In this document: one piece after another, positions 1 through 60,495 of the stretch
How the letters are laid out: every line of letters starts with the position of its first letter
How positions within the stretch are numbered: the first letter of the stretch is position 1
Assembly: GCF_017163705.1 (NCBI RefSeq)
Contig: NZ_JAFIWB010000030.1
Location: 1-60,495, forward strand
Direction: 5' to 3'
Length of the DNA: 60,495 nt
DNA from: Xanthomonas bonasiae
Lineage (GTDB): Bacteria; Pseudomonadota; Gammaproteobacteria; Xanthomonadales; Xanthomonadaceae
Position numbers and translations under genes: made by a program
Notes under the pieces: model-generated
Database searches by the model: none
What the model was told of the DNA's origin: nothing
What the model saw: only the letters and a program-made list of their open reading frames with translations

Positions 1-549
1 CTGCTCGGCGGCGAAGCGTCCGGCCGGCACGTCCGCTGCCGAGGCCAAACGCGGGGCCAGACCGCTGTCGATGGCAATGGCCAGGGCGGTCAGGCGCAAC
101 GCCGCCAGACGCGCCTCGATCAGCGTCTCGCCAGCCTGGGTCAACTCGGCGCCCGTGGTGGTGGCATCCAGCTCGATCAGCGCTTCGCCGGCCATCACCC
201 GCTGGCCATCGCGCACCAGAATGCGCCGCACAACGGCCGTCTCGGCCGGCTGGATGATCTTGGTACGCGAATCGGCGACGGTCTTGCCCGGCGCCACTGC
301 GACGATGTCCAGTTTGCCTAGGCATGCCCAGAGCAGGGCGATACAGAAGAACGCGACGATGGTCCGCATCGTCCAGCGCACCGTGGGCGAGACCGGAGTC
401 TCGATCAGCTCCAGGTGGGCCGGCAGGAATGCCCGCTCGTCGTCGCTGCGCTCGGGCGAGTCCAGCTCGCGGCGCGAGGCCCAGGCGGAGCGAAACACGC
501 CCACGTAGCGCTGCGCGAATGCACGGACCCCCTCGATGACGTGCTTCAT
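1..549 (-). CDS. Type I secretion HlyD-family membrane fusion protein (partial, C-terminus beyond window)
   Basis: The first 183 codons of a periplasmic adaptor are present; the rest lies beyond position 1. A cytoplasmic N-terminal segment precedes one membrane helix at about residues 61-80. After it the chain enters the biotinyl-lipoyl-like beta segment ([20 protein letters not shown], about 107-127), which is diagnostic of HlyD adaptors. In this family the adaptor joins an inner-membrane ABC exporter to an outer-membrane TolC-type channel so that an RTX-like substrate crosses both membranes in one step. Its ATG overlaps the stop codon of the upstream ABC transporter by 4 bp (ATGA), so the two are translationally coupled. 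The secreted substrate is not visible in this window. Confidence 0.88.
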
Positions 550-2714
550 GCCACCCCCGCCTGCAACCGGTGTAGCCGTGCGTAATGCCCGTCTGGGCGG
601 TCGACCAGTTCGGCATGGGTGCCGGTCTCGACGATCTGCCCCTTCTCCACCACCACGATCCGGTTCGCGCGCCGCACCGTCGATAGCCGATGGGCGATGA
701 TCAACACGGTGCGGCCCTTGCAGATGGAGTGCATGTTGGCCATCACCGCATGCTCGGACTCGTAGTCCAGTGCGCTGGTGGCCTCGTCGAGGATCAGGAT
801 GCGCGGATCGGTGATCAGCGCCCGGGCGATGGCGATGCGCTGGCGCTGCCCGCCGGAAAGGCCGGTGCCGTGTTCGCCCACCGAGGTGTCGTAGCCTTCG
901 GACAATTCGGTGATGAAGTCGTGCGCGCCCGCCAGCTTCGCGGCGCGGATGACCCGCTCCAGCGGCATCCCGGGATCGGCCAGCGCGATGTTCTCGCGGA
1001 TGCTGCGGTTGAACAGGAAGTTCTCCTGCAGCACGACGCCGAGCTGGCGGCGCAGCCAAGCCGGATCGGCCAGGGCCAGATCATGGCCGTCGATCAGCAC
1101 GCGGCCGCGCTCGGGGGTGTAGAGCCGCTGCACCAGCTTGGTCAGCGTGCTCTTGCCCGAGCCGGAGCGCCCGACGATCCCGATCACCTCACCGGGCTTG
1201 ATGTCCAACTCGACGCCGGCCAGGACCTCCGGCGCCTCCGGACGGTAGCGGAAGTGCACGCGTTCGAAACCGATCCGGCCCTGGATGGGCGGCAGCGCCA
1301 TCTTGCTGCCGGGCAGCTCGGTACGCGTGTTGAGGATGTCACCCAGCCGCTCGACCGAGATGCCGACCTGCTGGAAGTCCTGCCACAGCTGTGCCAGGCG
1401 GATGATCGGGGCCGACACCTGGCCGGAAAGCATGTTGAAGGCAATCAGCTGGCCCAGCGAAAGCCTGCCGTCGATCACCAATTTGGCGCCAAAGAAGAGG
1501 ATCGCCACGCCCACCAGCTTCTGCACCAGTTGCACGCTTTGCTGGCCGATGGTTGCCACGCGGGTCACGCCGAAGCCGGCGCTGACATAGCCGGCCAGCT
1601 GGTTGTCCCAGGTGCGCGTTGCGCGTGGATCGACCGCCATAGCCTTGACGGTGCCGATGCCGCTGACGGTCTCAACCAGGAACGACTGGTTGTCCGCACC
1701 GCGCGCGAACTTGTCCTGCAGGCGCTTGCGCAGCACCGGCGTGATCGCGCCGGAGATCAGCGCGTACAACGGCAACGAAATCACCACCACCAAGGTCAGC
1801 CAGCCGCTGTACCAGAACATCACCGCCAGGAAGACCACGGTGAACAGCAGGTCCAGTACTGAGGTCAGTGCCTGCCCGGTCAGGAAACTTCGGATGTTCT
1901 CCAGCTCGCGCACGCGGGCGATGGTGTCGCCGACGCGCCGCGACTCGAAGTACGCCAGCGGCAGCGCCAATACGTGACGAAACAAACGCGCCCCCAGCTC
2001 CACGTCGATCTTGCTGCTGGTGTGGGCGAAGACGTAGGTGCGCAGCCCCGTCAGCACCACCTCGAACACCGCCATGCAGACCAGGCCGATGGCGATCACG
2101 TCCAGGGTGGTGAGGCCGTTGTGGACCAGCACCTTGTCCATCACCACCTGGAAGAACAGGGGCGTGACCAGCGCGAACAACTGGATGAAGAGCGAGACGA
2201 CGAACACTTCCAGCAGCATCCGCCGGTACTTGACGATGGCCGGGATGAACCAGGTGAAGTCGAACTTGGCCAGTTGGCCCAGCACCGACGCGCGCGAGGC
2301 GACCTGCAGCAGGCGCCCGCCATACCGACGCTCCAACTCCTCCACTGCAATCTGGCGCGGACGCCGCTCGGCGAGATCGTGGATCAGCGCCTGGTCGCCT
2401 TGAATGCGGGCAATCAGAAAGGCTTCGCCCGTCGTTCCCCAAGCCAGCGCTGGAAAGTTCGCCATGGACAGGCGACCGGCCGGCACCCGGGAGATCTTGG
2501 CTTTCAGGCCAAGCTTGCGGGCAGCCAATAGCAGAGTGACTTCGTCGAAGGCCTCTCCGCTCCTGCCGAACTCATGGGCAAGCTGGGACGCATCGGCAGC
2601 GATTCCATGGAACTGCGCCAACAGCACAAGGCCACGCAACGCCAGATCCGGCGGCGGATCTGCCGCAGGCACTTCTTCCCCAACGAGCGCTAACGCGACT
2701 CCCCCCTGTTGCAT
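546..2714 (-). CDS. HlyB-type type I secretion ABC transporter/ATPase
   Basis: This complete 722-aa half-transporter has the HlyB layout. A C39-like domain occupies about residues 20-130. Its expected catalytic Cys is absent (the region reads [13 protein letters not shown]), so it should be a substrate-binding rather than proteolytic C39-like domain. Membrane helices follow at about 160-440. The nucleotide-binding domain has Walker A GRSGSGKS (515-522), signature LSGGQ (619-623), Walker B ILILDEA (639-645) and an H-loop (AHRLS). It would energise export of an RTX-type protein together with the HlyD gene that overlaps it. An AGGGA ribosome site lies just upstream of the ATG. The function class is secure; the cargo is unknown. 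Confidence 0.93.
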
Positions 2715-2915
2715 AACGTCCCTGCTATGCGGCCCTCAATGGCCTTGATGGCGCGGAGCATTGCGGGAAGTTCACGTAATGTCAACAGTCTTGCCGATCC
2801 CGGGGGAACGCCGGAGGGTCCCCCGCCTACCCGCACTTTGACTCGGCCGACTCGCGACCTCATCGCTCGTCCCCTCTTATGTGCATACCACCTGTTGACC
2901 GAAGAAAAAGAGAGG

Positions 2916-2956
2916 CCACCATAGGAGGAGAGCCTAAGGCTCTCCTCCTATGGTGG
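2916..2956 (-). terminator. Perfect 20-bp palindromic terminator
   Basis: Two perfectly complementary 20-bp arms are separated by a single base. On the minus strand the palindrome starts 10 bases after the stop codon of the 212-aa lipoprotein gene and is followed by a pyrimidine-rich stretch (CTCTCTTTTTC). This fits a Rho-independent terminator for the J-domain/lipoprotein operon, insulating it from the downstream hlyB-like gene. Confidence 0.8.
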
Positions 2957-2966
2957 CAGTTTGGGA

Positions 2967-3605
2967 CTAGGATCGCGGCTGCACCTGTATCCATTTTCCG
3001 TTGTGAACCACGTATGCAGCCTCTTCCTCGGTCGAAGGGCAGCAATCCGGATCATTCGGCCCCTGGACCAACACCTTCAGGCGAACCATGCCATCCCGTA
3101 CATCCATGCCTTGAATCGCGTTTCCGAAGCCGCCAACTGGTTGGTTATCCATGAGCTTCAGTCGTTCCGCTTCCCGCGAAAAGACAGCCAGGTAGGTTGT
3201 ATGGCCATTGCCACCGCCGGCTCCCTCCAAGGTGTACAACACCACGACCTCAGGCCGACCATCGCCTGTGAGATCTTCGACAGCCGATTTACGGGCGTCC
3301 TTATATTCGCTTGCGCCACCGTCCTTCACCGCCTGCTCGGTGATCATCGCGGCGATGACCTCCTCGTCGGGCACTGCAGGCGCCACGGGAACCGTAGATG
3401 CAGCTTCCGCTGGCTTGGCACCAGCAACAACCTGTTCCTGCTTGGCACATTGGACCTTCTCGGCTTCCGCGCGGGACAGGCCCGCGGGCACCGCACAGCC
3501 TGCCAGATTGATCTCGCCAGCACTGGTTGGTGCCCCTTCTTTGTTGCACCCCGCAAGTGCCAGTGCGGTGATCAGGATAGTCGATGCGATATGGATTTGC
3601 TTCAT
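2967..3605 (-). CDS. Putative lipoprotein with an FG-GAP-like acidic motif
   Basis: The 212-aa product has a lipoprotein signal: a short basic start, a hydrophobic core and the lipobox LALAGC with Cys at about residue 20. After a flexible Ala/Pro-rich linker there is a globular part containing DLTGDGRPEVVVLY, resembling the calcium-binding D-x-[DN]-G-D-G motif of FG-GAP/VCBS-type repeats, and a later Cys pair (DPDCCPS). I chose this ATG because an AAGGAA ribosome site precedes it and the lipobox then sits at the normal distance. The upstream 93-aa gene ends one base before it. It is the last gene of the operon. Anchoring to a membrane is inferred from the lipobox; no specific function can be given. 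Confidence 0.75.
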   Translation of the reverse strand: MKQIHIASTILITALALAGCNKEGAPTSAGEINLAGCAVPAGLSRAEAEKVQCAKQEQVVAGAKPAEAASTVPVAPAVPDEEVIAAMITEQAVKDGGASEYKDARKSAVEDLTGDGRPEVVVLYTLEGAGGGNGHTTYLAVFSREAERLKLMDNQPVGGFGNAIQGMDVRDGMVRLKVLVQGPNDPDCCPSTEEEAAYVVHNGKWIQVQPRS

Positions 3606-3606
3606 G

Positions 3607-3888
3607 TCAGTTCCTTGATTGTTTTCTGCATTGTTGTGCCGCGTCGGCGAGTCGATCGGGGAAGTCCGGAGGTGGGTAACCACGTTCCTCGATGGCGACC
3701 AGTCCCTTCTCTCCGTACCTTTCCTGTAACTCATCGATGGCACACGTGCACGTGGACCGAGAGGCACCACTGCCTACACAGCTGGCGATGAACTGATCGC
3801 GCACCTTGTCCAGCTTGCTGCTGCAGCCGCCCACGAGGAGCAGGACCACGAGCCACACTGCTGCGTTATTCACCACTCTCCGGTTCAT
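3607..3888 (-). CDS. Small Cys-rich lipoprotein
   Basis: The 93-aa product has a hydrophobic signal ending in the lipobox LLVGGC, so Cys22 would be lipidated. The mature part is short and helical with several cysteines (ASCVGS, STCTCAIDEL, QQCRKQ), suggesting disulfide bonding in the periplasm. The pattern resembles small periplasmic proteins with regularly spaced Cys and a DEL..RYG helix, but I do not recognise a named family. The start overlaps the end of the membrane-protein gene by 4 bp (ATGA), and its stop lies one base before the next lipoprotein, so the three genes form one translationally coupled unit. A longer in-frame reading upstream exists but runs through the neighbouring gene and is unlikely. 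Confidence 0.7.
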   Translation of the reverse strand: MNRRVVNNAAVWLVVLLLVGGCSSKLDKVRDQFIASCVGSGASRSTCTCAIDELQERYGEKGLVAIEERGYPPPDFPDRLADAAQQCRKQSRN

Positions 3889-4109
3889 CTGCGCCCCCTG
3901 GACCTGAGCGAGAGGACGGACAGGATCACCAACAGCCAGATGACGCCGCTCAGCAGCTTCCCGAAGGACGGGAACACGACGGCGGGCCATACCAGCGCCT
4001 GCCCCAGGTTGTAGAAGAACCCCTTGTAGGCGTACTGCCCCCAGATATCGAAGCAAATCGCAGCTATCAGCACCGTTGCACCGTAGATTCCAACCAAATA
4101 CTTCATCAC
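3885..4109 (-). CDS. Small inner-membrane protein (74 aa)
   Basis: The product has two predicted membrane helices, one near the N-terminus (about residues 4-22) and one near the C-terminus (about 50-68), and a basic tail. An AAGGAGCGGT ribosome site lies immediately upstream. The two adjacent Met codons make the exact start ambiguous by one residue. It lies 24 bp after the J-domain gene and overlaps the following small lipoprotein, so co-expression is likely. No named family is recognised. Confidence 0.7.
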   Translation of the reverse strand: MMKYLVGIYGATVLIAAICFDIWGQYAYKGFFYNLGQALVWPAVVFPSFGKLLSGVIWLLVILSVLSLRSRGRR

Positions 4110-4133
4110 CGCTCCTTCTTGATGGATTTTTGT

Positions 4134-4805
4134 TCAAGCAGATTCCTGCAGGTATCGGGTGACGGCCTTGAACAACGTTCTAAGATCGTCCCGGTTTGGT
4201 ATGTTCAATTCGGCGTACCGTTCGCCGTTGATGTAGACGTACTTGCCTTCGGCAGTAATCTCCTCCAGGCATCCCAACAGCCGGGTATCAACCGGCTGAA
4301 ACGCGCCCTTGAACCGGATCTCTGATTCCGTCATCAGGATTCCTTCCCTTGCGCCGCCAAACAGCGTGTCGTCGATCAGGGCCACGACGTCTTTGGGACG
4401 GATCCCTTCGCCATAGCTGTCGATCGCACCACCAAGCTTCTTTCTTGGAATGTGCGGGGACACGAACACTCTTTCGAAGGGTTCATCGTCGAACACCAGG
4501 TGTCCCAGAGCCTCCTTTAGGCTTGGGGCGGGCGCCGCGTCCGGACGCCGCGGATGTGCTGCGGATCCGGAGGCCTGGGACTGGCGGACATGGTCGAACA
4601 GAGCGCGCTCCGCCGGATCCTTGAGTATCGCGTAAGCCCCGATGACCTCCTGCATCCTGCTGGTGGCCCAGGCCTGGGTTTCCCCATCTGCATTGGCGTA
4701 GCGATCCGGGTGGTACTGGCTTCGCCGACCCCGGTATGCCAGCTCGATCTCTTCCGGCCCGGCATTGGGACGGATCCCGAGTACTTCGTAGTAGTCCTTC
4801 CCCAA
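4134..4805 (-). CDS. J-domain (DnaJ-like) protein with a novel C-terminal domain
   Basis: Starting at the TTG at 4805 gives 223 aa. An AGGAGA ribosome site sits 7 bases before this TTG and the J-domain begins immediately after it (GKDYYEVLGI), so I prefer it to the longer in-frame ATG reading, which adds an unlikely basic extension. The HPD motif is at residues 32-34, so Hsp70 stimulation should be possible. There is no Gly/Phe region and no zinc finger. The C-terminal half (about 110-223) is a separate domain with several predicted beta strands (EGILMTESEIRFKG, GKYVYINGERYAEL). This is a specialised J-protein rather than the housekeeping DnaJ. It is the first gene of an operon with a small membrane protein and two lipoproteins, suggesting a role at the envelope. 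Confidence 0.8.
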   Translation of the reverse strand: MGKDYYEVLGIRPNAGPEEIELAYRGRRSQYHPDRYANADGETQAWATSRMQEVIGAYAILKDPAERALFDHVRQSQASGSAAHPRRPDAAPAPSLKEALGHLVFDDEPFERVFVSPHIPRKKLGGAIDSYGEGIRPKDVVALIDDTLFGGAREGILMTESEIRFKGAFQPVDTRLLGCLEEITAEGKYVYINGERYAELNIPNRDDLRTLFKAVTRYLQESA

Positions 4806-5000
4806 TTTAGATCTCCTACTTCTCTTCGATTTGAACGCGCCAATGTGCGCAAGCCCGGGGCGGCCGCCACTCACCGCCCCCGTCCAGGAAGGCAGATGTC
4901 GGCATCACGCGGGCAGGAGTCGCTTTTTTCATTCATCCCCCTTGCTTTTGATCTGCCACCCAGATGGCCTGGCACTGCCAAACCCGGCTCCAGCGCGGAA

Positions 5001-5040
5001 TTATGCTAATCGTAGTATGTCGAATAGTAGTATTCAAACC
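5001..5040 (+). promoter_or_regulatory. Direct-repeat operator/promoter candidate upstream of the XRE gene
   Basis: An AT-rich patch in otherwise GC-rich sequence contains GTAGTAT twice (5012-5018 and 5027-5033, 15 bases apart start to start) and a possible -10-like TATGCTAAT (5002-5010). Its position 15-55 bases before the XRE start fits an autoregulatory site. This is an inference from position and repeat structure only. Confidence 0.35.
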
Positions 5041-5054
5041 GAGACCATCCCGCG

Positions 5055-5279
5055 ATGGCTCGGGCAGCTCACGAAACTCGGTTGGTCACCGTCTTTGCCG
5101 GCAACGTCCGGCGATTGAGGAAGGAGCGCGGGCTGTCGCAGGAAGAGCTTGCCGAGGCTGCAGGCGTCCACAGGACCTACATCGGCATGCTTGAGCGTGG
5201 CGAGAAGAATGTGACGATCTACAACATCGAGCGCATCGCACTGGCGCTCCGGGTTCGCCCCGGGTCACTTCTTGACTGA
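5055..5279 (+). CDS. XRE-family regulator resembling restriction-modification controller proteins
   Basis: The 74-aa protein is almost entirely a Cro/C1-type helix-turn-helix domain. LRKERGLSQEELAEAAGVHR forms the first helices and recognition region and is followed by TYIGMLERGEKNVTIYNIER. This short form closely matches controller (C) proteins that autoregulate restriction-modification operons, as well as orphan XRE regulators. No methylase or restriction enzyme lies next to it, so it is either orphaned or controls a gene elsewhere. An imperfect direct repeat lies just upstream and could be its operator. Confidence 0.85.
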   Translation: MARAAHETRLVTVFAGNVRRLRKERGLSQEELAEAAGVHRTYIGMLERGEKNVTIYNIERIALALRVRPGSLLD

Positions 5280-5341
5280 CGTCAATCCTGTGGCCGGCCC
5301 CTTGGGGCTCGGCCACTGCTCATGAAACAGGACGAGTCGAT

Positions 5342-5359
5342 GCCCGGCCTTTGCCGGGC
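5342..5359. terminator. GC-rich hairpin between convergent XRE and radC genes
   Basis: A perfect 7-bp stem (GCCCGGC/GCCGGGC) with a 4-base loop lies between the convergent ends of the XRE and RadC-like genes. No clear U-tract follows on either strand, so terminator function is only plausible. Confidence 0.35.
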
Positions 5360-5397
5360 GTACCATGCCGAGACCGGCCCCAAAGCGGATACCAGCC

Positions 5398-5898
5398 CTA
5401 CAGCAATCCCTGGGCAGCCATCGAGACCGCCTGATCGGCGGTGACCACGAAGTGGTCCAGCAACCGGATATCCACCAGCCGCAGGACGTTCTTCAACTGT
5501 GCTGTGACCGCCCGATCAGCTGCGGAGACCTCGGCAAGGCCGCTGGGGTGGTTGTGGGCCACCATGACTGCTGCCGCGTTCAAGACCAGCGCGCGCTGGA
5601 CCACGATGCGTGGATGCACCTCCGCCCCGTCCAACGAGCCGGAGAACAACCGCTCCACCGCGACCAGCCTGTGCCGGGTATCCAGAAAGGCCACCTCGAA
5701 ATGCTCCCGAACCTCGTCGCCCAGCCGCAATCGGAAGAACCGCCCGCACGTGCCGGGATCGTTCATCAGCATGTCGGACTTGTTGGCCCGGTTCTCAAGG
5801 ATGCGCAGCGCACGAGCGATCACCTTGTCCTGGCGAACACGGTCTGGTTCATCGCCTGACGTGCCGGCCGATGGCGTTTGATCCATTGGTGTCGTCAT
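5398..5898 (-). CDS. RadC-family JAB/MPN domain protein
   Basis: The 166-aa protein is the short mobile-element type of RadC. It lacks the N-terminal helix-hairpin-helix of chromosomal RadC and consists mainly of the JAB/MPN metal-binding fold. The upstream acidic residue is in the strand HFEVAFLDTRHRL, and the HNHPSG motif with a following SAAD supplies the remaining predicted metal ligands. Despite the historical name, a direct DNA repair role for RadC proteins is unproven; short forms are common on integrative elements and plasmids. It shares a 1-bp TGATG junction with the preceding DUF932 gene, so the two form an operon. Confidence 0.88.
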   Translation of the reverse strand: MTTPMDQTPSAGTSGDEPDRVRQDKVIARALRILENRANKSDMLMNDPGTCGRFFRLRLGDEVREHFEVAFLDTRHRLVAVERLFSGSLDGAEVHPRIVVQRALVLNAAAVMVAHNHPSGLAEVSAADRAVTAQLKNVLRLVDIRLLDHFVVTADQAVSMAAQGLL

Positions 5899-6854
5899 CA
5901 GGCCACCAGCGTCATCATTTCGTCCCAGGCCCGTTGCTTGATCGCCGCCCCTTGACCGAACCAGGCCGCGTCGCGGCGGTGATCGTCGCTGCGCGCGCGG
6001 CGATGGTGATCGATGAACTCGGTCACGCTGTTGAGCAAGCCCCAGGCCGTACCGCGGCTTGAGGCCATCAGTGCACCGCGCCCACCGCCCTCGTACAGAG
6101 AGCGCACGTTGGCCAACGCTTGCTCGTTCACTACCGCGGCCTTGCCGTCAGGTGCGGCGTAGGTCAGCACCCGGCGCAGCAGCACTTCCACCGAGTCCGG
6201 ATCCACCGGTCTCTCCACCAGTGCCTTCATCCGGGCCACGAACCCATCCCAGGACGAGACGGTGATGCCCAACTGGCGCTTCACCACGTCCGGGTCGAAC
6301 TGGCTGCGGTGCGGCACCTTGATGGCTCCGGATGCGTTGCCCAGTGCGATGGACAGGGTGTTGTTGCAGACCACCCGGACCGACGTGAACTGCGCCGTGG
6401 TCGCCAACGTGCCGTCGCAGGCGGTAGCCAGCAGCAGGTAGCCATTTACCTTGTCCCGTCCTTTCAGCGTCGCGCTCTGTCCAGTCCGGGCCAGCGCCCA
6501 AAACTTGCGGCCCTCGCGCAGCACCCCTGCCGTTTCCAGTTCGAAGCCGTTGCTGGAGGTCAGATCCCGATAAAACTCCAGGATCTGGCCCGGCTGCACG
6601 ACCTGGAAGCGCTTGGACACCACCGACAGGGGCAAACGCGTATCCGAGCGGTAAAGCACCTTCTGCTCCGGGAAGGCATGGATCACGCCAAGGTTGTGGC
6701 TACCCGCAACGTAGCGCACCTCCGCCTCCTCTATCTTCCAGTCCATGCCCGCCTGACGCTTCCATACGTCGATGGGCTGCCGCGGTGCCAGCCGGTTACC
6801 CAAGCCGTGCCAGGGTATCTCTCCGGCGTAGGCCATCGTTTCGATCAAGTGCAT
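5898..6854 (-). CDS. DUF932 (phage/plasmid-like) protein
   Basis: The 318-aa protein begins MHLIETMAYAGEIPWHGLG, the typical start of the DUF932/phage-plasmid TIGR03299-like family, and continues through RVVCNNTLSIALG and the VTEFIDHH region near the end. The ATG at 6854 follows a GGAG ribosome site, and a longer in-frame upstream reading is not family-like. DUF932 proteins are of unknown biochemical function and are enriched on plasmids, phages and integrative elements. It overlaps the downstream radC-like gene, a common pairing in islands. This pair is one of the signs that the region up to the tRNA is acquired. Confidence 0.88.
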   Translation of the reverse strand: MHLIETMAYAGEIPWHGLGNRLAPRQPIDVWKRQAGMDWKIEEAEVRYVAGSHNLGVIHAFPEQKVLYRSDTRLPLSVVSKRFQVVQPGQILEFYRDLTSSNGFELETAGVLREGRKFWALARTGQSATLKGRDKVNGYLLLATACDGTLATTAQFTSVRVVCNNTLSIALGNASGAIKVPHRSQFDPDVVKRQLGITVSSWDGFVARMKALVERPVDPDSVEVLLRRVLTYAAPDGKAAVVNEQALANVRSLYEGGGRGALMASSRGTAWGLLNSVTEFIDHHRRARSDDHRRDAAWFGQGAAIKQRAWDEMMTLVA

Positions 6855-6883
6855 TTCTGTCTCCTCGTTGTTGACGGCACAAA

Positions 6884-6917
6884 CGCACAAGGCCCGGACG
6901 ATGCCGGGCCTTGTGCG
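6884..6917 (-). terminator. 14-bp perfect hairpin upstream of the DUF932 gene
   Basis: Arms CGCACAAGGCCCGG and CCGGGCCTTGTGCG enclose a 6-base loop. The hairpin lies between a possible 44-aa gene and the DUF932 start. Only a short TTTG follows the stem on the minus strand, so this may be a weak terminator, attenuator or operator. Confidence 0.45.
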
Positions 6918-6939
6918 AGGTGCCAAGGTGGGTTGGGGA

Positions 6940-7074
6940 TCAGTCGAACGAATCGACGAGGTCACCACATCTGCTGCATGCAGTGCTCGCCGTGCATTTC
7001 ATGACACCAGCAAGAACAGCCGTAGCCACGACCATCACGCAATAGATCAGCTCGACCTTGCTCCTCATGCTCAT
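6940..7074 (-). CDS. Possible 44-aa single-pass membrane protein
   Basis: The ATG at 7074 follows a strong AGGAG ribosome site with a 4-base spacer. The product has a short basic N-terminus, one hydrophobic helix (about residues 8-25) and a Cys-containing tail (CTASTACSRCGD). It ends just before the 14-bp hairpin. The ribosome site and membrane helix support it as a real tiny gene, but its length leaves doubt and no family is recognised. Confidence 0.4.
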   Translation of the reverse strand: MSMRSKVELIYCVMVVATAVLAGVMKCTASTACSRCGDLVDSFD

Positions 7075-7526
7075 TTGCTCCTGCAAGGACGCTACCGGCG
7101 CAGCGTCATACGCGAAGCCGGTACCAACCAGCTTCAAGGAGGTGATATGGGTTTGAAATTTCGTCGAATCGCGGGCTTATAAGGATCGCCCAGCAGATCC
7201 AGATCTGCGCCAGCATCATGGTTTGTTGCCCATGGGACGAGCAACGACAGCGACTTCCCAAGCTTGGCCCCAGCGGCGCCCGAATGGCTTCGATCATCCT
7301 GAACCCGGGGCTTTCTCACCGGCGACCCACAGAGCTTCGCGGAGAAGTACCGGATCACGGCGCTGGCTCAGTGCAAGTGAGGCCGTCAGACTTTTCCTAA
7401 TGCGCATCGCCACTTGAACTGGCATCCTAGGCACGCTCACCCAACTTCCTAGCGATAGTTGAATGGCCGACGATGGAGAGAAACGGTCGATTGCTCGGCC
7501 CATGCAAGGAACCGGCTGAAACTCAA
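7075..7526. other. Gene-poor stretch
   Basis: About 450 bases without a convincing gene. Overlapping short readings on both strands lack ribosome sites and family resemblance. It probably holds the promoter of the following immunity-like gene. Confidence 0.5.
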
Positions 7527-8156
7527 ATGACAACCCAAAACAAACCAGAGAAGGGCGAGTTCTACATCCTTCAACCAGACATGCGAGGCGGTGGTCGGGG
7601 GCATGGCGTGGAGTTCGTGAATGAAAAGGCCGTGCCGTTTCCAGCCTATCTGAGCAGCCCCCCGGAAAGCGGCGGACTGGCCATGCTGCAGGAAGCACCG
7701 CGCTTGCGCTACGACCATCGGATGGGCGACATGCCGCGCGACCTGGACAGTGGATTCAAGGACTATTGGCTGGTGTCTGAGCCGCTTAAACAGGTGTTCC
7801 AAGCGGTGGACCCCGAAGGGTTTGCATTCGTGCCGTGTGAGTTCCTGTTGGAAGATGGTTCGCATGCGCCGCCGCATTACCTGTGCGAGGTGGTCAGGAT
7901 GCTGGATGCGATCGACGAGGCAGCATCAACGGTCAAGGTCCTGACGGGATATCCGAACGGGAAGTATTACAGCATTGCTGGCGGCGCCGACTTTGCATTC
8001 AAGAAAGAAGTGATTGGATCCGCGCACGTCTTCCGGACGCCCTATACGGCGGATGCTTTTTGTGACCAGGTCTTGCGTGATGCCTTGCTTGACAGTGGTT
8101 TCGGCAAATCGCCAAGGACGCGCGGCGTTCGGCTCATAGACGCCGCCGGTTGCTGA
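7527..8156 (+). CDS. DUF1629/Imm11-like candidate immunity protein
   Basis: The 209-aa protein opens with KGEFYILQPDMRGGG and later has PRDLDSGFKDYWLVSEPLKQVFQAVDPEGFAFVPCEF. This is the layout of the DUF1629/Imm11 family, which occurs beside polymorphic toxin genes. I chose the ATG at 7527 because family members begin shortly before the FY-L strand; an upstream ATG at 7473 is possible. It lies 37 bp before the 1374-aa toxin-like gene in the same direction, so it is the obvious candidate to neutralise that protein. Family assignment is by recognition of the pattern, and the toxin pairing is inferred from position. Confidence 0.65.
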   Translation: MTTQNKPEKGEFYILQPDMRGGGRGHGVEFVNEKAVPFPAYLSSPPESGGLAMLQEAPRLRYDHRMGDMPRDLDSGFKDYWLVSEPLKQVFQAVDPEGFAFVPCEFLLEDGSHAPPHYLCEVVRMLDAIDEAASTVKVLTGYPNGKYYSIAGGADFAFKKEVIGSAHVFRTPYTADAFCDQVLRDALLDSGFGKSPRTRGVRLIDAAGC

Positions 8157-8193
8157 CTCGTGTTGCCCCTCGAGTGCTTGGGAGTCGCAAGAC

Positions 8194-11100
8194 GTGCCAT
8201 CCACTAGTGTCATCCTGCAGAGCCATCACGTCCTTGAGCAGAGCCTTTTCCGCCAACATGTCTTGCTCAAGACGTTGGTCGAACATGGACTGATCGACCA
8301 AGACGCATCGGTCAACCGCCTGTATCTGCCAGTGGATGGCGAGCTAGCCGACGATCTCGAAACCTCGCCGCACCGAGGGAGGACGCGTAGTTCTTATACG
8401 GATGGAATCACCCGCAATCTGGACGATATCCGAAATTCTCCCGACGGCCGTGCTGCGCTGAACAGCGATCCCGCCGCGCTGAGGCGCGTGGCCGCCCAGG
8501 TCAATGAACTGCAGGACACCCTCAAGATTGCCCTGATCAACGGCGATGCCTACACGACGACGCCGGACAGGCTGACCAAGGACGAGGCCAACGCGCAGAA
8601 TCGCAGGACGCTTTCCGACCTCGATCAATACCGTGCCGAACACGCGGATCAGTTGAAGACACTTCGTTCGATGGGTGCCGTCGAATCCGAATGGGCTGCG
8701 ATCACGCACTCGGAGCACCGGATCGTGAAGGTAATCGGGGCTGCGCGCACCGGCTCGGCCAATCTGGTCGCCGCGCCAGGCGAACCTGCCGCCAGGGAGA
8801 TCGCCGGCCGCGCGGAGTTCCGCATGGCGGTGACGCACGCCGAACAAGCGGGGAACGTGAGTTTGTCCGCGCCGAATGCCGTGTTGGTCAAGCAGGTGCT
8901 GGGGGACGATCTGCCAGGCATCGGTGGCGTTCCGCGAGGCGCCTACCACCTGGCGGGCGCCACACTGAACACGTACAAGCCCTTGTCGCAACGCGGCTTC
9001 GCCACCGTCGAACTCCTGGCGGGCGACCACTCGGCCGGCCAACTGCTGCGCGGTGCCGGGCTGCTCGCCAGCGCCGCGGACACCGCTATCACTGCGCGCC
9101 GTGCCGGCGAACTGTACGGCCAGGACAACCCGCTCGCGGCCCAATCGGAACTGGCCCACTTCGCAGGCCGCAACGCAGGCGGCTGGGCCGGCGGCACCGC
9201 AGCTGCCTATGCACTCGGAAGCTCCGGCGCCGGGCCGATGGTATTGATCGCGGCCGACGCGTACTTCATGAGCAAGGCCGGGGAAAAAGCCGCCGACCTG
9301 CTGGACAACCGCCAGATCTACCAACAGACGGACCGCGATGGGACGCACTGGTCGTTCGACGGCCGCGCCTGGTCGCGCGAGGGCATGGCCGACACCACCC
9401 CTGACGGGGTGAACAATCCGACCGCCATGCCGATCATGGCCAGCTACGAGAAGGCGCGCGAGCTGAACTACCTCGCCACCAACGCCGCGGCGGCGCTGGC
9501 GCTCAAGGATGCGCCGGAACCGGACGATCCCTGCCGCCTGCCGGCCAACGACAGCGACCTCCCCAGCCTGGCCCCGGCAGACTGGACGCGCAGCGCAGCC
9601 GATGGTCAGTGGCATCGCCAGGCCAAGATCGGCGTCTCTGGTGCCAACGACCGCGGCATCTACCAGTCGGAAACCGCGTCGCCGCCGCGGGCGGCCGAGC
9701 TGGACGCCCAGGCCGCGGCCGTCGTCGCGCGCAACGTCGCCAACAGTCCCGGCGCCATCGCCGCGCGCTATGAACTGGCCTACCACCGCAGCGGCTGGGC
9801 CGCTGATGGCTATCCGATGTCGCCGGCCGTGCAACGGGCATTGCCCGATCCGGATGCCTTGACCACCTCGAACGGCCAGCAGTACCGCCGCGATGCAGAG
9901 GGACACTGGTCCGCCGATGGCGTCCCCGCCGATGGCAATCGGGCACTGGAGCTGGACACCGCACGGGCGATGCTGCAACCGGCCCTGGCCGAACACGCTC
10001 AGGCCCTGGCAGCCATCCGGCAGTCGCCACCCTCGCCGCAGGCCGTGCAAGCCGAGCACACGCTCTACCGGTACCGCATCGCCGGAACGGAACTCCATCC
10101 GGACTGGCGCGAGGCCATCGATCTCGCCACCCAGCGCACACGCGAGTCGCAAGGACTCTCCGGCGATGGCGCGCTGCAGCTGCAGCGCGGCCCCGGTGGG
10201 GTATTCGGTGCCGACAGCCCGATCGCCCATCTCCAGCGCGGCGCCGACGGGGTGGATCGCATCGCGGCAGTCACCAGCACCGAGGACATCCGGCTGGCGC
10301 TGCAAGAGGTGCGGGCGCACCAGCCAGCCCTACCGACCTCCGACACTCCGGCGTCGCGGCTGGCGTCGACGGCGCGCACCTCCGACGGGTCGGCCGACTC
10401 GGATGGCGCGTCCTCCAACCCGTCTTCCAGCCCGCAGCATGCGCTCGACATGCAGGCACAGACCCAGGCGGCAAGCGCCGCGCAGCAACGCCAGGAGCGC
10501 GAACAGCAGGAGCGCCAGGCCCAAGAGCAGCAGGCCGGGCAGGCGCGCGAGCACGCACTGGCCCAGGCGTCCCACGAGGAACAAGCGCATGCGGCCCAGG
10601 CGCTTGAGGCGCATACCGCGCTCGACCGTCAAAGCCGGGACCTGCAGCAGCGCGAACAACAAGAACGCCAGACGCAGGAAATCCAGCAACGCACGCAGGA
10701 ACAGCGCCAGGCCCAGGAAGCCCAGCAGCGCGAGCATGAGCAACGCGAGGCCCAGGAAACGCAACAGCGCGAACGGGAGCAACGCCAGGCCGAAACCGAC
10801 CAACAGCGTGAGCAGGAACAGCGTCCCACCCAGGATGCGTTGCCGCGCGAGCAGGAACGACGCCAGGCCGAGGCCGCGCCGGCAGCGCCGGCAGCGCAGG
10901 AGCAGCGACAGGCCCAGGAAGCCTTTCCGCACGGGCAGGCGCCGCGCCCGTCGCAGGACGCCATGCCGCTGCCGCACGGACCGGAGCGGCGCCAGGCCAA
11001 TAACGCGCTGCCGCCCGGGCAGGAACAGCGACACGTCCAGGATGCCCAGTCGCGCACCCAGGAGCCACTTGGTGCCCAGGAGCGCTTCGCCCAAGACACC

Positions 11101-12318
11101 GACGAGCAACCGGCGCCGTCTCGGCAACCCCAGGAGGCCGAGGCATTTTCGCAAGGTACGCACGAACACCAAGCCCAGGAAGGTCGCGCACAAGATGCAC
11201 AGCATCCGGCAGCGCCGGTGATCGCGCACGCATCGGCCATGCACCCCACCGATGCGCAGGAGCCACCCGAGCAGCGCTTGCCGAGCGCACATGCGTCGGC
11301 CCTGCACGAGGACGCGCCACTGCAACGGCGCGATGAGGCCTTGGAAGCGCCTGTGCAGGAGCGACACGCCCAGGCCACGGAGACAGCGTTGGATGCGTCG
11401 ATGGCCCTGCCGCTCGCTGCGGAGCGCACCGAAGACCCGCGCATGCCAACGCTCCCGATGCCACCATCGGACAGGCCAGTGGCCGACCACGGACTCGCAC
11501 TCGCGTCTTCCTCGGGAACGCGCGGTGCCGACCGCGCCAGCGGCGGCATCGAAGGCGACGAAACCGCCCGCGAGCAGCGCCGCGATGCACCAGCGGATGG
11601 ACAGAATGCGCGCGCCGCTCCTGTGCCGGAGGAAAGAGCCGAAACCTGGGAGGAGACGCTGCAAACGATGCGCGCACTCCGGATACAGCTCGAAAAAGAC
11701 CTCCAGCAGGAAAAGCGCCTGGAACAGGAAAGGCAGGAGCGTAGGGAGCGGGGAGACGATCGTCCCCTCGCAGACCTTGATGCTCGCCGTCAGCAGGATG
11801 CGCGCGCCCCTGCACCAACCGAGCACGCGGCGTCCGAGCCGCAGCCCGCCACGGCGCGGCGCGATGCCGCCCCTGCCACGGCGCAAAGGCCCGGCGAGCC
11901 GGACGATCCCCACCTGCCCCAGCGCAAGGAGATCACTAGCGACCGCGACGTGGACGATCTACTGCACGCCATCGATTCCAGGAACGACGCCGCGATCGAG
12001 CAGGCCTTGAACCGGATCTCCAACAGTCCCCTCACCCATGCCCTGCTGCAACAGGGCCATGAGCACCTGGAGGCCAAGGCCATGCAGGAAGCGACTGAAC
12101 AGGTCACGGCGATGCAGTCGCTGGGATTGGATACGTCGGCCGAAGTGCAGACCAGCCGTGGTCCGGTGATGGTGATGACCCTGCCGCAGTTCGCCAGCGG
12201 GCCGATGATGCAAGGTGGCGCACCGGGAGGGGGTGGGGGCGGCGGTGATGGAGGGGGCGGCGGTGGTGGAGGCAGTGGCGGCGGTGGTGGGGGAGGAGGC
12301 GGTGGAGGCGGCGGGTAA
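8194..12318 (+). CDS. Large toxin-like protein: AHH-type nuclease N-terminus, Gln/Arg/Glu-rich centre, poly-Gly tail
   Basis: The 1374-aa product starts at a GTG with GGGAG upstream. Its first about 90 residues contain SHHVLEQSLFRQHVLL, then NRLYLPV and SPHRGRTRSSYTDGI. This resembles the AHH subgroup of HNH/endonuclease VII toxins (HH, then N..LP, then H-G...Y). A Gly/Ala-rich hydrophobic segment follows (about 280-370), then two repeats resembling each other (DGTHWSFDGRAWSREG near 385 and AEGHWSADG near 568). A low-complexity region rich in Gln, Arg and Glu spans about 750-960, with a coiled coil near 1150-1190. A conserved-looking helical segment lies at about 1245-1335, and Gly dominates from about 1343 to the end. 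Xanthomonad type IV effectors place the toxin at the N-terminus and the secretion domain at the C-terminus; the order here is similar, but I see no XVIPCD motif. Role inferred: secreted antibacterial nuclease. Confidence 0.6.
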   Translation: MPSTSVILQSHHVLEQSLFRQHVLLKTLVEHGLIDQDASVNRLYLPVDGELADDLETSPHRGRTRSSYTDGITRNLDDIRNSPDGRAALNSDPAALRRVAAQVNELQDTLKIALINGDAYTTTPDRLTKDEANAQNRRTLSDLDQYRAEHADQLKTLRSMGAVESEWAAITHSEHRIVKVIGAARTGSANLVAAPGEPAAREIAGRAEFRMAVTHAEQAGNVSLSAPNAVLVKQVLGDDLPGIGGVPRGAYHLAGATLNTYKPLSQRGFATVELLAGDHSAGQLLRGAGLLASAADTAITARRAGELYGQDNPLAAQSELAHFAGRNAGGWAGGTAAAYALGSSGAGPMVLIAADAYFMSKAGEKAADLLDNRQIYQQTDRDGTHWSFDGRAWSREGMADTTPDGVNNPTAMPIMASYEKARELNYLATNAAAALALKDAPEPDDPCRLPANDSDLPSLAPADWTRSAADGQWHRQAKIGVSGANDRGIYQSETASPPRAAELDAQAAAVVARNVANSPGAIAARYELAYHRSGWAADGYPMSPAVQRALPDPDALTTSNGQQYRRDAEGHWSADGVPADGNRALELDTARAMLQPALAEHAQALAAIRQSPPSPQAVQAEHTLYRYRIAGTELHPDWREAIDLATQRTRESQGLSGDGALQLQRGPGGVFGADSPIAHLQRGADGVDRIAAVTSTEDIRLALQEVRAHQPALPTSDTPASRLASTARTSDGSADSDGASSNPSSSPQHALDMQAQTQAASAAQQRQEREQQERQAQEQQAGQAREHALAQASHEEQAHAAQALEAHTALDRQSRDLQQREQQERQTQEIQQRTQEQRQAQEAQQREHEQREAQETQQREREQRQAETDQQREQEQRPTQDALPREQERRQAEAAPAAPAAQEQRQAQEAFPHGQAPRPSQDAMPLPHGPERRQANNALPPGQEQRHVQDAQSRTQEPLGAQERFAQDTDEQPAPSRQPQEAEAFSQGTHEHQAQEGRAQDAQHPAAPVIAHASAMHPTDAQEPPEQRLPSAHASALHEDAPLQRRDEALEAPVQERHAQATETALDASMALPLAAERTEDPRMPTLPMPPSDRPVADHGLALASSSGTRGADRASGGIEGDETAREQRRDAPADGQNARAAPVPEERAETWEETLQTMRALRIQLEKDLQQEKRLEQERQERRERGDDRPLADLDARRQQDARAPAPTEHAASEPQPATARRDAAPATAQRPGEPDDPHLPQRKEITSDRDVDDLLHAIDSRNDAAIEQALNRISNSPLTHALLQQGHEHLEAKAMQEATEQVTAMQSLGLDTSAEVQTSRGPVMVMTLPQFASGPMMQGGAPGGGGGGGDGGGGGGGGSGGGGGGGGGGGGG
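10444..11080 (+). repeat. Imperfect Gln/Arg/Glu-coding tandem repeats inside the toxin-like gene
   Basis: Short imperfect units encoding variants of REQEQRQAQE recur for over 600 bases. They give a long charged, probably helical or disordered linker, and such repeats can change length by slippage. Confidence 0.7.
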
Positions 12319-12363
12319 TCGCAGCCCGATCCTGCGGTGAGTGGAATTTTCAAGAGGGACACG

Positions 12364-12999
12364 ATGGATACGCCAAGCACGCCTGCGCTACCGGAAAGCG
12401 GAACTTCCACCGAGGCGCTGCAAGAAACGATCAAGGCCATGGCGGCATTGATCGCAACGATGCAAGTACGGGAACAAAGCCTGCAAGACCAGATCTCCCG
12501 GCAGCTGCAGGTGCTCAATGGCGCGGTCGGCAACGCCGACCGGAGCGTCAATCGCGTGGTGGAGAATGCGCTGCCGCGACTGACGCAATTGACGCAACAG
12601 GCGCTCTCGGTAGCGCTGGATCCGGCGGCCGAGCGATTCGATCGCACGCTGACCGCTGCGCACCAGACGCTGCAGCAAGCCACCCAGCGCTACGCGCAAG
12701 CGCAGCAATCCCTGGAAGCCACGGCGATGCGCCGCATGTGGATGGGATCCATTGCCATGCTGGGGGCGGCCGTCATGGGATTGTGCAGCGTGGGGTACGT
12801 GCTCTACAGCGCCAAGGCGACACTGGCCGAGGCCGAACAACGCCGGGCGGAAATAGCGTACCTGGATCGCGTCGCACGGGCCGACCTGGTGCCCTGCGGC
12901 GAAGACAGACTCTGCGCCGACTTCGAGAAGAAGGGGCAGCGCTACGGCAACCAAGGCCAATATCGGGTCATCACCCTGCGCCAATCCAATTCACACTGA
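12364..12999 (+). CDS. Coiled-coil membrane protein, possibly mobilisation-associated
   Basis: The 211-aa protein has a long N-terminal helical/coiled-coil segment (about 15-130), one membrane helix (about 130-150, SIAMLGAAVMGLCSVGYVLY) and a C-terminal soluble part with two Cys (VPCGEDRLCADFEKKGQRYG). The tail resembles the LC..(D)..(RYG)..Y pattern I associate with small accessory proteins found after relaxase genes on mobilisable plasmids; this is a weak resemblance. GAGGGA precedes the ATG at good spacing, so I use 12364 rather than an upstream in-frame start. It lies 45 bp after the large toxin-like gene, so co-transcription is likely. It may help deliver or anchor that protein, or be a remnant of a transfer module. 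Confidence 0.65.
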   Translation: MDTPSTPALPESGTSTEALQETIKAMAALIATMQVREQSLQDQISRQLQVLNGAVGNADRSVNRVVENALPRLTQLTQQALSVALDPAAERFDRTLTAAHQTLQQATQRYAQAQQSLEATAMRRMWMGSIAMLGAAVMGLCSVGYVLYSAKATLAEAEQRRAEIAYLDRVARADLVPCGEDRLCADFEKKGQRYGNQGQYRVITLRQSNSH

Positions 13000-13031
13000 G
13001 CCACTGCGCTTGTCAACCGCGCCGAAGCGCG

Positions 13032-13048
13032 GACCACGTACCGTGGTC
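13032..13048. repeat. Short palindrome between two genes
   Basis: GACCACG and CGTGGTC flank a 3-base centre upstream of the secreted-protein gene. It could be an operator or a small hairpin; nothing else supports a role. Confidence 0.25.
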
Positions 13049-13099
13049 GTGCCTGAACTGCAGGCGGACATTCCCCAGCAGGGGAAAAGGAACAGTGTG

Positions 13100-13525
13100 A
13101 TGGAGATGAAAGCAAAGACCCTGGCATTGGTTGTCGTCGTCGCAGGAGCGGCCCTGTCCTTCCAGGCCCATGCGCAATCGTGCTGCCCCTCGGGTGGGCA
13201 CGGCGTGCCGGCGGCCACCGGGCTGGGTGAAAGCGCGCCCCGCGCGGCCAACCTCGCCACCGATTCGGCGTGGCGTATCTACGAGTTCCAACGCGACGGC
13301 GTGACCTATCTGCAGATCAACGACGCCACCGGCGTGGTACGGGCCGCGGTCGGGCGCATCAATGAGACCTTGTGGGTGCTTCCCATGGGCAAGGACGTGG
13401 CCCGCGTGTCGCTGTCGGCCACGCCTGCCGTCCCGGGGCGCGTGGTCTACCAGACCGGGGATTTCGTTGTCTGGTTGCGATCGGATGCGAAGGGCGATGC
13501 CTGGGTGGTCACTTCGCCAGATTGA
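13100..13525 (+). CDS. Small secreted protein of unknown function
   Basis: The 141-aa product has a classic signal peptide: Lys residues, a hydrophobic core (TLALVVVVAGAALSF) and cleavage after AHA. The mature part is about 115 residues with predicted beta strands (WRIYEFQRDGVTYLQIND, VVYQTGDFVVWLR), a compact beta-rich fold. AAGGAA lies upstream of the ATG; a second Met two codons later is an alternative. It follows the membrane coiled-coil gene in the same direction and may belong to the same transcript. Its 3' end overlaps the convergent MASE1 gene by 17 bp. No family recognised. Confidence 0.7.
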   Translation: MEMKAKTLALVVVVAGAALSFQAHAQSCCPSGGHGVPAATGLGESAPRAANLATDSAWRIYEFQRDGVTYLQINDATGVVRAAVGRINETLWVLPMGKDVARVSLSATPAVPGRVVYQTGDFVVWLRSDAKGDAWVVTSPD

Positions 13526-15023
13526 TCCCGACGCCTACGCGCTCGGAGACGAGAAAGCTCAAGGCCAACGCGTGGTGGCGCCGACAGGTGCCGCCATGCG
13601 TCTTGAGCCGAACCGACAGCTCCCGATCGGACTCAGGATGTTCACGCCGCACGGCGTTGAGCACGGACGCATCGGCGGTGATGCGCACGACGATCCCCTG
13701 CATGCCCCGCACCCGCCATACCCGGGCCTGGATCAGGTGGGTTCGCGCAACGGGCAACGTCTCCACGGCGTTGAGCACGCAGCGATAGGCCACCAGCTGC
13801 AGTCCCAGCGAAAGCTTGCAGGGATCGCCGCGCATCCGCCAGCGGAACTTCGTGTTGCACAGATTGGCGAAGCTAACCGAGCGCAACGTGTGGTACAGGC
13901 CATGCGTCTCGATGCCCAGCGGATAGAGCGCCGTGACGTACTCATCGAGCAGTTGCGCCTGGATAACCCCGGTGCGCGTCATCTGCATCGCCGCCGCGTG
14001 GTGCCCCTGGGAGCGCAGGTACTCCACGACGTCCCTGCGCATCCGATTGATCTGCACGGTGAGATCTGTGTAGTCGACCACCCGTTTGCGCAGGGTGCGC
14101 TCGGCAGACAGGTAGCCGGCCTGTGCGAATTCCAGTGCCTGCTCCCGCACCCGCCCGAAATCGCGCACTTGCCGGTAGGCGGCAGAGATGCGCGAGCCGA
14201 ACGCAAACAGGCCGGTGGCGGCGACCGCGAGCAGTATCTGTACGGCGAAAGCCTGTGGGTCGTGCACGCCGGCTTCGACGGTCTTGGGCAGCGACAGGGC
14301 CACCGCGACGTTGGCCAGTACCACGCCCAGTGCCGCACCGCGCCATCCATGGCGCAGGGTGAGCGCGATGGCGGGCACGACCAGCAGCACCCTCAGGAAC
14401 TGCCGCAGCACGGTGTCGCCGATGAGGGTGATAGCGACGAACAGAAGCGCCACCACCGCGACGGACGCCAGGCCTTCGTGCAGCAGATGGGACGGACGGC
14501 GCAAGGCTTCGTCGCGCCGCAGCCAAAGGAGCGCCGGCAGGATGAACATCAAGGTGCCCAAGTAGTCGCCCAGCCAGTACCTAATCAGGGTGTCGATCGG
14601 CGCCGGCTCCGATGGGCCGCCCAGCGCAGCATTGAGCGCCATGTTGCACAACGTGCTCCACAAGGCCGTCACCAGCGCGACCGGCAGCAGCCACTGGTCC
14701 TTGCGCATCAAATCGGGGATATGCAAGCGCGCCGTGACGGGAAGCAGCGAGACCGCGGGCATCAAGAGGAACGGGCTCAGGTAGGCCCAGGTGGTGCTGG
14801 CACCCCAGTTATCGACCCTCGGCACGCGCAGCACCAGCAGGGCCGCGACGTCACCCGCCAGCAACCAGGGCCATCGCCGCGCAGGCAGGAAGAGCAGGCT
14901 CGCAACGCGCAATCCAGCCGGCAGATACCACTGATCCACGGAGCATCGCCAAGCCAGCAGGAACGCGGCGCAGTAGCCCGCGCTCAGCAAGGCGCCTTTG
15001 GCAATGTCTTTTACAGCGGCCAT
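13509..15023 (-). CDS. MASE1-domain sensor-like membrane protein with a degenerate kinase-like tail
   Basis: The 504-aa protein has about eight membrane helices in its first about 290 residues, matching the MASE1 integral membrane sensor domain (WYLPAGLRVASLLFLPAR and LGDYLGTLMFILPALLWL are typical). A linker helix follows. The C-terminal part carries a weak histidine-kinase-like arrangement: LQLVAYRCVLNAVE resembles an N-box and GIVVRITADASVLN the strand of a G-box, but the phosphoacceptor His and the Gly-rich ATP motifs are not convincing. It may be a degenerate sensor that works through a partner. The first bases of this gene and its promoter are duplicated 1.5 kb upstream. Confidence 0.7.
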   Translation of the reverse strand: MAAVKDIAKGALLSAGYCAAFLLAWRCSVDQWYLPAGLRVASLLFLPARRWPWLLAGDVAALLVLRVPRVDNWGASTTWAYLSPFLLMPAVSLLPVTARLHIPDLMRKDQWLLPVALVTALWSTLCNMALNAALGGPSEPAPIDTLIRYWLGDYLGTLMFILPALLWLRRDEALRRPSHLLHEGLASVAVVALLFVAITLIGDTVLRQFLRVLLVVPAIALTLRHGWRGAALGVVLANVAVALSLPKTVEAGVHDPQAFAVQILLAVAATGLFAFGSRISAAYRQVRDFGRVREQALEFAQAGYLSAERTLRKRVVDYTDLTVQINRMRRDVVEYLRSQGHHAAAMQMTRTGVIQAQLLDEYVTALYPLGIETHGLYHTLRSVSFANLCNTKFRWRMRGDPCKLSLGLQLVAYRCVLNAVETLPVARTHLIQARVWRVRGMQGIVVRITADASVLNAVRREHPESDRELSVRLKTHGGTCRRHHALALSFLVSERVGVGINLAK

Positions 15024-15087
15024 TCGACCATCCGTGGCGTGTCAGAGTCACTGTACAAGCCGCGCGCGCTGCAGCAGTAGACATTTC
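15001..15087. repeat. Direct repeat copy 1 (start of the MASE1 gene plus upstream)
   Basis: About 87 bases covering the first codons and upstream region of the MASE1 gene recur in the same orientation at 16483-16570, with scattered mismatches and one small indel. The shared stretch includes a nearly perfect 37-base block. Confidence 0.75.
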
Positions 15088-15159
15088 CCCTCCCATGCGC
15101 ATGAAAGCCACATACAGACTGTGCTCGGAAAAATCGCGCAACACTACGTCGAGGGGCGC

Positions 15160-15290
15160 GCTTGGTTGGATGGGCGACCTACCTGACCTTGCCGGTCAGC
15201 ATGCATCCGGTGACGATCCTGCTGCCCAGCGCGGTGCTGCTCGGGGTGGCGATGGACATCGCCACGGGTAGCTTCAAGAAGTACCCCTGA
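15160..15290 (+). pseudogene. C-terminal fragment of a small membrane-type protein
   Basis: One plus-strand frame reads TYLTLPVSMHPVTILLPSAV followed by LLGVAMDIATGSFKKYP and a stop. This looks like the end of a small lipoprotein or membrane-associated protein with a DIATG motif. No start codon or ribosome site fits upstream, so it is probably a remnant. Around it, 15024-15403 holds no intact gene. Confidence 0.35.
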
Positions 15291-15403
15291 GCGCTGGCGT
15301 CACTTCTCCACGCGTAGCGGCCTTCAATGCGGTGACCTGTGGCTGGTGAATCAGCAGCCGCAGATCCCACCGATTCGGTGCCCTCAGCGCTCGCGAGCGC
15401 AAC

Positions 15404-16057
15404 CTATTCCGCCATGCCGGCTACGGACGCCAGGTGCGCACCATAGAACTCCATGTTGACGACGACGAACGTCGGTTCCTCGATGACTTGGTACGCGAAG
15501 ATCTCTTGGTGTGTTCCCGACCTGGGCAGCGCCTTGAACTTCAGGTCTGCCCATACCCGAAATCCTTCGACCAATGACGAGAATTCGGAGTCGGCCTCAG
15601 GACCGATGGGAATAAAAAGCGGCCAGACCGCCAAGTCGCCCAAGAGCTTTCGCCGATGGCCGTGGTGAAGGAAATAGAGTGCGCGCGCCATCTTTTCCAG
15701 GCACGTGCTCACGAGTTCGAACTCAAGCAGGAAGTCGCCGTCTATCGCCAGCACCTCGCCCTCCCACCGAAAACCGAAGCGGTGCAGATTCCTGCTGCGT
15801 TTCTGCGCTAGTCTGACGGCCCCCCTGGCCACGCTACGCCTGACCTCTTCCGGAGTATCCGAGGCGATCGCTCCAAGGAGGAACTTCAGGTACTCGTCCG
15901 CTTTCGAGGTGGCCTCGTTGTGCGCTTTGCACGAGGGCACTGTCATCAATTGGGACCAGTCGCCTTCTTTCGGGAACAGGCATTTCGGCGGAACATGTTC
16001 GCGTCCAGTAGCTGCAGCATCGCAGTGGTAGCAGGTGCCGGTCTCAAGACGTGCCAT
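15404..16057 (-). CDS. HNH-fold zinc-binding protein
   Basis: The 217-aa protein starts at an ATG preceded by AAGGAG. Its N-terminus has CYHC (Cys9, Cys12), the block REHVPPKCLFP (His21, Cys26) and then VPSCKAHN (Cys43, His46). This is the treble-clef/HNH-like arrangement seen in a family often annotated as hypothetical HNH endonucleases. The C-terminal about 170 residues are helical then beta-rich (EEPTFVVVNMEFYGAH) without a recognised motif. It is alone in its transcription unit within the island. Nuclease activity is plausible but some such proteins only bind nucleic acid. A longer in-frame start upstream has no ribosome site. Confidence 0.7.
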   Translation of the reverse strand: MARLETGTCYHCDAAATGREHVPPKCLFPKEGDWSQLMTVPSCKAHNEATSKADEYLKFLLGAIASDTPEEVRRSVARGAVRLAQKRSRNLHRFGFRWEGEVLAIDGDFLLEFELVSTCLEKMARALYFLHHGHRRKLLGDLAVWPLFIPIGPEADSEFSSLVEGFRVWADLKFKALPRSGTHQEIFAYQVIEEPTFVVVNMEFYGAHLASVAGMAE

Positions 16058-16891
16058 GTGGGCTCCTTGCAATTCTACAGATCGACATGCAGTGGAACTG
16101 AAACCAACTTTCGCGGCAGGATGGGCCGCCAATGCGGAGGCCGCCGCCCCACCCTGGCGCCGGCGCGGCAACTCGTTTTTTCAATAGCTTGTTGACGACG
16201 GATGCCATCGAGCCATTCCTCAGATCGGCTAAATCGACCAGCGCGATCTTGATCTGCAGGCCACCGCGCCGGTGCGGTCGGCGCCATCTGTCTACGAATC
16301 GAGACATAAGCCGACTTGGCGCCTGCCCGCTTTCACCTGGGGCCTGACCACGGAGGCTTCACCGCTCAAGACTCCAAAGGCCCAGGCCGAAATTTCGAGG
16401 AGCCCTTCTTGCCCTTGTGCAGATAGAACAGCACCGACTCAAGCACTGCAGAACCTCGATGGATCGACCGCTCCGGAGTACAGCAATGTCTTTTGCAGCG
16501 GCCATTCGACCATCCGTGGCTCATGTCAAAGCCGCTTTACAAGTAGTGCGCGCTACAGGAGTAGACCTTTGGTTTTTCCCTAGGCATCCCGGCGGTTTCT
16601 GGAAAATCTGCCGGTTCCGTCAATGTGCGCTGGAGGATCGCATGGGCCACGGTGGGGACAAGGAGCCGTCGCAGATCAACCGCGACGAACATCAATCACT
16701 GCCATCGACTTTTCCAACCTGGGCATGCCGGGATATTCAGTTAGAATTTGTAAAAGTTCAACTCAGTAGAGCCAGGTGGCATCAAGAATGAACACGCCGT
16801 GCGGACGCGGCAAAGATTTCGACCCGGAGGGATGCCGCCCTCAACCAGGCTCGGAAATTTCCGTTGGGACAATCCGGGTAAAGGTACGCGC
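16058..16891. other. Gene-poor island stretch with a duplicated segment
   Basis: About 830 bases with no convincing gene on either strand. The one interpretable item is the second copy of the MASE1 upstream segment (16483-16570). Short readings here lack ribosome sites and recognisable motifs. Confidence 0.5.
16483..16570. repeat. Direct repeat copy 2 (orphan MASE1 promoter/start)
   Basis: This segment matches 15001-15087. On the minus strand it includes an ATG and the same first seven codons apart from one substitution, after which the frame diverges at once. It is therefore a promoter/start remnant of a second, lost or rearranged copy. Confidence 0.7.
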
Positions 16892-17224
16892 GTGACGGAC
16901 ATGACTGTCCAAGATGCCAGCCCAATGAGCCGATTTCTCAGAATGGCAGTCGTGGCAGGCGTCGAGAGCGCGGTCCGAATCCACATCGATCGTGGAGATA
17001 ACCTCAACGCGCGCGACGAGAAATGGCAAACGCCTCTGATGCTGAGCCCCCCCGACCTTAATTCCTACAAATCAAAAGCTTGTGGCGGATTGTTTTCGAA
17101 AAACCGCGCACATGGCGCTATTTCGGCGGTTACCATACCTACGAGGAACGCAGAACGTGTGCGTGCTTTTGCAAACCAAAGGTGCCGCAATATATTACTT
17201 ACTGACAGTAAAACTCGGGTATAG
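16892..17224 (+). pseudogene. Truncated ankyrin-repeat protein
   Basis: From a GTG with AAAGG upstream, the reading frame gives SRFLRMAVVAGVESAVRIHI followed by DRGDNLNARDEKWQTPLMLS. This is the start of an ankyrin repeat array (D-G-x-N-x-x-D..G.TPLM-like). The similarity stops at about 17048, where base composition drops and the chain becomes unstructured until a stop at 17224. A full ankyrin protein would continue for many repeats, so this appears to be a 5' remnant cut by a rearrangement. Confidence 0.45.
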
Positions 17225-17245
17225 CTCACGATCAGATTCATATCC

Positions 17246-18157
17246 CTAATGCTTGAAGCGATTTTGCCTGTGCCATTCCAGATAGGTTTGATGCGGTCGC
17301 AATTTTGAAATCCCAGGAAGGATAAGGCGACGATCTCTGACGATCAGTCTGTCGATTTCGCCAGGAACTCCGTGTGGCGATACAAGAATTTCATAGTCTG
17401 GCGAAATCGAGATCAGGCCACGATCGAATAGCCAATGGGCGGTTCCTGTGAGCGCGATGCCGTTACGCACTGTGTCTGGGCCGTTCGCTTCGACTGGGCA
17501 AATGTGCGCTGCCTGTACTTCTGGCCTGCCGCCCCCATTAATGAGCCGCAAGCCGGTAACCGAGCAGGTGTTCTCGTATGCATTCCTGACATGTCTACGA
17601 AATGCCACGTCTCGGAACGCTCTGTTTGTCAGTCTCTGAACAACACTTCTCTCTGCATAGAGGGGCACTTCGCCTTCACTGATCCTGTCCCCTGTCGAAT
17701 CGATCGCGGCGTCCTGAGGCTCCCACGCCTCGGTAGGCGTGGACATGCCTAATCTGATGATCGCATCGAATTCCTCGGGGCTGATGCTGCGTGCGGACCG
17801 TCCGAACGCCCCCTTGTTTGTTGATCCGTCATCCTTCTTCAGCATGGATTCGTAGTAATGACCGTTCTGGGAGAACGGCACCGCGCGATCAAATTCGATG
17901 AACTCTCCTAGGCGGGCATAGAAGTGCCCTTGGCGCATCTTGTCTGGATCGACGGAGAGCACGCGTGCGCAAGCAAAATACGCGCTGCGTCCGGTCGCGC
18001 TGTTCGCACCGGAAGTCCGCCTAGGTTCGTAGTAGATGATCAGATCGCCAATTGCTGCCTCGACTACACGAAGATAGGTTGAAGGAAAGTGGTAGCGCTC
18101 CTCGATCCTATCGTCGTATGCGGAACTTTCGGATGCAGTAAAAACAGCATGGGTCAT
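17246..18157 (-). CDS. HNH endonuclease (COG3440-like predicted restriction endonuclease)
   Basis: The 303-aa protein has two parts. The N-terminal about 130 residues (YLRVVEAAIGDLIIYYEPRR, ..YFACARVLSV) resemble the PUA/EVE-like reader segment found in predicted modification-dependent nucleases. The C-terminal part has the HNH core VQAAHICPVEANGPDTVRNG followed by LTGTAHWLFDRGLIS. Together these match the predicted restriction endonucleases of the COG3440 type, which may cut DNA carrying modified bases. GAGG lies 6 bases before the ATG at 18157; another ATG two codons upstream is possible. GC content is clearly below the surrounding genome, consistent with transfer. No methylase is adjacent, as expected for a modification-dependent enzyme. 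Confidence 0.82.
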   Translation of the reverse strand: MTHAVFTASESSAYDDRIEERYHFPSTYLRVVEAAIGDLIIYYEPRRTSGANSATGRSAYFACARVLSVDPDKMRQGHFYARLGEFIEFDRAVPFSQNGHYYESMLKKDDGSTNKGAFGRSARSISPEEFDAIIRLGMSTPTEAWEPQDAAIDSTGDRISEGEVPLYAERSVVQRLTNRAFRDVAFRRHVRNAYENTCSVTGLRLINGGGRPEVQAAHICPVEANGPDTVRNGIALTGTAHWLFDRGLISISPDYEILVSPHGVPGEIDRLIVRDRRLILPGISKLRPHQTYLEWHRQNRFKH

Positions 18158-18171
18158 GGTCATCCTCGCTA

Positions 18172-18196
18172 CACACCAGGTTACCAACTTGGTGTG
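18172..18196 (-). promoter_or_regulatory. Palindrome in the leader of the HNH gene
   Basis: CACACCA and TGGTGTG frame a second inner pair (GTT/AAC), giving 10 of 12 paired positions per arm. It lies just upstream of the ribosome site of the HNH gene, so it could be an operator or an mRNA hairpin that controls translation. Confidence 0.45.
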
Positions 18197-18307
18197 TGGA
18201 GATGGTAAGTCAAAGCTGCCCTAGGCAATGCCTTTGGTGATTGACAACCCGTCTGATCCAGAGGCAAGCTGTTAAGCAAGGAGCGTCGAAACTCCTCTAA
18301 GAGCGGT

Positions 18308-18337
18308 ACCCACCTCCGACAAGCCGGTGGGTTTTTT
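18308..18337 (+). terminator. Rho-independent terminator upstream of the SymE-like locus
   Basis: The 7-bp stem ACCCACC/GGTGGGT with an 11-base loop is followed by a run of T residues. No gene on the plus strand ends just before it, so it may end a short non-coding transcript or act as an attenuator in the leader of the following genes. Confidence 0.6.
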
Positions 18338-18452
18338 GTGCCCGATCTTCGGGCGCTAGCCGATGCGATGCCTGCGTCGGGAGGGCGGCTAATACAACAC
18401 CCTTCGCGGAAATACGCCCGCCGGCTCTTAGCGGTTTCGAACCTCCCGACAT

Positions 18453-18473
18453 CCCGTCGCCCTGGGCGACGGG
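18453..18473 (+). terminator. Second hairpin (attenuator candidate) before the SymE-like operon
   Basis: The perfect 10-bp stem CCCGTCGCCC/GGGCGACGGG with a single-base centre is followed by TCTTTATCTT. It sits 30 bases before the first start codon of the operon, so a conditional terminator or translation-controlling structure is likely. Confidence 0.55.
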
Positions 18474-18502
18474 TCTTTATCTTGTCCAAGGAGGGCGTTG
18501 CT

Positions 18503-18712
18503 ATGCACACAGCACCATCCCCGCCGGCCCGCGCGCCGGGTTACCTTTTGCCGGCCGCCGCGCACGGTTTTCTTTGCGAGGTCGGCGACGCGCTGGGCCG
18601 GATGGCCACGCTGCCGTACAGCCTGCGCCACCTGTCCGACCGCATCAACGCCGCCCTGCACCAATGCACCGCACCGGCCTGGTCCAGCCACAACCGTCGG
18701 GAGGCGCTATGA
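18503..18712 (+). CDS. Small protein upstream of the SymE-like gene
   Basis: The 69-aa product follows a strong AAGGAGG ribosome site. It is helical in its second half (HGFLCEVGDALGRMATLPYS, then LRHLSDRINAALHQC) with no recognised family. Its stop overlaps the next start by 4 bp (ATGA), so translation is coupled to the SymE-like gene. It could be an antitoxin-like or regulatory partner; this is inferred only from the coupling. Confidence 0.65.
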   Translation: MHTAPSPPARAPGYLLPAAAHGFLCEVGDALGRMATLPYSLRHLSDRINAALHQCTAPAWSSHNRREAL

Positions 18713-19119
18713 GCCGCCGCCCCGCAGCCGACACGCCCACGGCCGCAGCGGCCCGCCCCTCGCGCCGCCGCGCACCGCGGGTGCAATGGGTCTGCGTGGA
18801 CCCGCCGCCCACGCCGGCGCCCACCGAGGAGGAGTTGCGCGCCGGGCTGCTCGAGGACATCAACGAGGCCACGCTCCGCCGCTGCCGCCCACGCGTCCCA
18901 CGCCAGCCCACCCACTGCACCGTCGGCGTCGATCACTATCCCAGCAAGCAACGCCACACCGGTGACCGCCGCGTCCCAGTCCTACGCCTGAGCGGCCTGT
19001 GGCTGGAACAACTGGGCTTTGCCATCGGCAGCAAGGTGCAGGTGACCGTCCGCGCTGGCGAGGTCGTGGTATCAGTGGTCGACGCGAATGCCGTAGATGG
19101 GCAACGCGATGATCCTTGA
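18709..19119 (+). CDS. SymE-family toxin-like protein
   Basis: The 136-aa protein has a Pro/Arg/Ala-rich N-terminal extension and a C-terminal domain VPVLRLSGLWLEQLGFAIGS followed by KVQVTVRAGEVVVSVV. That is the SymE signature, a swapped-hairpin AbrB-like fold. In E. coli SymE is an SOS-controlled type I toxin repressed by an antisense RNA and compacts nucleic acid. Related Xanthomonas genes often occur in islands. Here it is coupled to a 69-aa gene and preceded by two hairpins, so control by RNA structure is plausible. Whether this copy is toxic cannot be read from sequence. Confidence 0.78.
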   Translation: MSRRPAADTPTAAAARPSRRRAPRVQWVCVDPPPTPAPTEEELRAGLLEDINEATLRRCRPRVPRQPTHCTVGVDHYPSKQRHTGDRRVPVLRLSGLWLEQLGFAIGSKVQVTVRAGEVVVSVVDANAVDGQRDDP

Positions 19120-19408
19120 AACCTCAGGGACGAAGGCCGTTCATCCCCCGGTGGTCCCACCCTAGGCCGGCCACATGCACGATACGCGGCCGGACGTCCC
19201 AGCGCACGTTCCACTACTTCCTGGCCGCATGCCAAAGCACTCACACGCGTGGCACAGCAGGCGGCGATCGCGATGTCGATCTTCGTTGTCCAGGAAGATC
19301 ACGCAACGGTTGAAACTACGCTCGACGATATACTCTGTGATGCCTAGAAGCGCCGATTTTCGTTGCTGGCTCAGGGGCGGTGACAGAGCAACTGCCAAAT
19401 GCTGACTC
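19120..19408. other. Gene-poor stretch
   Basis: Nearly 300 bases after the SymE-like gene with no convincing gene, terminator or repeat that I can support. Confidence 0.45.
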
Positions 19409-19476
19409 AAGAACAGGAGCCAGGTTCACTCTAACTTCGGCTTATTTTCAAGAGCAAACAAACATCCTGTTCTTGT
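19409..19476. repeat. 68-bp REP/MITE-like element with 10-bp perfect inverted ends
   Basis: The ends CAAGAACAGG and CCTGTTCTTG are perfect inverted repeats. The inner sequence GCCAGGTTCACTCTAACTTC resembles the inner sequence at 24249-24305, which carries the motif GTCAGGCTCACTTCC. Motifs of this kind (AAGTGAACCTGACCCC on the other strand) are commonly seen near REP-associated transposases, none of which is present here. Confidence 0.5.
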
Positions 19477-19479
19477 AAG

Positions 19480-19517
19480 CATAAATTGTCCGCGATCTAA
19501 AGGCATAAGATGTCCGC
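19480..19517. repeat. Pair of 15-bp direct repeats, possible IS-end remnant
   Basis: GCATAAATTGTCCGC (19480-19494) and GCATAAGATGTCCGC (19503-19517) match at 13 of 15 positions. Multiple short direct repeats like these occur at the ends of IS21-like elements, but no transposase is present, so this would be a scar. Confidence 0.35.
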
Positions 19518-19619
19518 CAAGGACCTACCCACGCCCGTCCACCATGCATTGCCGTATTGCCATGCATTTCCGGCTAGCAGGATGCAGGCATCACGCCCTC
19601 AGCTGCGCTACAGGCGCGC

Positions 19620-19911
19620 TAGACCCGCCAATCAAGCCAGGGAACTTGCGGGCGTAAGCGGCACCCTCCTCCGGTTGCTTTCACGGCAGAGGGGTCAGGC
19701 CGGCGTGCAGCACGCCCAGGCCTTCGGCCAGCACGGTGGCTAGGCGGTCGCGCAGCTGGTCCGGTCTCCCGCTGGCCGATCGCGGTGATCTGCGCCAGCA
19801 GCCCAGGGCGGTGTCCAGTCCGGCTTCCATCTGCTTCAGACACACGCCAGTCTCGGCGTTGCCGGCCTCGATGGCGCGCTGGATCGGCGCAGCGCCACGC
19901 CAACGCGGCAC
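19620..19911 (-). pseudogene. fmt: Degenerate internal fragment of methionyl-tRNA formyltransferase
   Basis: The minus strand encodes [20 protein letters not shown] then [14 protein letters not shown]. This matches the core of the intact fmt in this same window (residues around [20 protein letters not shown]). Beyond this point the frame breaks. Similarity resumes in other frames with [20 protein letters not shown] and then PEEGAAYARK (fmt: [10 protein letters not shown]). The fragment thus spans roughly residues 120-220 of Fmt with at least two frameshifts and small deletions, and lacks both ends. It is non-functional. The parent could be a second, island-borne fmt or a copied piece of the chromosomal gene. 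Confidence 0.8.
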
Positions 19912-20097
19912 GGACGACTCTGCAACGTCATGGCAAGCGCAACGCGCAGGCGCTCCGGGACCGAAGCTGTCATGTATCAGCGCGGGATGCCGCCGGCCGT
20001 CCCTCGGGACGCCTGAAATCCTCGCCGGAAAGCCGGGATGTCCCGCGTATGGATTGGTCCTCCTGTTTCAGGCACGATCTGCTCACGGAGGACGGAT

Positions 20098-21303
20098 ATG
20101 GTCATGAAGTTCAACGGGAAGCCGTTCAAGGCCGATGACTTCCAGAAGGCGTTGCACAAGGCCGCCGCAAAGCTGGTGGACGACCACCTGCGCGAACGGG
20201 TGGCTTCTGTTCGCGATCCGGAAACCGGGCGGTTCGCCACCGTGATCGTCGACGGCGAGCACTTAGACGACATGAGTTTGCGCATCGAGGGGACACCTGC
20301 CGTCCTGGATCAAGTGCGCCAGGATCTTAACGTGGAGGCCGATGTGGAGGATAACGAACGCGACCAGACCGGCGCAGAAATTCCGCCGAAAGTCTTCCTA
20401 AGCTTCGGCTGGGAGGATCACGACCTGGCAAGACGAATTGCGGAAGCCTTGCAGCGAAATGGCATATCGACGTGGTGGTCGGAGTGGGAGATCATGATGG
20501 GCGATAGCCTGCGTCGCAAGATCGACCAGGGTATTGGCGACTGCACGCACTTCATCGTCCTGCTGACTCCTACATCGATCAGCCGGCCCTGGGTGCAGGA
20601 AGAGATGGATGCGGGCTTCGTCCAGAAGCTCGGCCGGGGCGCCAAGTTCATCGGCCTGCGCCATGGACTGGAGGCATCCCGGCTGCCGCCGCTGCTGGCC
20701 GGCTCGCTTTCGCCCGAGATAGACCGGGAGCTAACCCAAATCCAGCAGTTGATCAACGACATCCATGGCATCTCGCGAAAGCCTGCTTTAGGGCGAGCCC
20801 CTGCCCAGACTTTGCTGCCGAAGACCCGCTACACGTCGGCGGCGATGGCGATCGCCGAGTACTTCGTCAAGAAAAGCCACAACGGGGAGTTCGGCGACGT
20901 CAGCGACGACGAGGAGTGCATCGCACAACACACTTCGTTGTCCCGCGAAGACGTCACCGACGCGCTCTACGAACTGCGGCGCTGGCTCAAGATCGACTAC
21001 GGCACGGTGATTGTCCGGGATACGTTCTATGCCGAATTCGACCGCTACTGGAAGCCTTGGAACCCGGCCGAGGATGCACTTAGGCTCGCTGCGGATACCG
21101 TCAACGATGCCAGCTTTCCCAGGGCGCCCGATCAGATCGGCCAGCGCTACGGATGGGAGCCGCGGCGCCTAAACCCGGCCATGGCCTATCTCGAAGAGCG
21201 TGAGGCCGTGCAGTTGTCGAAAGCTCTTGCGACCAGCCCCTACATCTGCTTCGAGATTCGGCGCAACGACGCGACCAGGCGCTTCGTCCGCAGCCGCGTC
21301 TGA
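20098..21303 (+). CDS. TIR-domain protein with N-terminal accessory and C-terminal winged-helix-like regions
   Basis: The 401-aa protein starts at an ATG with GGAGGA upstream. Residues 1-95 form a small alpha/beta region (KFNGKPFKADDFQKAL, RDPETGRFATVIVDGE, SLRIEGTPAVLDQV). The TIR domain spans about 98-230: KVFLSFGWEDHDLARRIAEA, then WWSEWEIMMGDSL, FIVLLTPTSISRPWVQEEM. The acidic residues around WVQEEMDAGF (near 166) are candidates for the catalytic Glu of NAD-degrading TIRs. The C-terminal about 130 residues contain a winged-helix-like block (SAAMAIAEYFVKKS, SREDVTDALYELRRWLKID). Many bacterial TIR proteins are anti-phage effectors that destroy NAD or make signal nucleotides. It is followed in the same direction by an unusual nuclease-like protein, suggesting a two-gene defence module. 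Confidence 0.85.
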   Translation: MVMKFNGKPFKADDFQKALHKAAAKLVDDHLRERVASVRDPETGRFATVIVDGEHLDDMSLRIEGTPAVLDQVRQDLNVEADVEDNERDQTGAEIPPKVFLSFGWEDHDLARRIAEALQRNGISTWWSEWEIMMGDSLRRKIDQGIGDCTHFIVLLTPTSISRPWVQEEMDAGFVQKLGRGAKFIGLRHGLEASRLPPLLAGSLSPEIDRELTQIQQLINDIHGISRKPALGRAPAQTLLPKTRYTSAAMAIAEYFVKKSHNGEFGDVSDDEECIAQHTSLSREDVTDALYELRRWLKIDYGTVIVRDTFYAEFDRYWKPWNPAEDALRLAADTVNDASFPRAPDQIGQRYGWEPRRLNPAMAYLEEREAVQLSKALATSPYICFEIRRNDATRRFVRSRV

Positions 21304-21585
21304 AGCGACAGCATGCAGGAACTTATGGGCCTTTGCGCCGCCCCCGCAGGCGGCCGGGCTCCGGGTTTCGCGCGGCCAGCGACGCCTGGATCAAGAGCCG
21401 TTTTTTCCCGAAGGATTGCTGCGGAGCTCGAAAGTTCCACCAGCAACTTGCCGCGCTCCAGAACGTACGGGGAAGCGAATCCGGGGAGCGCGCACAACAA
21501 CGCCAACACCAGTCAAGTATCGTCCTGCACTGAAGTAAACCGACAATATCCAAATAATGATGTAGACGAACCGAACAAGGAGAAC
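21304..21585. other. Intergenic region between the TIR gene and the nuclease-like gene
   Basis: About 280 bases. An in-frame extension of the downstream gene runs through it but has no ribosome site near its start and low-complexity composition, so I treat it as non-coding. It may hold a separate promoter. Confidence 0.45.
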
Positions 21586-23910
21586 ATGGCCGACACCGTA
21601 CGAGTCAATCTGTGCTACCGGCCCTTGCGCATCGGCTGGGCGGTTCGCGCGGACGACCTGGAGGGGTTTCGAAGGGCGGTACGCTACTCCCACGTCCTCT
21701 GGGGTGGACGCTTCAATCCAATTCTGATCGTCGACAACGAGGAGGAAGCCCGGCAACAGGTCGAGCTATTCCGTCTGGATGTCGTTTGGCCGCTGGGCGA
21801 CAGCCTGGAAGTCCGAGAGTTCGCCGAGCGCTTTCCCCACCTGAAGCCCTCGTTCCACGGCGGCTCTATCTTCGTCAAACAAGCGCGGTGGCGAAACTTC
21901 TCGAGGGTGCTCGATATCTTCAACACCGCTGCGCATTGGCACAACAAGCCCGAGTGGACCCAGTTCAAGGATATGGGTCTGTGCAAGTACGAGTGGCAAG
22001 GCGACGATCCGCTGGCGGACGTGTTCTTGATGCAGTTCGGCAGGTATCCGGACGTTGAGGAAGTCGGCGTCGACTACGCAGCGATGGTCGAGGAACTGCT
22101 GGACCCGATCACGGTAGCGCTGCAGCAGGACGCGGCGATACCTGGCGATTTCCTGCGGCGCCCGAGCCTGTCATCGGTGTGTAGATTCGCGATTGGGCGT
22201 CACTACACGGTGCGCCCCGGCTGGGAAACGCCCGGCTTCTTTATCGGCGACGCAGGCGATCTTGAGGACCTCATCTGTTACTGGAACATCCGCGCCTGCG
22301 ACGTCCCCCTGTGGTTTCTCGACACCGCCCACCTTGATCGCTACGCAGGTCTGATACCGCAGATGGAGGCCATCATCCAGGAGATGGCGCAACACAGCAT
22401 GGACGCGGACGCGGGCCTGGGCGTTTGGTCACGCGGCGATGCCGCGCAAGTCGACCAACTGTTCGAGAACAGGCGGCTGATCGTGCACAGCGTCGGGGAG
22501 GGATTCTGGTCCGGAAGCGCGGTCGTACCACCGGTCATGCGCCTTGGAGAAGCGTCGACGCTGGGCGTCATCGGAAGCGAACGCGGCGTGCCACGCGTGA
22601 GCTTCGCGCTGACAGAGAAGCCCTACCACGGACACCCGCATTACATGCATCAGCACCTCGTTGCCTCTGTGTCGCTGATCGGCGGCCTCTTCGGCGATCA
22701 ACAGCACACGTTCCATGTTCCATACGTTCCGGAGCTCAATCATTTCTACGCCCGGACCATGCATTTCGAGCACGATAAGCTGCGCGTCGAGCCGGAGCAG
22801 GTCGGGCTCATCATCGATGCCGCCGATCACGATGCGTTTCTCAACGCAATGCCAGTCGCTGAACTGATCAGACGCATCTTCGCGTTGGCGGGTTACAACA
22901 GCACGCTGAGCAACAGCGGACGCATCGCCCGACAGCTGCTGACGCAACTGGGAGGCCTGCAGGGCGCGCGCGTATTCAAGATTCCTGGAGCCAGGGAGTT
23001 GTTGAGGTCCTTCGGCCCCCGGGCGACGTTCTCCAGGGAGGTTGCGCTTGCGACGATTTCGGGAAAGACCAGCGAGGAACTGAGGGGCACGTTCGGCGCG
23101 CACGTCGATCTCTTCCTCGGGCCACGCCCGATCGAGCAGAAGCTGACGCCTCCTCACGTCTTCGCGGCCATGGTGGACGCGGGACTGTTCAGGATCGGCG
23201 TCGACCTGGATTGCCCGCAATGCGGAATGAGGAGCTGGGTCGCGCTCGACGTACTCAAGCAGCAGATCAGCTGTGAACTGTGCGGTCACGACTATGACGC
23301 GACTGGCCAACTGTTGGCCAGCGAGTGGCGTTTCCGGCGCTCAGGCGTGCTGGGTGCGGAGCGCAACGCACAAGGGGCTATTCCCGTGGTGCTGACGCTG
23401 CAGCAGCTGGATGCAAACCTGGACCGGGCGTTCAGTTCCTGCGTCTACTCTCCCTCGATCGACCTGAAGCCCCGCAACGACCCGCAACATCCTGACTGCG
23501 AGGTCGACTTCGTGTGGGTGCAGATGAATACCTATCCGAAGCGCACCTCCGTCATCCTCGGCGAATGCAAGGACCGTGGCCGCATCGAACCGGATGAGTT
23601 CCGGCGCGACGTCGAAAATCTGCGCCGCATCGCCGATGCCTTCCCATCGGATCGATTCCAGACTTACGTGGCGTACATCAAGCTCGCGCCGTTCACGAAA
23701 GAGGAGATCGCGATCGCCAGCGTGTTGAACGACGAGCATCGACGCCGGGTGATTTTGCTCTCTGCCCGTGAACTGGAGCCCTACCACCTGTTCGAACGTG
23801 TCAAAGCCGAACATGGCATCGGCATTCGGGCACACTCATGCGAGGAACTGGCGCTGATCACCCACCAGCTCTACTTCACCGACGTTGCCGGCGATACGGT
23901 CGAGCCCTAG
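21586..23910 (+). CDS. Large protein with zinc ribbon and PD-(D/E)XK-like nuclease motif (putative defence partner of TIR protein)
   Basis: The ATG at 21586 follows AAGGAG, giving 774 aa. The N-terminal about 540 residues (opening VNLCYRPLRIGWAVRADDLE and including VLWGGRFNPILIVDN) match no family I can name. A four-Cys zinc ribbon follows: Cys543-x2-Cys546 and Cys563-x2-Cys566. The C-terminal part has acidic residues in CEVDFVW (Glu639, Asp641) and, after a strand, ILGECKDRG (Glu660, Lys662). This is the Asp...Glu-x-Lys order of PD-(D/E)XK nucleases. The gene lies 282 bp after the TIR gene and both are followed by a tRNA boundary. I infer a sensor-plus-nuclease protein working with the TIR effector; the N-terminal role is unknown. 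Confidence 0.7.
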   Translation: MADTVRVNLCYRPLRIGWAVRADDLEGFRRAVRYSHVLWGGRFNPILIVDNEEEARQQVELFRLDVVWPLGDSLEVREFAERFPHLKPSFHGGSIFVKQARWRNFSRVLDIFNTAAHWHNKPEWTQFKDMGLCKYEWQGDDPLADVFLMQFGRYPDVEEVGVDYAAMVEELLDPITVALQQDAAIPGDFLRRPSLSSVCRFAIGRHYTVRPGWETPGFFIGDAGDLEDLICYWNIRACDVPLWFLDTAHLDRYAGLIPQMEAIIQEMAQHSMDADAGLGVWSRGDAAQVDQLFENRRLIVHSVGEGFWSGSAVVPPVMRLGEASTLGVIGSERGVPRVSFALTEKPYHGHPHYMHQHLVASVSLIGGLFGDQQHTFHVPYVPELNHFYARTMHFEHDKLRVEPEQVGLIIDAADHDAFLNAMPVAELIRRIFALAGYNSTLSNSGRIARQLLTQLGGLQGARVFKIPGARELLRSFGPRATFSREVALATISGKTSEELRGTFGAHVDLFLGPRPIEQKLTPPHVFAAMVDAGLFRIGVDLDCPQCGMRSWVALDVLKQQISCELCGHDYDATGQLLASEWRFRRSGVLGAERNAQGAIPVVLTLQQLDANLDRAFSSCVYSPSIDLKPRNDPQHPDCEVDFVWVQMNTYPKRTSVILGECKDRGRIEPDEFRRDVENLRRIADAFPSDRFQTYVAYIKLAPFTKEEIAIASVLNDEHRRRVILLSARELEPYHLFERVKAEHGIGIRAHSCEELALITHQLYFTDVAGDTVEP

Positions 23911-24326
23911 CAGCTGCCCTTGCGTGCGTATCGCAGTTTCTTCGAAAGCCGCGGCACTGCCTTGGCGATGGTCGCAATCTGGAAAGCGCTAGCCGTATCC
24001 ATTCGGAAGATCGCCGGTCCATAGAGTCATTTCATAGCCTTCATGGTCAAGGATCCTCATTGTCCGAAGCTCTGGTGACTTCTAGAATGTGTGAGAGCTC
24101 GTGCAGCACCGCGATGGGCACCGCGCTCTCTCCAAGCCAAGTGACATCAGAACGCTTGCGTATATGCTCTAAGCCCTCAAGCCCCGCTATTTCAATGGCA
24201 CCGTATTCGCTGGCTTCGCCTCTCAGCCTGAAAGGAAGTAAGGCCGTACAAGAGTGGGGTCAGGCTCACTTCCAACGTCCGCTCATCTTGAAGAGCAGAC
24301 AACATGCAATCGCTTTTGCATGTTTG
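23911..24326. other. Gene-poor stretch at the island's tRNA end
   Basis: About 415 bases with no supported gene. It contains a REP/MITE-like motif (24249-24305) related to 19409-19476 and a short hairpin next to the tRNA. Confidence 0.5.
24249..24322. repeat. REP/MITE-like element related to 19409-19476, with terminal hairpin
   Basis: CAAGAGTGGGGTCAGGCTCA and the following AAGAGCAGACAA resemble the inner part of the 19409 element at roughly 70 percent by eye. A perfect 7-bp hairpin CATGCAA/TTGCATG (24303-24322) follows, immediately downstream of the tRNA on its own strand, and may also help end tRNA transcription. Confidence 0.45.
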
Positions 24327-24402
24327 TGGTGGGCCCACCAGGATTCGAACCTGGAACCAAAGGATTATGAGTCCTCTGCTCTAACCGTTGAGCTATAGGC
24401 CC
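24327..24402 (-). tRNA. tRNA-Ile (CAU anticodon, lysidine type)
   Basis: On the minus strand a complete 76-nt cloverleaf with encoded CCA is present. Acceptor arms GGGCCTA/TGGGCCC pair with one G-U, the D-arm region is TAGCTCAACGGTTAGAGC, the anticodon loop is CTCATAA and the T-arm has GGTTCGAATCC. The sequence matches the bacterial tRNA-Ile2 type in which the CAU anticodon is modified to read AUA rather than AUG. Its 3' end faces the island, the usual orientation for an integrase attachment site. No second copy of the tRNA end was seen in the window. Confidence 0.93.
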
Positions 24403-24760
24403 GGATGCGTCCGGAGCGGGCGGGCGATGCGTCGGCCGCCGGCTTGGCGCCTCTGGCGTGCATGCAGAGGAAGGCGCCGAGGCGGGCGTGAGTTTAGCGT
24501 CCAGGGAGGCGTCGTGTCTTCCTGGGCTGTCGGTGCGTGTGCAACCGCCGGCTTGCTTGCGTGTTGGCTACCTAGGGCAAATGGCAAGGCGGCCCTTGAT
24601 TGGGATGCCCCCGGCAATCCGCAATGGAAGAGCATCAGCTCTGATGGTGAGCCGGGAACGCCCGTCGGGACTGAAGTCCCTCCCACAACAGCCTGCTTTT
24701 CCACAACAGCGCCGCATCGACGGCCGATGCGACGCCGCTAGCCGCGGAAGCTCCCTCCCC
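24403..24760. other. Intergenic region between tRNA-Ile and glgB
   Basis: About 360 bases with no supported gene. It contains a REP-like unit (24663-24690) and otherwise nothing recognised. Confidence 0.5.
24663..24690. repeat. REP-like unit (GGGACTGAAGTCCC core)
   Basis: CGTCGGGACTGAAGTCCCTC carries a palindromic core and ends in CCACAACA. It resembles the dispersed Xanthomonas REP units of the type TGTGGGAGGGACTTCAGTCCC; here a single unit lies downstream of glgB. Confidence 0.6.
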
Positions 24761-26943
24761 TTAATCCTCCAACCCCAACACCAGCACCCCCAGCGGCGGG
24801 ATGGTCAGCGACAGCGAGGCCGGGTGGCCATGGGCGCCGACGTTCTCGGTGCGCACGCTGCCGCCGTTGCCGGTGTTGCTGCCGCCGTAGATCTCGGCGT
24901 CGGAGTTCAGCAGTTCGCGCCAGCGGCCGCCGCGGGGCACGCCGATGCGGTAGCCGTGGTGCACCAGCGGGGTGAGGTTGGCCACCACCAGCAGCGGGGC
25001 GTCGCTGCCCTGGGCGGTGCGCAGGTAGGCGAACAGGCTGTTGCCGGCGTCGTCGCCGATGACCCAGGCGAAGCCGTCGGGGGTGTCGTCGCGGGCGTGC
25101 AGCGCGGGGTGTTCGGCGTACAGGCGGTTGAGGTCGCGGACCAGGCGCTGGATGCCGCGGTGGCGTGGGTCGTCGAGCAGGTGCCAGGGCAGCGCGGCGT
25201 CGTGGTTCCACTCGGTGGGCTGGGCGATTTCGCAGCCCATGAACAGCAGCTTGCGCCCGGGGTGGGTGTACATGTAGCCCAGGTAGGCGCGCAGGTTGGC
25301 GAAGCGCTGCCAGTCGTCGCCGGGCATGCGCCCGAGCAGGGAGCGTTTGCCGTGCACCACTTCGTCGTGGGAGATCGGCAGCATGAAGCGCTCGGAATAC
25401 GCGTAGACCATGCTGAAGGTCAGTTCGCCGTGGTGGTAGCGGCGGTAGATGGGGTCCAGTTCGATGTAGTGCAGGCTGTCGTGCATCCAGCCCATGTTCC
25501 ACTTGTAGTTGAAGCCCAGGCCGCCGTGCGCGAGATCGGCGGTGACGCCCGGCCAGGCGGTGGATTCCTCGGCGATGGTGATGGCGCCCGGGGCGTGTTC
25601 GGCCACGACCTGGTTGAGCCGGCGCAGGAAGGCGATGGTCTCGTAGTTCTCGCGGCCGCCGTGGATGTTGGGCACCCACTCGCCGGCATCGCGGCTGTAG
25701 TCGCGGTAGAGCATGGAGGCCACGGCGTCCACGCGCAGGCCGTCGACGTGGTAGCGCTGCAGGAATTCCAGGGCGCTGGCGATCAGGAAGCCGGAGACTT
25801 CGCGCCGGCCGTGGTTGTAGATGAGCGTGTTCCAGTCGCGGTGGAAGCCTTCGCGCGGGTCGGCGTGTTCGTACAGCGAGGTGCCGTCGAAATGGGCCAG
25901 GCCGTGGGCGTCGGTGGGGAAATGCGCCGGCACCCAGTCGACGATGACGCCGATGTCCTCGCGGTGGCAGCGGTCGACGAAGCGGGCGAAGCCGTCGGGC
26001 GAGCCGAAGCGCGCGGTGGGCGCGAACAGGCCCAGCGGCTGGTAGCCCCAGGAGCCGCCGAACGGGTGCTCGGTGACCGGCATCAGTTCGATATGGGTGA
26101 AGCCCATGTCGGCGACATAGGGAATCAGGCGGTCGGCCAGCGCATCCCAGTCGAGCATGCTGCCGTCGTCGGCATGCATCCACGAGCCGGCGTGGATCTC
26201 GTACACGCTCAATGGCGCGTTCGGGCTGTGGCGTCGCGCGCGCGACGCCATCCAGGCCTCGTCGCGCCACTGGTACGGGGTGGGATCGGCCACGATCGAG
26301 GCGGTGCCGGGCGCCAGTTCGGCGCTGCGCGCGACCGGGTCGGCCTTGGCCGGCAGGTCTTCGCCGCGCGGGCCGCGCAGGGCGTACTTGTAGTGCGCGC
26401 CCACGTCGACGCCGGGCACGAACAGTTCCCACACACCGGCCTGGTGGCGCAGCCGCATCGGGTGGCGGCGCGCGTCCCAGCTGTTGAAATCGCCGATCAC
26501 CGCGGCGCGCGTGGCGTTCGGCGCCCACACCGCGAAACGGGTGCCGCGCACGCCATCGACCTCGACCGCGTTGGCGCCCAGCGCATCGGCCAGCTGCAGA
26601 TGGTGGCCTTCGCTGATCAGGTGCAGGTCGAAATCGCTGAGCTGCGGGCCGAACGCGTAGGCGTCCTCGGTGACCTGCTCGCCGCCGGGCCAGCGGATGC
26701 GCAGGCGGTAGCGGCCGTCGTCGGGCAGCGGCGCGGAGAAGAAACCGGGGCTGGGGCCTTCCTGCAGCGGCACCTCGCGGCCGTCTTCGAGCAATGCCGC
26801 CACGGCTTCGGCGCCGGGCAGGTAGCTGCGCAGCACGCGCGTGTCGCCGATGCGGTGCGCACCGAGCACGGCGAACGGGTCGCCGTGGCGGGCATTGGCG
26901 AACGCGCGCAGCGTCGCCTCGTCCCAGGTGTGGCCGACATCAC

Positions 26944-26947
<4 letters not shown>
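24761..26947 (-). CDS. glgB: 1,4-alpha-glucan branching enzyme
   Basis: The 728-aa GH13 enzyme introduces alpha-1,6 branches into linear glucan, making glycogen-like polymer in the cytoplasm. An N-terminal module precedes the CBM48-like domain ([20 protein letters not shown]) and the catalytic barrel. Putative catalytic residues are Asp407 ([11 protein letters not shown]), Glu460 (TIAEESTAW) and Asp528 (SHDEVVHGK). The length matches typical long-form GlgB. Its ATG overlaps the stop of treS-mak by 4 bp, making it the last gene of the glgE operon. It ends near a tRNA, and no treZ, malQ or treY gene follows it here. Confidence 0.95.
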
Positions 26948-30299
<3,352 letters not shown>

Positions 30300-30303
<4 letters not shown>

Positions 30304-33300
30304 GAAGTGGCTCCGGCGCGGATACGCCATAGGGAAAACGGCCGCGACGGATCGAGGCGAATGGTTTGCTGCTTGCCGTGCCAGGCGAAGGCATGGCCGT
30401 CCCACAGGTCCTGCACGGCGACGCTGGCGTGGTCGGGCAGGCCCAGTTCCCACAGCGGCACTTCGATCTGCGCTTCCTGCGCGGCATGCGGGTCCAGGCT
30501 GATCGCCACCAGCACCAGGCTGCGGCTGCGCGCCAGATGCGCTTCATCGAGGAACTTGCCGAAGTACAGCACCTGGTCGTTATGCGCGAGATAGAAGCGC
30601 GTGCCCAGGTGCGACTGCAGTTCCGGGTGCTGGCGGCGCAGCAGGTTCAGGCGGGTGATCTCGTCGACGATGTCGCCGGGCGCGCGCTCGGGCCACACGC
30701 GCAGCTGGTACTTCTCCGAATCCAGGTATTCCTCCTTGCCCGGCGCCAGCGGCGTGGCCTCGCACAACTCGAAGCCCTGGTACATGCCCCACAGGCCAGA
30801 CAGCGTGGTCGCCAGCGCGGCGCGGATCAGGTGGCCGCCGCGGCCGCTCTGCTGCAGGAACACCGGGTTGATGTCCGGCGTGTTGACGAAGAAATGCGGT
30901 CGGAAGCATTCGCGCGGAATGCCGGTGTTGAGTTCTTCGATGTAGGCCTGCAGCTCGGCCTTGTGCTGGCGCCAGGTGAAGTAGGTGTAGGACTGCGAGA
31001 AGCCGACCTTGGCCAGCCGGTACATCGGCTTGGGCCGGGTGAAGGCTTCGGACAGGAACACCACCTGCGGATGGCGGCCGCGCACTTCGGCGATCAGCCA
31101 TTCCCAGAACGGGAACGGTTTGGTGTGCGGGTTGTCGACCCGGAACAGGTTGGCGCCTTCGTTGACCCAGAACAGCACCGCGTCGCGCAACGCGTTCCAC
31201 AGTTCGGGCACCGCGCCGCTGGCGTAGAAATCGACGTTGACGATGTCCTGGTATTTCTTCGGCGGATTCTCCGCGTACGGGATCGAACCGTCGGCGCGCC
31301 AGGTGAACCAGTCCGGATGCTCGCGCAGCCACGGATGGTCCGGCGCGCACTGGATCGCGAAATCCAGCGCCAGTTCCAGGCCCTGCGCGGCGGCCGCGGC
31401 GCGCAGCCGGCGGAAGCCGTCCAGCCCGCCAAGTTCGGCGTGGACCTCGGTGTGCCCGCCTTCGGCCGAGCCGATCGCGTATGGGCTGCCGGGTTCGCCG
31501 GGTTGCGCGGTGACCGCGTTGTTGCGGCCCTTGCGGTTCTTCTCGCCGATCGGATGGATCGGCGGCATGTACAGCACGTCGAAGCCCATCGCGCGGATAT
31601 GCGGCAGGCGCTTGATGACGTCGTCGAAGGTGCCGTGGCGCGCGAGGTCGCCGCTCTGCGACCGCGGGAACAGCTCGTACCAGCTGGAGAAATGCGCGCC
31701 GCGGCGCTCGGCCTCGACGCGGAAGGTCATCGGGTATTCGGTGCGGAACGGCTTGTCGTCGGCGCGCGCCATCGCTTCGGCGGTGCCGGGTTCCAGCAGG
31801 ATCTCCGCGCGCGCAGCGGGATCCTCGCTGCGGGTGATCCGGGCGAGGATCGCCTTCAGCCTTGAGTTCAAGGCGCCACGGCTGCGCGCGCGTGCCGCCT
31901 CGACCTGAGCCAGCGCTTCCTGCACGTCCACCGGCAGCAGCGTGCCGGCGGCGCGCTTCTTTTCCAGGTCGGCATGGGTGGTGGCGAAGATGTCGCGCCA
32001 GGCTTCGATGCGGAATTCGTAACGGCCCAACCGCTCCAGCGGGAACTCGCCGCGCCAGCGGTCGTTGCCCAGCGCGCGCATCGGCGCAGTGGACCAGGTG
32101 CGTGCGTCGGCGGCGCGCCACAGCAATGCCACCGCGATGCGGTCGTGGCCGTCGCAGAACGCGTCGGCTTCCACGCAGATGCGGTCGCCGACGGTGCGCT
32201 TGACCGGGAAGCGGCCGTCGTCCACCGAGGGCGTCACCGCTTCGATGCAGATCCGCGCCGCAGCGGCGGCGACATCGGCCGGCGTGCGGGCGCGGGCGGC
32301 GGCCAGCACCGGACGCGCCGGCACGCTGCGATAGACGCGCACTTCGCCCGCTTCCAGGGTGCCGCCCTGGTCGCCCTGGATCGGCTCGCCCTGATCGCTG
32401 AGCAAGCTTTCGCTGTCGCCGAGCAGGCGCAGCAGCGCCGATCCAGGTACCGGCAGCAGATGGTCGCGGTCGCTGTTGAGCAGCACCAGCCACGGCGCGG
32501 CGCCGAGCGGTTCCACCGCGATTGCGGTCAGCGCGCCGTCGCGCAGCAATGGGCGCAAGCGTAGATCTTGTCCGGCAGCGGCCGGGGTAGCCTGCGCGTC
32601 ATCGGCATCGGTGTCGGCCGGCGCTGGCAAGGCGGTGAGTTCGGCGATCGCCCATGCATCGCCGAACGCGGATGCCAGGCGGGCGCGTTGCGCGCGCTGC
32701 AACGGCGGCTGCGCTTCGGACGGCGCATCGGGATCGATGGTGGCGACGACGCGACGCGCCAGGCTGCGCAGCGCCACGTCTTCGTCGAAGAACCAGCTGC
32801 CGCGTCCGTCCCACCAGGCCAGCGACGAGAACGCCGCATCGAAGCCGGCGCCCTGCAGCCCGCGCAAGGACTCCAGGCCCAGGCCAGGCGTCCAGGCCAC
32901 GAATTTCGCGTCGGGCACGTCCGCCTGCACATCGGCGATCAAGCTGCGCCACAGCGTGGCCGGCACGCGCTGCGGCTGCAGCACGCGGAATCCGGCCACG
33001 CCGCTGCGCAGCCAGTCGCGCACACGCACGCTCCACCACTGCGCCAGTCCCGCGCCCTCTTCGGCGTAGGCGAAGCGGCCCTGGGCGATTTCCGGCGTAC
33101 CGCGCTGCGTGCGCGGATCCGGCAGCGCCGAGGTGCGCGCGCGGAACCAGTGCGGATGTTGCTGCAGCAGGCCGCTGCCGCCGCCGATCTCGTCGATGCG
33201 CAGATCGACCAACAGGTTCAGGCCGTGCTTCTGCGCCAGCGCCAGCCACTGCTGCAGCTGTGCGACGCCGGCGGCATCGTCGCTGGCCGGGTCCGTCAGC

Positions 33301-33431
33301 CGCCCTTGCGGGTCCTGCGCGAACGGATTGGGCAGTACGACATGATCGCAACCATTGGCCTGCGCGGCGGCCATGGCCGTCTCCAGCGTGGCCGCGTCGT
33401 GCGTAAGGGGGGACAGCAGGCAGACATGCAT
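30300..33431 (-). CDS. glgE: Alpha-1,4-glucan:maltose-1-phosphate maltosyltransferase
   Basis: The 1043-aa protein elongates alpha-1,4-glucan using maltose-1-phosphate. The canonical GlgE part is in the C-terminal two thirds: a beta domain ([14 protein letters not shown]), an all-alpha insertion and the GH13 barrel with putative nucleophile Asp766 ([10 protein letters not shown]), acid/base Glu795 (FLSEAFTR) and Asp853 (NTPDINPVF). An extra N-terminal segment of about 350 residues resembles a degraded amylase barrel, so the protein is much longer than mycobacterial GlgE. I use the ATG at 33431 because the predicted N-terminal barrel begins there; the ribosome site is weak. It is the first gene of the operon. 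Confidence 0.9.
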
Positions 33432-33927
33432 TCGGATATCCCGTTCGGCGTAATGAGGAGTGCACAATCCAGACCGCAGCGATCGCCATCGGCGGCACGG
33501 ATCGGCCGTCGCACAAGACGGAGACGGAATGCACCTGCACGATGTGCCGCATCCGCAATCGGATTCGACGCCGGGGCGCCAATGCCGCTCGATGCCATGC
33601 GACTGGCCCCACAAGACCACAGGGGATGCCAATGGAATGTGTTCATGGCATTAAATAAACGCATACGCCGGCTGGCCGCGGACGCTCGCCAAGCGGCCGT
33701 GCGCAGCGCGCGCGGCTCCGCGGCGCGGGGTTTGCGCAGGAATCTTCACTGCGGGCGCGGCGCTGCCGACGCCTTGGCGTCATCGTCCGTTCACGCGCTT
33801 ACGACGGCTTGCAGACGCGGGCGGGCATCTTCGCCAAGCGCGAAGACGCGGGCGTGACGCTGGTTGCCGCCATGTTTCGGGGAGATCGGCGTCGCGGCGA
33901 CCGCTGCCGCGACGATACAGCGCTCGC
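33432..33927. other. Promoter region of the glg operon / 3' flank of the GH92 gene
   Basis: About 500 bases without a supported gene. An AT-rich patch at 33646-33660 (TTAAATAAACGC) in otherwise GC-rich sequence is the best candidate for a glgE promoter on the minus strand. The GH92 gene ends at its far side. Long readings here are shadows of high-GC sequence. Confidence 0.4.
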
Positions 33928-36291
33928 CTATTCGCTCATCGAATAGGCGCGCTCGGCCGCGCCCGCAGCCCAGGTCTTGTTCGGCTCCGCCTGCAGGGTG
34001 AAGCGCAGCTCGCCGCCGGCCATGATCTCCTCGTGGCGCAGGAACGCGCGGTCCAGCGGGCGGCCGTTGAGGGTGACGCTGCCGATGTACGGATGCGCGT
34101 CGTCCAGGCCCTCGGCGACCACGCTGAAGCGCTTGCCGTTAGGCAGCGCCAGGGTGGCGTGCGGCAGGAACGGGCGGCCGATGATGTATTGGTTGCTGGC
34201 CGGCGCCACCGGGTAGAAGCCCAGCGCGGTGAACACGTACCAGGCCGACATCTGCCCCAGGTCGTCGTTGCCGGCCAGGCCGTCGGGACGCGCCGCGTAC
34301 TGGCTGCGCATGATCTGCTGCAGCCGCGCCTGGGTGCGCCACGGCTGCCCGGCGTACGCATACAGATAGGCGACGTGGTGGCTGGGTTCGTTGCCGTGCG
34401 CGTACCAGCCGATCAGCCCGGTGATGTCTTCCATGTGTTCGAACACCTTGGGATCGACCTTGGCCTCGAACACCTGGTCCAGCCGTGCCAGCAGCTTGTC
34501 TTCGCCGCCGTGCGCGCGGGCCAGGCCGGCCACGTCCTGCGGCACGTACCAGGAATACTGCCAGGCATTGCCTTCGGTGTAGTCGCTGCCGTAGCCGCTG
34601 GCGCTGGGATCGAACGGTTCGCGGAAGCTGCCGTCGCGCTTGCGCGCGCGCATGAAGCCGGTGCTGGCGTCGAAGGCGTGCTGCCAGTTGCCGGCGCGCT
34701 TGCCGAATTCGCTGGCCACCTCGCTGCGCCCCATCGCCTGCGCCATGCGTGCGATGGTCCAGTCGTCGAACGCGTACTCCAGGGTCTTGGACGCGGCCTC
34801 GCCTTCCTCGTCGATCGGCACGTAGCCCAGTTCGCGGTACTGGGCGATACCGTCGTACGGGCCGTAGTCGGCGCTGGCGACCATCGCCTCCAGCGCGGCG
34901 TTGGTGTCGTAGCCGCGGATGCCCTTCATGTAGGCGTCGGCGATCACCGGCACGGCGTGGTAGCCGATCATGCACCAGGTTTCCAGGCCCTGGAACGACC
35001 ACACCGGCAGCACGCCATACGGGCTGTTTTTGCGATGCGCGAGCAGCGAGTTGACGATGTCGTTGGTGCGTTGCGGCGGCTGCACCAGGGTCAGCAAGGG
35101 GTGCAGCGCGCGGTAGGTGTCCCACAGCGAGAACGTGGAGTAGTTGGTGTAGCCCTGCGCCTGGTGCACGGCGTTGTCCGGCCCGCGATAGCGGCCGTCG
35201 CTGTCCATGAACAGCGTGGGGCCGAGCAGGCTGTGGTACAGCGCGGTGTAGAACTGGGTGCGCTGCTGCGGCGGCGCGTCCACCTCCACCGCGCCCAAGG
35301 CCTGCGCCCACTGCGCGCGCGCGGCGCGGCGCACGCCGTCGAAGTCCCAGCCCGGCACCTCGGCGTCGAGGTTGGCGATGGCGCTGTCCTCGCTGACCGG
35401 CGAGATCGACACCTTCACCAGCAGCGGTTCGCGCGTGGCCTGGCCGAAGTCGAAGCTGGCCACCAGCTGGCGGCCTTCGATCTGCGCGCGCTGCGTGGGG
35501 TCGGTGTCGCCCGGCGGCGGGAAGCCCCTGTACGGGATGTCCTGCTCGGTGTTGTGCAAGGCATGGCCGCGCAGCGGCTGCGAGAAGCGCAGCGCGAAGT
35601 ACAGCTGCCGCCCCGGCGCCCAGCCGCGCGTCTCGCGGAAGCCGGTGACGGTACCGTCGGCGCGCACGCGCAGCCGCGACCAGCTGATCTTGCCCGGGTA
35701 GTCGTACATGCTGGTGCGCAGGTCCAGCAGCACGTGCGCCGGCTGGCCCTTGGGGAAGGTGTAGCGGTGCACGCCGGCGCGCGCGCTGGCGGTGAGTTCG
35801 GCGCGCACCTTGTAGTCGTCCAGGGTCACCGCGTAGTAGCCGGGCTCGGCGCGTTCGTCGTCGTGGCGGAAGCGCGAGCTGTAGCCGCTGCCGGGTGTGT
35901 CCGGATCGCCGCGCTCCAGCCGCACCGCGCCGCTGATCGGCATCAACAGCACGTCGCCCAGGTCGGAATGGCCGGTGCCGGAGAAGTGCGTGTGCGAGAA
36001 GCCGACCAGGCTGCGGTCGTCGTAGCGGTAGCCGGCGGCCCAGCCGTAGGCGTCCTTGCGCGGCTGGATGCGCGTGTCCGGGCTCAGCTGGACCATGCCG
36101 AACGGCACCGTGGCGCCGGGATAGGTGTGGCCTTCGCCGCCGGTGCCGATGAACGGGTCCACCGCGGCGACGGCGCGCTCGCCGGGGCTGGCGGCACTGG
36201 CCAAGGCCTGCTTGGTGGCGGCGTGCGCCGCCGGCCAGACGGCGGCGAGCAGCAGCGCGACGGCCGCGCGCTGAGTCCAGGTGTTGGGCAT
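33928..36291 (-). CDS. Secreted GH92 alpha-mannosidase
   Basis: The 787-aa protein has a signal peptide (basic start, AAVALLLAAVWPAAHA, cleavage after AHA), so it acts outside the cytoplasm. GH92 hallmarks are VDPFIGTGGEGHTYPGA near the N-terminus, GFSHTHFSGTG, EGNAWQYSWYVPQD (general acid region) and GNDDLGQMSAWYVF with the catalytic-base Asp region. The family comprises calcium-dependent exo-alpha-mannosidases, often acting on alpha-1,2-linked mannose of N-glycans. The ATG at 36291 is set by the signal peptide. It is divergent from a LacI regulator, an MFS carrier and an AGE-type isomerase, suggesting a locus for scavenging mannose from plant or microbial glycans. Confidence 0.93.
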   Translation of the reverse strand: MPNTWTQRAAVALLLAAVWPAAHAATKQALASAASPGERAVAAVDPFIGTGGEGHTYPGATVPFGMVQLSPDTRIQPRKDAYGWAAGYRYDDRSLVGFSHTHFSGTGHSDLGDVLLMPISGAVRLERGDPDTPGSGYSSRFRHDDERAEPGYYAVTLDDYKVRAELTASARAGVHRYTFPKGQPAHVLLDLRTSMYDYPGKISWSRLRVRADGTVTGFRETRGWAPGRQLYFALRFSQPLRGHALHNTEQDIPYRGFPPPGDTDPTQRAQIEGRQLVASFDFGQATREPLLVKVSISPVSEDSAIANLDAEVPGWDFDGVRRAARAQWAQALGAVEVDAPPQQRTQFYTALYHSLLGPTLFMDSDGRYRGPDNAVHQAQGYTNYSTFSLWDTYRALHPLLTLVQPPQRTNDIVNSLLAHRKNSPYGVLPVWSFQGLETWCMIGYHAVPVIADAYMKGIRGYDTNAALEAMVASADYGPYDGIAQYRELGYVPIDEEGEAASKTLEYAFDDWTIARMAQAMGRSEVASEFGKRAGNWQHAFDASTGFMRARKRDGSFREPFDPSASGYGSDYTEGNAWQYSWYVPQDVAGLARAHGGEDKLLARLDQVFEAKVDPKVFEHMEDITGLIGWYAHGNEPSHHVAYLYAYAGQPWRTQARLQQIMRSQYAARPDGLAGNDDLGQMSAWYVFTALGFYPVAPASNQYIIGRPFLPHATLALPNGKRFSVVAEGLDDAHPYIGSVTLNGRPLDRAFLRHEEIMAGGELRFTLQAEPNKTWAAGAAERAYSMSE

Positions 36292-36306
36292 TGCGTCTTT
36301 CCCCGG

Positions 36307-36320
36307 TCGAATCGGTCCAA
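36307..36320. promoter_or_regulatory. LacI-type operator candidate O1
   Basis: TCGAATCGGTCCAA reads TTGGACCGATTCGA on the other strand and matches the second site (36406-36419) at most positions, with a shared ACCG-TTC core. It lies between the GH92 start and the centre of the divergent region. Confidence 0.5.
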
Positions 36321-36346
36321 GAAACGGATACCACAAAAGCCGTCCT

Positions 36347-36370
36347 GCATTTTGCTGCACTGCAAAATGC
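36347..36370. repeat. Inverted repeat GCATTTTGC-N6-GCAAAATGC in the divergent promoter region
   Basis: Two perfect 9-base arms separated by 6 bases lie between the two LacI-like sites. The symmetry and location suggest another regulator site rather than a terminator. Confidence 0.5.
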
Positions 36371-36405
36371 GCAGCGGATCACGACGGCGCAGGATGGGCG
36401 GCCTT

Positions 36406-36419
36406 TTGAACCGGTCTAA
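36406..36419. promoter_or_regulatory. LacI-type operator candidate O2
   Basis: TTGAACCGGTCTAA is a near-perfect palindrome with the central CCGG-like symmetry typical of LacI/GalR operators. It lies immediately before the lacI-type gene start, suggesting autoregulation. Confidence 0.55.
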
Positions 36420-36424
36420 TCGCC

Positions 36425-37474
36425 GTGCCGTCGTCCCCCGCCGACAAACGCGTCACCGTGTCCGACATCGCCGCCGCCTGCGGCGTGTCGCGGGCGACCG
36501 TGTCGCTGGTGCTGCGCAACAGCCCGCTGGTGCATGCGGACACGCGCGCGCGGGTGGCGGCGGAGATCGCGCGGCAGGGCTACGTGTACCACCGCGGCGC
36601 GGCCAGCCTGCGCGGGCGCGCCTCCAATGCGGTGGCGCTGGTGGTCAACGACCTGGCCAATCCGTTCTTCGCCGAATTCGCCGGCGGGGTGGACGCGGCG
36701 CTGGCCGAGGCCGGCTACGTGATGCTGATGGGCAGCACCGGCGAATCGCCGGAGCGCCAGCACAGCGTGCTGGCCTCGCTGATCGAACACCAGCCGGCGG
36801 CGCTGATCCTGTCGCCGACCGAGAACACTGACGCGGCGCGGCTGCGCCAGTTGCTCGGCACGCGGCTGCCGGTGCTGCTGTTCAACCGCGCGCTGGACGG
36901 CGACTGGCCGCTGCTGGCGCTGGACAACCGCCGCGGCGCACGCCTGGCCACCGAGCACCTGCTGGCGCTGGGCCACCGCGCGATCGCGTTCTTCGGCGGC
37001 CACCGCCAGTCCAGTTCCTGCGCCGAACGCCGCGCCGGCTACCGCGACGCGCTGGCCGCCGCCGGCATCGCCGCCGACCCGGCCTGGCTGATCGAATGCG
37101 CGCCGACCCGGCTGGACGCCGCGCGCCAGGCCGGCGCGCTGTGCGTGCGCGATCCCTTGCCGACCGCGCTGGTCTGCTACAACGACGTGGTCGCGCTGGG
37201 CCTGGCCAGCGGCCTGGCCGAACGCGGCCGCCACGCCGGCCGCGACTACGCGCTGATCGGCTTCGACGACATCGCCGAAGCCGCCGTCGCCACCCCGCCG
37301 CTGTCCACCGTCGCGGTCGCCCCGCGCGAACGCGGCATGCAGGCCGCGCAGCTGGTGCTGGACGCGCTGCGCCAGCAACGGTCACTGCCTGCCCTTACCA
37401 TCGCCCCGTCCCGGCTGTGCCTGCGTGCCAGCAGCCGGGTCGCCCTATCGCCCGTCCCCGGAGTCGCTGCATGA
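36425..37474 (+). CDS. LacI-family transcriptional regulator of the mannoside locus
   Basis: The 349-aa protein has an N-terminal helix-turn-helix and hinge (VTVSDIAAACGVSRATVSLV, then a YVYHRGAASLRGR hinge) and a periplasmic-binding-like sugar sensor (NDLANPFFAEFAGGVDAALA, ALVCYNDVVALGL, DDIAEAAVATPPLSTVAV). The GTG start at 36425 places the HTH at the usual distance and lies just after operator candidate O2. LacI-type regulators usually repress until a sugar binds; the neighbouring genes suggest mannose or a manno-oligosaccharide as effector. Its stop overlaps the MFS gene start by 4 bp. Confidence 0.9.
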   Translation: MPSSPADKRVTVSDIAAACGVSRATVSLVLRNSPLVHADTRARVAAEIARQGYVYHRGAASLRGRASNAVALVVNDLANPFFAEFAGGVDAALAEAGYVMLMGSTGESPERQHSVLASLIEHQPAALILSPTENTDAARLRQLLGTRLPVLLFNRALDGDWPLLALDNRRGARLATEHLLALGHRAIAFFGGHRQSSSCAERRAGYRDALAAAGIAADPAWLIECAPTRLDAARQAGALCVRDPLPTALVCYNDVVALGLASGLAERGRHAGRDYALIGFDDIAEAAVATPPLSTVAVAPRERGMQAAQLVLDALRQQRSLPALTIAPSRLCLRASSRVALSPVPGVAA

Positions 37475-38775
37475 GCCGTCGTCCGCTGTCCAACACTGCC
37501 GCCATCGCGGTGGTCAGCATGATCTTCTTCACCTGGGGCGGGTTGACCAGCCTCAACGATGTGCTGATCCCGCATCTGAAAGCCGTGTTCCAGATGAACT
37601 ACGCGCAGTCGATGCTGATCCAGTTCACCTTCTTCGGCGCGTACTTCCTGATGTCGCTGCCGGCCGGTGCGGTGGTGGCGCGAACCGGCTACAAGGCCAG
37701 CATCGTGATCGGCCTGGTGGTCGCGGCGATCGGCGCGGCGATGTTCTATCCGGCGGCGCGGCTGCCGTCGTATCCGCTGTTCCTGACCGCGCTGTTCGTG
37801 CTGGCCAGCGGCATCACCCTGCTGCAGGTGGCGGCCAATCCGTACATCAGCCTGATCGGCGAACCGAGCAAGGCGCCGAGCCGGCTCAACTTCGCGCAGG
37901 CGCTGAATTCGCTGGGCACCACGGTGTTCCCGCTACTGATCGGTCCGCTGATCCTGGCCACCGCGGTGCTGTCGGCCGACAAGATCGCCGCGATGAGCGC
38001 GCTCGAACAGGCGGCCTATCGCGGCGCGCAGGCGCAATCGGTACAGGTGCCATACCTGTTGCTGGCCGGCGGCCTGTTGCTGCTGGCGGTGTTCGTGCTG
38101 GTGATGCGCATTCCCTCGCTGCGCGAAGACGACGCCGGCAGCGCCGAGTCGCATCACAGCTTCGGCGATGCGCTGCGCCAGTCGCACCTGCTATGGGGCG
38201 TGGTGGCGATCTTCATGTACGTCGGCGCGGAAGTGTCGATCGGCAGCTTCCTGATCAACTACATCTCCGGCCCGACCACCGGCGGCCTGACCGAAGCCAC
38301 CGCCAGCCGCTACCTGGCGTTCTACTGGGGCGGCGCGATGGTCGGCCGCTTCGCCGGCGCCGCGCTGCTGCAGGTGATCCCGGCGCGCAAGCTGCTGGCC
38401 GCGTTCGCCGGCGTCGCCTCGCTGCTGCTGATCGTGACCATGATCAGCACCGGCCACGTGGCGATGTGGAGCGTGATCGCGATCGGCCTGTTCAACTCGA
38501 TCATGTTCCCGACCATCTTCACCGTGGCCATCGAGCGCCTGGGCCCGCTGACCAGCAAGGCCTCGAGCCTGCTGATCATGGGCATCGTCGGCGGCGCGCT
38601 GGTGCCGCTGGCGCAGGGCGCGCTGGCCGACGTGGTCGGCATCCAGCACGCCTTCGTGATCCCGCTGCTGTGCTACGCCTATATCCTCTGGTACGGCCTG
38701 CGCGGCTCGCGGCTGTCGGCCAATCTGCCGGCCGAGGCGCCTGGCGCCAAGCCGGTGGCGCGCGCGATGCATTGA
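37471..38775 (+). CDS. FucP/GluP-type MFS sugar:proton symporter
   Basis: The 434-aa protein has about twelve membrane helices and the FucP-family motifs FFTWGGLTSLNDVLIPHLK at the N-terminus, TLLQVAANPYISLIG and LNFAQALNSLGTT in the middle, and LFNSIMFPTIFTVAIERLG in the second half. It would import a monosaccharide across the inner membrane with protons. Given the adjacent mannosidase and mannose-type isomerase, mannose is the likely substrate, although the family also carries fucose, glucose and galactose. The start overlaps the regulator gene by 4 bp. Confidence 0.9.
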   Translation: MSRRPLSNTAAIAVVSMIFFTWGGLTSLNDVLIPHLKAVFQMNYAQSMLIQFTFFGAYFLMSLPAGAVVARTGYKASIVIGLVVAAIGAAMFYPAARLPSYPLFLTALFVLASGITLLQVAANPYISLIGEPSKAPSRLNFAQALNSLGTTVFPLLIGPLILATAVLSADKIAAMSALEQAAYRGAQAQSVQVPYLLLAGGLLLLAVFVLVMRIPSLREDDAGSAESHHSFGDALRQSHLLWGVVAIFMYVGAEVSIGSFLINYISGPTTGGLTEATASRYLAFYWGGAMVGRFAGAALLQVIPARKLLAAFAGVASLLLIVTMISTGHVAMWSVIAIGLFNSIMFPTIFTVAIERLGPLTSKASSLLIMGIVGGALVPLAQGALADVVGIQHAFVIPLLCYAYILWYGLRGSRLSANLPAEAPGAKPVARAMH

Positions 38776-38848
38776 TGCGCGAAACGGGCGCGGCGGCGCG
38801 TTGCCGTCGCGCCCTGCGCGTGCCCGTCCCTCCCCTTCCCCCACTCAC

Positions 38849-40153
38849 ATGGCTCCTAGCGACCGCATGAACCTGCCTGCCACGCCCCTGCCCGACTTCG
38901 CCGATGCCGCCGTGCTGCGCGCGCATATCGCCGACACCATGGCCTTCTACCATCCGCGCGCGATCGATCCGGCCGGCGGCTTCTTCCACTATTTCCGCGA
39001 CGACGGCAGCGTGTACGACGCCGGTCACCGTCACCTGGTCAGCAGCACCCGCTTCGTCTTCAACTACGCGATGGCGGCGAACGAATTCGCCGATTCGCCG
39101 CTGGCCGCCGAGTACCTGGACGCCGCGCGCCACGGCCTGCGCTACCTGCGCGAGGTGCACCGCGATACCGCCAGCGGCGGCTACGTGTGGACCCTGCGCG
39201 ACGGCGTCGCCGAGGACCGCACCCAGCACGCCTACGGCGCGGCCTTCGTGCTGCTGGCCTATTCCACCGCGAAGAAGGCCGGCCTCGACACCGACGCCTG
39301 GATGGACGAGACCTGGCAGTTGCTGGAAACCCGCTACTGGGACGCCGCCGCCGGCCTGTACCGCGACGAGGCCACGCCCGACTGGCAGTTCTCCAGCTAC
39401 CGCGGGCAGAACGCCAACATGCACCTGTGCGAGGCGCTGATCGCCGCCTACGAGGCCAGCGCCGAGCCGCGCTACCTGCAGCGCGCGCTGCTGCTCGCCG
39501 ACAACATCACCCGCCGCCAGGCCGCGCTGGCCGGCGGCCTGGTGTGGGAGCACTACGACGCGAACTGGCGGGTGGACTGGGACTACAACCGCGACAATCC
39601 CAAGCACCTGTTCCGGCCGTGGGGCTTCCAGCCCGGCCACCAGGTCGAATGGTCGAAGCTGCTGGTGCTGCTGCACGGCCATCTGCAGGCCGCCGAGGGC
39701 AGCGCGCCGGACTGGCTGCTGCCGACCGCGCGCCACCTGTTCGACACCGCGCTGGCGCACGGCTGGGACGCGCAGCACGGCGGCATCGTCTATGGCTTCG
39801 CCTCCGGCACCGAGGCCACGCCGGAAGTCGGCGTGCCAGACGTGGCGCGACACCCGACCTACTTCTGCGACGACGACAAGTATTTCTGGGTGCAGGCCGA
39901 AGCGATCGCCGCCGCCGCGCGGCTGCTGGCCGCCAGCGGCGATGCGTCCTACCGCAGCGCTTACGACACGTTGTGGACGTATTCGTGGGAGCACCTGGTC
40001 GACCACCGCTACGGCGCCTGGTTCCGCATCCTCAGCCGCGACAACCGCAGCTACAGCGACGAGAAGAGCCCGGCCGGCAAGACCGACTACCACACCATGG
40101 GCGCCTGCCACGATGTGCTGGCGGTGATGCGCAGCAGCCGGGCGTTCGCATAA
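38849..40153 (+). CDS. AGE-family sugar epimerase/isomerase (probable mannose isomerase)
   Basis: The 434-aa protein is an (alpha/alpha)6-barrel of the N-acylglucosamine 2-epimerase family, as shown by VSSTRFVFNYAMA, RTQHAYGAAFVLLAYS, FRPWGFQPGHQVEWSKLL, and DDDKYFWVQAEAIAAAARLL. In this family, members with FQPGHQVEWSKLL and KYFWVQAE often interconvert mannose and fructose or related sugars in the cytoplasm, which fits its position after a mannosidase and an MFS carrier. Two candidate Met codons (38849, 38867) exist and neither has a strong ribosome site. Substrate is inferred from context. Confidence 0.85.
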   Translation: MAPSDRMNLPATPLPDFADAAVLRAHIADTMAFYHPRAIDPAGGFFHYFRDDGSVYDAGHRHLVSSTRFVFNYAMAANEFADSPLAAEYLDAARHGLRYLREVHRDTASGGYVWTLRDGVAEDRTQHAYGAAFVLLAYSTAKKAGLDTDAWMDETWQLLETRYWDAAAGLYRDEATPDWQFSSYRGQNANMHLCEALIAAYEASAEPRYLQRALLLADNITRRQAALAGGLVWEHYDANWRVDWDYNRDNPKHLFRPWGFQPGHQVEWSKLLVLLHGHLQAAEGSAPDWLLPTARHLFDTALAHGWDAQHGGIVYGFASGTEATPEVGVPDVARHPTYFCDDDKYFWVQAEAIAAAARLLAASGDASYRSAYDTLWTYSWEHLVDHRYGAWFRILSRDNRSYSDEKSPAGKTDYHTMGACHDVLAVMRSSRAFA

Positions 40154-40204
40154 CGCGGATGCGGCATGCACAGGGGGCGCCGGCGATGCGGCGCCCCCTG
40201 CTCC

Positions 40205-40276
40205 CTGTAGGAGCGGCTTCAGCCGCGACAGGATGTTACCGGTGAGACCCGGTCGCGGCTGAAGCCGCTCCTACAG
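40205..40276. repeat. REPIN: inverted pair of 25-bp REP units
   Basis: CTGTAGGAGCGGCTTCAGCC(GCGAC) at 40205-40229 and its exact reverse complement at 40252-40276 are separated by 22 bases. This is the REP-doublet form mobilised by REP-associated transposases and is a common Xanthomonas dispersed repeat. Confidence 0.85.
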
Positions 40277-40328
40277 GGGGCGCACGCGGAGCCGTTCGAT
40301 ATGGCGAACGGCGCAGCTCTCCATCCAC

Positions 40329-40358
40329 AAAAAAGCCCCGCACATGGCGGGGCTTTTT
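40329..40358. terminator. Bidirectional Rho-independent terminator
   Basis: GCCCCGC/GCGGGGC with a 5-base loop is flanked by A6 on one side and T5 on the other, so it works for the AGE gene (plus) and rpoD (minus), which converge here. Confidence 0.9.
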
Positions 40359-40380
40359 CGTTGCCGCGAACCACGCTCGA

Positions 40381-42240
<1,860 letters not shown>

Positions 42241-42284
42241 GAGTGCTCGCGCCACCGGCAGGTAGATGAATGAGTGAACCTAGC

Positions 42285-42290
42285 ATTATA
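42285..42290 (-). promoter_or_regulatory. rpoD promoter -10 element
   Basis: On the minus strand TATAAT within TGTTATAATGC is a perfect sigma-70 -10 hexamer about 45 bases upstream of the rpoD start. The -35 is weak: TTGTCC lies 22 bases upstream, longer than ideal. Confidence 0.6.
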
Positions 42291-42351
42291 ACAGCCCGGA
42301 CCGCCGCTTGCCGGACAAGGAGCTGAATCGCTCCGCCAGGAGCGCCCCGGC

Positions 42352-42792
42352 CTAGGGCCGGAGCAGGAAAGTGACCGGGCCGTCGTTGACCAGGCTGACG
42401 ATCATATGGGCACCGAAGCGCCCGCTTTCCACCCCGGGGGCGTGCCGTTCCCGGCAGATTTCCAGCAATCGGTTGAAGCCGCGTTCAGCCTCGGCCGGCG
42501 GCGCGGCGGTGGTGAAGCTGGGGCGCATCCCTGAGCCCGTGTCCGCGGCCAGGGTGAACTGGCTGACCAGCAGCAGGCCGCCGCCGGTGTCGCGCAGCGA
42601 GCGGTTCATGCGCCCATTGTCGTCGGCGAACACGCGGTAGCCGAGCAGGCGCTCGGCCATACGCTGGAACTTGGCCTCGTCGTCGCCAGGCTCCACCGCG
42701 ACCAGCGCCAGCAGGCCGGGGCCGATCCGGCCGACCACCGCATCGTCGACGCGGACTTCGGCTTGGCTGACGCGCTGGATCAGGGAGAGCAT
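42352..42792 (-). CDS. dtd: D-aminoacyl-tRNA deacylase
   Basis: The 146-aa homodimeric enzyme hydrolyses D-amino acids (and Gly mischarged on tRNA-Ala) from tRNA in the cytoplasm, preventing their use in translation. It has the two defining motifs: VSQFTLAAD (about residues 76-84) and the cis-Gly-Pro motif NDGPVTF close to the C-terminus. Length and both motifs are typical of bacterial Dtd. It follows rpoD in the same direction with about 100 bases between. Tandem GGATTCGG repeats lie just upstream of its start. Confidence 0.95.
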
Positions 42793-42793
42793 G

Positions 42794-42832
42794 GGCTGGA
42801 TTCGGGATTCGGGATTCGGGATTCGGAAGCAT
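42794..42832. repeat. Tandem GGATTCGG repeats
   Basis: Four copies of a GGATTCGG-type octamer in direct tandem lie upstream of dtd. The same motif forms an inverted pair at 56587-56689, so it is a dispersed intergenic family. Confidence 0.6.
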
Positions 42833-42992
42833 CAGGGTTCGGCGCGGCGCTGTCATCCCGCCGGCATCATCGCCGAGTCGCGGCGCTCGACGGAAGCCGC
42901 GATAGACCGCAAGCCGGCCGATCCGTGATGCCGATCGGGTCATCCGGGCGCAGTCGACCTGGCACGGCCGGCCGAGCGGATAAACTGGCGCG

Positions 42993-43907
42993 ATGAAACC
43001 CGCAACGCTCGCCACCGTTCTGTACCGCTGCGCCGCCGCCGTGGCGCGCCTGCCCTGGCCGTGGCTGCGGCGCCTGGCCGACGGCCTGGCCGGCCTGTGG
43101 CTGCGCCTGGACGCGCGCGAAAGCCGGGTCACCCGCCGCAACCTGGAGCTGGCCTATCCGGAGTTGCTGCCGAGCGAGCGCATCGCGCTGCACCGCGACG
43201 TGCTGCGCTCCACCGCGCGACAGGCGTTCGAGACCCTGGTGCTGTGGACCCGGCCGCCGGCGCAGAACCTGGCGCGGCTGCGCCAGCGCCACGGCCAGGA
43301 CCTGTACGACGCCGCGCTGGCGACGGGCCGCGGGGTGATCGTGGCGGCGCCGCACTTCGGCAACTGGGAACTGCTCAACCAGTGGCTGGCCTCGCGCGGC
43401 GACATCGCCATCGTCTACCGCGCGCCGGCCTCCGACGTCGGCGATGCCTTCCTGCAACTGGTGCGCAGCGGCGACAACGTGCGCCAGGTGCGCGCCGAAG
43501 GCCCTGCGGTGCGGCAGCTGTTCAAGGTGCTCAAGGACGGCGGCGCGGTCGGCATTCTTCCCGACCAGCAACCCAAGGCCGGCGACGGCGTGTTCGCGCC
43601 GTTCTTCGGCGTGCCGGCGCTGACCATGACCCTGGTCAACCGGCTGGCCGAACGCACCGGCGCGATCGTGCTGTTCGCGTGGTGCGAGCGGGTCGGCAAC
43701 GACCTGGAGTTCGCGCTGCAGGTGCAGCCGGCGCCGGAGGCGATCGCCGACCCGGACCCGCTGCGCGCCGCGACCGCATTGAACGAGGGCGTGGAACGGG
43801 TGGCGCGCCGCGACCCGGCGCAGTACCAGTGGACCTACAAGCGCTACACGCTGCGTCCGGATCCGGCCGAAGCCAACCCCTACGCCACGGCCAGGCACCC
43901 GCACTAG
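42993..43907 (+). CDS. Lipid A acyltransferase (LpxL/HtrB family)
   Basis: The 304-aa membrane-associated protein transfers a fatty acyl chain from acyl-ACP to lipid A or its Kdo-bearing precursor. It has the catalytic HX4(D/E) motif in APHFGNWELLNQW and the family blocks GILPDQQPKAGDGVF and FFGVPALTMTL. The N-terminus has a hydrophobic stretch for inner-membrane association. The length is that of the LpxL/LpxM group. Which acyl position it serves cannot be read from sequence, so I give no symbol. Confidence 0.9.
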   Translation: MKPATLATVLYRCAAAVARLPWPWLRRLADGLAGLWLRLDARESRVTRRNLELAYPELLPSERIALHRDVLRSTARQAFETLVLWTRPPAQNLARLRQRHGQDLYDAALATGRGVIVAAPHFGNWELLNQWLASRGDIAIVYRAPASDVGDAFLQLVRSGDNVRQVRAEGPAVRQLFKVLKDGGAVGILPDQQPKAGDGVFAPFFGVPALTMTLVNRLAERTGAIVLFAWCERVGNDLEFALQVQPAPEAIADPDPLRAATALNEGVERVARRDPAQYQWTYKRYTLRPDPAEANPYATARHPH

Positions 43908-43932
43908 CGGTGTCGCGCCTCCCGCGCAGCGG

Positions 43933-44454
43933 CTAGTCGTCGTGCGGGTCCGCCGGCGTGGCGAGGATGCGCTGGTAGAAGGCCAGATCCAGCCAGCGCC
44001 CGAACTTGAACCCGGCCTCGCGCACGGTGCCGGCATGCACGAACCCCAATTGCTCGTGCAGCGCGATGCTGCCGGCGTTGCTGGCGTCGATGCCGCCCAC
44101 CAGCACGTGCACGCCGCGCACCTGCGCCGCCTCGACCAGGGCCAGCAGCAGGCGCCGCCCCAGGCCCTTGCCGCGATGGTCGCGGTGCACGTAGACCGAA
44201 TGCTCGACGCTGTACTTGAACGCCGGCCAGGCGCGGAACGTGCCGTAACTGGCGAAACCGAGCAGGCTGCCGGCCGCATCCTCGACCCCGATCACCGGGA
44301 AACCGCCGGCGCGCTTGGCCGCGAACCAGCCGGCCATGCTCTCCGGCGGGCGCGGCCGGTAGTCGTACAGGGCGGTGGAATGGACGATGGCCTCGTTGAA
44401 TATCTCCAGGATCGCGCCGGCATGGCGCTGTTCGGTGCATTCGACGAGGTGCAT
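43933..44454 (-). CDS. GNAT-family N-acetyltransferase (phosphinothricin acetyltransferase-like)
   Basis: The 173-aa protein has the full GNAT fold: N-terminal EIFNEAIVHSTALYDYRPRP, then the acetyl-CoA binding loop HRGKGLGRRLL and the C-terminal NAGSIALHEQLGFVHAGTVR. The SNEAI-like start and DYRPR region match the Pat/YncA subgroup, which acetylates small amines such as phosphinothricin or methionine derivatives. The actual substrate is unknown. The ATG at 44454 follows an AGGA site; a longer reading upstream is not GNAT-like. It is convergent with the lipid A acyltransferase gene. Confidence 0.88.
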   Translation of the reverse strand: MHLVECTEQRHAGAILEIFNEAIVHSTALYDYRPRPPESMAGWFAAKRAGGFPVIGVEDAAGSLLGFASYGTFRAWPAFKYSVEHSVYVHRDHRGKGLGRRLLLALVEAAQVRGVHVLVGGIDASNAGSIALHEQLGFVHAGTVREAGFKFGRWLDLAFYQRILATPADPHDD

Positions 44455-44764
44455 GCGCAGGTCCTGGAGAACGGGTCCGGCGTAGTAGAAATCAATCGGC
44501 CGCGCTTGAACATGCCCACCCCGCTTGCCGGGCGCTTGCGGCCGCGATTGCGTGAGTGACCGCGCGCCGGCCAGCGGTTGCATGCGCCGCATGGCGGCAC
44601 GGCGCACAGTGCGTTCCATCCTGCGGATGCTGGCGGCGCGGCCAAACCACGCGACAATGGCCGCCCGGGCACGCCGCCCCACCCGCTCCCATGCGGCGCG
44701 ACCGCGGCGCGCCGTCGCCGACCAGCCTTGAAGCGGCGCCGGAGATCCCCATTTGGAGTCGTGC
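44455..44764. other. Divergent promoter region between GNAT and ribA-like genes
   Basis: About 310 bases without a supported gene between divergent genes; likely holds both promoters. No clear hexamers stand out. Confidence 0.4.
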
Positions 44765-45886
44765 ATGACCAGCCCCGTCCCCACCTCCGCGCACCCCTTC
44801 GGCGATCCCGCCGCGATCCGCAGCGAGCGCGCGGCCTCGGAGCTGCGTGCCGGCCGCCCGGTGGTCATCGAGCACCATGGCCAGGCGCGCGCGGTGCTGG
44901 CGCTGGACAGCAGCACCGCGCAGTCCTACCTGAGCTTCGCCCAGGCGGCGGCGCAACGGCATTACCTGTTCCTGACCCCGACCCGCGCGCAGGTGCTGGG
45001 CCTGGCCGCGCCGCAGGGCGCGCGCATCGCCCTGGCCGGCCAGTCCTACGACGCGCTGGCGGCGCTGGCCTACCTGCGCGACGGCACGCTGCCGGCGCAC
45101 TGGCTGCCGGGCGATGCGCTGGATGCCGGCGCGGTGGAGATCGCGCGCCTGGGCCTGCTGTTGCCGGCGATGATCGCGGTGGACCTGGGCGCGGACAGCA
45201 GCGCTTTCCAGGGCTGTCAGTCGCTGCAGCTGGACGACCTGGAACACGGCTGCGCGACCACCACCGCCGGCAGCTACGAACTGGTGACCCGCACGCAGGT
45301 GCCGCTGCGCGATCTCGGCAGCAGCGAATTCGTGGTGTTCCGCGGCGGCGTGGCGCAGCGCGACCAGGTCGCGATCGTGATCGGCCAGCCCGACCTGTCC
45401 GCGCCGGTGCCGGTGCGGGTGCACTCCTCCTGCCTCACCGGCGACCTGTTCGGCTCGCTGAAGTGCGACTGCGGCGACCAGCTGCGGCATGGCCTGGCCA
45501 AGCTCAAGGAGCTCGGCGGCGGCGTGCTGCTGTACCTGGACCAGGAAGGCCGCGGCACCGGCATCGCCACCAAGATGCGCGCCTATGGCTACCAGCACGA
45601 CGGGCTGGACACCATCGACGCCGATGCGCAGCTGGGGTTCGGCGCCGACGAGCGCCGCTACGGCGGCGCGGTGGCGATGCTGCGCGGGCTCGGCATCCAG
45701 CGCGTGCGCCTGCTGACCAACAATCCCTCCAAGGCCGAGCGCCTGCGCGCGGCCGGCATCGAGGTGGTCGAACGCATCCCGATCACCGGCGCGATCACCG
45801 CCGAGAACGAGGGCTATCTGCGCACCAAGGCCGCCCGTGCCGGCCATGCGCTGGATGTGGACGCACTGATCCACGCCGCGCGCTGA
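44765..45886 (+). CDS. ribA: GTP cyclohydrolase II with degenerate RibB-like N-terminus
   Basis: The 373-aa protein carries a full C-terminal GTP cyclohydrolase II domain: zinc ligands in HSSCLTGDLFGSLKCDCGDQ, the DQEGRGTGIATKMRAYGYQ block, LGFGADERRYG and LLTNNPSKAERL. This enzyme opens GTP to start riboflavin synthesis. The first about 170 residues resemble the DHBP synthase (RibB) fold but lack its acidic DDEDRENEGD-type active site, so only the GTP cyclohydrolase activity is expected. TGGAG precedes the ATG. It stands alone here, so it is probably a paralogue of a bifunctional RibBA elsewhere. Confidence 0.88.
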   Translation: MTSPVPTSAHPFGDPAAIRSERAASELRAGRPVVIEHHGQARAVLALDSSTAQSYLSFAQAAAQRHYLFLTPTRAQVLGLAAPQGARIALAGQSYDALAALAYLRDGTLPAHWLPGDALDAGAVEIARLGLLLPAMIAVDLGADSSAFQGCQSLQLDDLEHGCATTTAGSYELVTRTQVPLRDLGSSEFVVFRGGVAQRDQVAIVIGQPDLSAPVPVRVHSSCLTGDLFGSLKCDCGDQLRHGLAKLKELGGGVLLYLDQEGRGTGIATKMRAYGYQHDGLDTIDADAQLGFGADERRYGGAVAMLRGLGIQRVRLLTNNPSKAERLRAAGIEVVERIPITGAITAENEGYLRTKAARAGHALDVDALIHAAR

Positions 45887-46067
45887 GCCGCGCCGGCGCA
45901 GCACCGGCGGCGACGACAGCGGCGCACGCCGAACGACCGGGCGTGCTGCGGATAGGGTTTCCACGCCGCGCGCCCGCGCACGAAGCACGCCGGGCGCCGC
46001 CCGCGTTACGATCGGGACCTACGCGGCGCGCGTGCGCAGTGCCCGCCCATCGCTTCGAGAGCCCGCC

Positions 46068-46616
46068 GTGACCGCACCGCCGTCCCTGGACCCTTCCGCC
46101 GCCGCGCTTGGCGCCGACCCTCAGGCCGCCATCGCGTTCGCGCCTGCGGACGCCTGGCTGCCGCTGCCGCTGCGCGGTGCCTGGCTGGCCGCGCTCGGCG
46201 GCGGCTGCATCCTGGGCCTGTGCGTGCTGATCGGCGCGGCGATCTTCGGTTTCTCGCTGCACAGCCGCCAGGCCTTGCTCATCGGTGCCGGCGCCGCGGC
46301 GCTCGGCGCGCTGTTCGGCGCCTGCATCGGCTTCGTGCGCCATCGCCGGATCCGCTGGCGGCTGAACGCGCAGGGCCTGGACCTGCGCCGCGGGCGGCTG
46401 TGGCAGAGCGAAGTGCACGTTCCGATCTCGCGCGTGCAGCATCTGGACCTGCGCCGCGGCCCGCTGGAGCGCCTGGCGCGCCTGGCCACCCTGGTGGTGC
46501 ACACCGCAGGTACCCGGCACAACGCGGTCGCCGTGCCCGGCCTGGACCAGGCCGACGCCGAGCGCCTGCGCGAACGCCTGGCGCACCAGCTCGACCACGA
46601 CGACGACGCGCTGTGA
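46068..46616 (+). CDS. PH-domain membrane protein (YdbS-like)
   Basis: The 182-aa protein starts at GTG 46068. Two membrane helices (about 40-85) precede a bacterial PH domain of the bPH_2/DUF304 type (RIRWRLNAQGLDLRRGRLW, VPISRVQHLDLRRGPLERL, TLVVHTAG). YdbS/YdbT-type pairs are widespread inner-membrane proteins of uncertain role, linked in some organisms to envelope homeostasis or toxin resistance. It overlaps the next gene by 4 bp (GTGA), so the pair is translationally coupled. Confidence 0.85.
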   Translation: MTAPPSLDPSAAALGADPQAAIAFAPADAWLPLPLRGAWLAALGGGCILGLCVLIGAAIFGFSLHSRQALLIGAGAAALGALFGACIGFVRHRRIRWRLNAQGLDLRRGRLWQSEVHVPISRVQHLDLRRGPLERLARLATLVVHTAGTRHNAVAVPGLDQADAERLRERLAHQLDHDDDAL

Positions 46617-48127
46617 GCGCCGCCCTGGACGCCGAGGACACCGCGGTCCGGCGCCTGCATCCGTGGTCGTGGCTGTTCGTGCTGCTGCAGCACCTCCGGC
46701 ATTTCCTGCTGCCGCTGCTGGCGCTGCTGGTGTTCGGCGGGCGCGACGGCCGCAACGACCATGTTGACCAGCTGATGATGCTGCTGGTGGGCAGCGCGCT
46801 GATCGCGGTGTCGCTGCTGCGCTACCTCACCTACCAGTACCGCATCGGCCGCGACAGCCTGAGCATCCGCAGCGGCTGGCTGGAACGCAGCCTGCGCGAG
46901 ATCCCGTTCGCGCGCATCCACAACGTGGTCGTGCACCAGTCGCTGCTGCATCGGCTGTTCGGCGTGGCCGAAGTGCGGCTGGAATCGGCCGGCGGGACCA
47001 AGCCGGAAGCGCAGATGCGGGTGCTGCGGCTGGACCAGGCGCTGGCGCTGGAGCGGCAGATCCGCCATCGCGCGCATGCCACCGAGACCGCGCCCGCGGC
47101 GGCGGACGCAGCGCCGGCTAGCGACGTGCTGTTGGCGCTGCCCACCTCGGAAGTGCTGCGCCAGGGGCTGATCTCCAACCGCGGCATGGTGGTGGTGATC
47201 ACCGCGTTCGGCGCCACCTATCACCTGTTTCCCGAGCGCATGGTCTCCAATGCGATCGAGCACTACGGGCGGCAGTTGTTCGGCTATGCCAGCCACCTGC
47301 AACTGGGCTGGATGGCCGGCGCGGTCAGCGTGGCGCTGATGCTGGCGACGCTGCTGCTGGTCATGCGCGTGCTGTCGATGGCGCTGGCGCTGCTGCAGTA
47401 CCACGGCTTCCGGCTCAGCGAGAGCGAGCGCCGGCTGACCGTGGAGCGCGGCCTGCTGACGCGGCTGCGCAGCAGCGTGGCGCGGCGCCGGATCCAGGCC
47501 TGGACGCTGCACGAAGGCGTGCTGCAACGCCTGCTGCGGCGGCGCAGCCTGCACATCGACACCGCGGTGATGGATGGGCACGGCGAGGAGGGCCGCGCGC
47601 TGAAGGAATTGGCGCCGCTGGCGACGCCGGCCGCGTGCGACGCGCTGCTGCACCGGCTGCTGCCGCAGATCGCGTGGCCGCCGCCGCACTGGCAGGGGAT
47701 CGCCACGCGCTGCTGGTGGCGGTTATGCCTGCCGGCGCTATGCCTGGTGCCGCTGCTGTGCGCCGGCCTGTGGCGGCCGGTCGGCGCCTGGGCCGCGCTG
47801 GCGCTGCTGTGGCTGCCGTGGTCGGCGTTCAAGGCCTGGCGCCAGGCGCAACGCATGGGATATGCCGTGGACGCACGCTACGTGGCGGTGCGCGGCGGCT
47901 GGTGGACGCGCTGGTGGCGACTGGCCGAGATCGACAAGCTGCAGGCGCTGCAGCTGACCCGCTCGCCGCTGGACCGCTGCTGCGGCACCGCCACGCTGTG
48001 GCTGGACACCGCCGGCGCCCGCCATGGCGAGCCGCTGTTGCGGGTGCGTCTGCTGCCCGAGGCCGAAGCGCAGGCGCTGTACCTGCAACTGAGCCGCGCG
48101 CTGGCGCGGCGCCGGCTGCGCTGGTAG
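46613..48127 (+). CDS. Large PH-domain membrane protein (YdbT-like)
   Basis: The 504-aa protein starts at GTG 46613 inside the stop of the previous gene. It has several pairs of membrane helices with bacterial PH domains between and after them (YRIGRDSLSIRSGWLERSLR, IPFARIHNVVVHQSLLHRLF, GFRLSESERRLTVERGLLTR, VDARYVAVRGGWW, EIDKLQALQLTRSPLD). This is the repeated bPH_2 layout of YdbT, the partner of YdbS. Together they likely form an inner-membrane complex whose role is not established. Confidence 0.85.
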   Translation: MSAALDAEDTAVRRLHPWSWLFVLLQHLRHFLLPLLALLVFGGRDGRNDHVDQLMMLLVGSALIAVSLLRYLTYQYRIGRDSLSIRSGWLERSLREIPFARIHNVVVHQSLLHRLFGVAEVRLESAGGTKPEAQMRVLRLDQALALERQIRHRAHATETAPAAADAAPASDVLLALPTSEVLRQGLISNRGMVVVITAFGATYHLFPERMVSNAIEHYGRQLFGYASHLQLGWMAGAVSVALMLATLLLVMRVLSMALALLQYHGFRLSESERRLTVERGLLTRLRSSVARRRIQAWTLHEGVLQRLLRRRSLHIDTAVMDGHGEEGRALKELAPLATPAACDALLHRLLPQIAWPPPHWQGIATRCWWRLCLPALCLVPLLCAGLWRPVGAWAALALLWLPWSAFKAWRQAQRMGYAVDARYVAVRGGWWTRWWRLAEIDKLQALQLTRSPLDRCCGTATLWLDTAGARHGEPLLRVRLLPEAEAQALYLQLSRALARRRLRW

Positions 48128-48158
48128 CGGCGAGCGCGGTACCCGGCCACGCGCCGGA

Positions 48159-49193
48159 TCAACGCGCGCCGCGCCCCCAGTAGCCGATGCGCCGGCGGAT
48201 CTTCAGCTTGCGCCAGAAATTCCACGGCTTGCGCCTGGGATTGCGTCCACCCTCGGCGACGAAGTCGTCGATCGCGCGCAGCACGCGCTCGCTGGACTGC
48301 CCGTCGCGGTAGGGATGCAGGCCATCGGCGAAGTCGCGGATCGCCGCCATCAGTTCCGGCGGCCGCGCCAGCGCGCGGCGGATCGCCGGCTCGAACTGCG
48401 CGGGGTCGTCGATGTCGATCAGCTGCGGGCCCGGGCGCCGGTTCTTGAACGTCACCACCGGCTTGTAGGTGAGCAGGAACTCGTTGAGCGCCGAGGAGGT
48501 GTCCGAGCACATCAGGTCCACCTGCGGGAACAGCTCCAGGATGTTGTCGTTGTCGGCGAAGCGCAGGTAGTCGTTCTCCAGCGCGCGATAGCGCGCCACC
48601 ATCTGCCGGTCCATCTTCGGATGGAAGGTCACGATCCAGCGCCATTCGCCCGTGCGCGACAGCCGCGCGACCTCGTCGTGGAGGATGCCGGCCGCGCTCC
48701 ACGACGGCGAGAACGTGGAGTGGTACAGGATCACCGGCGGTTGCCGCACCGGTGCCAGCTCGGCGCCGATCTCGCGCATGAACGGGTCGATCTTGGGGAA
48801 GCCGGTTTCCTTCACCGCGAAGTGGCCGAGCCTGCGCGCCAGCGCGCCGAACGCGGCGGTGTCGCGCGGGCCGGTGGTGCAGTACAGGTCGAAGAAACCG
48901 CGGACATAGATGTGCCGCGGCTTGCCGGCGTCGAAGCCGTGGAAGGTCTCGACCTTCACCCCGGGAAAGAAGTGCGGCACCGCGTTGCTGGAGGTGATCA
49001 CCGCATACGGATTCCACGCCAGCACTTCCTCCACGGTCGCCAGGTGGCGCTCGTCGGCGCTCAGATCGGCGGCGCCGGGACCGTCGAAGAACCACGCCGC
49101 CTGGTCGCCGCGCGCGCGGATCGCGGCCTGCAACGGGCGCAGGATCGCCAGCGCATAGCGTTCGGATCCGTACAGCAGGTAATGCTTGCTCAT
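48159..49193 (-). CDS. CDP-glycerol glycerophosphotransferase-like protein
   Basis: The 344-aa protein resembles the C-terminal Glyphos_transf domain of teichoic-acid type glycerophosphotransferases: TFHGFDAGKPRHIYVRGFFD, TGFPKIDPF, VILYHSTFSPSW, WRWIVTFHPKMDR and LELFPQVDLMCSDTSSALNEF, then KPVVTFKNRRPGP. In Gram-negatives such proteins can add phosphoglycerol-type substituents to surface glycans or LPS. It shares a TGATG junction with the upstream GT2 gene and lies in an LPS/surface glycan cluster. GGAG precedes the ATG. Confidence 0.82.
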   Translation of the reverse strand: MSKHYLLYGSERYALAILRPLQAAIRARGDQAAWFFDGPGAADLSADERHLATVEEVLAWNPYAVITSSNAVPHFFPGVKVETFHGFDAGKPRHIYVRGFFDLYCTTGPRDTAAFGALARRLGHFAVKETGFPKIDPFMREIGAELAPVRQPPVILYHSTFSPSWSAAGILHDEVARLSRTGEWRWIVTFHPKMDRQMVARYRALENDYLRFADNDNILELFPQVDLMCSDTSSALNEFLLTYKPVVTFKNRRPGPQLIDIDDPAQFEPAIRRALARPPELMAAIRDFADGLHPYRDGQSSERVLRAIDDFVAEGGRNPRRKPWNFWRKLKIRRRIGYWGRGAR

Positions 49194-50026
49194 CAGTGCT
49201 CCAGATCGTGCCGTTGCAGCTGCGCCCGCGCCTGCTCCACCGAGGCCGGGTTGACCTGCATCTCGTAGTAGCGCATGCGCTTGTACAGCGCGTAGCTGGC
49301 CGCGGTCTGCGCCACCACGAAGCCGCGCCAGCCATCGAGCACCGCCAGGCGCAGCAGGTAATCCTTGAGGAAGGCGCCGACGAACACGAACGGGCTCTGC
49401 CACATTCTCACCGGCTTGCGCTTGTCGCGCCAGCCGAGCGCCTTCAGTTCGGCGTAGCGCAGCACCTTGAGCTGCTTGTGCACCAGGGTCGGGTTGTGCA
49501 GGTGGTTGAACGGCGGCGCGAACTCGGCGCTGGCGCCGTCGAAGCGCAGCGATTCGTGCACCCGCGCATCGCTCCAGCGCGCGCGGCCGCGGTGGTACAG
49601 CCGCGCCAGGCGTTCGCCGACCATCGGCCGGTACCAGCGCATCGGCGCACCCATGTACCAGGTACTGCGGCGCAGCCACACCGCGTCCAGGCGGTCTTCG
49701 GCCAGGAGTTGCGGCAGCCGCGCCAGGCATTCGGCGCGCAGCGCGTCGGACAGGAATTCGTCGGCGTCCAGCACCAGGATCCAGTCGTGCGCGGCCTGGG
49801 TGGAGGCGAAGTTGCGCTGCGCGCCGAAGCCCAGCCAGGCCTGCTCGACCACGCGCGCGCCGTGCGCGCGGGCGATCGCCGCCGTGTCGTCGCTGCTGCC
49901 GCAGTCCACCACCAGCTTGTCGGCGGCGAACGGCACGCTGTCCAGGCAGCGCGCGATGTTGGCGGCTTCGTTGTAGGTCATCACCACCAGGCTGAGCGGC
50001 AAGGTGGTCGCGGCGGCGTCGGCCAT
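49193..50026 (-). CDS. WaaE/KdtX-like family 2 glycosyltransferase
   Basis: The 277-aa GT-A protein has SLVVMTYNEAANIARCLDSV (nucleotide-binding start), the metal-binding acidic motif LVLDADEFLS and the WaaE-like block GERLARLYHRGRARWSDARV followed by HESL. These resemble LPS core beta-1,4-glucosyltransferases near kdtA/coaD in other bacteria. It likely adds a sugar to the inner core or to an exported glycan. It is coupled to the glycerophosphotransferase-like gene downstream and lies 85 bp after the O-antigen ligase gene. Confidence 0.88.
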   Translation of the reverse strand: MADAAATTLPLSLVVMTYNEAANIARCLDSVPFAADKLVVDCGSSDDTAAIARAHGARVVEQAWLGFGAQRNFASTQAAHDWILVLDADEFLSDALRAECLARLPQLLAEDRLDAVWLRRSTWYMGAPMRWYRPMVGERLARLYHRGRARWSDARVHESLRFDGASAEFAPPFNHLHNPTLVHKQLKVLRYAELKALGWRDKRKPVRMWQSPFVFVGAFLKDYLLRLAVLDGWRGFVVAQTAASYALYKRMRYYEMQVNPASVEQARAQLQRHDLEH

Positions 50027-50110
50027 GGCGCTCTGTATCCGGGGCAGCGGTGCACCCTGCGGTCGCGGCGCGGACGGCGCCGCGCCGGTCGGCGGTGCGG
50101 GATCGGCAGT

Positions 50111-51409
50111 CTACCGGCTTCCGGCAGCGCCTTCAGCGGCGCCGGCACGCGCGCGCGGCGCCTGCGCATCGCAGGCCGCCAGCCCGATCAGCACGCCGAC
50201 CAGGGACACGTAGAAGCCGGTGGTGACCTGATGCGCGAACATCGACTGGGTCATGCCGCACAGGATGTAGGCGGCCACCACCATGATCCCGGTCGCGGCC
50301 GGGCCATGGAACTCGCGCCGCGGCCGCCGCCGGTACAGGCGCAGCAGCAGCCACAGCGGCACGCCGTAGACCAGCAGGATCAGCACGGTGCCGGGCAGGC
50401 CCTGGGTCGCGCTCCATTCGGCCAGGTCGTTGTGCGCATGGCCCAGATGGCAGCGCTCCACCCAGGTCTTGCTGCGGCAATCGGGCAGGCGCAGCATCGC
50501 GTTGTCGAAACGGCCCACGCCGACCCCGACCAGCGGATGCTCGACGAAGGTCGCCGCCGCCACCTGCAGCCGTTCGATGCGCGCCCCCGCCGAGGAATCG
50601 CTGTCGCCGCGCTCGTAGCGCTGCACGTCGTGGTGCAGTTCGGCCAGGCGGGTCTGCCGGGTCAGCGCCGGCACGCTCAGCACCAGCATCGCCGCCAGCG
50701 CCGCGATCGCGCCCAGGATCGCCAGGCGCATGGCGCCGCTGCGCCAGCGCACGCACAGCGCGGTGGCGACCAGCAGCAGCAACATGCCCAGCCACACGCC
50801 GCGGCTACCCGTGAGCAGGATGGTGGCGCAGCCGGCGGCGAGCGCCACCAGCGTCCATGGCCAGCGCCCGGGCGGGCGGCAGAACACCGCCACCACCAGC
50901 AGCACCAGCACCACGTCGGCGAGCACGATCGCGTTGGTCCAGCCCTCGGCACGCGGCTGGCCCTGCAGCACCTGCACGATCGCCAGCACCAGGGTGGCGA
51001 AGATGCCCAGCAGCGCGCCCCACCACAGCCCCTGCCGCGGTGGGCGCAGCGCGTAGACCCACAGCGCGGTCCAGGGCAGCACCAGAAAGCGGGTGCGGTT
51101 GTCGATGTCCTTCAGCGCCTGGCCGAAGTACAGCAGGGAGAACACCGACAGCACGATCACCAGCAGCGCCAGCACGGTCAGCCAGCGCAGCGAGGGCTGC
51201 AGGCCGGATGCGGCGCGGCGCATGCGGCCCAGCGCCAGCAGGCTGCTCGCCAGCAACAGCAGGCCGAACGGCAGCAGCCCGCCCGGCATGCTGACCACCA
51301 GGGCCGGCAGGCACAGCAGGCCCAGCGCGGCGCTCCACTCGGCCAACCTGTGGCGATGGGATGCGGCCGGCGGCCGCGCAGCATGGTGCGACGGGGCTTC
51401 TTCGGTCAT
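50111..51409 (-). CDS. O-antigen ligase-family membrane protein
   Basis: The 432-aa protein has about ten to twelve membrane helices and the Wzy_C/WaaL signature: LLTGSRGVWLGMLLLL in the middle, then a periplasmic loop (SAGARIERLQVAAATFVEHP, LVGVGVGRFDNAM) and the HAHNDLAEWSATQGLPG block. The loop Arg and His residues are those implicated in ligase activity. It would join a polymer such as O-antigen to lipid A-core on the periplasmic face. Wzy polymerases share this fold, so the exact role is inferred from the neighbouring core genes. Confidence 0.87.
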   Translation of the reverse strand: MTEEAPSHHAARPPAASHRHRLAEWSAALGLLCLPALVVSMPGGLLPFGLLLLASSLLALGRMRRAASGLQPSLRWLTVLALLVIVLSVFSLLYFGQALKDIDNRTRFLVLPWTALWVYALRPPRQGLWWGALLGIFATLVLAIVQVLQGQPRAEGWTNAIVLADVVLVLLVVAVFCRPPGRWPWTLVALAAGCATILLTGSRGVWLGMLLLLVATALCVRWRSGAMRLAILGAIAALAAMLVLSVPALTRQTRLAELHHDVQRYERGDSDSSAGARIERLQVAAATFVEHPLVGVGVGRFDNAMLRLPDCRSKTWVERCHLGHAHNDLAEWSATQGLPGTVLILLVYGVPLWLLLRLYRRRPRREFHGPAATGIMVVAAYILCGMTQSMFAHQVTTGFYVSLVGVLIGLAACDAQAPRARAGAAEGAAGSR

Positions 51410-51462
51410 CTAGGCGAGAACGGACGGGGGGACAGTGGGGGGCGATGATCCAAGTACGACCC

Positions 51463-52500
51463 CTAACCCGACCTGACCTGCACGCGGCCGGTCCCCGCCG
51501 GCGCCGACGTGGCCGGCGGCGGCGCATCGCCGAGCAGATCGGCCACCACCGCCTGCAGGCGCTCGCCGAACTCCTGCTGGCGCGACTCGAAGAACGTGCG
51601 CGCGGCAGTGCCCAGCGCATCGCATTGCATCGGCGCCAGGGCCAGCGCCTGCGCCATGGCCCGCTCGATGCCGGCCGCGTCGATGCGGTAGCGCACGCCG
51701 AAATTGTCCTCGCGCTCGCCGACCGGCTCGATCAGCACGCCGCGCTCGGCGGTCACCAGTTCGTTCATCGGCGCGCCGTTGGTGGTGATCACCACCGCAC
51801 CGACGCTCAGCGCTTCCATGATGTAGTGGCCGAAGCCCTCGACCTCGGACGGGCACAGGTGGAAGCGATGCGCGTTCTGCAGCCGGCGCAGTTCATGCTG
51901 GTCCAGGTAGCCGGTCAGGTAGTCGATGTTCTCGGCATCGATCGGGCGCGATTTCTTCGCGCTCTGCACCACCGTCAGCCGCGGCCATTCCGGGTGCCGC
52001 GCCCAGGTCTGCAGCAGCACCGCGGTGCCCTTGGCCGAACTGCGCCCGGCCACATGCAGGCAGGCGCGCTCGCGCGGCACCTCCGGGCGGTAGCAGTCGT
52101 CGCTGCAGAAACCGATGAACGCGGTCGCCGGACCCAACGCGGCAAAGCGCTGCTCTGCCTGCCAGGTCTTGCACAGCACACGTTCGAAACGCGGCAGCCA
52201 GCGCAGCCACTTGCGGCGAAACCATTCCGGATTGGGCACCAGCGCGTTGCGCCTGCCGGCGCCCAGGCAGCGCGGATAGACCCGCTCCAGGAAAATCTGC
52301 AGGTCGGCGCGGCCGCGCAACAGGCTGCGCAGGGCCAGGCGCAGTTCGCGCAGGTGGTTGGCCAAACGCACGGTGCCGAAGCCGAGCACCTCCACCCGAT
52401 AGCGGCCGCTGCTGCGCAGCGCCTCGGCGACCACCTGCAGGTCGCGGCTCAGGCCGCCGCCGTTGTCGCGGCTGATGACCCGGATCAGGCGCAGCGGCAT
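51463..52500 (-). CDS. Family 4-type glycosyltransferase
   Basis: The 345-aa GT-B protein has an N-terminal Gly-rich start (RVISRDNGGGLSRDLQVVAE) and a C-terminal nucleotide-sugar domain (HVAGRSSAKGTAVLLQTWA, ENIDYLTGYLDQHELRRLQN, HLCPSEVEGFGHYIMEALSV, then GAVVITTNGAPMNEL). The EVEGFGHYIMEAL block is the E-x7-E-like motif of retaining GT4 enzymes. It likely extends an LPS core or surface glycan. No ribosome site stands out. Confidence 0.85.
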   Translation of the reverse strand: MPLRLIRVISRDNGGGLSRDLQVVAEALRSSGRYRVEVLGFGTVRLANHLRELRLALRSLLRGRADLQIFLERVYPRCLGAGRRNALVPNPEWFRRKWLRWLPRFERVLCKTWQAEQRFAALGPATAFIGFCSDDCYRPEVPRERACLHVAGRSSAKGTAVLLQTWARHPEWPRLTVVQSAKKSRPIDAENIDYLTGYLDQHELRRLQNAHRFHLCPSEVEGFGHYIMEALSVGAVVITTNGAPMNELVTAERGVLIEPVGEREDNFGVRYRIDAAGIERAMAQALALAPMQCDALGTAARTFFESRQQEFGERLQAVVADLLGDAPPPATSAPAGTGRVQVRSG

Positions 52501-52558
52501 GCCACGCCTCCCGCCCGCGCGGCGCCCAGATCGAGACCGACGCAGGCGCGGCCGCGGC

Positions 52559-54274
52559 TCACTCGAAGCGGTCCTTGTCCTGCTCGCGCAAGCGGTCGCG
52601 GTCGCCGGTGGTGACCGTGCAACGGCCGTGCACGGCGGCGGCCGGCACCAGCCACCAGTTGCGGCGGTTGGATACGCCGGCCAGGGTGCTGGCGCGGCGA
52701 TCGACGCAGCCGAGCATCGCCGCCTCCTGCACCAGCAGCCAGCGCCGCTGCGGCGCCTGCGCCTGCCAGGCCACGCCGCGGCGCAACTGCTCGTCCCACG
52801 GCACCACGAAACCGAAGGTGGTGGCGGCGCGGTCGGCCATCAGCAGGTTCTGTTCCTTCCAGGCCACCAGGCCCAGTTCCGCGTCCGGCCCGATGCGGCG
52901 GCCGGCCGCCTCCATGACCCCGCGCGCGGAACTGGACGTGTTGATCAGCGGATACACCAGCAGCCCCACCAGCACCCACAGCATGCTCAGCGTGGACACC
53001 ATCGCCAGCTCCGGACGCCGCCGCGCGAACACCGCCAGGCTGGCCACACCCCACAGGCCGAGCGCCAACAGGATCCAGGCCAGCGCCTGCACGGTCTGCA
53101 GATCGACGCCGCGCTGCTCCATCATCTGCGCGCGGAACCCGTGCCCGGCCAGGATCGCCGCGCCGACGCCGCCCAGCGCCACGGTCAGCACCACGGTGAA
53201 CGCCAACAGCAGGCGCTTGACCCCGGTCTTGCGCAGCAGCCCCGGGATCAGCGGCGCCATCGCCAGGCACAGCATCGGCAGCGCCGGCAGGATGTAGACG
53301 TCGCGCTTGCCGGTGGGAATGGAGAAGAACAGTACGATCAGCGCCCACCACGCCAGCGGCAGCAGGTAGCGCGGATCGCGCCGGCGCAGGCGCCGCGCCC
53401 AGGCCGGGATCGCCCACGGCAAGGCCAGCAGCAGCGGCAGCCACATGCTCGGCATCACCCCGAAGAAGTAGAACGGCCCGTGCGGGTGATCCCAGGACCT
53501 GGCGTAGCGCCCGGCGGTCTGCCGGAACAGGATGTCGTCGAGGTAGGCGCGGTATTCGGGCTGATGCGCCGACAGCGCCGTGGTCACCATCGGCACCAGC
53601 CAGATCGACACCGCGCCCAGGAACGCCAGCGGCCCCAGCCAGAAGCGCGGATTGCGCGCGCCGATCCTGACCCCGCGCCACTGCGCCAGCGATGCCGCCG
53701 CGGCCGGCAGCAGCATCAGCAGCGCCAGCGCGCCCACGCCCTTGGTGATCGTGCCCAGGCCGGCGGCGAACCAGCCCAGTGCCCACATCCGCCAGTCGGG
53801 TCCGCGCAGCACGTGGCGCAACAGGCCGTAGTTGGCCAGGGTGATGTAGAACACCACCAGCGGATCGATCTGCGCCTTCTTTGCCTGGTAGGTGAAGTGG
53901 AACGCGAACAGCAGCGCATACGCCGCATACATGCCGACCCGGCGCGTCCACAGGCGCCGGCCCAGGTCGTAGACGCAGGCCAGCGTGCCCAGCCCGGCCA
54001 GCAGCGACGGCAGCAGGAACGCCACCCGCCAGTTGCCGAACAACGTGTAGAACGACGCCTGCAGCCACATCAGCATCGGCGGCTTGTCCGAGTACAGCTC
54101 GGTGCCGCGGTGCGGGAACAGCCAGTTGCCGCTGTCCACCATCTGCTTGGCGACCAGCGCGAAGCGCGGCTCGTCGGCCGGGTGCGGATCGCGCAGGCCG
54201 AGGCCCGCGCCGAGCACCAGCAGCGCAAGCAGGGCCAGCAACCAGAATTCTCGGGACGCGCGGGTCTTCAGCAT
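52559..54274 (-). CDS. ArnT-like (GT39/83) membrane glycosyltransferase
   Basis: The 571-aa protein has many membrane helices and the PMT/ArnT family signature: DPHPADEPRFALVAKQMVDS with the catalytic-type Asp/Glu in the first periplasmic loop, then FPHRGTELYSDKPPMLMWLQ and LLALPWAIPAWARRLRRRD, SIPTGKRDVYILPALPMLC. Such enzymes move a sugar from a polyprenyl carrier to lipid A or another acceptor in the periplasm. Whether it transfers aminoarabinose or another sugar cannot be decided here; no arn operon is adjacent. The ATG at 54274 is chosen because upstream residues are not family-like. Confidence 0.85.
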   Translation of the reverse strand: MLKTRASREFWLLALLALLVLGAGLGLRDPHPADEPRFALVAKQMVDSGNWLFPHRGTELYSDKPPMLMWLQASFYTLFGNWRVAFLLPSLLAGLGTLACVYDLGRRLWTRRVGMYAAYALLFAFHFTYQAKKAQIDPLVVFYITLANYGLLRHVLRGPDWRMWALGWFAAGLGTITKGVGALALLMLLPAAAASLAQWRGVRIGARNPRFWLGPLAFLGAVSIWLVPMVTTALSAHQPEYRAYLDDILFRQTAGRYARSWDHPHGPFYFFGVMPSMWLPLLLALPWAIPAWARRLRRRDPRYLLPLAWWALIVLFFSIPTGKRDVYILPALPMLCLAMAPLIPGLLRKTGVKRLLLAFTVVLTVALGGVGAAILAGHGFRAQMMEQRGVDLQTVQALAWILLALGLWGVASLAVFARRRPELAMVSTLSMLWVLVGLLVYPLINTSSSARGVMEAAGRRIGPDAELGLVAWKEQNLLMADRAATTFGFVVPWDEQLRRGVAWQAQAPQRRWLLVQEAAMLGCVDRRASTLAGVSNRRNWWLVPAAAVHGRCTVTTGDRDRLREQDKDRFE

Positions 54275-54299
54275 GGGACGGGATGATACCGGGGCCGGT

Positions 54300-55640
54300 T
54301 CACGCCGTCTTGCGCAGCCGCGCATAGAAGAACCCGTCGCGGTCCTGCTCGCCGGGCAGGCGCTGGCGGCCGCCGCCGGACGCGTGGCCGCAGGCGGCGC
54401 CGGGGTCCTCGGCCATGGCGTCGGCGGTGCGCGCCAGGAACGCCTGCAGCTGGCGCGCGTTCTCGTCCTTCAGCAGGGAACAGGTGGCGTAGACCAGCAC
54501 CCCGCCCGGCCGCAGCACCTGCCAGCCGGCATCCAGCAACCGCGCCTGCAGCGCCTGCAGCGCGACCACGTCCTCGCGCCGCCGGTGCAGCAGCACGTCG
54601 GGCTGGCGGCGCACGATGCCGGTGGCCGAGCACGGCGCGTCGAGCAGCACCGCATCGAACGCCTCGCCATCCCACCAGCTGTCCGGCTGCGCCGCATCGG
54701 CCGCCTGCAGCAGCGCCTGCGCGCCGGCACCGGTGCGGTCGAAGGTCTCGCGCACCCGCGCCAGGCGCCGCGGGTCCACGTCCAGCGCGGTCAGGCGCAG
54801 CGTCGGGTCGCGCTCGAGCAGGTGCGCGGACTTGCCGCCTGGCGCTGCGCACGCATCAAGCACGCGCGCGCCCGGCGCCGGCGCCAGCACGTCGGCGACC
54901 TGCTGCGCCGAGCCGTCCTGCACCGACACCCAGCCGTCGGCGAAGCCGGGCAAGGCGCTCATCGCCACCGATTCGGCCAGGCGGATCGCATCGGCCAGGT
55001 CCGGCACCGGCTGCGCGCCGATGCCAGCGTCGGCCAGCAACTGCAGATAGGCGTCGCGCGTGCTGCGCTGGCGGTTCACCCGCAGCCACAGCGGCGCCGC
55101 CTGCTGGCTGGCGGCGAAGATCGCTTCAGCCTGTTCCGGCCAGTCGGCGTGCAGCGCATCGCGCAGCCACAGCGGCCAGCCGGCGTCGGCGGCCACCGCC
55201 GGCAGCCCATCGCGCAGCGCGCGGCGCAGCAAGGCGTTGACCATGCCGGCCTGGCGCGGCCGGTCCAGCGCCCGTGCCGCCTCCACCGTCGCCGACAGCG
55301 CCGCGTGCGGCGCCAACCCCAGCACGTCGAGCTGGGCGAAGCCGGCCATCAGCAGCGTGCGCAGTTCGGCGTCGCGCTGCGGCAACTGCTTCTGCAGCCA
55401 CAGCCGCAGCGCGGCCTCGTAGGCCGGGCGCCGGCGCAGCACGGCGAAGCAGATCGCCTCGACCAGGGCGCGATCGCGCGGATCGGGCAGCGCCGGCAGC
55501 GCGGTGGCCAGCTCGGCCTTCAGCGAACGGCCGCGGTCGATCACCGCGCTCAGTACGCGGGCGGCGACGACGCGGGGCGCAACGCCCGGCGGCGGCGGCG
55601 GCGGCGCGGCGGCAGGCGGCGCGGCAGGCGGCTGCGTCAT
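54300..55640 (-). CDS. rsmB: 16S rRNA (cytosine-967-C5) methyltransferase
   Basis: The 446-aa enzyme methylates C967 of 16S rRNA using SAM. A poly-Pro/Ala N-terminus precedes a NusB-like domain ([20 protein letters not shown]), then the methyltransferase with [32 protein letters not shown] (catalytic-site Cys) and [16 protein letters not shown] (second Cys). These are the RsmB hallmarks. It follows fmt with a gap of 16 bases in the same direction, the usual fmt-rsmB arrangement. The ATG at 55640 is the last Met before the Pro-rich start. Confidence 0.95.
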
Positions 55641-55656
55641 GGGCGGTCGCGCTGGT

Positions 55657-56580
55657 TCAGGCCAGCACCGGCAGGTCGCGCCGGGCATTGAGGTAGTCGG
55701 CCGCGGTGATCGCCTTGCCGCCTTCGCGCTGCAGCACGCGCAGGCGCAACGCGCCCTGGCCGCAGGCGATGTCGATGCCTTGCCTGGAGGCGGCCAGCAC
55801 CGTGCCCGGCGGCTGCGCATGCTCCAGCTCCAGCGCCACCGCGCCGTGGATGCGCACGCGCTCGCCGGCCAGCACCGCTTCGGTGACCGGCCACGGATTG
55901 AACGCACGCACCCGCAGCGCCAGCTGCGCCGCCGGCTGCTGCCAGTCCAGCCGCGCCTGCGCCTTGTCCAGCTTGTGCGCGTAGGTGACGCCGGCGTCCG
56001 GCTGCGGCTGCGGCACCGGGCGGATGCCGGCGCGCAGCAGGCCCAGGCCGTCGGCCAGCACCTGCGCGCCGAGCGCGGCCAGCCGGTCGTGCAGCTGCCC
56101 GCCGGTCTCGCTGTCGCCGATCGGGGTGCGCTGCGACATCAGCACCGGGCCGGTGTCCAGGCCCGCTTCCATCTGCATCAGGCACACCCCGGTTTCGCTG
56201 TCGCCGGCCTCGATCGCGCGCTGGATCGGCGCGGCGCCGCGCCAGCGCGGCAGCAGCGAGGCGTGCACGTTCCAGCAGCCATGGGTCGGGATCGCCAGCA
56301 CCGCCTTGGGCAGGATCAGGCCGTAGGCCACCACCACCATTAGGTCGGGTTGCAGCGCGCGCAGGGTCTGCAGCGCCTCCGGCGAGCGCAAGGTCTCCGG
56401 CTGCAGCACCGGAATGCCGCGCGCGACCGCCTCCAGCTTCACCGGCGACGGCGTCAGCCCACGGCCGCGCCCGGCGGGCCGGTCCGGCTGGGTATAGACC
56501 GCGACCACTTCATGGCGCTGCGCAGCCGCGCGCAACGACGGCACGGCGAAGTCCGGCGTACCGGCGAAGACGATTTTCAT
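55657..56580 (-). CDS. fmt: Methionyl-tRNA formyltransferase
   Basis: The 307-aa enzyme formylates Met-tRNAfMet using 10-formyl-THF for translation initiation. The Rossmann-type N-terminus starts [18 protein letters not shown]. The catalytic segment has [20 protein letters not shown] (the Asn/His ligands), and the formyl-carrier block is [18 protein letters not shown]. The C-terminal OB-fold includes [20 protein letters not shown]. Length and motifs are complete. It is upstream of rsmB and downstream of def, an expected group. A broken piece of the same sequence occurs in the island at about 19.6-19.9 kb. Confidence 0.97.
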
Positions 56581-56586
56581 TGGGCG

Positions 56587-56689
56587 GGGATTCGGGATTG
56601 GGAATTAGGGATTCGCAACGGCAGGGTTCGGCGACCGGAAGGGAATCCGACTCGCGCTTACGAATCCCCAATCTCCAATCCCGAATCCC
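56587..56689. repeat. Inverted pair of GGGATTCGGGATTGG-type repeats
   Basis: 29-base arms at 56587-56615 and 56661-56689 are complementary with about four mismatches. The same octamer family appears upstream of dtd. The pair lies between fmt and def and could form a hairpin in the shared transcript. Confidence 0.7.
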
Positions 56690-56694
56690 GGCCT

Positions 56695-57207
56695 TCAGGC
56701 CACGTGCTTGCGCGCCTTGGCCAGCTTCTTGCGCACCATCTCGCGCTTGAGCGGGGAGAGGTAGTCGACGAACAGCTTGCCGTCCAGGTGGTCCATCTCG
56801 TGCTGCACGCACACTGCCAGCACGCCGTCGGCGGACAGTTCCTGCGGCTGGCCGTGGCGGTCCAGGTAGCGCACGACGATGCTGTCGGCACGGGTCACGT
56901 CGGCATAGATGCCGGGCACCGACAGGCAGCCTTCCTGGTACACCTGCTCGCCGTCGCGCTGCACGATCTGCGGGTTGATGAACACCTGCGGGGTGTTCTT
57001 CTCCTCGCTGACGTCGATGACCATGACGCGCTGGTGCACGTCCACCTGGCTCGCGGCCAGGCCGATGCCGGGGGCCTCGTACATGGTCTCGAACATGTCG
57101 TCGAGCAGGCGCTGGAACGCCGGCGCGGTCACGTCGGCAGGGTCGACCGGCACCGCCTTGGTGCGCAGGCGGGGATCGGGGAATTCGAGGATGGGAAGCA
57201 GGGCCAT
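56695..57207 (-). CDS. def: Peptide deformylase
   Basis: The 170-aa metallohydrolase removes the formyl group from nascent proteins. All three motifs are present: GIGLAASQ (motif 1), EGCLSVPG (motif 2, with the metal-binding Cys) and QHEMDHLDG (motif 3, HExxH with two metal-binding His and catalytic Glu). Length is standard. It is divergent from the LysM gene and upstream of fmt in the same direction, forming a formylation/deformylation cluster. Confidence 0.97.
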
Positions 57208-57279
57208 AGCGGTACCCAGATGGGGGCGCCGGAAAATTCGGCAAGACGTGGCAATTCTACCCCGTTCTGGCGCGAACGC

Positions 57280-57310
57280 TTGCGCCGCGCCCAGGGTTCT
57301 GGACTATAGT
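57280..57310 (+). promoter_or_regulatory. Sigma-70-like promoter of the LysM gene
   Basis: TTGCGC (57280-57285) and TATAGT (57305-57310) are separated by 19 bases and lie about 35 bases before the LysM start. The spacing is slightly long. Confidence 0.45.
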
Positions 57311-57344
57311 GCGCGGACCTGTTGGGGAATCAGGCTCCGCACTC

Positions 57345-58481
57345 ATGTTCAAACGACTCCGTACGGTCGTCGCCGTGGCGATGCTTACCGTAGCGACCTA
57401 TGCCGCTTCCGCGAGCATGGCTGCCGAACACCCTGACACCTACGTGGTGCGCAAGGGCGACACGCTGTGGGACATCGCCGGGCGCTTCCTCGGCAAGCCG
57501 TGGCTGTGGCCGGAAATCTGGCAGGCCAACCCGCAGGTGCAGAACCCGCATCTGATCTACCCCGGCGACGTGCTCAGCCTGGCCTACCTGGACCGGGTGG
57601 CGCGCGCCACGGTCAAGCCGGGCCCGCGCCAGGACGCGCCAATCGACGCGATCCCGCTGTCCGACGTCGAGCCGTTCCTGAAGAACCTGCGCGTGGCCGA
57701 CAGCATCGACGAGCTGCCCTACGTGGTGGGCTTCGAGGACAACCGGCTGCGCGCCACCATCGGCCAGGTGGTCTACGCGACCGGGCTCAGCGACGCGCAG
57801 GTCGGGCAGCGCTACGCGGTGGTACGGCCGACCCTGCGCTACGAACTGCCCAGGCTCAGCGACGACCTGAACAACGAGGGACGCAGCACCCCGGGCACCG
57901 GCAACCTGTGGCAGACCTTCGTGGCGCCGGACAACAAGCGCCGCGAAACGCTGGGCTACGAGCTGGCCCAGGTCAATATCGGTACCGTCACCCGCGTTTC
58001 CGCCGACGATAGCCAGGCCACCACCCTGCTGCTGCAGGACAGCGCCCGCGAAGTGCGCGCCGGCGACCGCCTGATCGCGGTCCAGGCGCAGCCCTACGAC
58101 CTGCAGTTCGTGCCGCATCCGCCCTCGGCGCAGGCGCTCGAGGCCGGGCTGCGGGTGCTGGCGGTGGCCGACGCGTTCAGCGCCGCCGGTCCGCGCGACG
58201 TGATCGCGATCTCCGGCGGCAGCCGCGAGGGCATCGACAACGGCACGGTGGTGTCGCTGTGGCGGCATGGCACCCGGGTCAACGACCGCGTGCACCGCCC
58301 GAACACCTCGCGCGCCGACGACGGCTTCACCGGCGGCCGCGGCTCGGTGGCCTTGCCCGACGAATACGCCGCGCACGCGATGGTGTTCCGCACCTTCGAC
58401 AAGGTCAGCTACGCGCTGGTGATGGACGGCGTCAAGCCGACCCGGATCGGCTACGACGTGAAGCACCCGGACGCGCGCTGA
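57345..58481 (+). CDS. LysM-domain exported protein
   Basis: The 378-aa protein has a signal peptide (basic FKRLRT, hydrophobic VVAVAMLTVATYAASA, cleavage near SMA). A single LysM domain lies directly after it (YVVRKGDTLWDIAGRFLGKP, ..NPHLIYPGDVLSLAY). LysM domains bind peptidoglycan, so it probably sits in the periplasm. The remaining about 280 residues are beta-rich (ATIGQVVYATGLSDAQVGQR, VNIGTVTRVSADDSQA) without a known catalytic motif. The gene precedes dprA in many Xanthomonads and is transcribed divergently from def. Confidence 0.9.
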   Translation: MFKRLRTVVAVAMLTVATYAASASMAAEHPDTYVVRKGDTLWDIAGRFLGKPWLWPEIWQANPQVQNPHLIYPGDVLSLAYLDRVARATVKPGPRQDAPIDAIPLSDVEPFLKNLRVADSIDELPYVVGFEDNRLRATIGQVVYATGLSDAQVGQRYAVVRPTLRYELPRLSDDLNNEGRSTPGTGNLWQTFVAPDNKRRETLGYELAQVNIGTVTRVSADDSQATTLLLQDSAREVRAGDRLIAVQAQPYDLQFVPHPPSAQALEAGLRVLAVADAFSAAGPRDVIAISGGSREGIDNGTVVSLWRHGTRVNDRVHRPNTSRADDGFTGGRGSVALPDEYAAHAMVFRTFDKVSYALVMDGVKPTRIGYDVKHPDAR

Positions 58482-58513
58482 CCCGCGCACGCGGACAAGT
58501 CCTACATCCGCAG

Positions 58514-58541
58514 CAGACGGCGCCCGAGGGCGCCGTCTGCG
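58514..58541 (+). terminator. 12-bp hairpin after the LysM gene
   Basis: GCAGACGGCGCC/GGCGCCGTCTGC with a 4-base loop lies 33 bases after the LysM stop. The T-tract is weak (GTTTG), so termination may be partial and dprA might be read through. Confidence 0.6.
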
Positions 58542-58563
58542 TTTGCGGCCTAGCCTGGGGCCC

Positions 58564-59718
58564 ATGTCCGCCCTGCCCGACCACGCACACCCCACCCCCG
58601 CAGACCCCGCATTGCTGGCGCTGTCGCTGGCCGGCGGCCCGAGCGCCCCGCGCAGGCGCCTGCTAGAGCGACACGGCAGCCCTGCCGCCGCGCTGGCCGC
58701 CGGCGCGGCGGCCTGGCAGGCGGCGGGGCTGGATCCGGCGCAGAGCGCGGCCCTGGGGCAGCCCGACCGCGCCGCGATGGACGCCGCGCTGGCCTGGCTG
58801 GCGCAGCCGCGCCGGCACCTGCTCGGCTGCCACGACCCCGACTATCCGGCGCTGCTGCTGCGCAGCCCCAACCCGCCGCTGGCGCTGTACCTGGAAGGCG
58901 ACCCGGCGGCGCTGTGGCATCCGGCGGTGGCGGTGGTCGGCAGCCGCGCGCCCAGCGCCGGCGGCCGCGACAATGCGTATCGCTTCGCCCTGGCGCTGGC
59001 CACGTCCGGGCTGGCGGTGACCAGCGGCATGGCCGCCGGGGTCGATGCCGCCGCGCACGCGGCGGCGCTGTCGCGCCAGGACGGGCTGACCGTGGCGGTG
59101 GTCGGCACCGGCGCGGACCTGGCCTACCCGCGCCAGCATGCCGCCCTGCGCGAGCGCATCGCCGCGCGCGGCGCGGTGGTCAGCGAGCATCCGCCCGGCA
59201 CCCCGGCGCGGCCCAGCCACTTCCCCGCCCGCAACCGGATCATCGCCGGACTGACCCTGGCCACCCTGGTGATCGAGGCCGCCACCCGTTCCGGCGCGCT
59301 GATCACCGCGCGCCTGGCGGCCGAGGCCGGGCGCGAGGTGTTCGCGCTGCCCGGCTCGATCCACAACCCGTTGGCGCGCGGCTGCCATCGCCTGATCCGC
59401 GACGGCGCCGGGCTGGTCGAAAACGCCGAGGAGGTGCTGGCCGGGGTCGCGCCGCTGGCCGCGGAACTGGCCGACGCCTTGCGCGGACGCCTTCGCGCCC
59501 CCACTGAGAGGATCGCCGACGACCCCGGCGCCATGCCGTCCTTCCCCGATCCGAACTACCAGCGCTTGTGGCAGGCGCTGGGCCACGACCCTACCTGTAT
59601 GGATTCAGTGATCGCACGCACCGGATTGACGGCCGCGGCGGCCTCCTCCATGCTGCTGGCCATGGAACTGGATGGCTACGTGGCGGTCGAACGAGGTCGT
59701 TACACCCGCAAACCCTAG
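58564..59718 (+). CDS. dprA: DNA-processing protein DprA
   Basis: The 384-aa protein loads RecA on incoming single-stranded DNA during natural transformation. It has the Rossmann-like DprA fold: [13 protein letters not shown], then [36 protein letters not shown] and [22 protein letters not shown]-terminal winged helix follows ([20 protein letters not shown]). The ATG at 58564 is set by the start of the helical N-terminal domain. It is followed 43 bp later by smg, the usual order. Confidence 0.95.
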
Positions 59719-59761
59719 TTTCTTCACCTCCACAGCGTCTAGCGACGCAGGCCGAGGGGCA

Positions 59762-60235
59762 ATGAAAGAGAGCATTCTGGATGTCCTGCTGTACCTGTTC
59801 GAACATTATTTCAGCGAGGATGCGGACCCGGTCCGCGATCGCGACTCCCTCCAGAATGGCCTGATCCAGGCTGGCTTCAGCCCCACCGAAATCAGCAAGG
59901 CGTTCGACTGGCTCGATGCCCTGGCCGACCAGCGGCCGGCCGTGCCGCAGCCGCGCATCGACGGCCCGATCCGCATCTACCATGGCCCTGAGCTGGACAA
60001 GCTCGACGTGGAATGCCGCGGCTTCCTGCTGTTCCTGGAACAGCACGGCATCCTCGACAGCGACCAGCGTGAACTGGTGCTGGACCGTGCGATGGCGCTG
60101 GACCAGGACGAACTGGACCTGGACGACCTGAAATGGGTGGTGCTGATGGTGCTGTTCAACCAGCCCGGCGCCGAGGCGGCCTACGCGTGGATGGAAACGC
60201 AGATGTTCGTCGACGAGCCGGAGCCGGTGCACTGA
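59762..60235 (+). CDS. smg: Smg/DUF494 family protein
   Basis: The 157-aa protein matches Smg: [20 protein letters not shown] at the N-terminus, [33 protein letters not shown] in the middle and [17 protein letters not shown] near the end. It is all-helical and acidic, with a role that remains unclear despite conserved linkage to dprA, smf and topA. It lies after dprA and before a GYF-domain gene, as in other Xanthomonads. Confidence 0.94.
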
Positions 60236-60257
60236 GGCACTGACGGGCCATGCACGG

Positions 60258-60495
60258 ATGCACGAGGAACCGGTCCTGAGCGCCTGGTACTACGCCGACG
60301 CGGCGCGCCAGCGGCACGGCCCGCTGAGCACCGCGACGTTGCTGGAACGCCTGCGCGACGGGCTGCTGGAGCGCAGCACCCTGGTCTGGCGCGAAGGCAT
60401 GCCGGAATGGCGGCCGCTGCACGCGCTTGCCGACGAACTCGGCCTGTCACCGACAGCCCCGCCGCCACCGCCCCCGCCCCCGCTGCCACCAGCGG
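60258..60495 (+). CDS. GYF-domain protein (partial at window end)
   Basis: The first about 79 codons are present. A GYF_2-type domain is visible: WYYADAARQRHGPLSTATLL, then DGLLERSTLVWREGMPEW and PLHALADEL. It is followed at once by a proline tract (APPPPPPPPLPP). GYF domains bind proline-rich peptides, so the adjacent tract could be an internal ligand or a linker to a membrane segment. The next gene in this region is typically topA, but it is outside the window. A shorter ATG upstream is out of frame. Confidence 0.7.
   Translation, partial: MHEEPVLSAWYYADAARQRHGPLSTATLLERLRDGLLERSTLVWREGMPEWRPLHALADELGLSPTAPPPPPPPPLPPA

Follow-up and report, generated by a model that had tools for sequence, protein, structure and literature searches.

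A solitary PD-(D/E)XK nuclease of an unnamed family, probably an anti-phage defence, beside an independent TIR gene in Xanthomonas bonasiae

The window, the whole 60,495-nucleotide stretch of Xanthomonas bonasiae contig NZ_JAFIWB010000030.1 that we analysed, carries on its forward strand (21586..23910) a solitary gene for a 774-aa protein that the evidence supports as a nuclease, of a family unnamed in the libraries searched and with a mobile, defence-like distribution. We consider it probable that this protein is a one-gene, phage-triggered anti-phage nuclease, and that the TIR gene next to it, by a tRNA-Met, is independent of it. The original prediction had placed open reading frames for a 401-aa TIR protein and the 774-aa protein where we find them, and read the two as a single two-gene module, a candidate undescribed defence system. 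Of this reading, the nuclease is supported, but its pairing with TIR is not.

The start of the nuclease gene at 21586 has AAGGAG just before it and coincides with the beginning of the closest relatives; on the latter ground a longer in-frame start at 21313 (865 aa) was dropped. Because relatives at 42-61% identity span several phyla, the 774-aa protein is no chance open reading frame. The zinc-ribbon cysteines C543, C546, C563 and C566 (23212..23283, forward strand) and the nuclease motif E639-x-D641 ... E660-x-K662 (23500..23571, forward strand), both of which had been predicted, are identical in all 23 sequences of an alignment made up of the window protein and 22 relatives (22 of the 30 genome-contig loci entered it; L030, L033, L036, L037, L038, L040, L041 and L043 were omitted as broken, contig-end or partial). 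The alignment thus contains the active-site residues of the PD-(D/E)XK superfamily, D ... E-x-K. Alignments also reveal invariant N-terminal motifs, R12-P13-x-R15, W39-G-G-x-F-N-P45 and D65 (21619..21780, forward strand). In a wider set that includes members at 19-21% identity, R12, P13, W39 and D65 hold in 8/8 sequences, as do the four cysteines and D641, E660 and K662. In this and the accompanying comparisons the minus-strand relatives L011, L014, L015 and L016, and likewise the neighbouring Dsr1 protein, lacked their first residue. No family for the protein exists in Pfam, NCBIfam or PADLOC: an NCBIfam scan of all 23 alignment members gave no match, and neither the window protein nor any of six relatives had a confident PADLOC match.

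AlphaFold yields a confident model of the 774-aa protein (pLDDT 86.1, pTM 0.85), whose secondary structure we read as an alpha/beta N-terminal region (about 1-302), a beta-rich and then helical middle (about 317-531), the zinc ribbon (543-566) and a PD-(D/E)XK nuclease domain (about 598-764). The structure prediction that had been proposed as a check returned nucleases. In a Foldseek search with the full model the best matches were Cdn1 (4.4e-6; 8z4i_B, 166 columns, prob 1.00) and VC1899 (6.7e-6), followed by Card1, Can2, MspJI (prob 0.98) and PaqCI, and BspD6I was also matched; several alignments to the Cdn1, VC1899, Card1 and Can2 group run over 512-662 columns, far beyond the nuclease part. 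These nuclease matches belong to the C-terminal part because they are lost once residues 531-774 are omitted, a localisation by omission since the Foldseek output gives no aligned ranges, and they agree with a predicted PD-(D/E)XK fold there, as had been suggested. Searched by themselves, residues 1-530 have no match at E<=0.001, and the best 50 of their 350 matches include no CARF protein and no DNA-recognition domain. Sequence searches of the PDB stayed at chance level, both with the protein (best E 0.051) and with a profile of its family (best E 0.28). When viral predicted structures were searched by fold, an uncharacterised protein of a Bacillus phage was the one match at E<=0.001.

The upstream gene (20098..21303, forward strand) encodes a 401-aa protein with a small N-terminal domain, a TIR core at about 98-230 and a C-terminal region conserved among relatives, which share 34-50% identity. 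Its start at 20098 is preceded by a GGAGGA ribosome-binding site and falls at the same place as in two of the four relatives aligned; the remaining two have a shorter N-terminus. The TIR core was correctly placed by the original prediction: Pfam TIR_2 matches residues 99-198 at E=8.6e-22, and the PADLOC models PDC-S66 (4e-20) and bSEFIR (E=7.4e-7) both match the TIR part only. The glutamate that had been placed near residue 166 is E169, residue 166 being a valine; W165 and E169, within a W-x-x-x-E stretch, are identical in all five aligned sequences, and we take E169 to be the catalytic Glu. Among the PDB sequences that the protein matches is the NAD+ hydrolase AbTIR. As to Thoeris, which pairs a ThsB TIR protein with ThsA, PADLOC's ThsB models match the TIR core only, and the neighbouring 774-aa protein has no PADLOC match. 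Among described kinds the TIR protein is most like bSEFIR and PDC-S66, which from their PADLOC names we presume to be single-gene candidates, and the bSEFIR alignment of its relative in locus L077 extends over residues 86-368 (1.4e-12); it differs in that its core is a TIR by Pfam and in that the PDC-S66 match covers that part alone. We read the TIR gene as a candidate defence that stands on its own, with a protein of the TIR/SEFIR NADase kind.

That the two proteins act jointly as a two-gene system is suggested by their genes, which are adjacent, on the same strand and 282 bp apart without overlap, but co-occurrence rules out a conserved system and leaves joint action scarcely credible. No TIR relative lies near a 774-aa relative in 44 loci (609 kb of flanks), where L074 and L075, two contigs of one genome, count as two, and L010, L011 and L012, the same places as L017, L018 and L021, count once. 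Conversely, no 774-aa gene lies near TIR relatives in 15 loci, five of them with full or near-full-length relatives and the others with distant or partial ones; one of the 15, L084, is known from a tblastn match alone and was not listed by the profile. Among 398 genomes of the order, which seem to be one draw used in both searches, each family occurs in eight genomes, and the window's own is the only one with both, so that the neighbourhood survey put forward for a conserved pairing speaks against it. A TIR gene adjoining a nuclease in one island is by itself no evidence of a system, and each of the two neighbouring genes is most likely a defence by itself, separate from the other.

A census of 442 neighbouring ORFs in 45 loci found no family that recurs in more than three. 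With no recurrent neighbour and no TIR relative, the 774-aa gene is best read as solitary. Defence or toxin-antitoxin genes lie near its relatives in 11 of 44 loci, a count of ORFs hand-picked by eye and without a background rate. Those identified in other loci include Dsr1, ApeA, a SIR2 domain, type I and III restriction, HmaB/HmaC and AbiEii, together with PrlF/YhaV by annotation; some of the neighbours scanned gave no identification. In L019 and L022 the gene sits within or next to a group of restriction genes, and in L044 it adjoins an HsdM relative. Two neighbour groups, both named by eye, are GGDEF-like (3/45 loci) and nucleotidyltransferase-like (2/45). In L017 the gene adjoins an integrase-family ORF, and a similar ORF occurs in L072. 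By eye, L031, L040 and L042 resemble ordinary chromosome; the neighbours of L032-L035 were viewed in part.

These neighbours and the fold matches bear on three other readings of the nuclease. A solitary or type IV restriction enzyme, in which the N-terminal and zinc-ribbon parts read modified or specific DNA and the nuclease cuts with no sensing or suicide step, is an unlikely explanation that nevertheless deserves attention: the model shares its nuclease fold with MspJI, PaqCI and BspD6I, and the restriction genes and HsdM relative just mentioned lie beside some copies. However, unlike MspJI-type enzymes, the protein lacks a recognised DNA-reading domain (residues 1-530 offer none in the best 50 of their 350 matches) and a constant methyltransferase neighbour. 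Slightly more doubtful is a nuclease of the Can2/Card1 type, whose N-terminal alpha/beta region would bind a cyclic oligonucleotide synthesised elsewhere in the cell, thereby activating the PD-(D/E)XK domain. Can2, Card1 and Cdn1, type III CRISPR ancillary nucleases that combine CARF with PD-(D/E)XK, are with VC1899 the structures that the full model matches best, the long alignments reach beyond the nuclease, and GGDEF-like and nucleotidyltransferase-like groups recur among the neighbours. But these targets have 372-436 residues against 774 here, where there is also a zinc ribbon as well as a large region in the middle, and residues 1-530 give no CARF match in those same best 50 of 350 and nothing at E<=0.001. 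GGDEF genes are moreover common on chromosomes, three loci of 45 make no constant partner, and the window's genome has no Csm1_B domain, the sole cas family searched.

It is very improbable that the gene serves no defence at all, being instead a nuclease with which mobile elements maintain or transfer themselves, or an enzyme of DNA repair that they carry along. Its sporadic distribution, its presence on plasmids and phage contigs and the adjoining integrase-family ORFs would suit such a role, but the gene is tied to no single kind of element, has no recurrent neighbour and is adjoined by known defence genes in several loci.

For the anti-phage nuclease that we favour, we infer the activity itself, its triggering, its substrate and what each domain other than the nuclease does. 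The N-terminal alpha/beta region, with its invariant RPxR, WGGxFNP, D65 and D228...WN motifs, would sense some infection product, a role read from the architecture alone because the region has no structural match; the zinc ribbon may hold nucleic acid or the joint between sensor and nuclease; and the C-terminal domain (D641, E660, K662) would then cut nucleic acid, stopping phage or cell. The TIR gene upstream, also of the variable region by happenstance, would be a separate TIR/SEFIR NADase-like defence. Many screens for new systems depend on genes that recur as neighbours, and a solitary gene such as this one, with no Pfam, NCBIfam or PADLOC model, slips past them. If active, the family would contribute a nuclease encoded by one gene, whose sensor region has no match. 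The literature searched, supplements being outside its scope, holds no description of the family that we recognised, and one under another name is possible. The DefensePredictor study (PMC13092281), in the part consulted, has 13 further validated systems with PD-(D/E)XK domains, one of which may be this family.

The window protein as query found two plasmids and no phages in plasmid and phage collections, and the distant member of L046 found one plasmid, no phages and no viral contig. Relatives do occur in two phage contigs, L070 and L071, which from gene order we read as P2-like. According to the portion consulted of one study, P2-like phages have a defence hotspot that is flanked by gpA and by gpQ, the portal gene (PMC9122126). 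The L071 copy resembles such cargo in lying directly beside the portal gene, with gpA not identified on the far side, whereas the L070 copy lies elsewhere, in a gap between spanin and baseplate genes; the family also differs from the cargo in that part of the study by having no confident PADLOC match (window protein and six relatives) and no PHROG (L070 copy). We tentatively entertain, at somewhat less than even odds, that the 774-aa protein is the founding member of a new family of immune nucleases that work as single proteins. Their N-terminal sensor, of about 300 residues, would be of a kind unseen in solved structures and common to several branches (of about 760-914 aa) from Proteobacteria, Acidobacteria, Omnitrophota and Poribacteria, and P2-like phages would carry the family as cargo.

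On its right side the variable region is bordered by the 3' end of the tRNA-Met (24327..24402, reverse strand), as located by ARAGORN and synteny. Synteny begins at 24327 with G195, at 24326 with G190 and at 24295 with G794, of which a second piece matches 24248-24502.

The TIR gene (20098-21303, 401 aa) and the 774-aa gene (21586-23910) are complete open reading frames on the forward strand, each with a good ribosome-binding site ahead of its start. They are separated by a gap of 282 bp in which a simple consensus scan, which says little for this organism, finds no promoter or terminator. The original prediction read the two as one defence module, and a survey of genome neighbourhoods for conserved pairing argues against this. 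TIR profiles, both for the domain and for the entire protein, which recover the window's own TIR at once, find nothing at E ≤ 0.1 in the open reading frames of the loci with relatives of the 774-aa gene (0/44), comprising 609 kb of flanks, of which both reach 5 kb or more in 25 loci and at least one does in 41. Reciprocally, the 774-aa profile finds nothing at E ≤ 0.01 in the loci with TIR relatives (0/15); in these the relatives are full or near-full-length at L057-L060 and L077 and distant or partial elsewhere. In searches of 398 genomes for each family, 8 contain the 774-aa family at E ≤ 0.001 and 8 the TIR family at E ≤ 1e-20, and the window's genome is the sole one common to both lists. 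The TIR and 774-aa genes are most likely two separate single genes, not a two-gene system. Among 442 neighbouring ORFs (≥120 aa, within 8 kb, 45 loci), called mechanically such that a short partner could escape, no group occurs in more than three loci; three groups reach that number, by eye one GGDEF-like, one kinase- or regulator-like, and a third whose L047 member carries the annotation ATP-binding protein. In one locus (L073:2530-8817) a distant 865-aa relative begins 9 bp past a 1226-aa ORF without a Pfam match, and that branch of the family may therefore have its own partner.

The 774-aa protein belongs to a genuine family. At E ≤ 5 it has no family match in any of Pfam, PADLOC and NCBIfam, and by sequence it matches nothing convincing in the PDB; none of 23 members matches NCBIfam at E ≤ 0.01, and six relatives reach only E = 0.015 at best against PADLOC. 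The window sequence was aligned with relatives from 22 of the 30 loci of a species-wide pattern scan. The four cysteines and E639/D641 and E660/K662, residues singled out in the original prediction, are identical in 23/23 of these sequences, as are E729 and, toward the N-terminus, R12, P13, R15, W39, G40, G41, F43, N44, P45, D65, G152, D228, W233 and N234. R12, P13, W39, D65, D228, N234, the cysteines, D641, E660 and K662 are also kept in 8/8 of a wider set, four of whose members are at 19-21% identity. The family is found at E ≤ 0.001 in 8/398 genomes of the order, the window's own included, with relatives 51-61% identical over nearly the whole length in three others, and, with the profile, at E ≤ 1e-8 in 5/398 genomes of the phylum, again including its own. 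The scan itself, using two short patterns on one genome per species (84,980 species), had 56 pattern matches that yielded 30 loci, a lower bound because of the patterns used, with titles from Gamma-, Beta-, Alpha- and Deltaproteobacteria, Acidobacteria, Omnitrophota, Methylacidiphilales and Poribacteria. A Bradyrhizobium barranii plasmid carries a relative 46% identical. The family is rare and sporadic but has a wide spread, the distribution that a horizontally moved gene is expected to show.

Prediction of the structure from the 23-sequence alignment gave a confident AlphaFold2 model (mean pLDDT 86.1, pTM 0.85). Foldseek with the full model returns two PDB matches at E ≤ 0.001, Cdn1 with cA4 (4.4e-6) and VC1899 (6.7e-6), followed by Card1, Can2, MspJI, PaqCI and BspD6I. 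The available part of PMC12825302 places Cdn1 in the Can2 family, with a CARF domain at the N-terminus and a PD-(D/E)xK nuclease at the C-terminus. We attribute its match to the C-terminal nuclease part of the 774-aa protein. Low query TM-scores (0.24 and 0.20) and an rmsd of 16-17 mean that the fit can involve no more than a portion of the model. A separate model of residues 1-530 (pLDDT 85.4, pTM 0.78) matches nothing in the PDB at E ≤ 0.001; its top match is a corrinoid-protein activator complex (0.017, probability 0.18). Since the nuclease-type matches vanish from this list, we assign them, by this difference and not by aligned ranges, to the C-terminal part. The very long alignments of the full model to Cdn1 and VC1899 would allow a remote CARF-like relation. 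The predicted nuclease is ordinary in kind; according to the available part of PMC13092281, PD-(D/E)XK nucleases are the most frequent domain in defence proteins that are predicted but uncharacterised. As far as the libraries and literature searched show, the family is new and its N-terminal region without structural match. We infer each of its activity, trigger and substrate.

The strongest argument for a defence role, an indirect one, is the position of the gene as phage cargo. Two viral contigs carry it (2/36 pattern matches), L070 in a gap between a spanin gene and a baseplate gene, and L071 adjoining a portal gene and terminase; from gene order we read both as P2-like. In such phages the stretch from gpA to the portal gene gpQ is a hotspot of anti-phage genes, as described in the available part of PMC9122126. 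With ORFs chosen by eye, a defence or toxin-antitoxin neighbour was identified in 11/44 loci: Dsr1 (L018), ApeA (L017), type I restriction (L019), a type III methylase with a ResIII protein (L022), HmaB and HmaC (L037), an HmaB/HmaA-like gene (L028), AbiEii (L035), an HsdM relative (L044), SIR2_2 and STAND-type protein by Pfam (L071; no PADLOC family at E ≤ 1e-20) and, by annotation, PrlF/YhaV with an abortive-infection protein (L047) and DUF4238 (L096; no PADLOC match). Other neighbours are T5orf172 (L020) and AAA_13 (L029) by Pfam; one ORF each of L017, L047 and L073 has no Pfam match, one each of L018, L022, L046, L071 and L072 no PADLOC match, and L013 gave chance-level matches only. Several loci resemble ordinary chromosome by eye. 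Different SIR2-domain genes adjoin relatives at L018:12570-16388 and L071:4760-7255, perhaps by chance. An integrase-family ORF adjoins a close member (L017:3469-4095), and a similar one a distant member (L072:11391-12083).

The TIR core of the 401-aa protein is borne out by Pfam (TIR_2, E = 8.6e-22, residues 99-198). W165 and E169 are kept in four relatives, 34-50% identical; going by TIR NADases, we take E169 to be the catalytic Glu of a W-x-x-x-E stretch, so that the Glu originally placed near 166 stands as a conserved residue with its position corrected to 169. The best PADLOC matches, all on the TIR part, are PDC-S66 (4e-20), ThsB models (best 6.8e-10), SAVED_TIR (4e-8) and bSEFIR (7.4e-7). 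In viral contig L077 a TIR relative, which aligns to bSEFIR over its residues 86-368, adjoins a CBASS-type cyclase and phospholipase (L077:3995-7197). The most fitting reading of the window's TIR gene is a TIR/SEFIR-like gene in its own right.

Both genes lie in a variable region, at its end nearest the tRNA, since synteny with congeners begins at the 3' end of tRNA-Met (24327 for G195, 24326 for G190). Ends of tRNA genes are a usual landing place for such genes. Synteny with a third congener, G794, starts at 24295, and a second G794 piece matches 24248-24502; this second copy of the tRNA-Met region (L095:6907-7162), about 3 kb from the first, is what one would expect an island end to leave behind. 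No left border of the variable region was located. The same region holds genes for an HNH_2 endonuclease by Pfam (17246-18187; PADLOC HNH, 2.4e-11) and a SymE toxin (18574-19119). A 38-bp direct repeat (15001-15038 and 16483-16520, 97% alike) has just these two copies in the genome with up to 2 mismatches allowed. The roughly 1.5 kb between them holds a Cys-rich ORF that has no match in Pfam (15404-16057, reverse strand). The first copy forms the 5' end of a 504-aa gene (13509-15023), which looks like the insertion of a small element at this point with the gene start kept.
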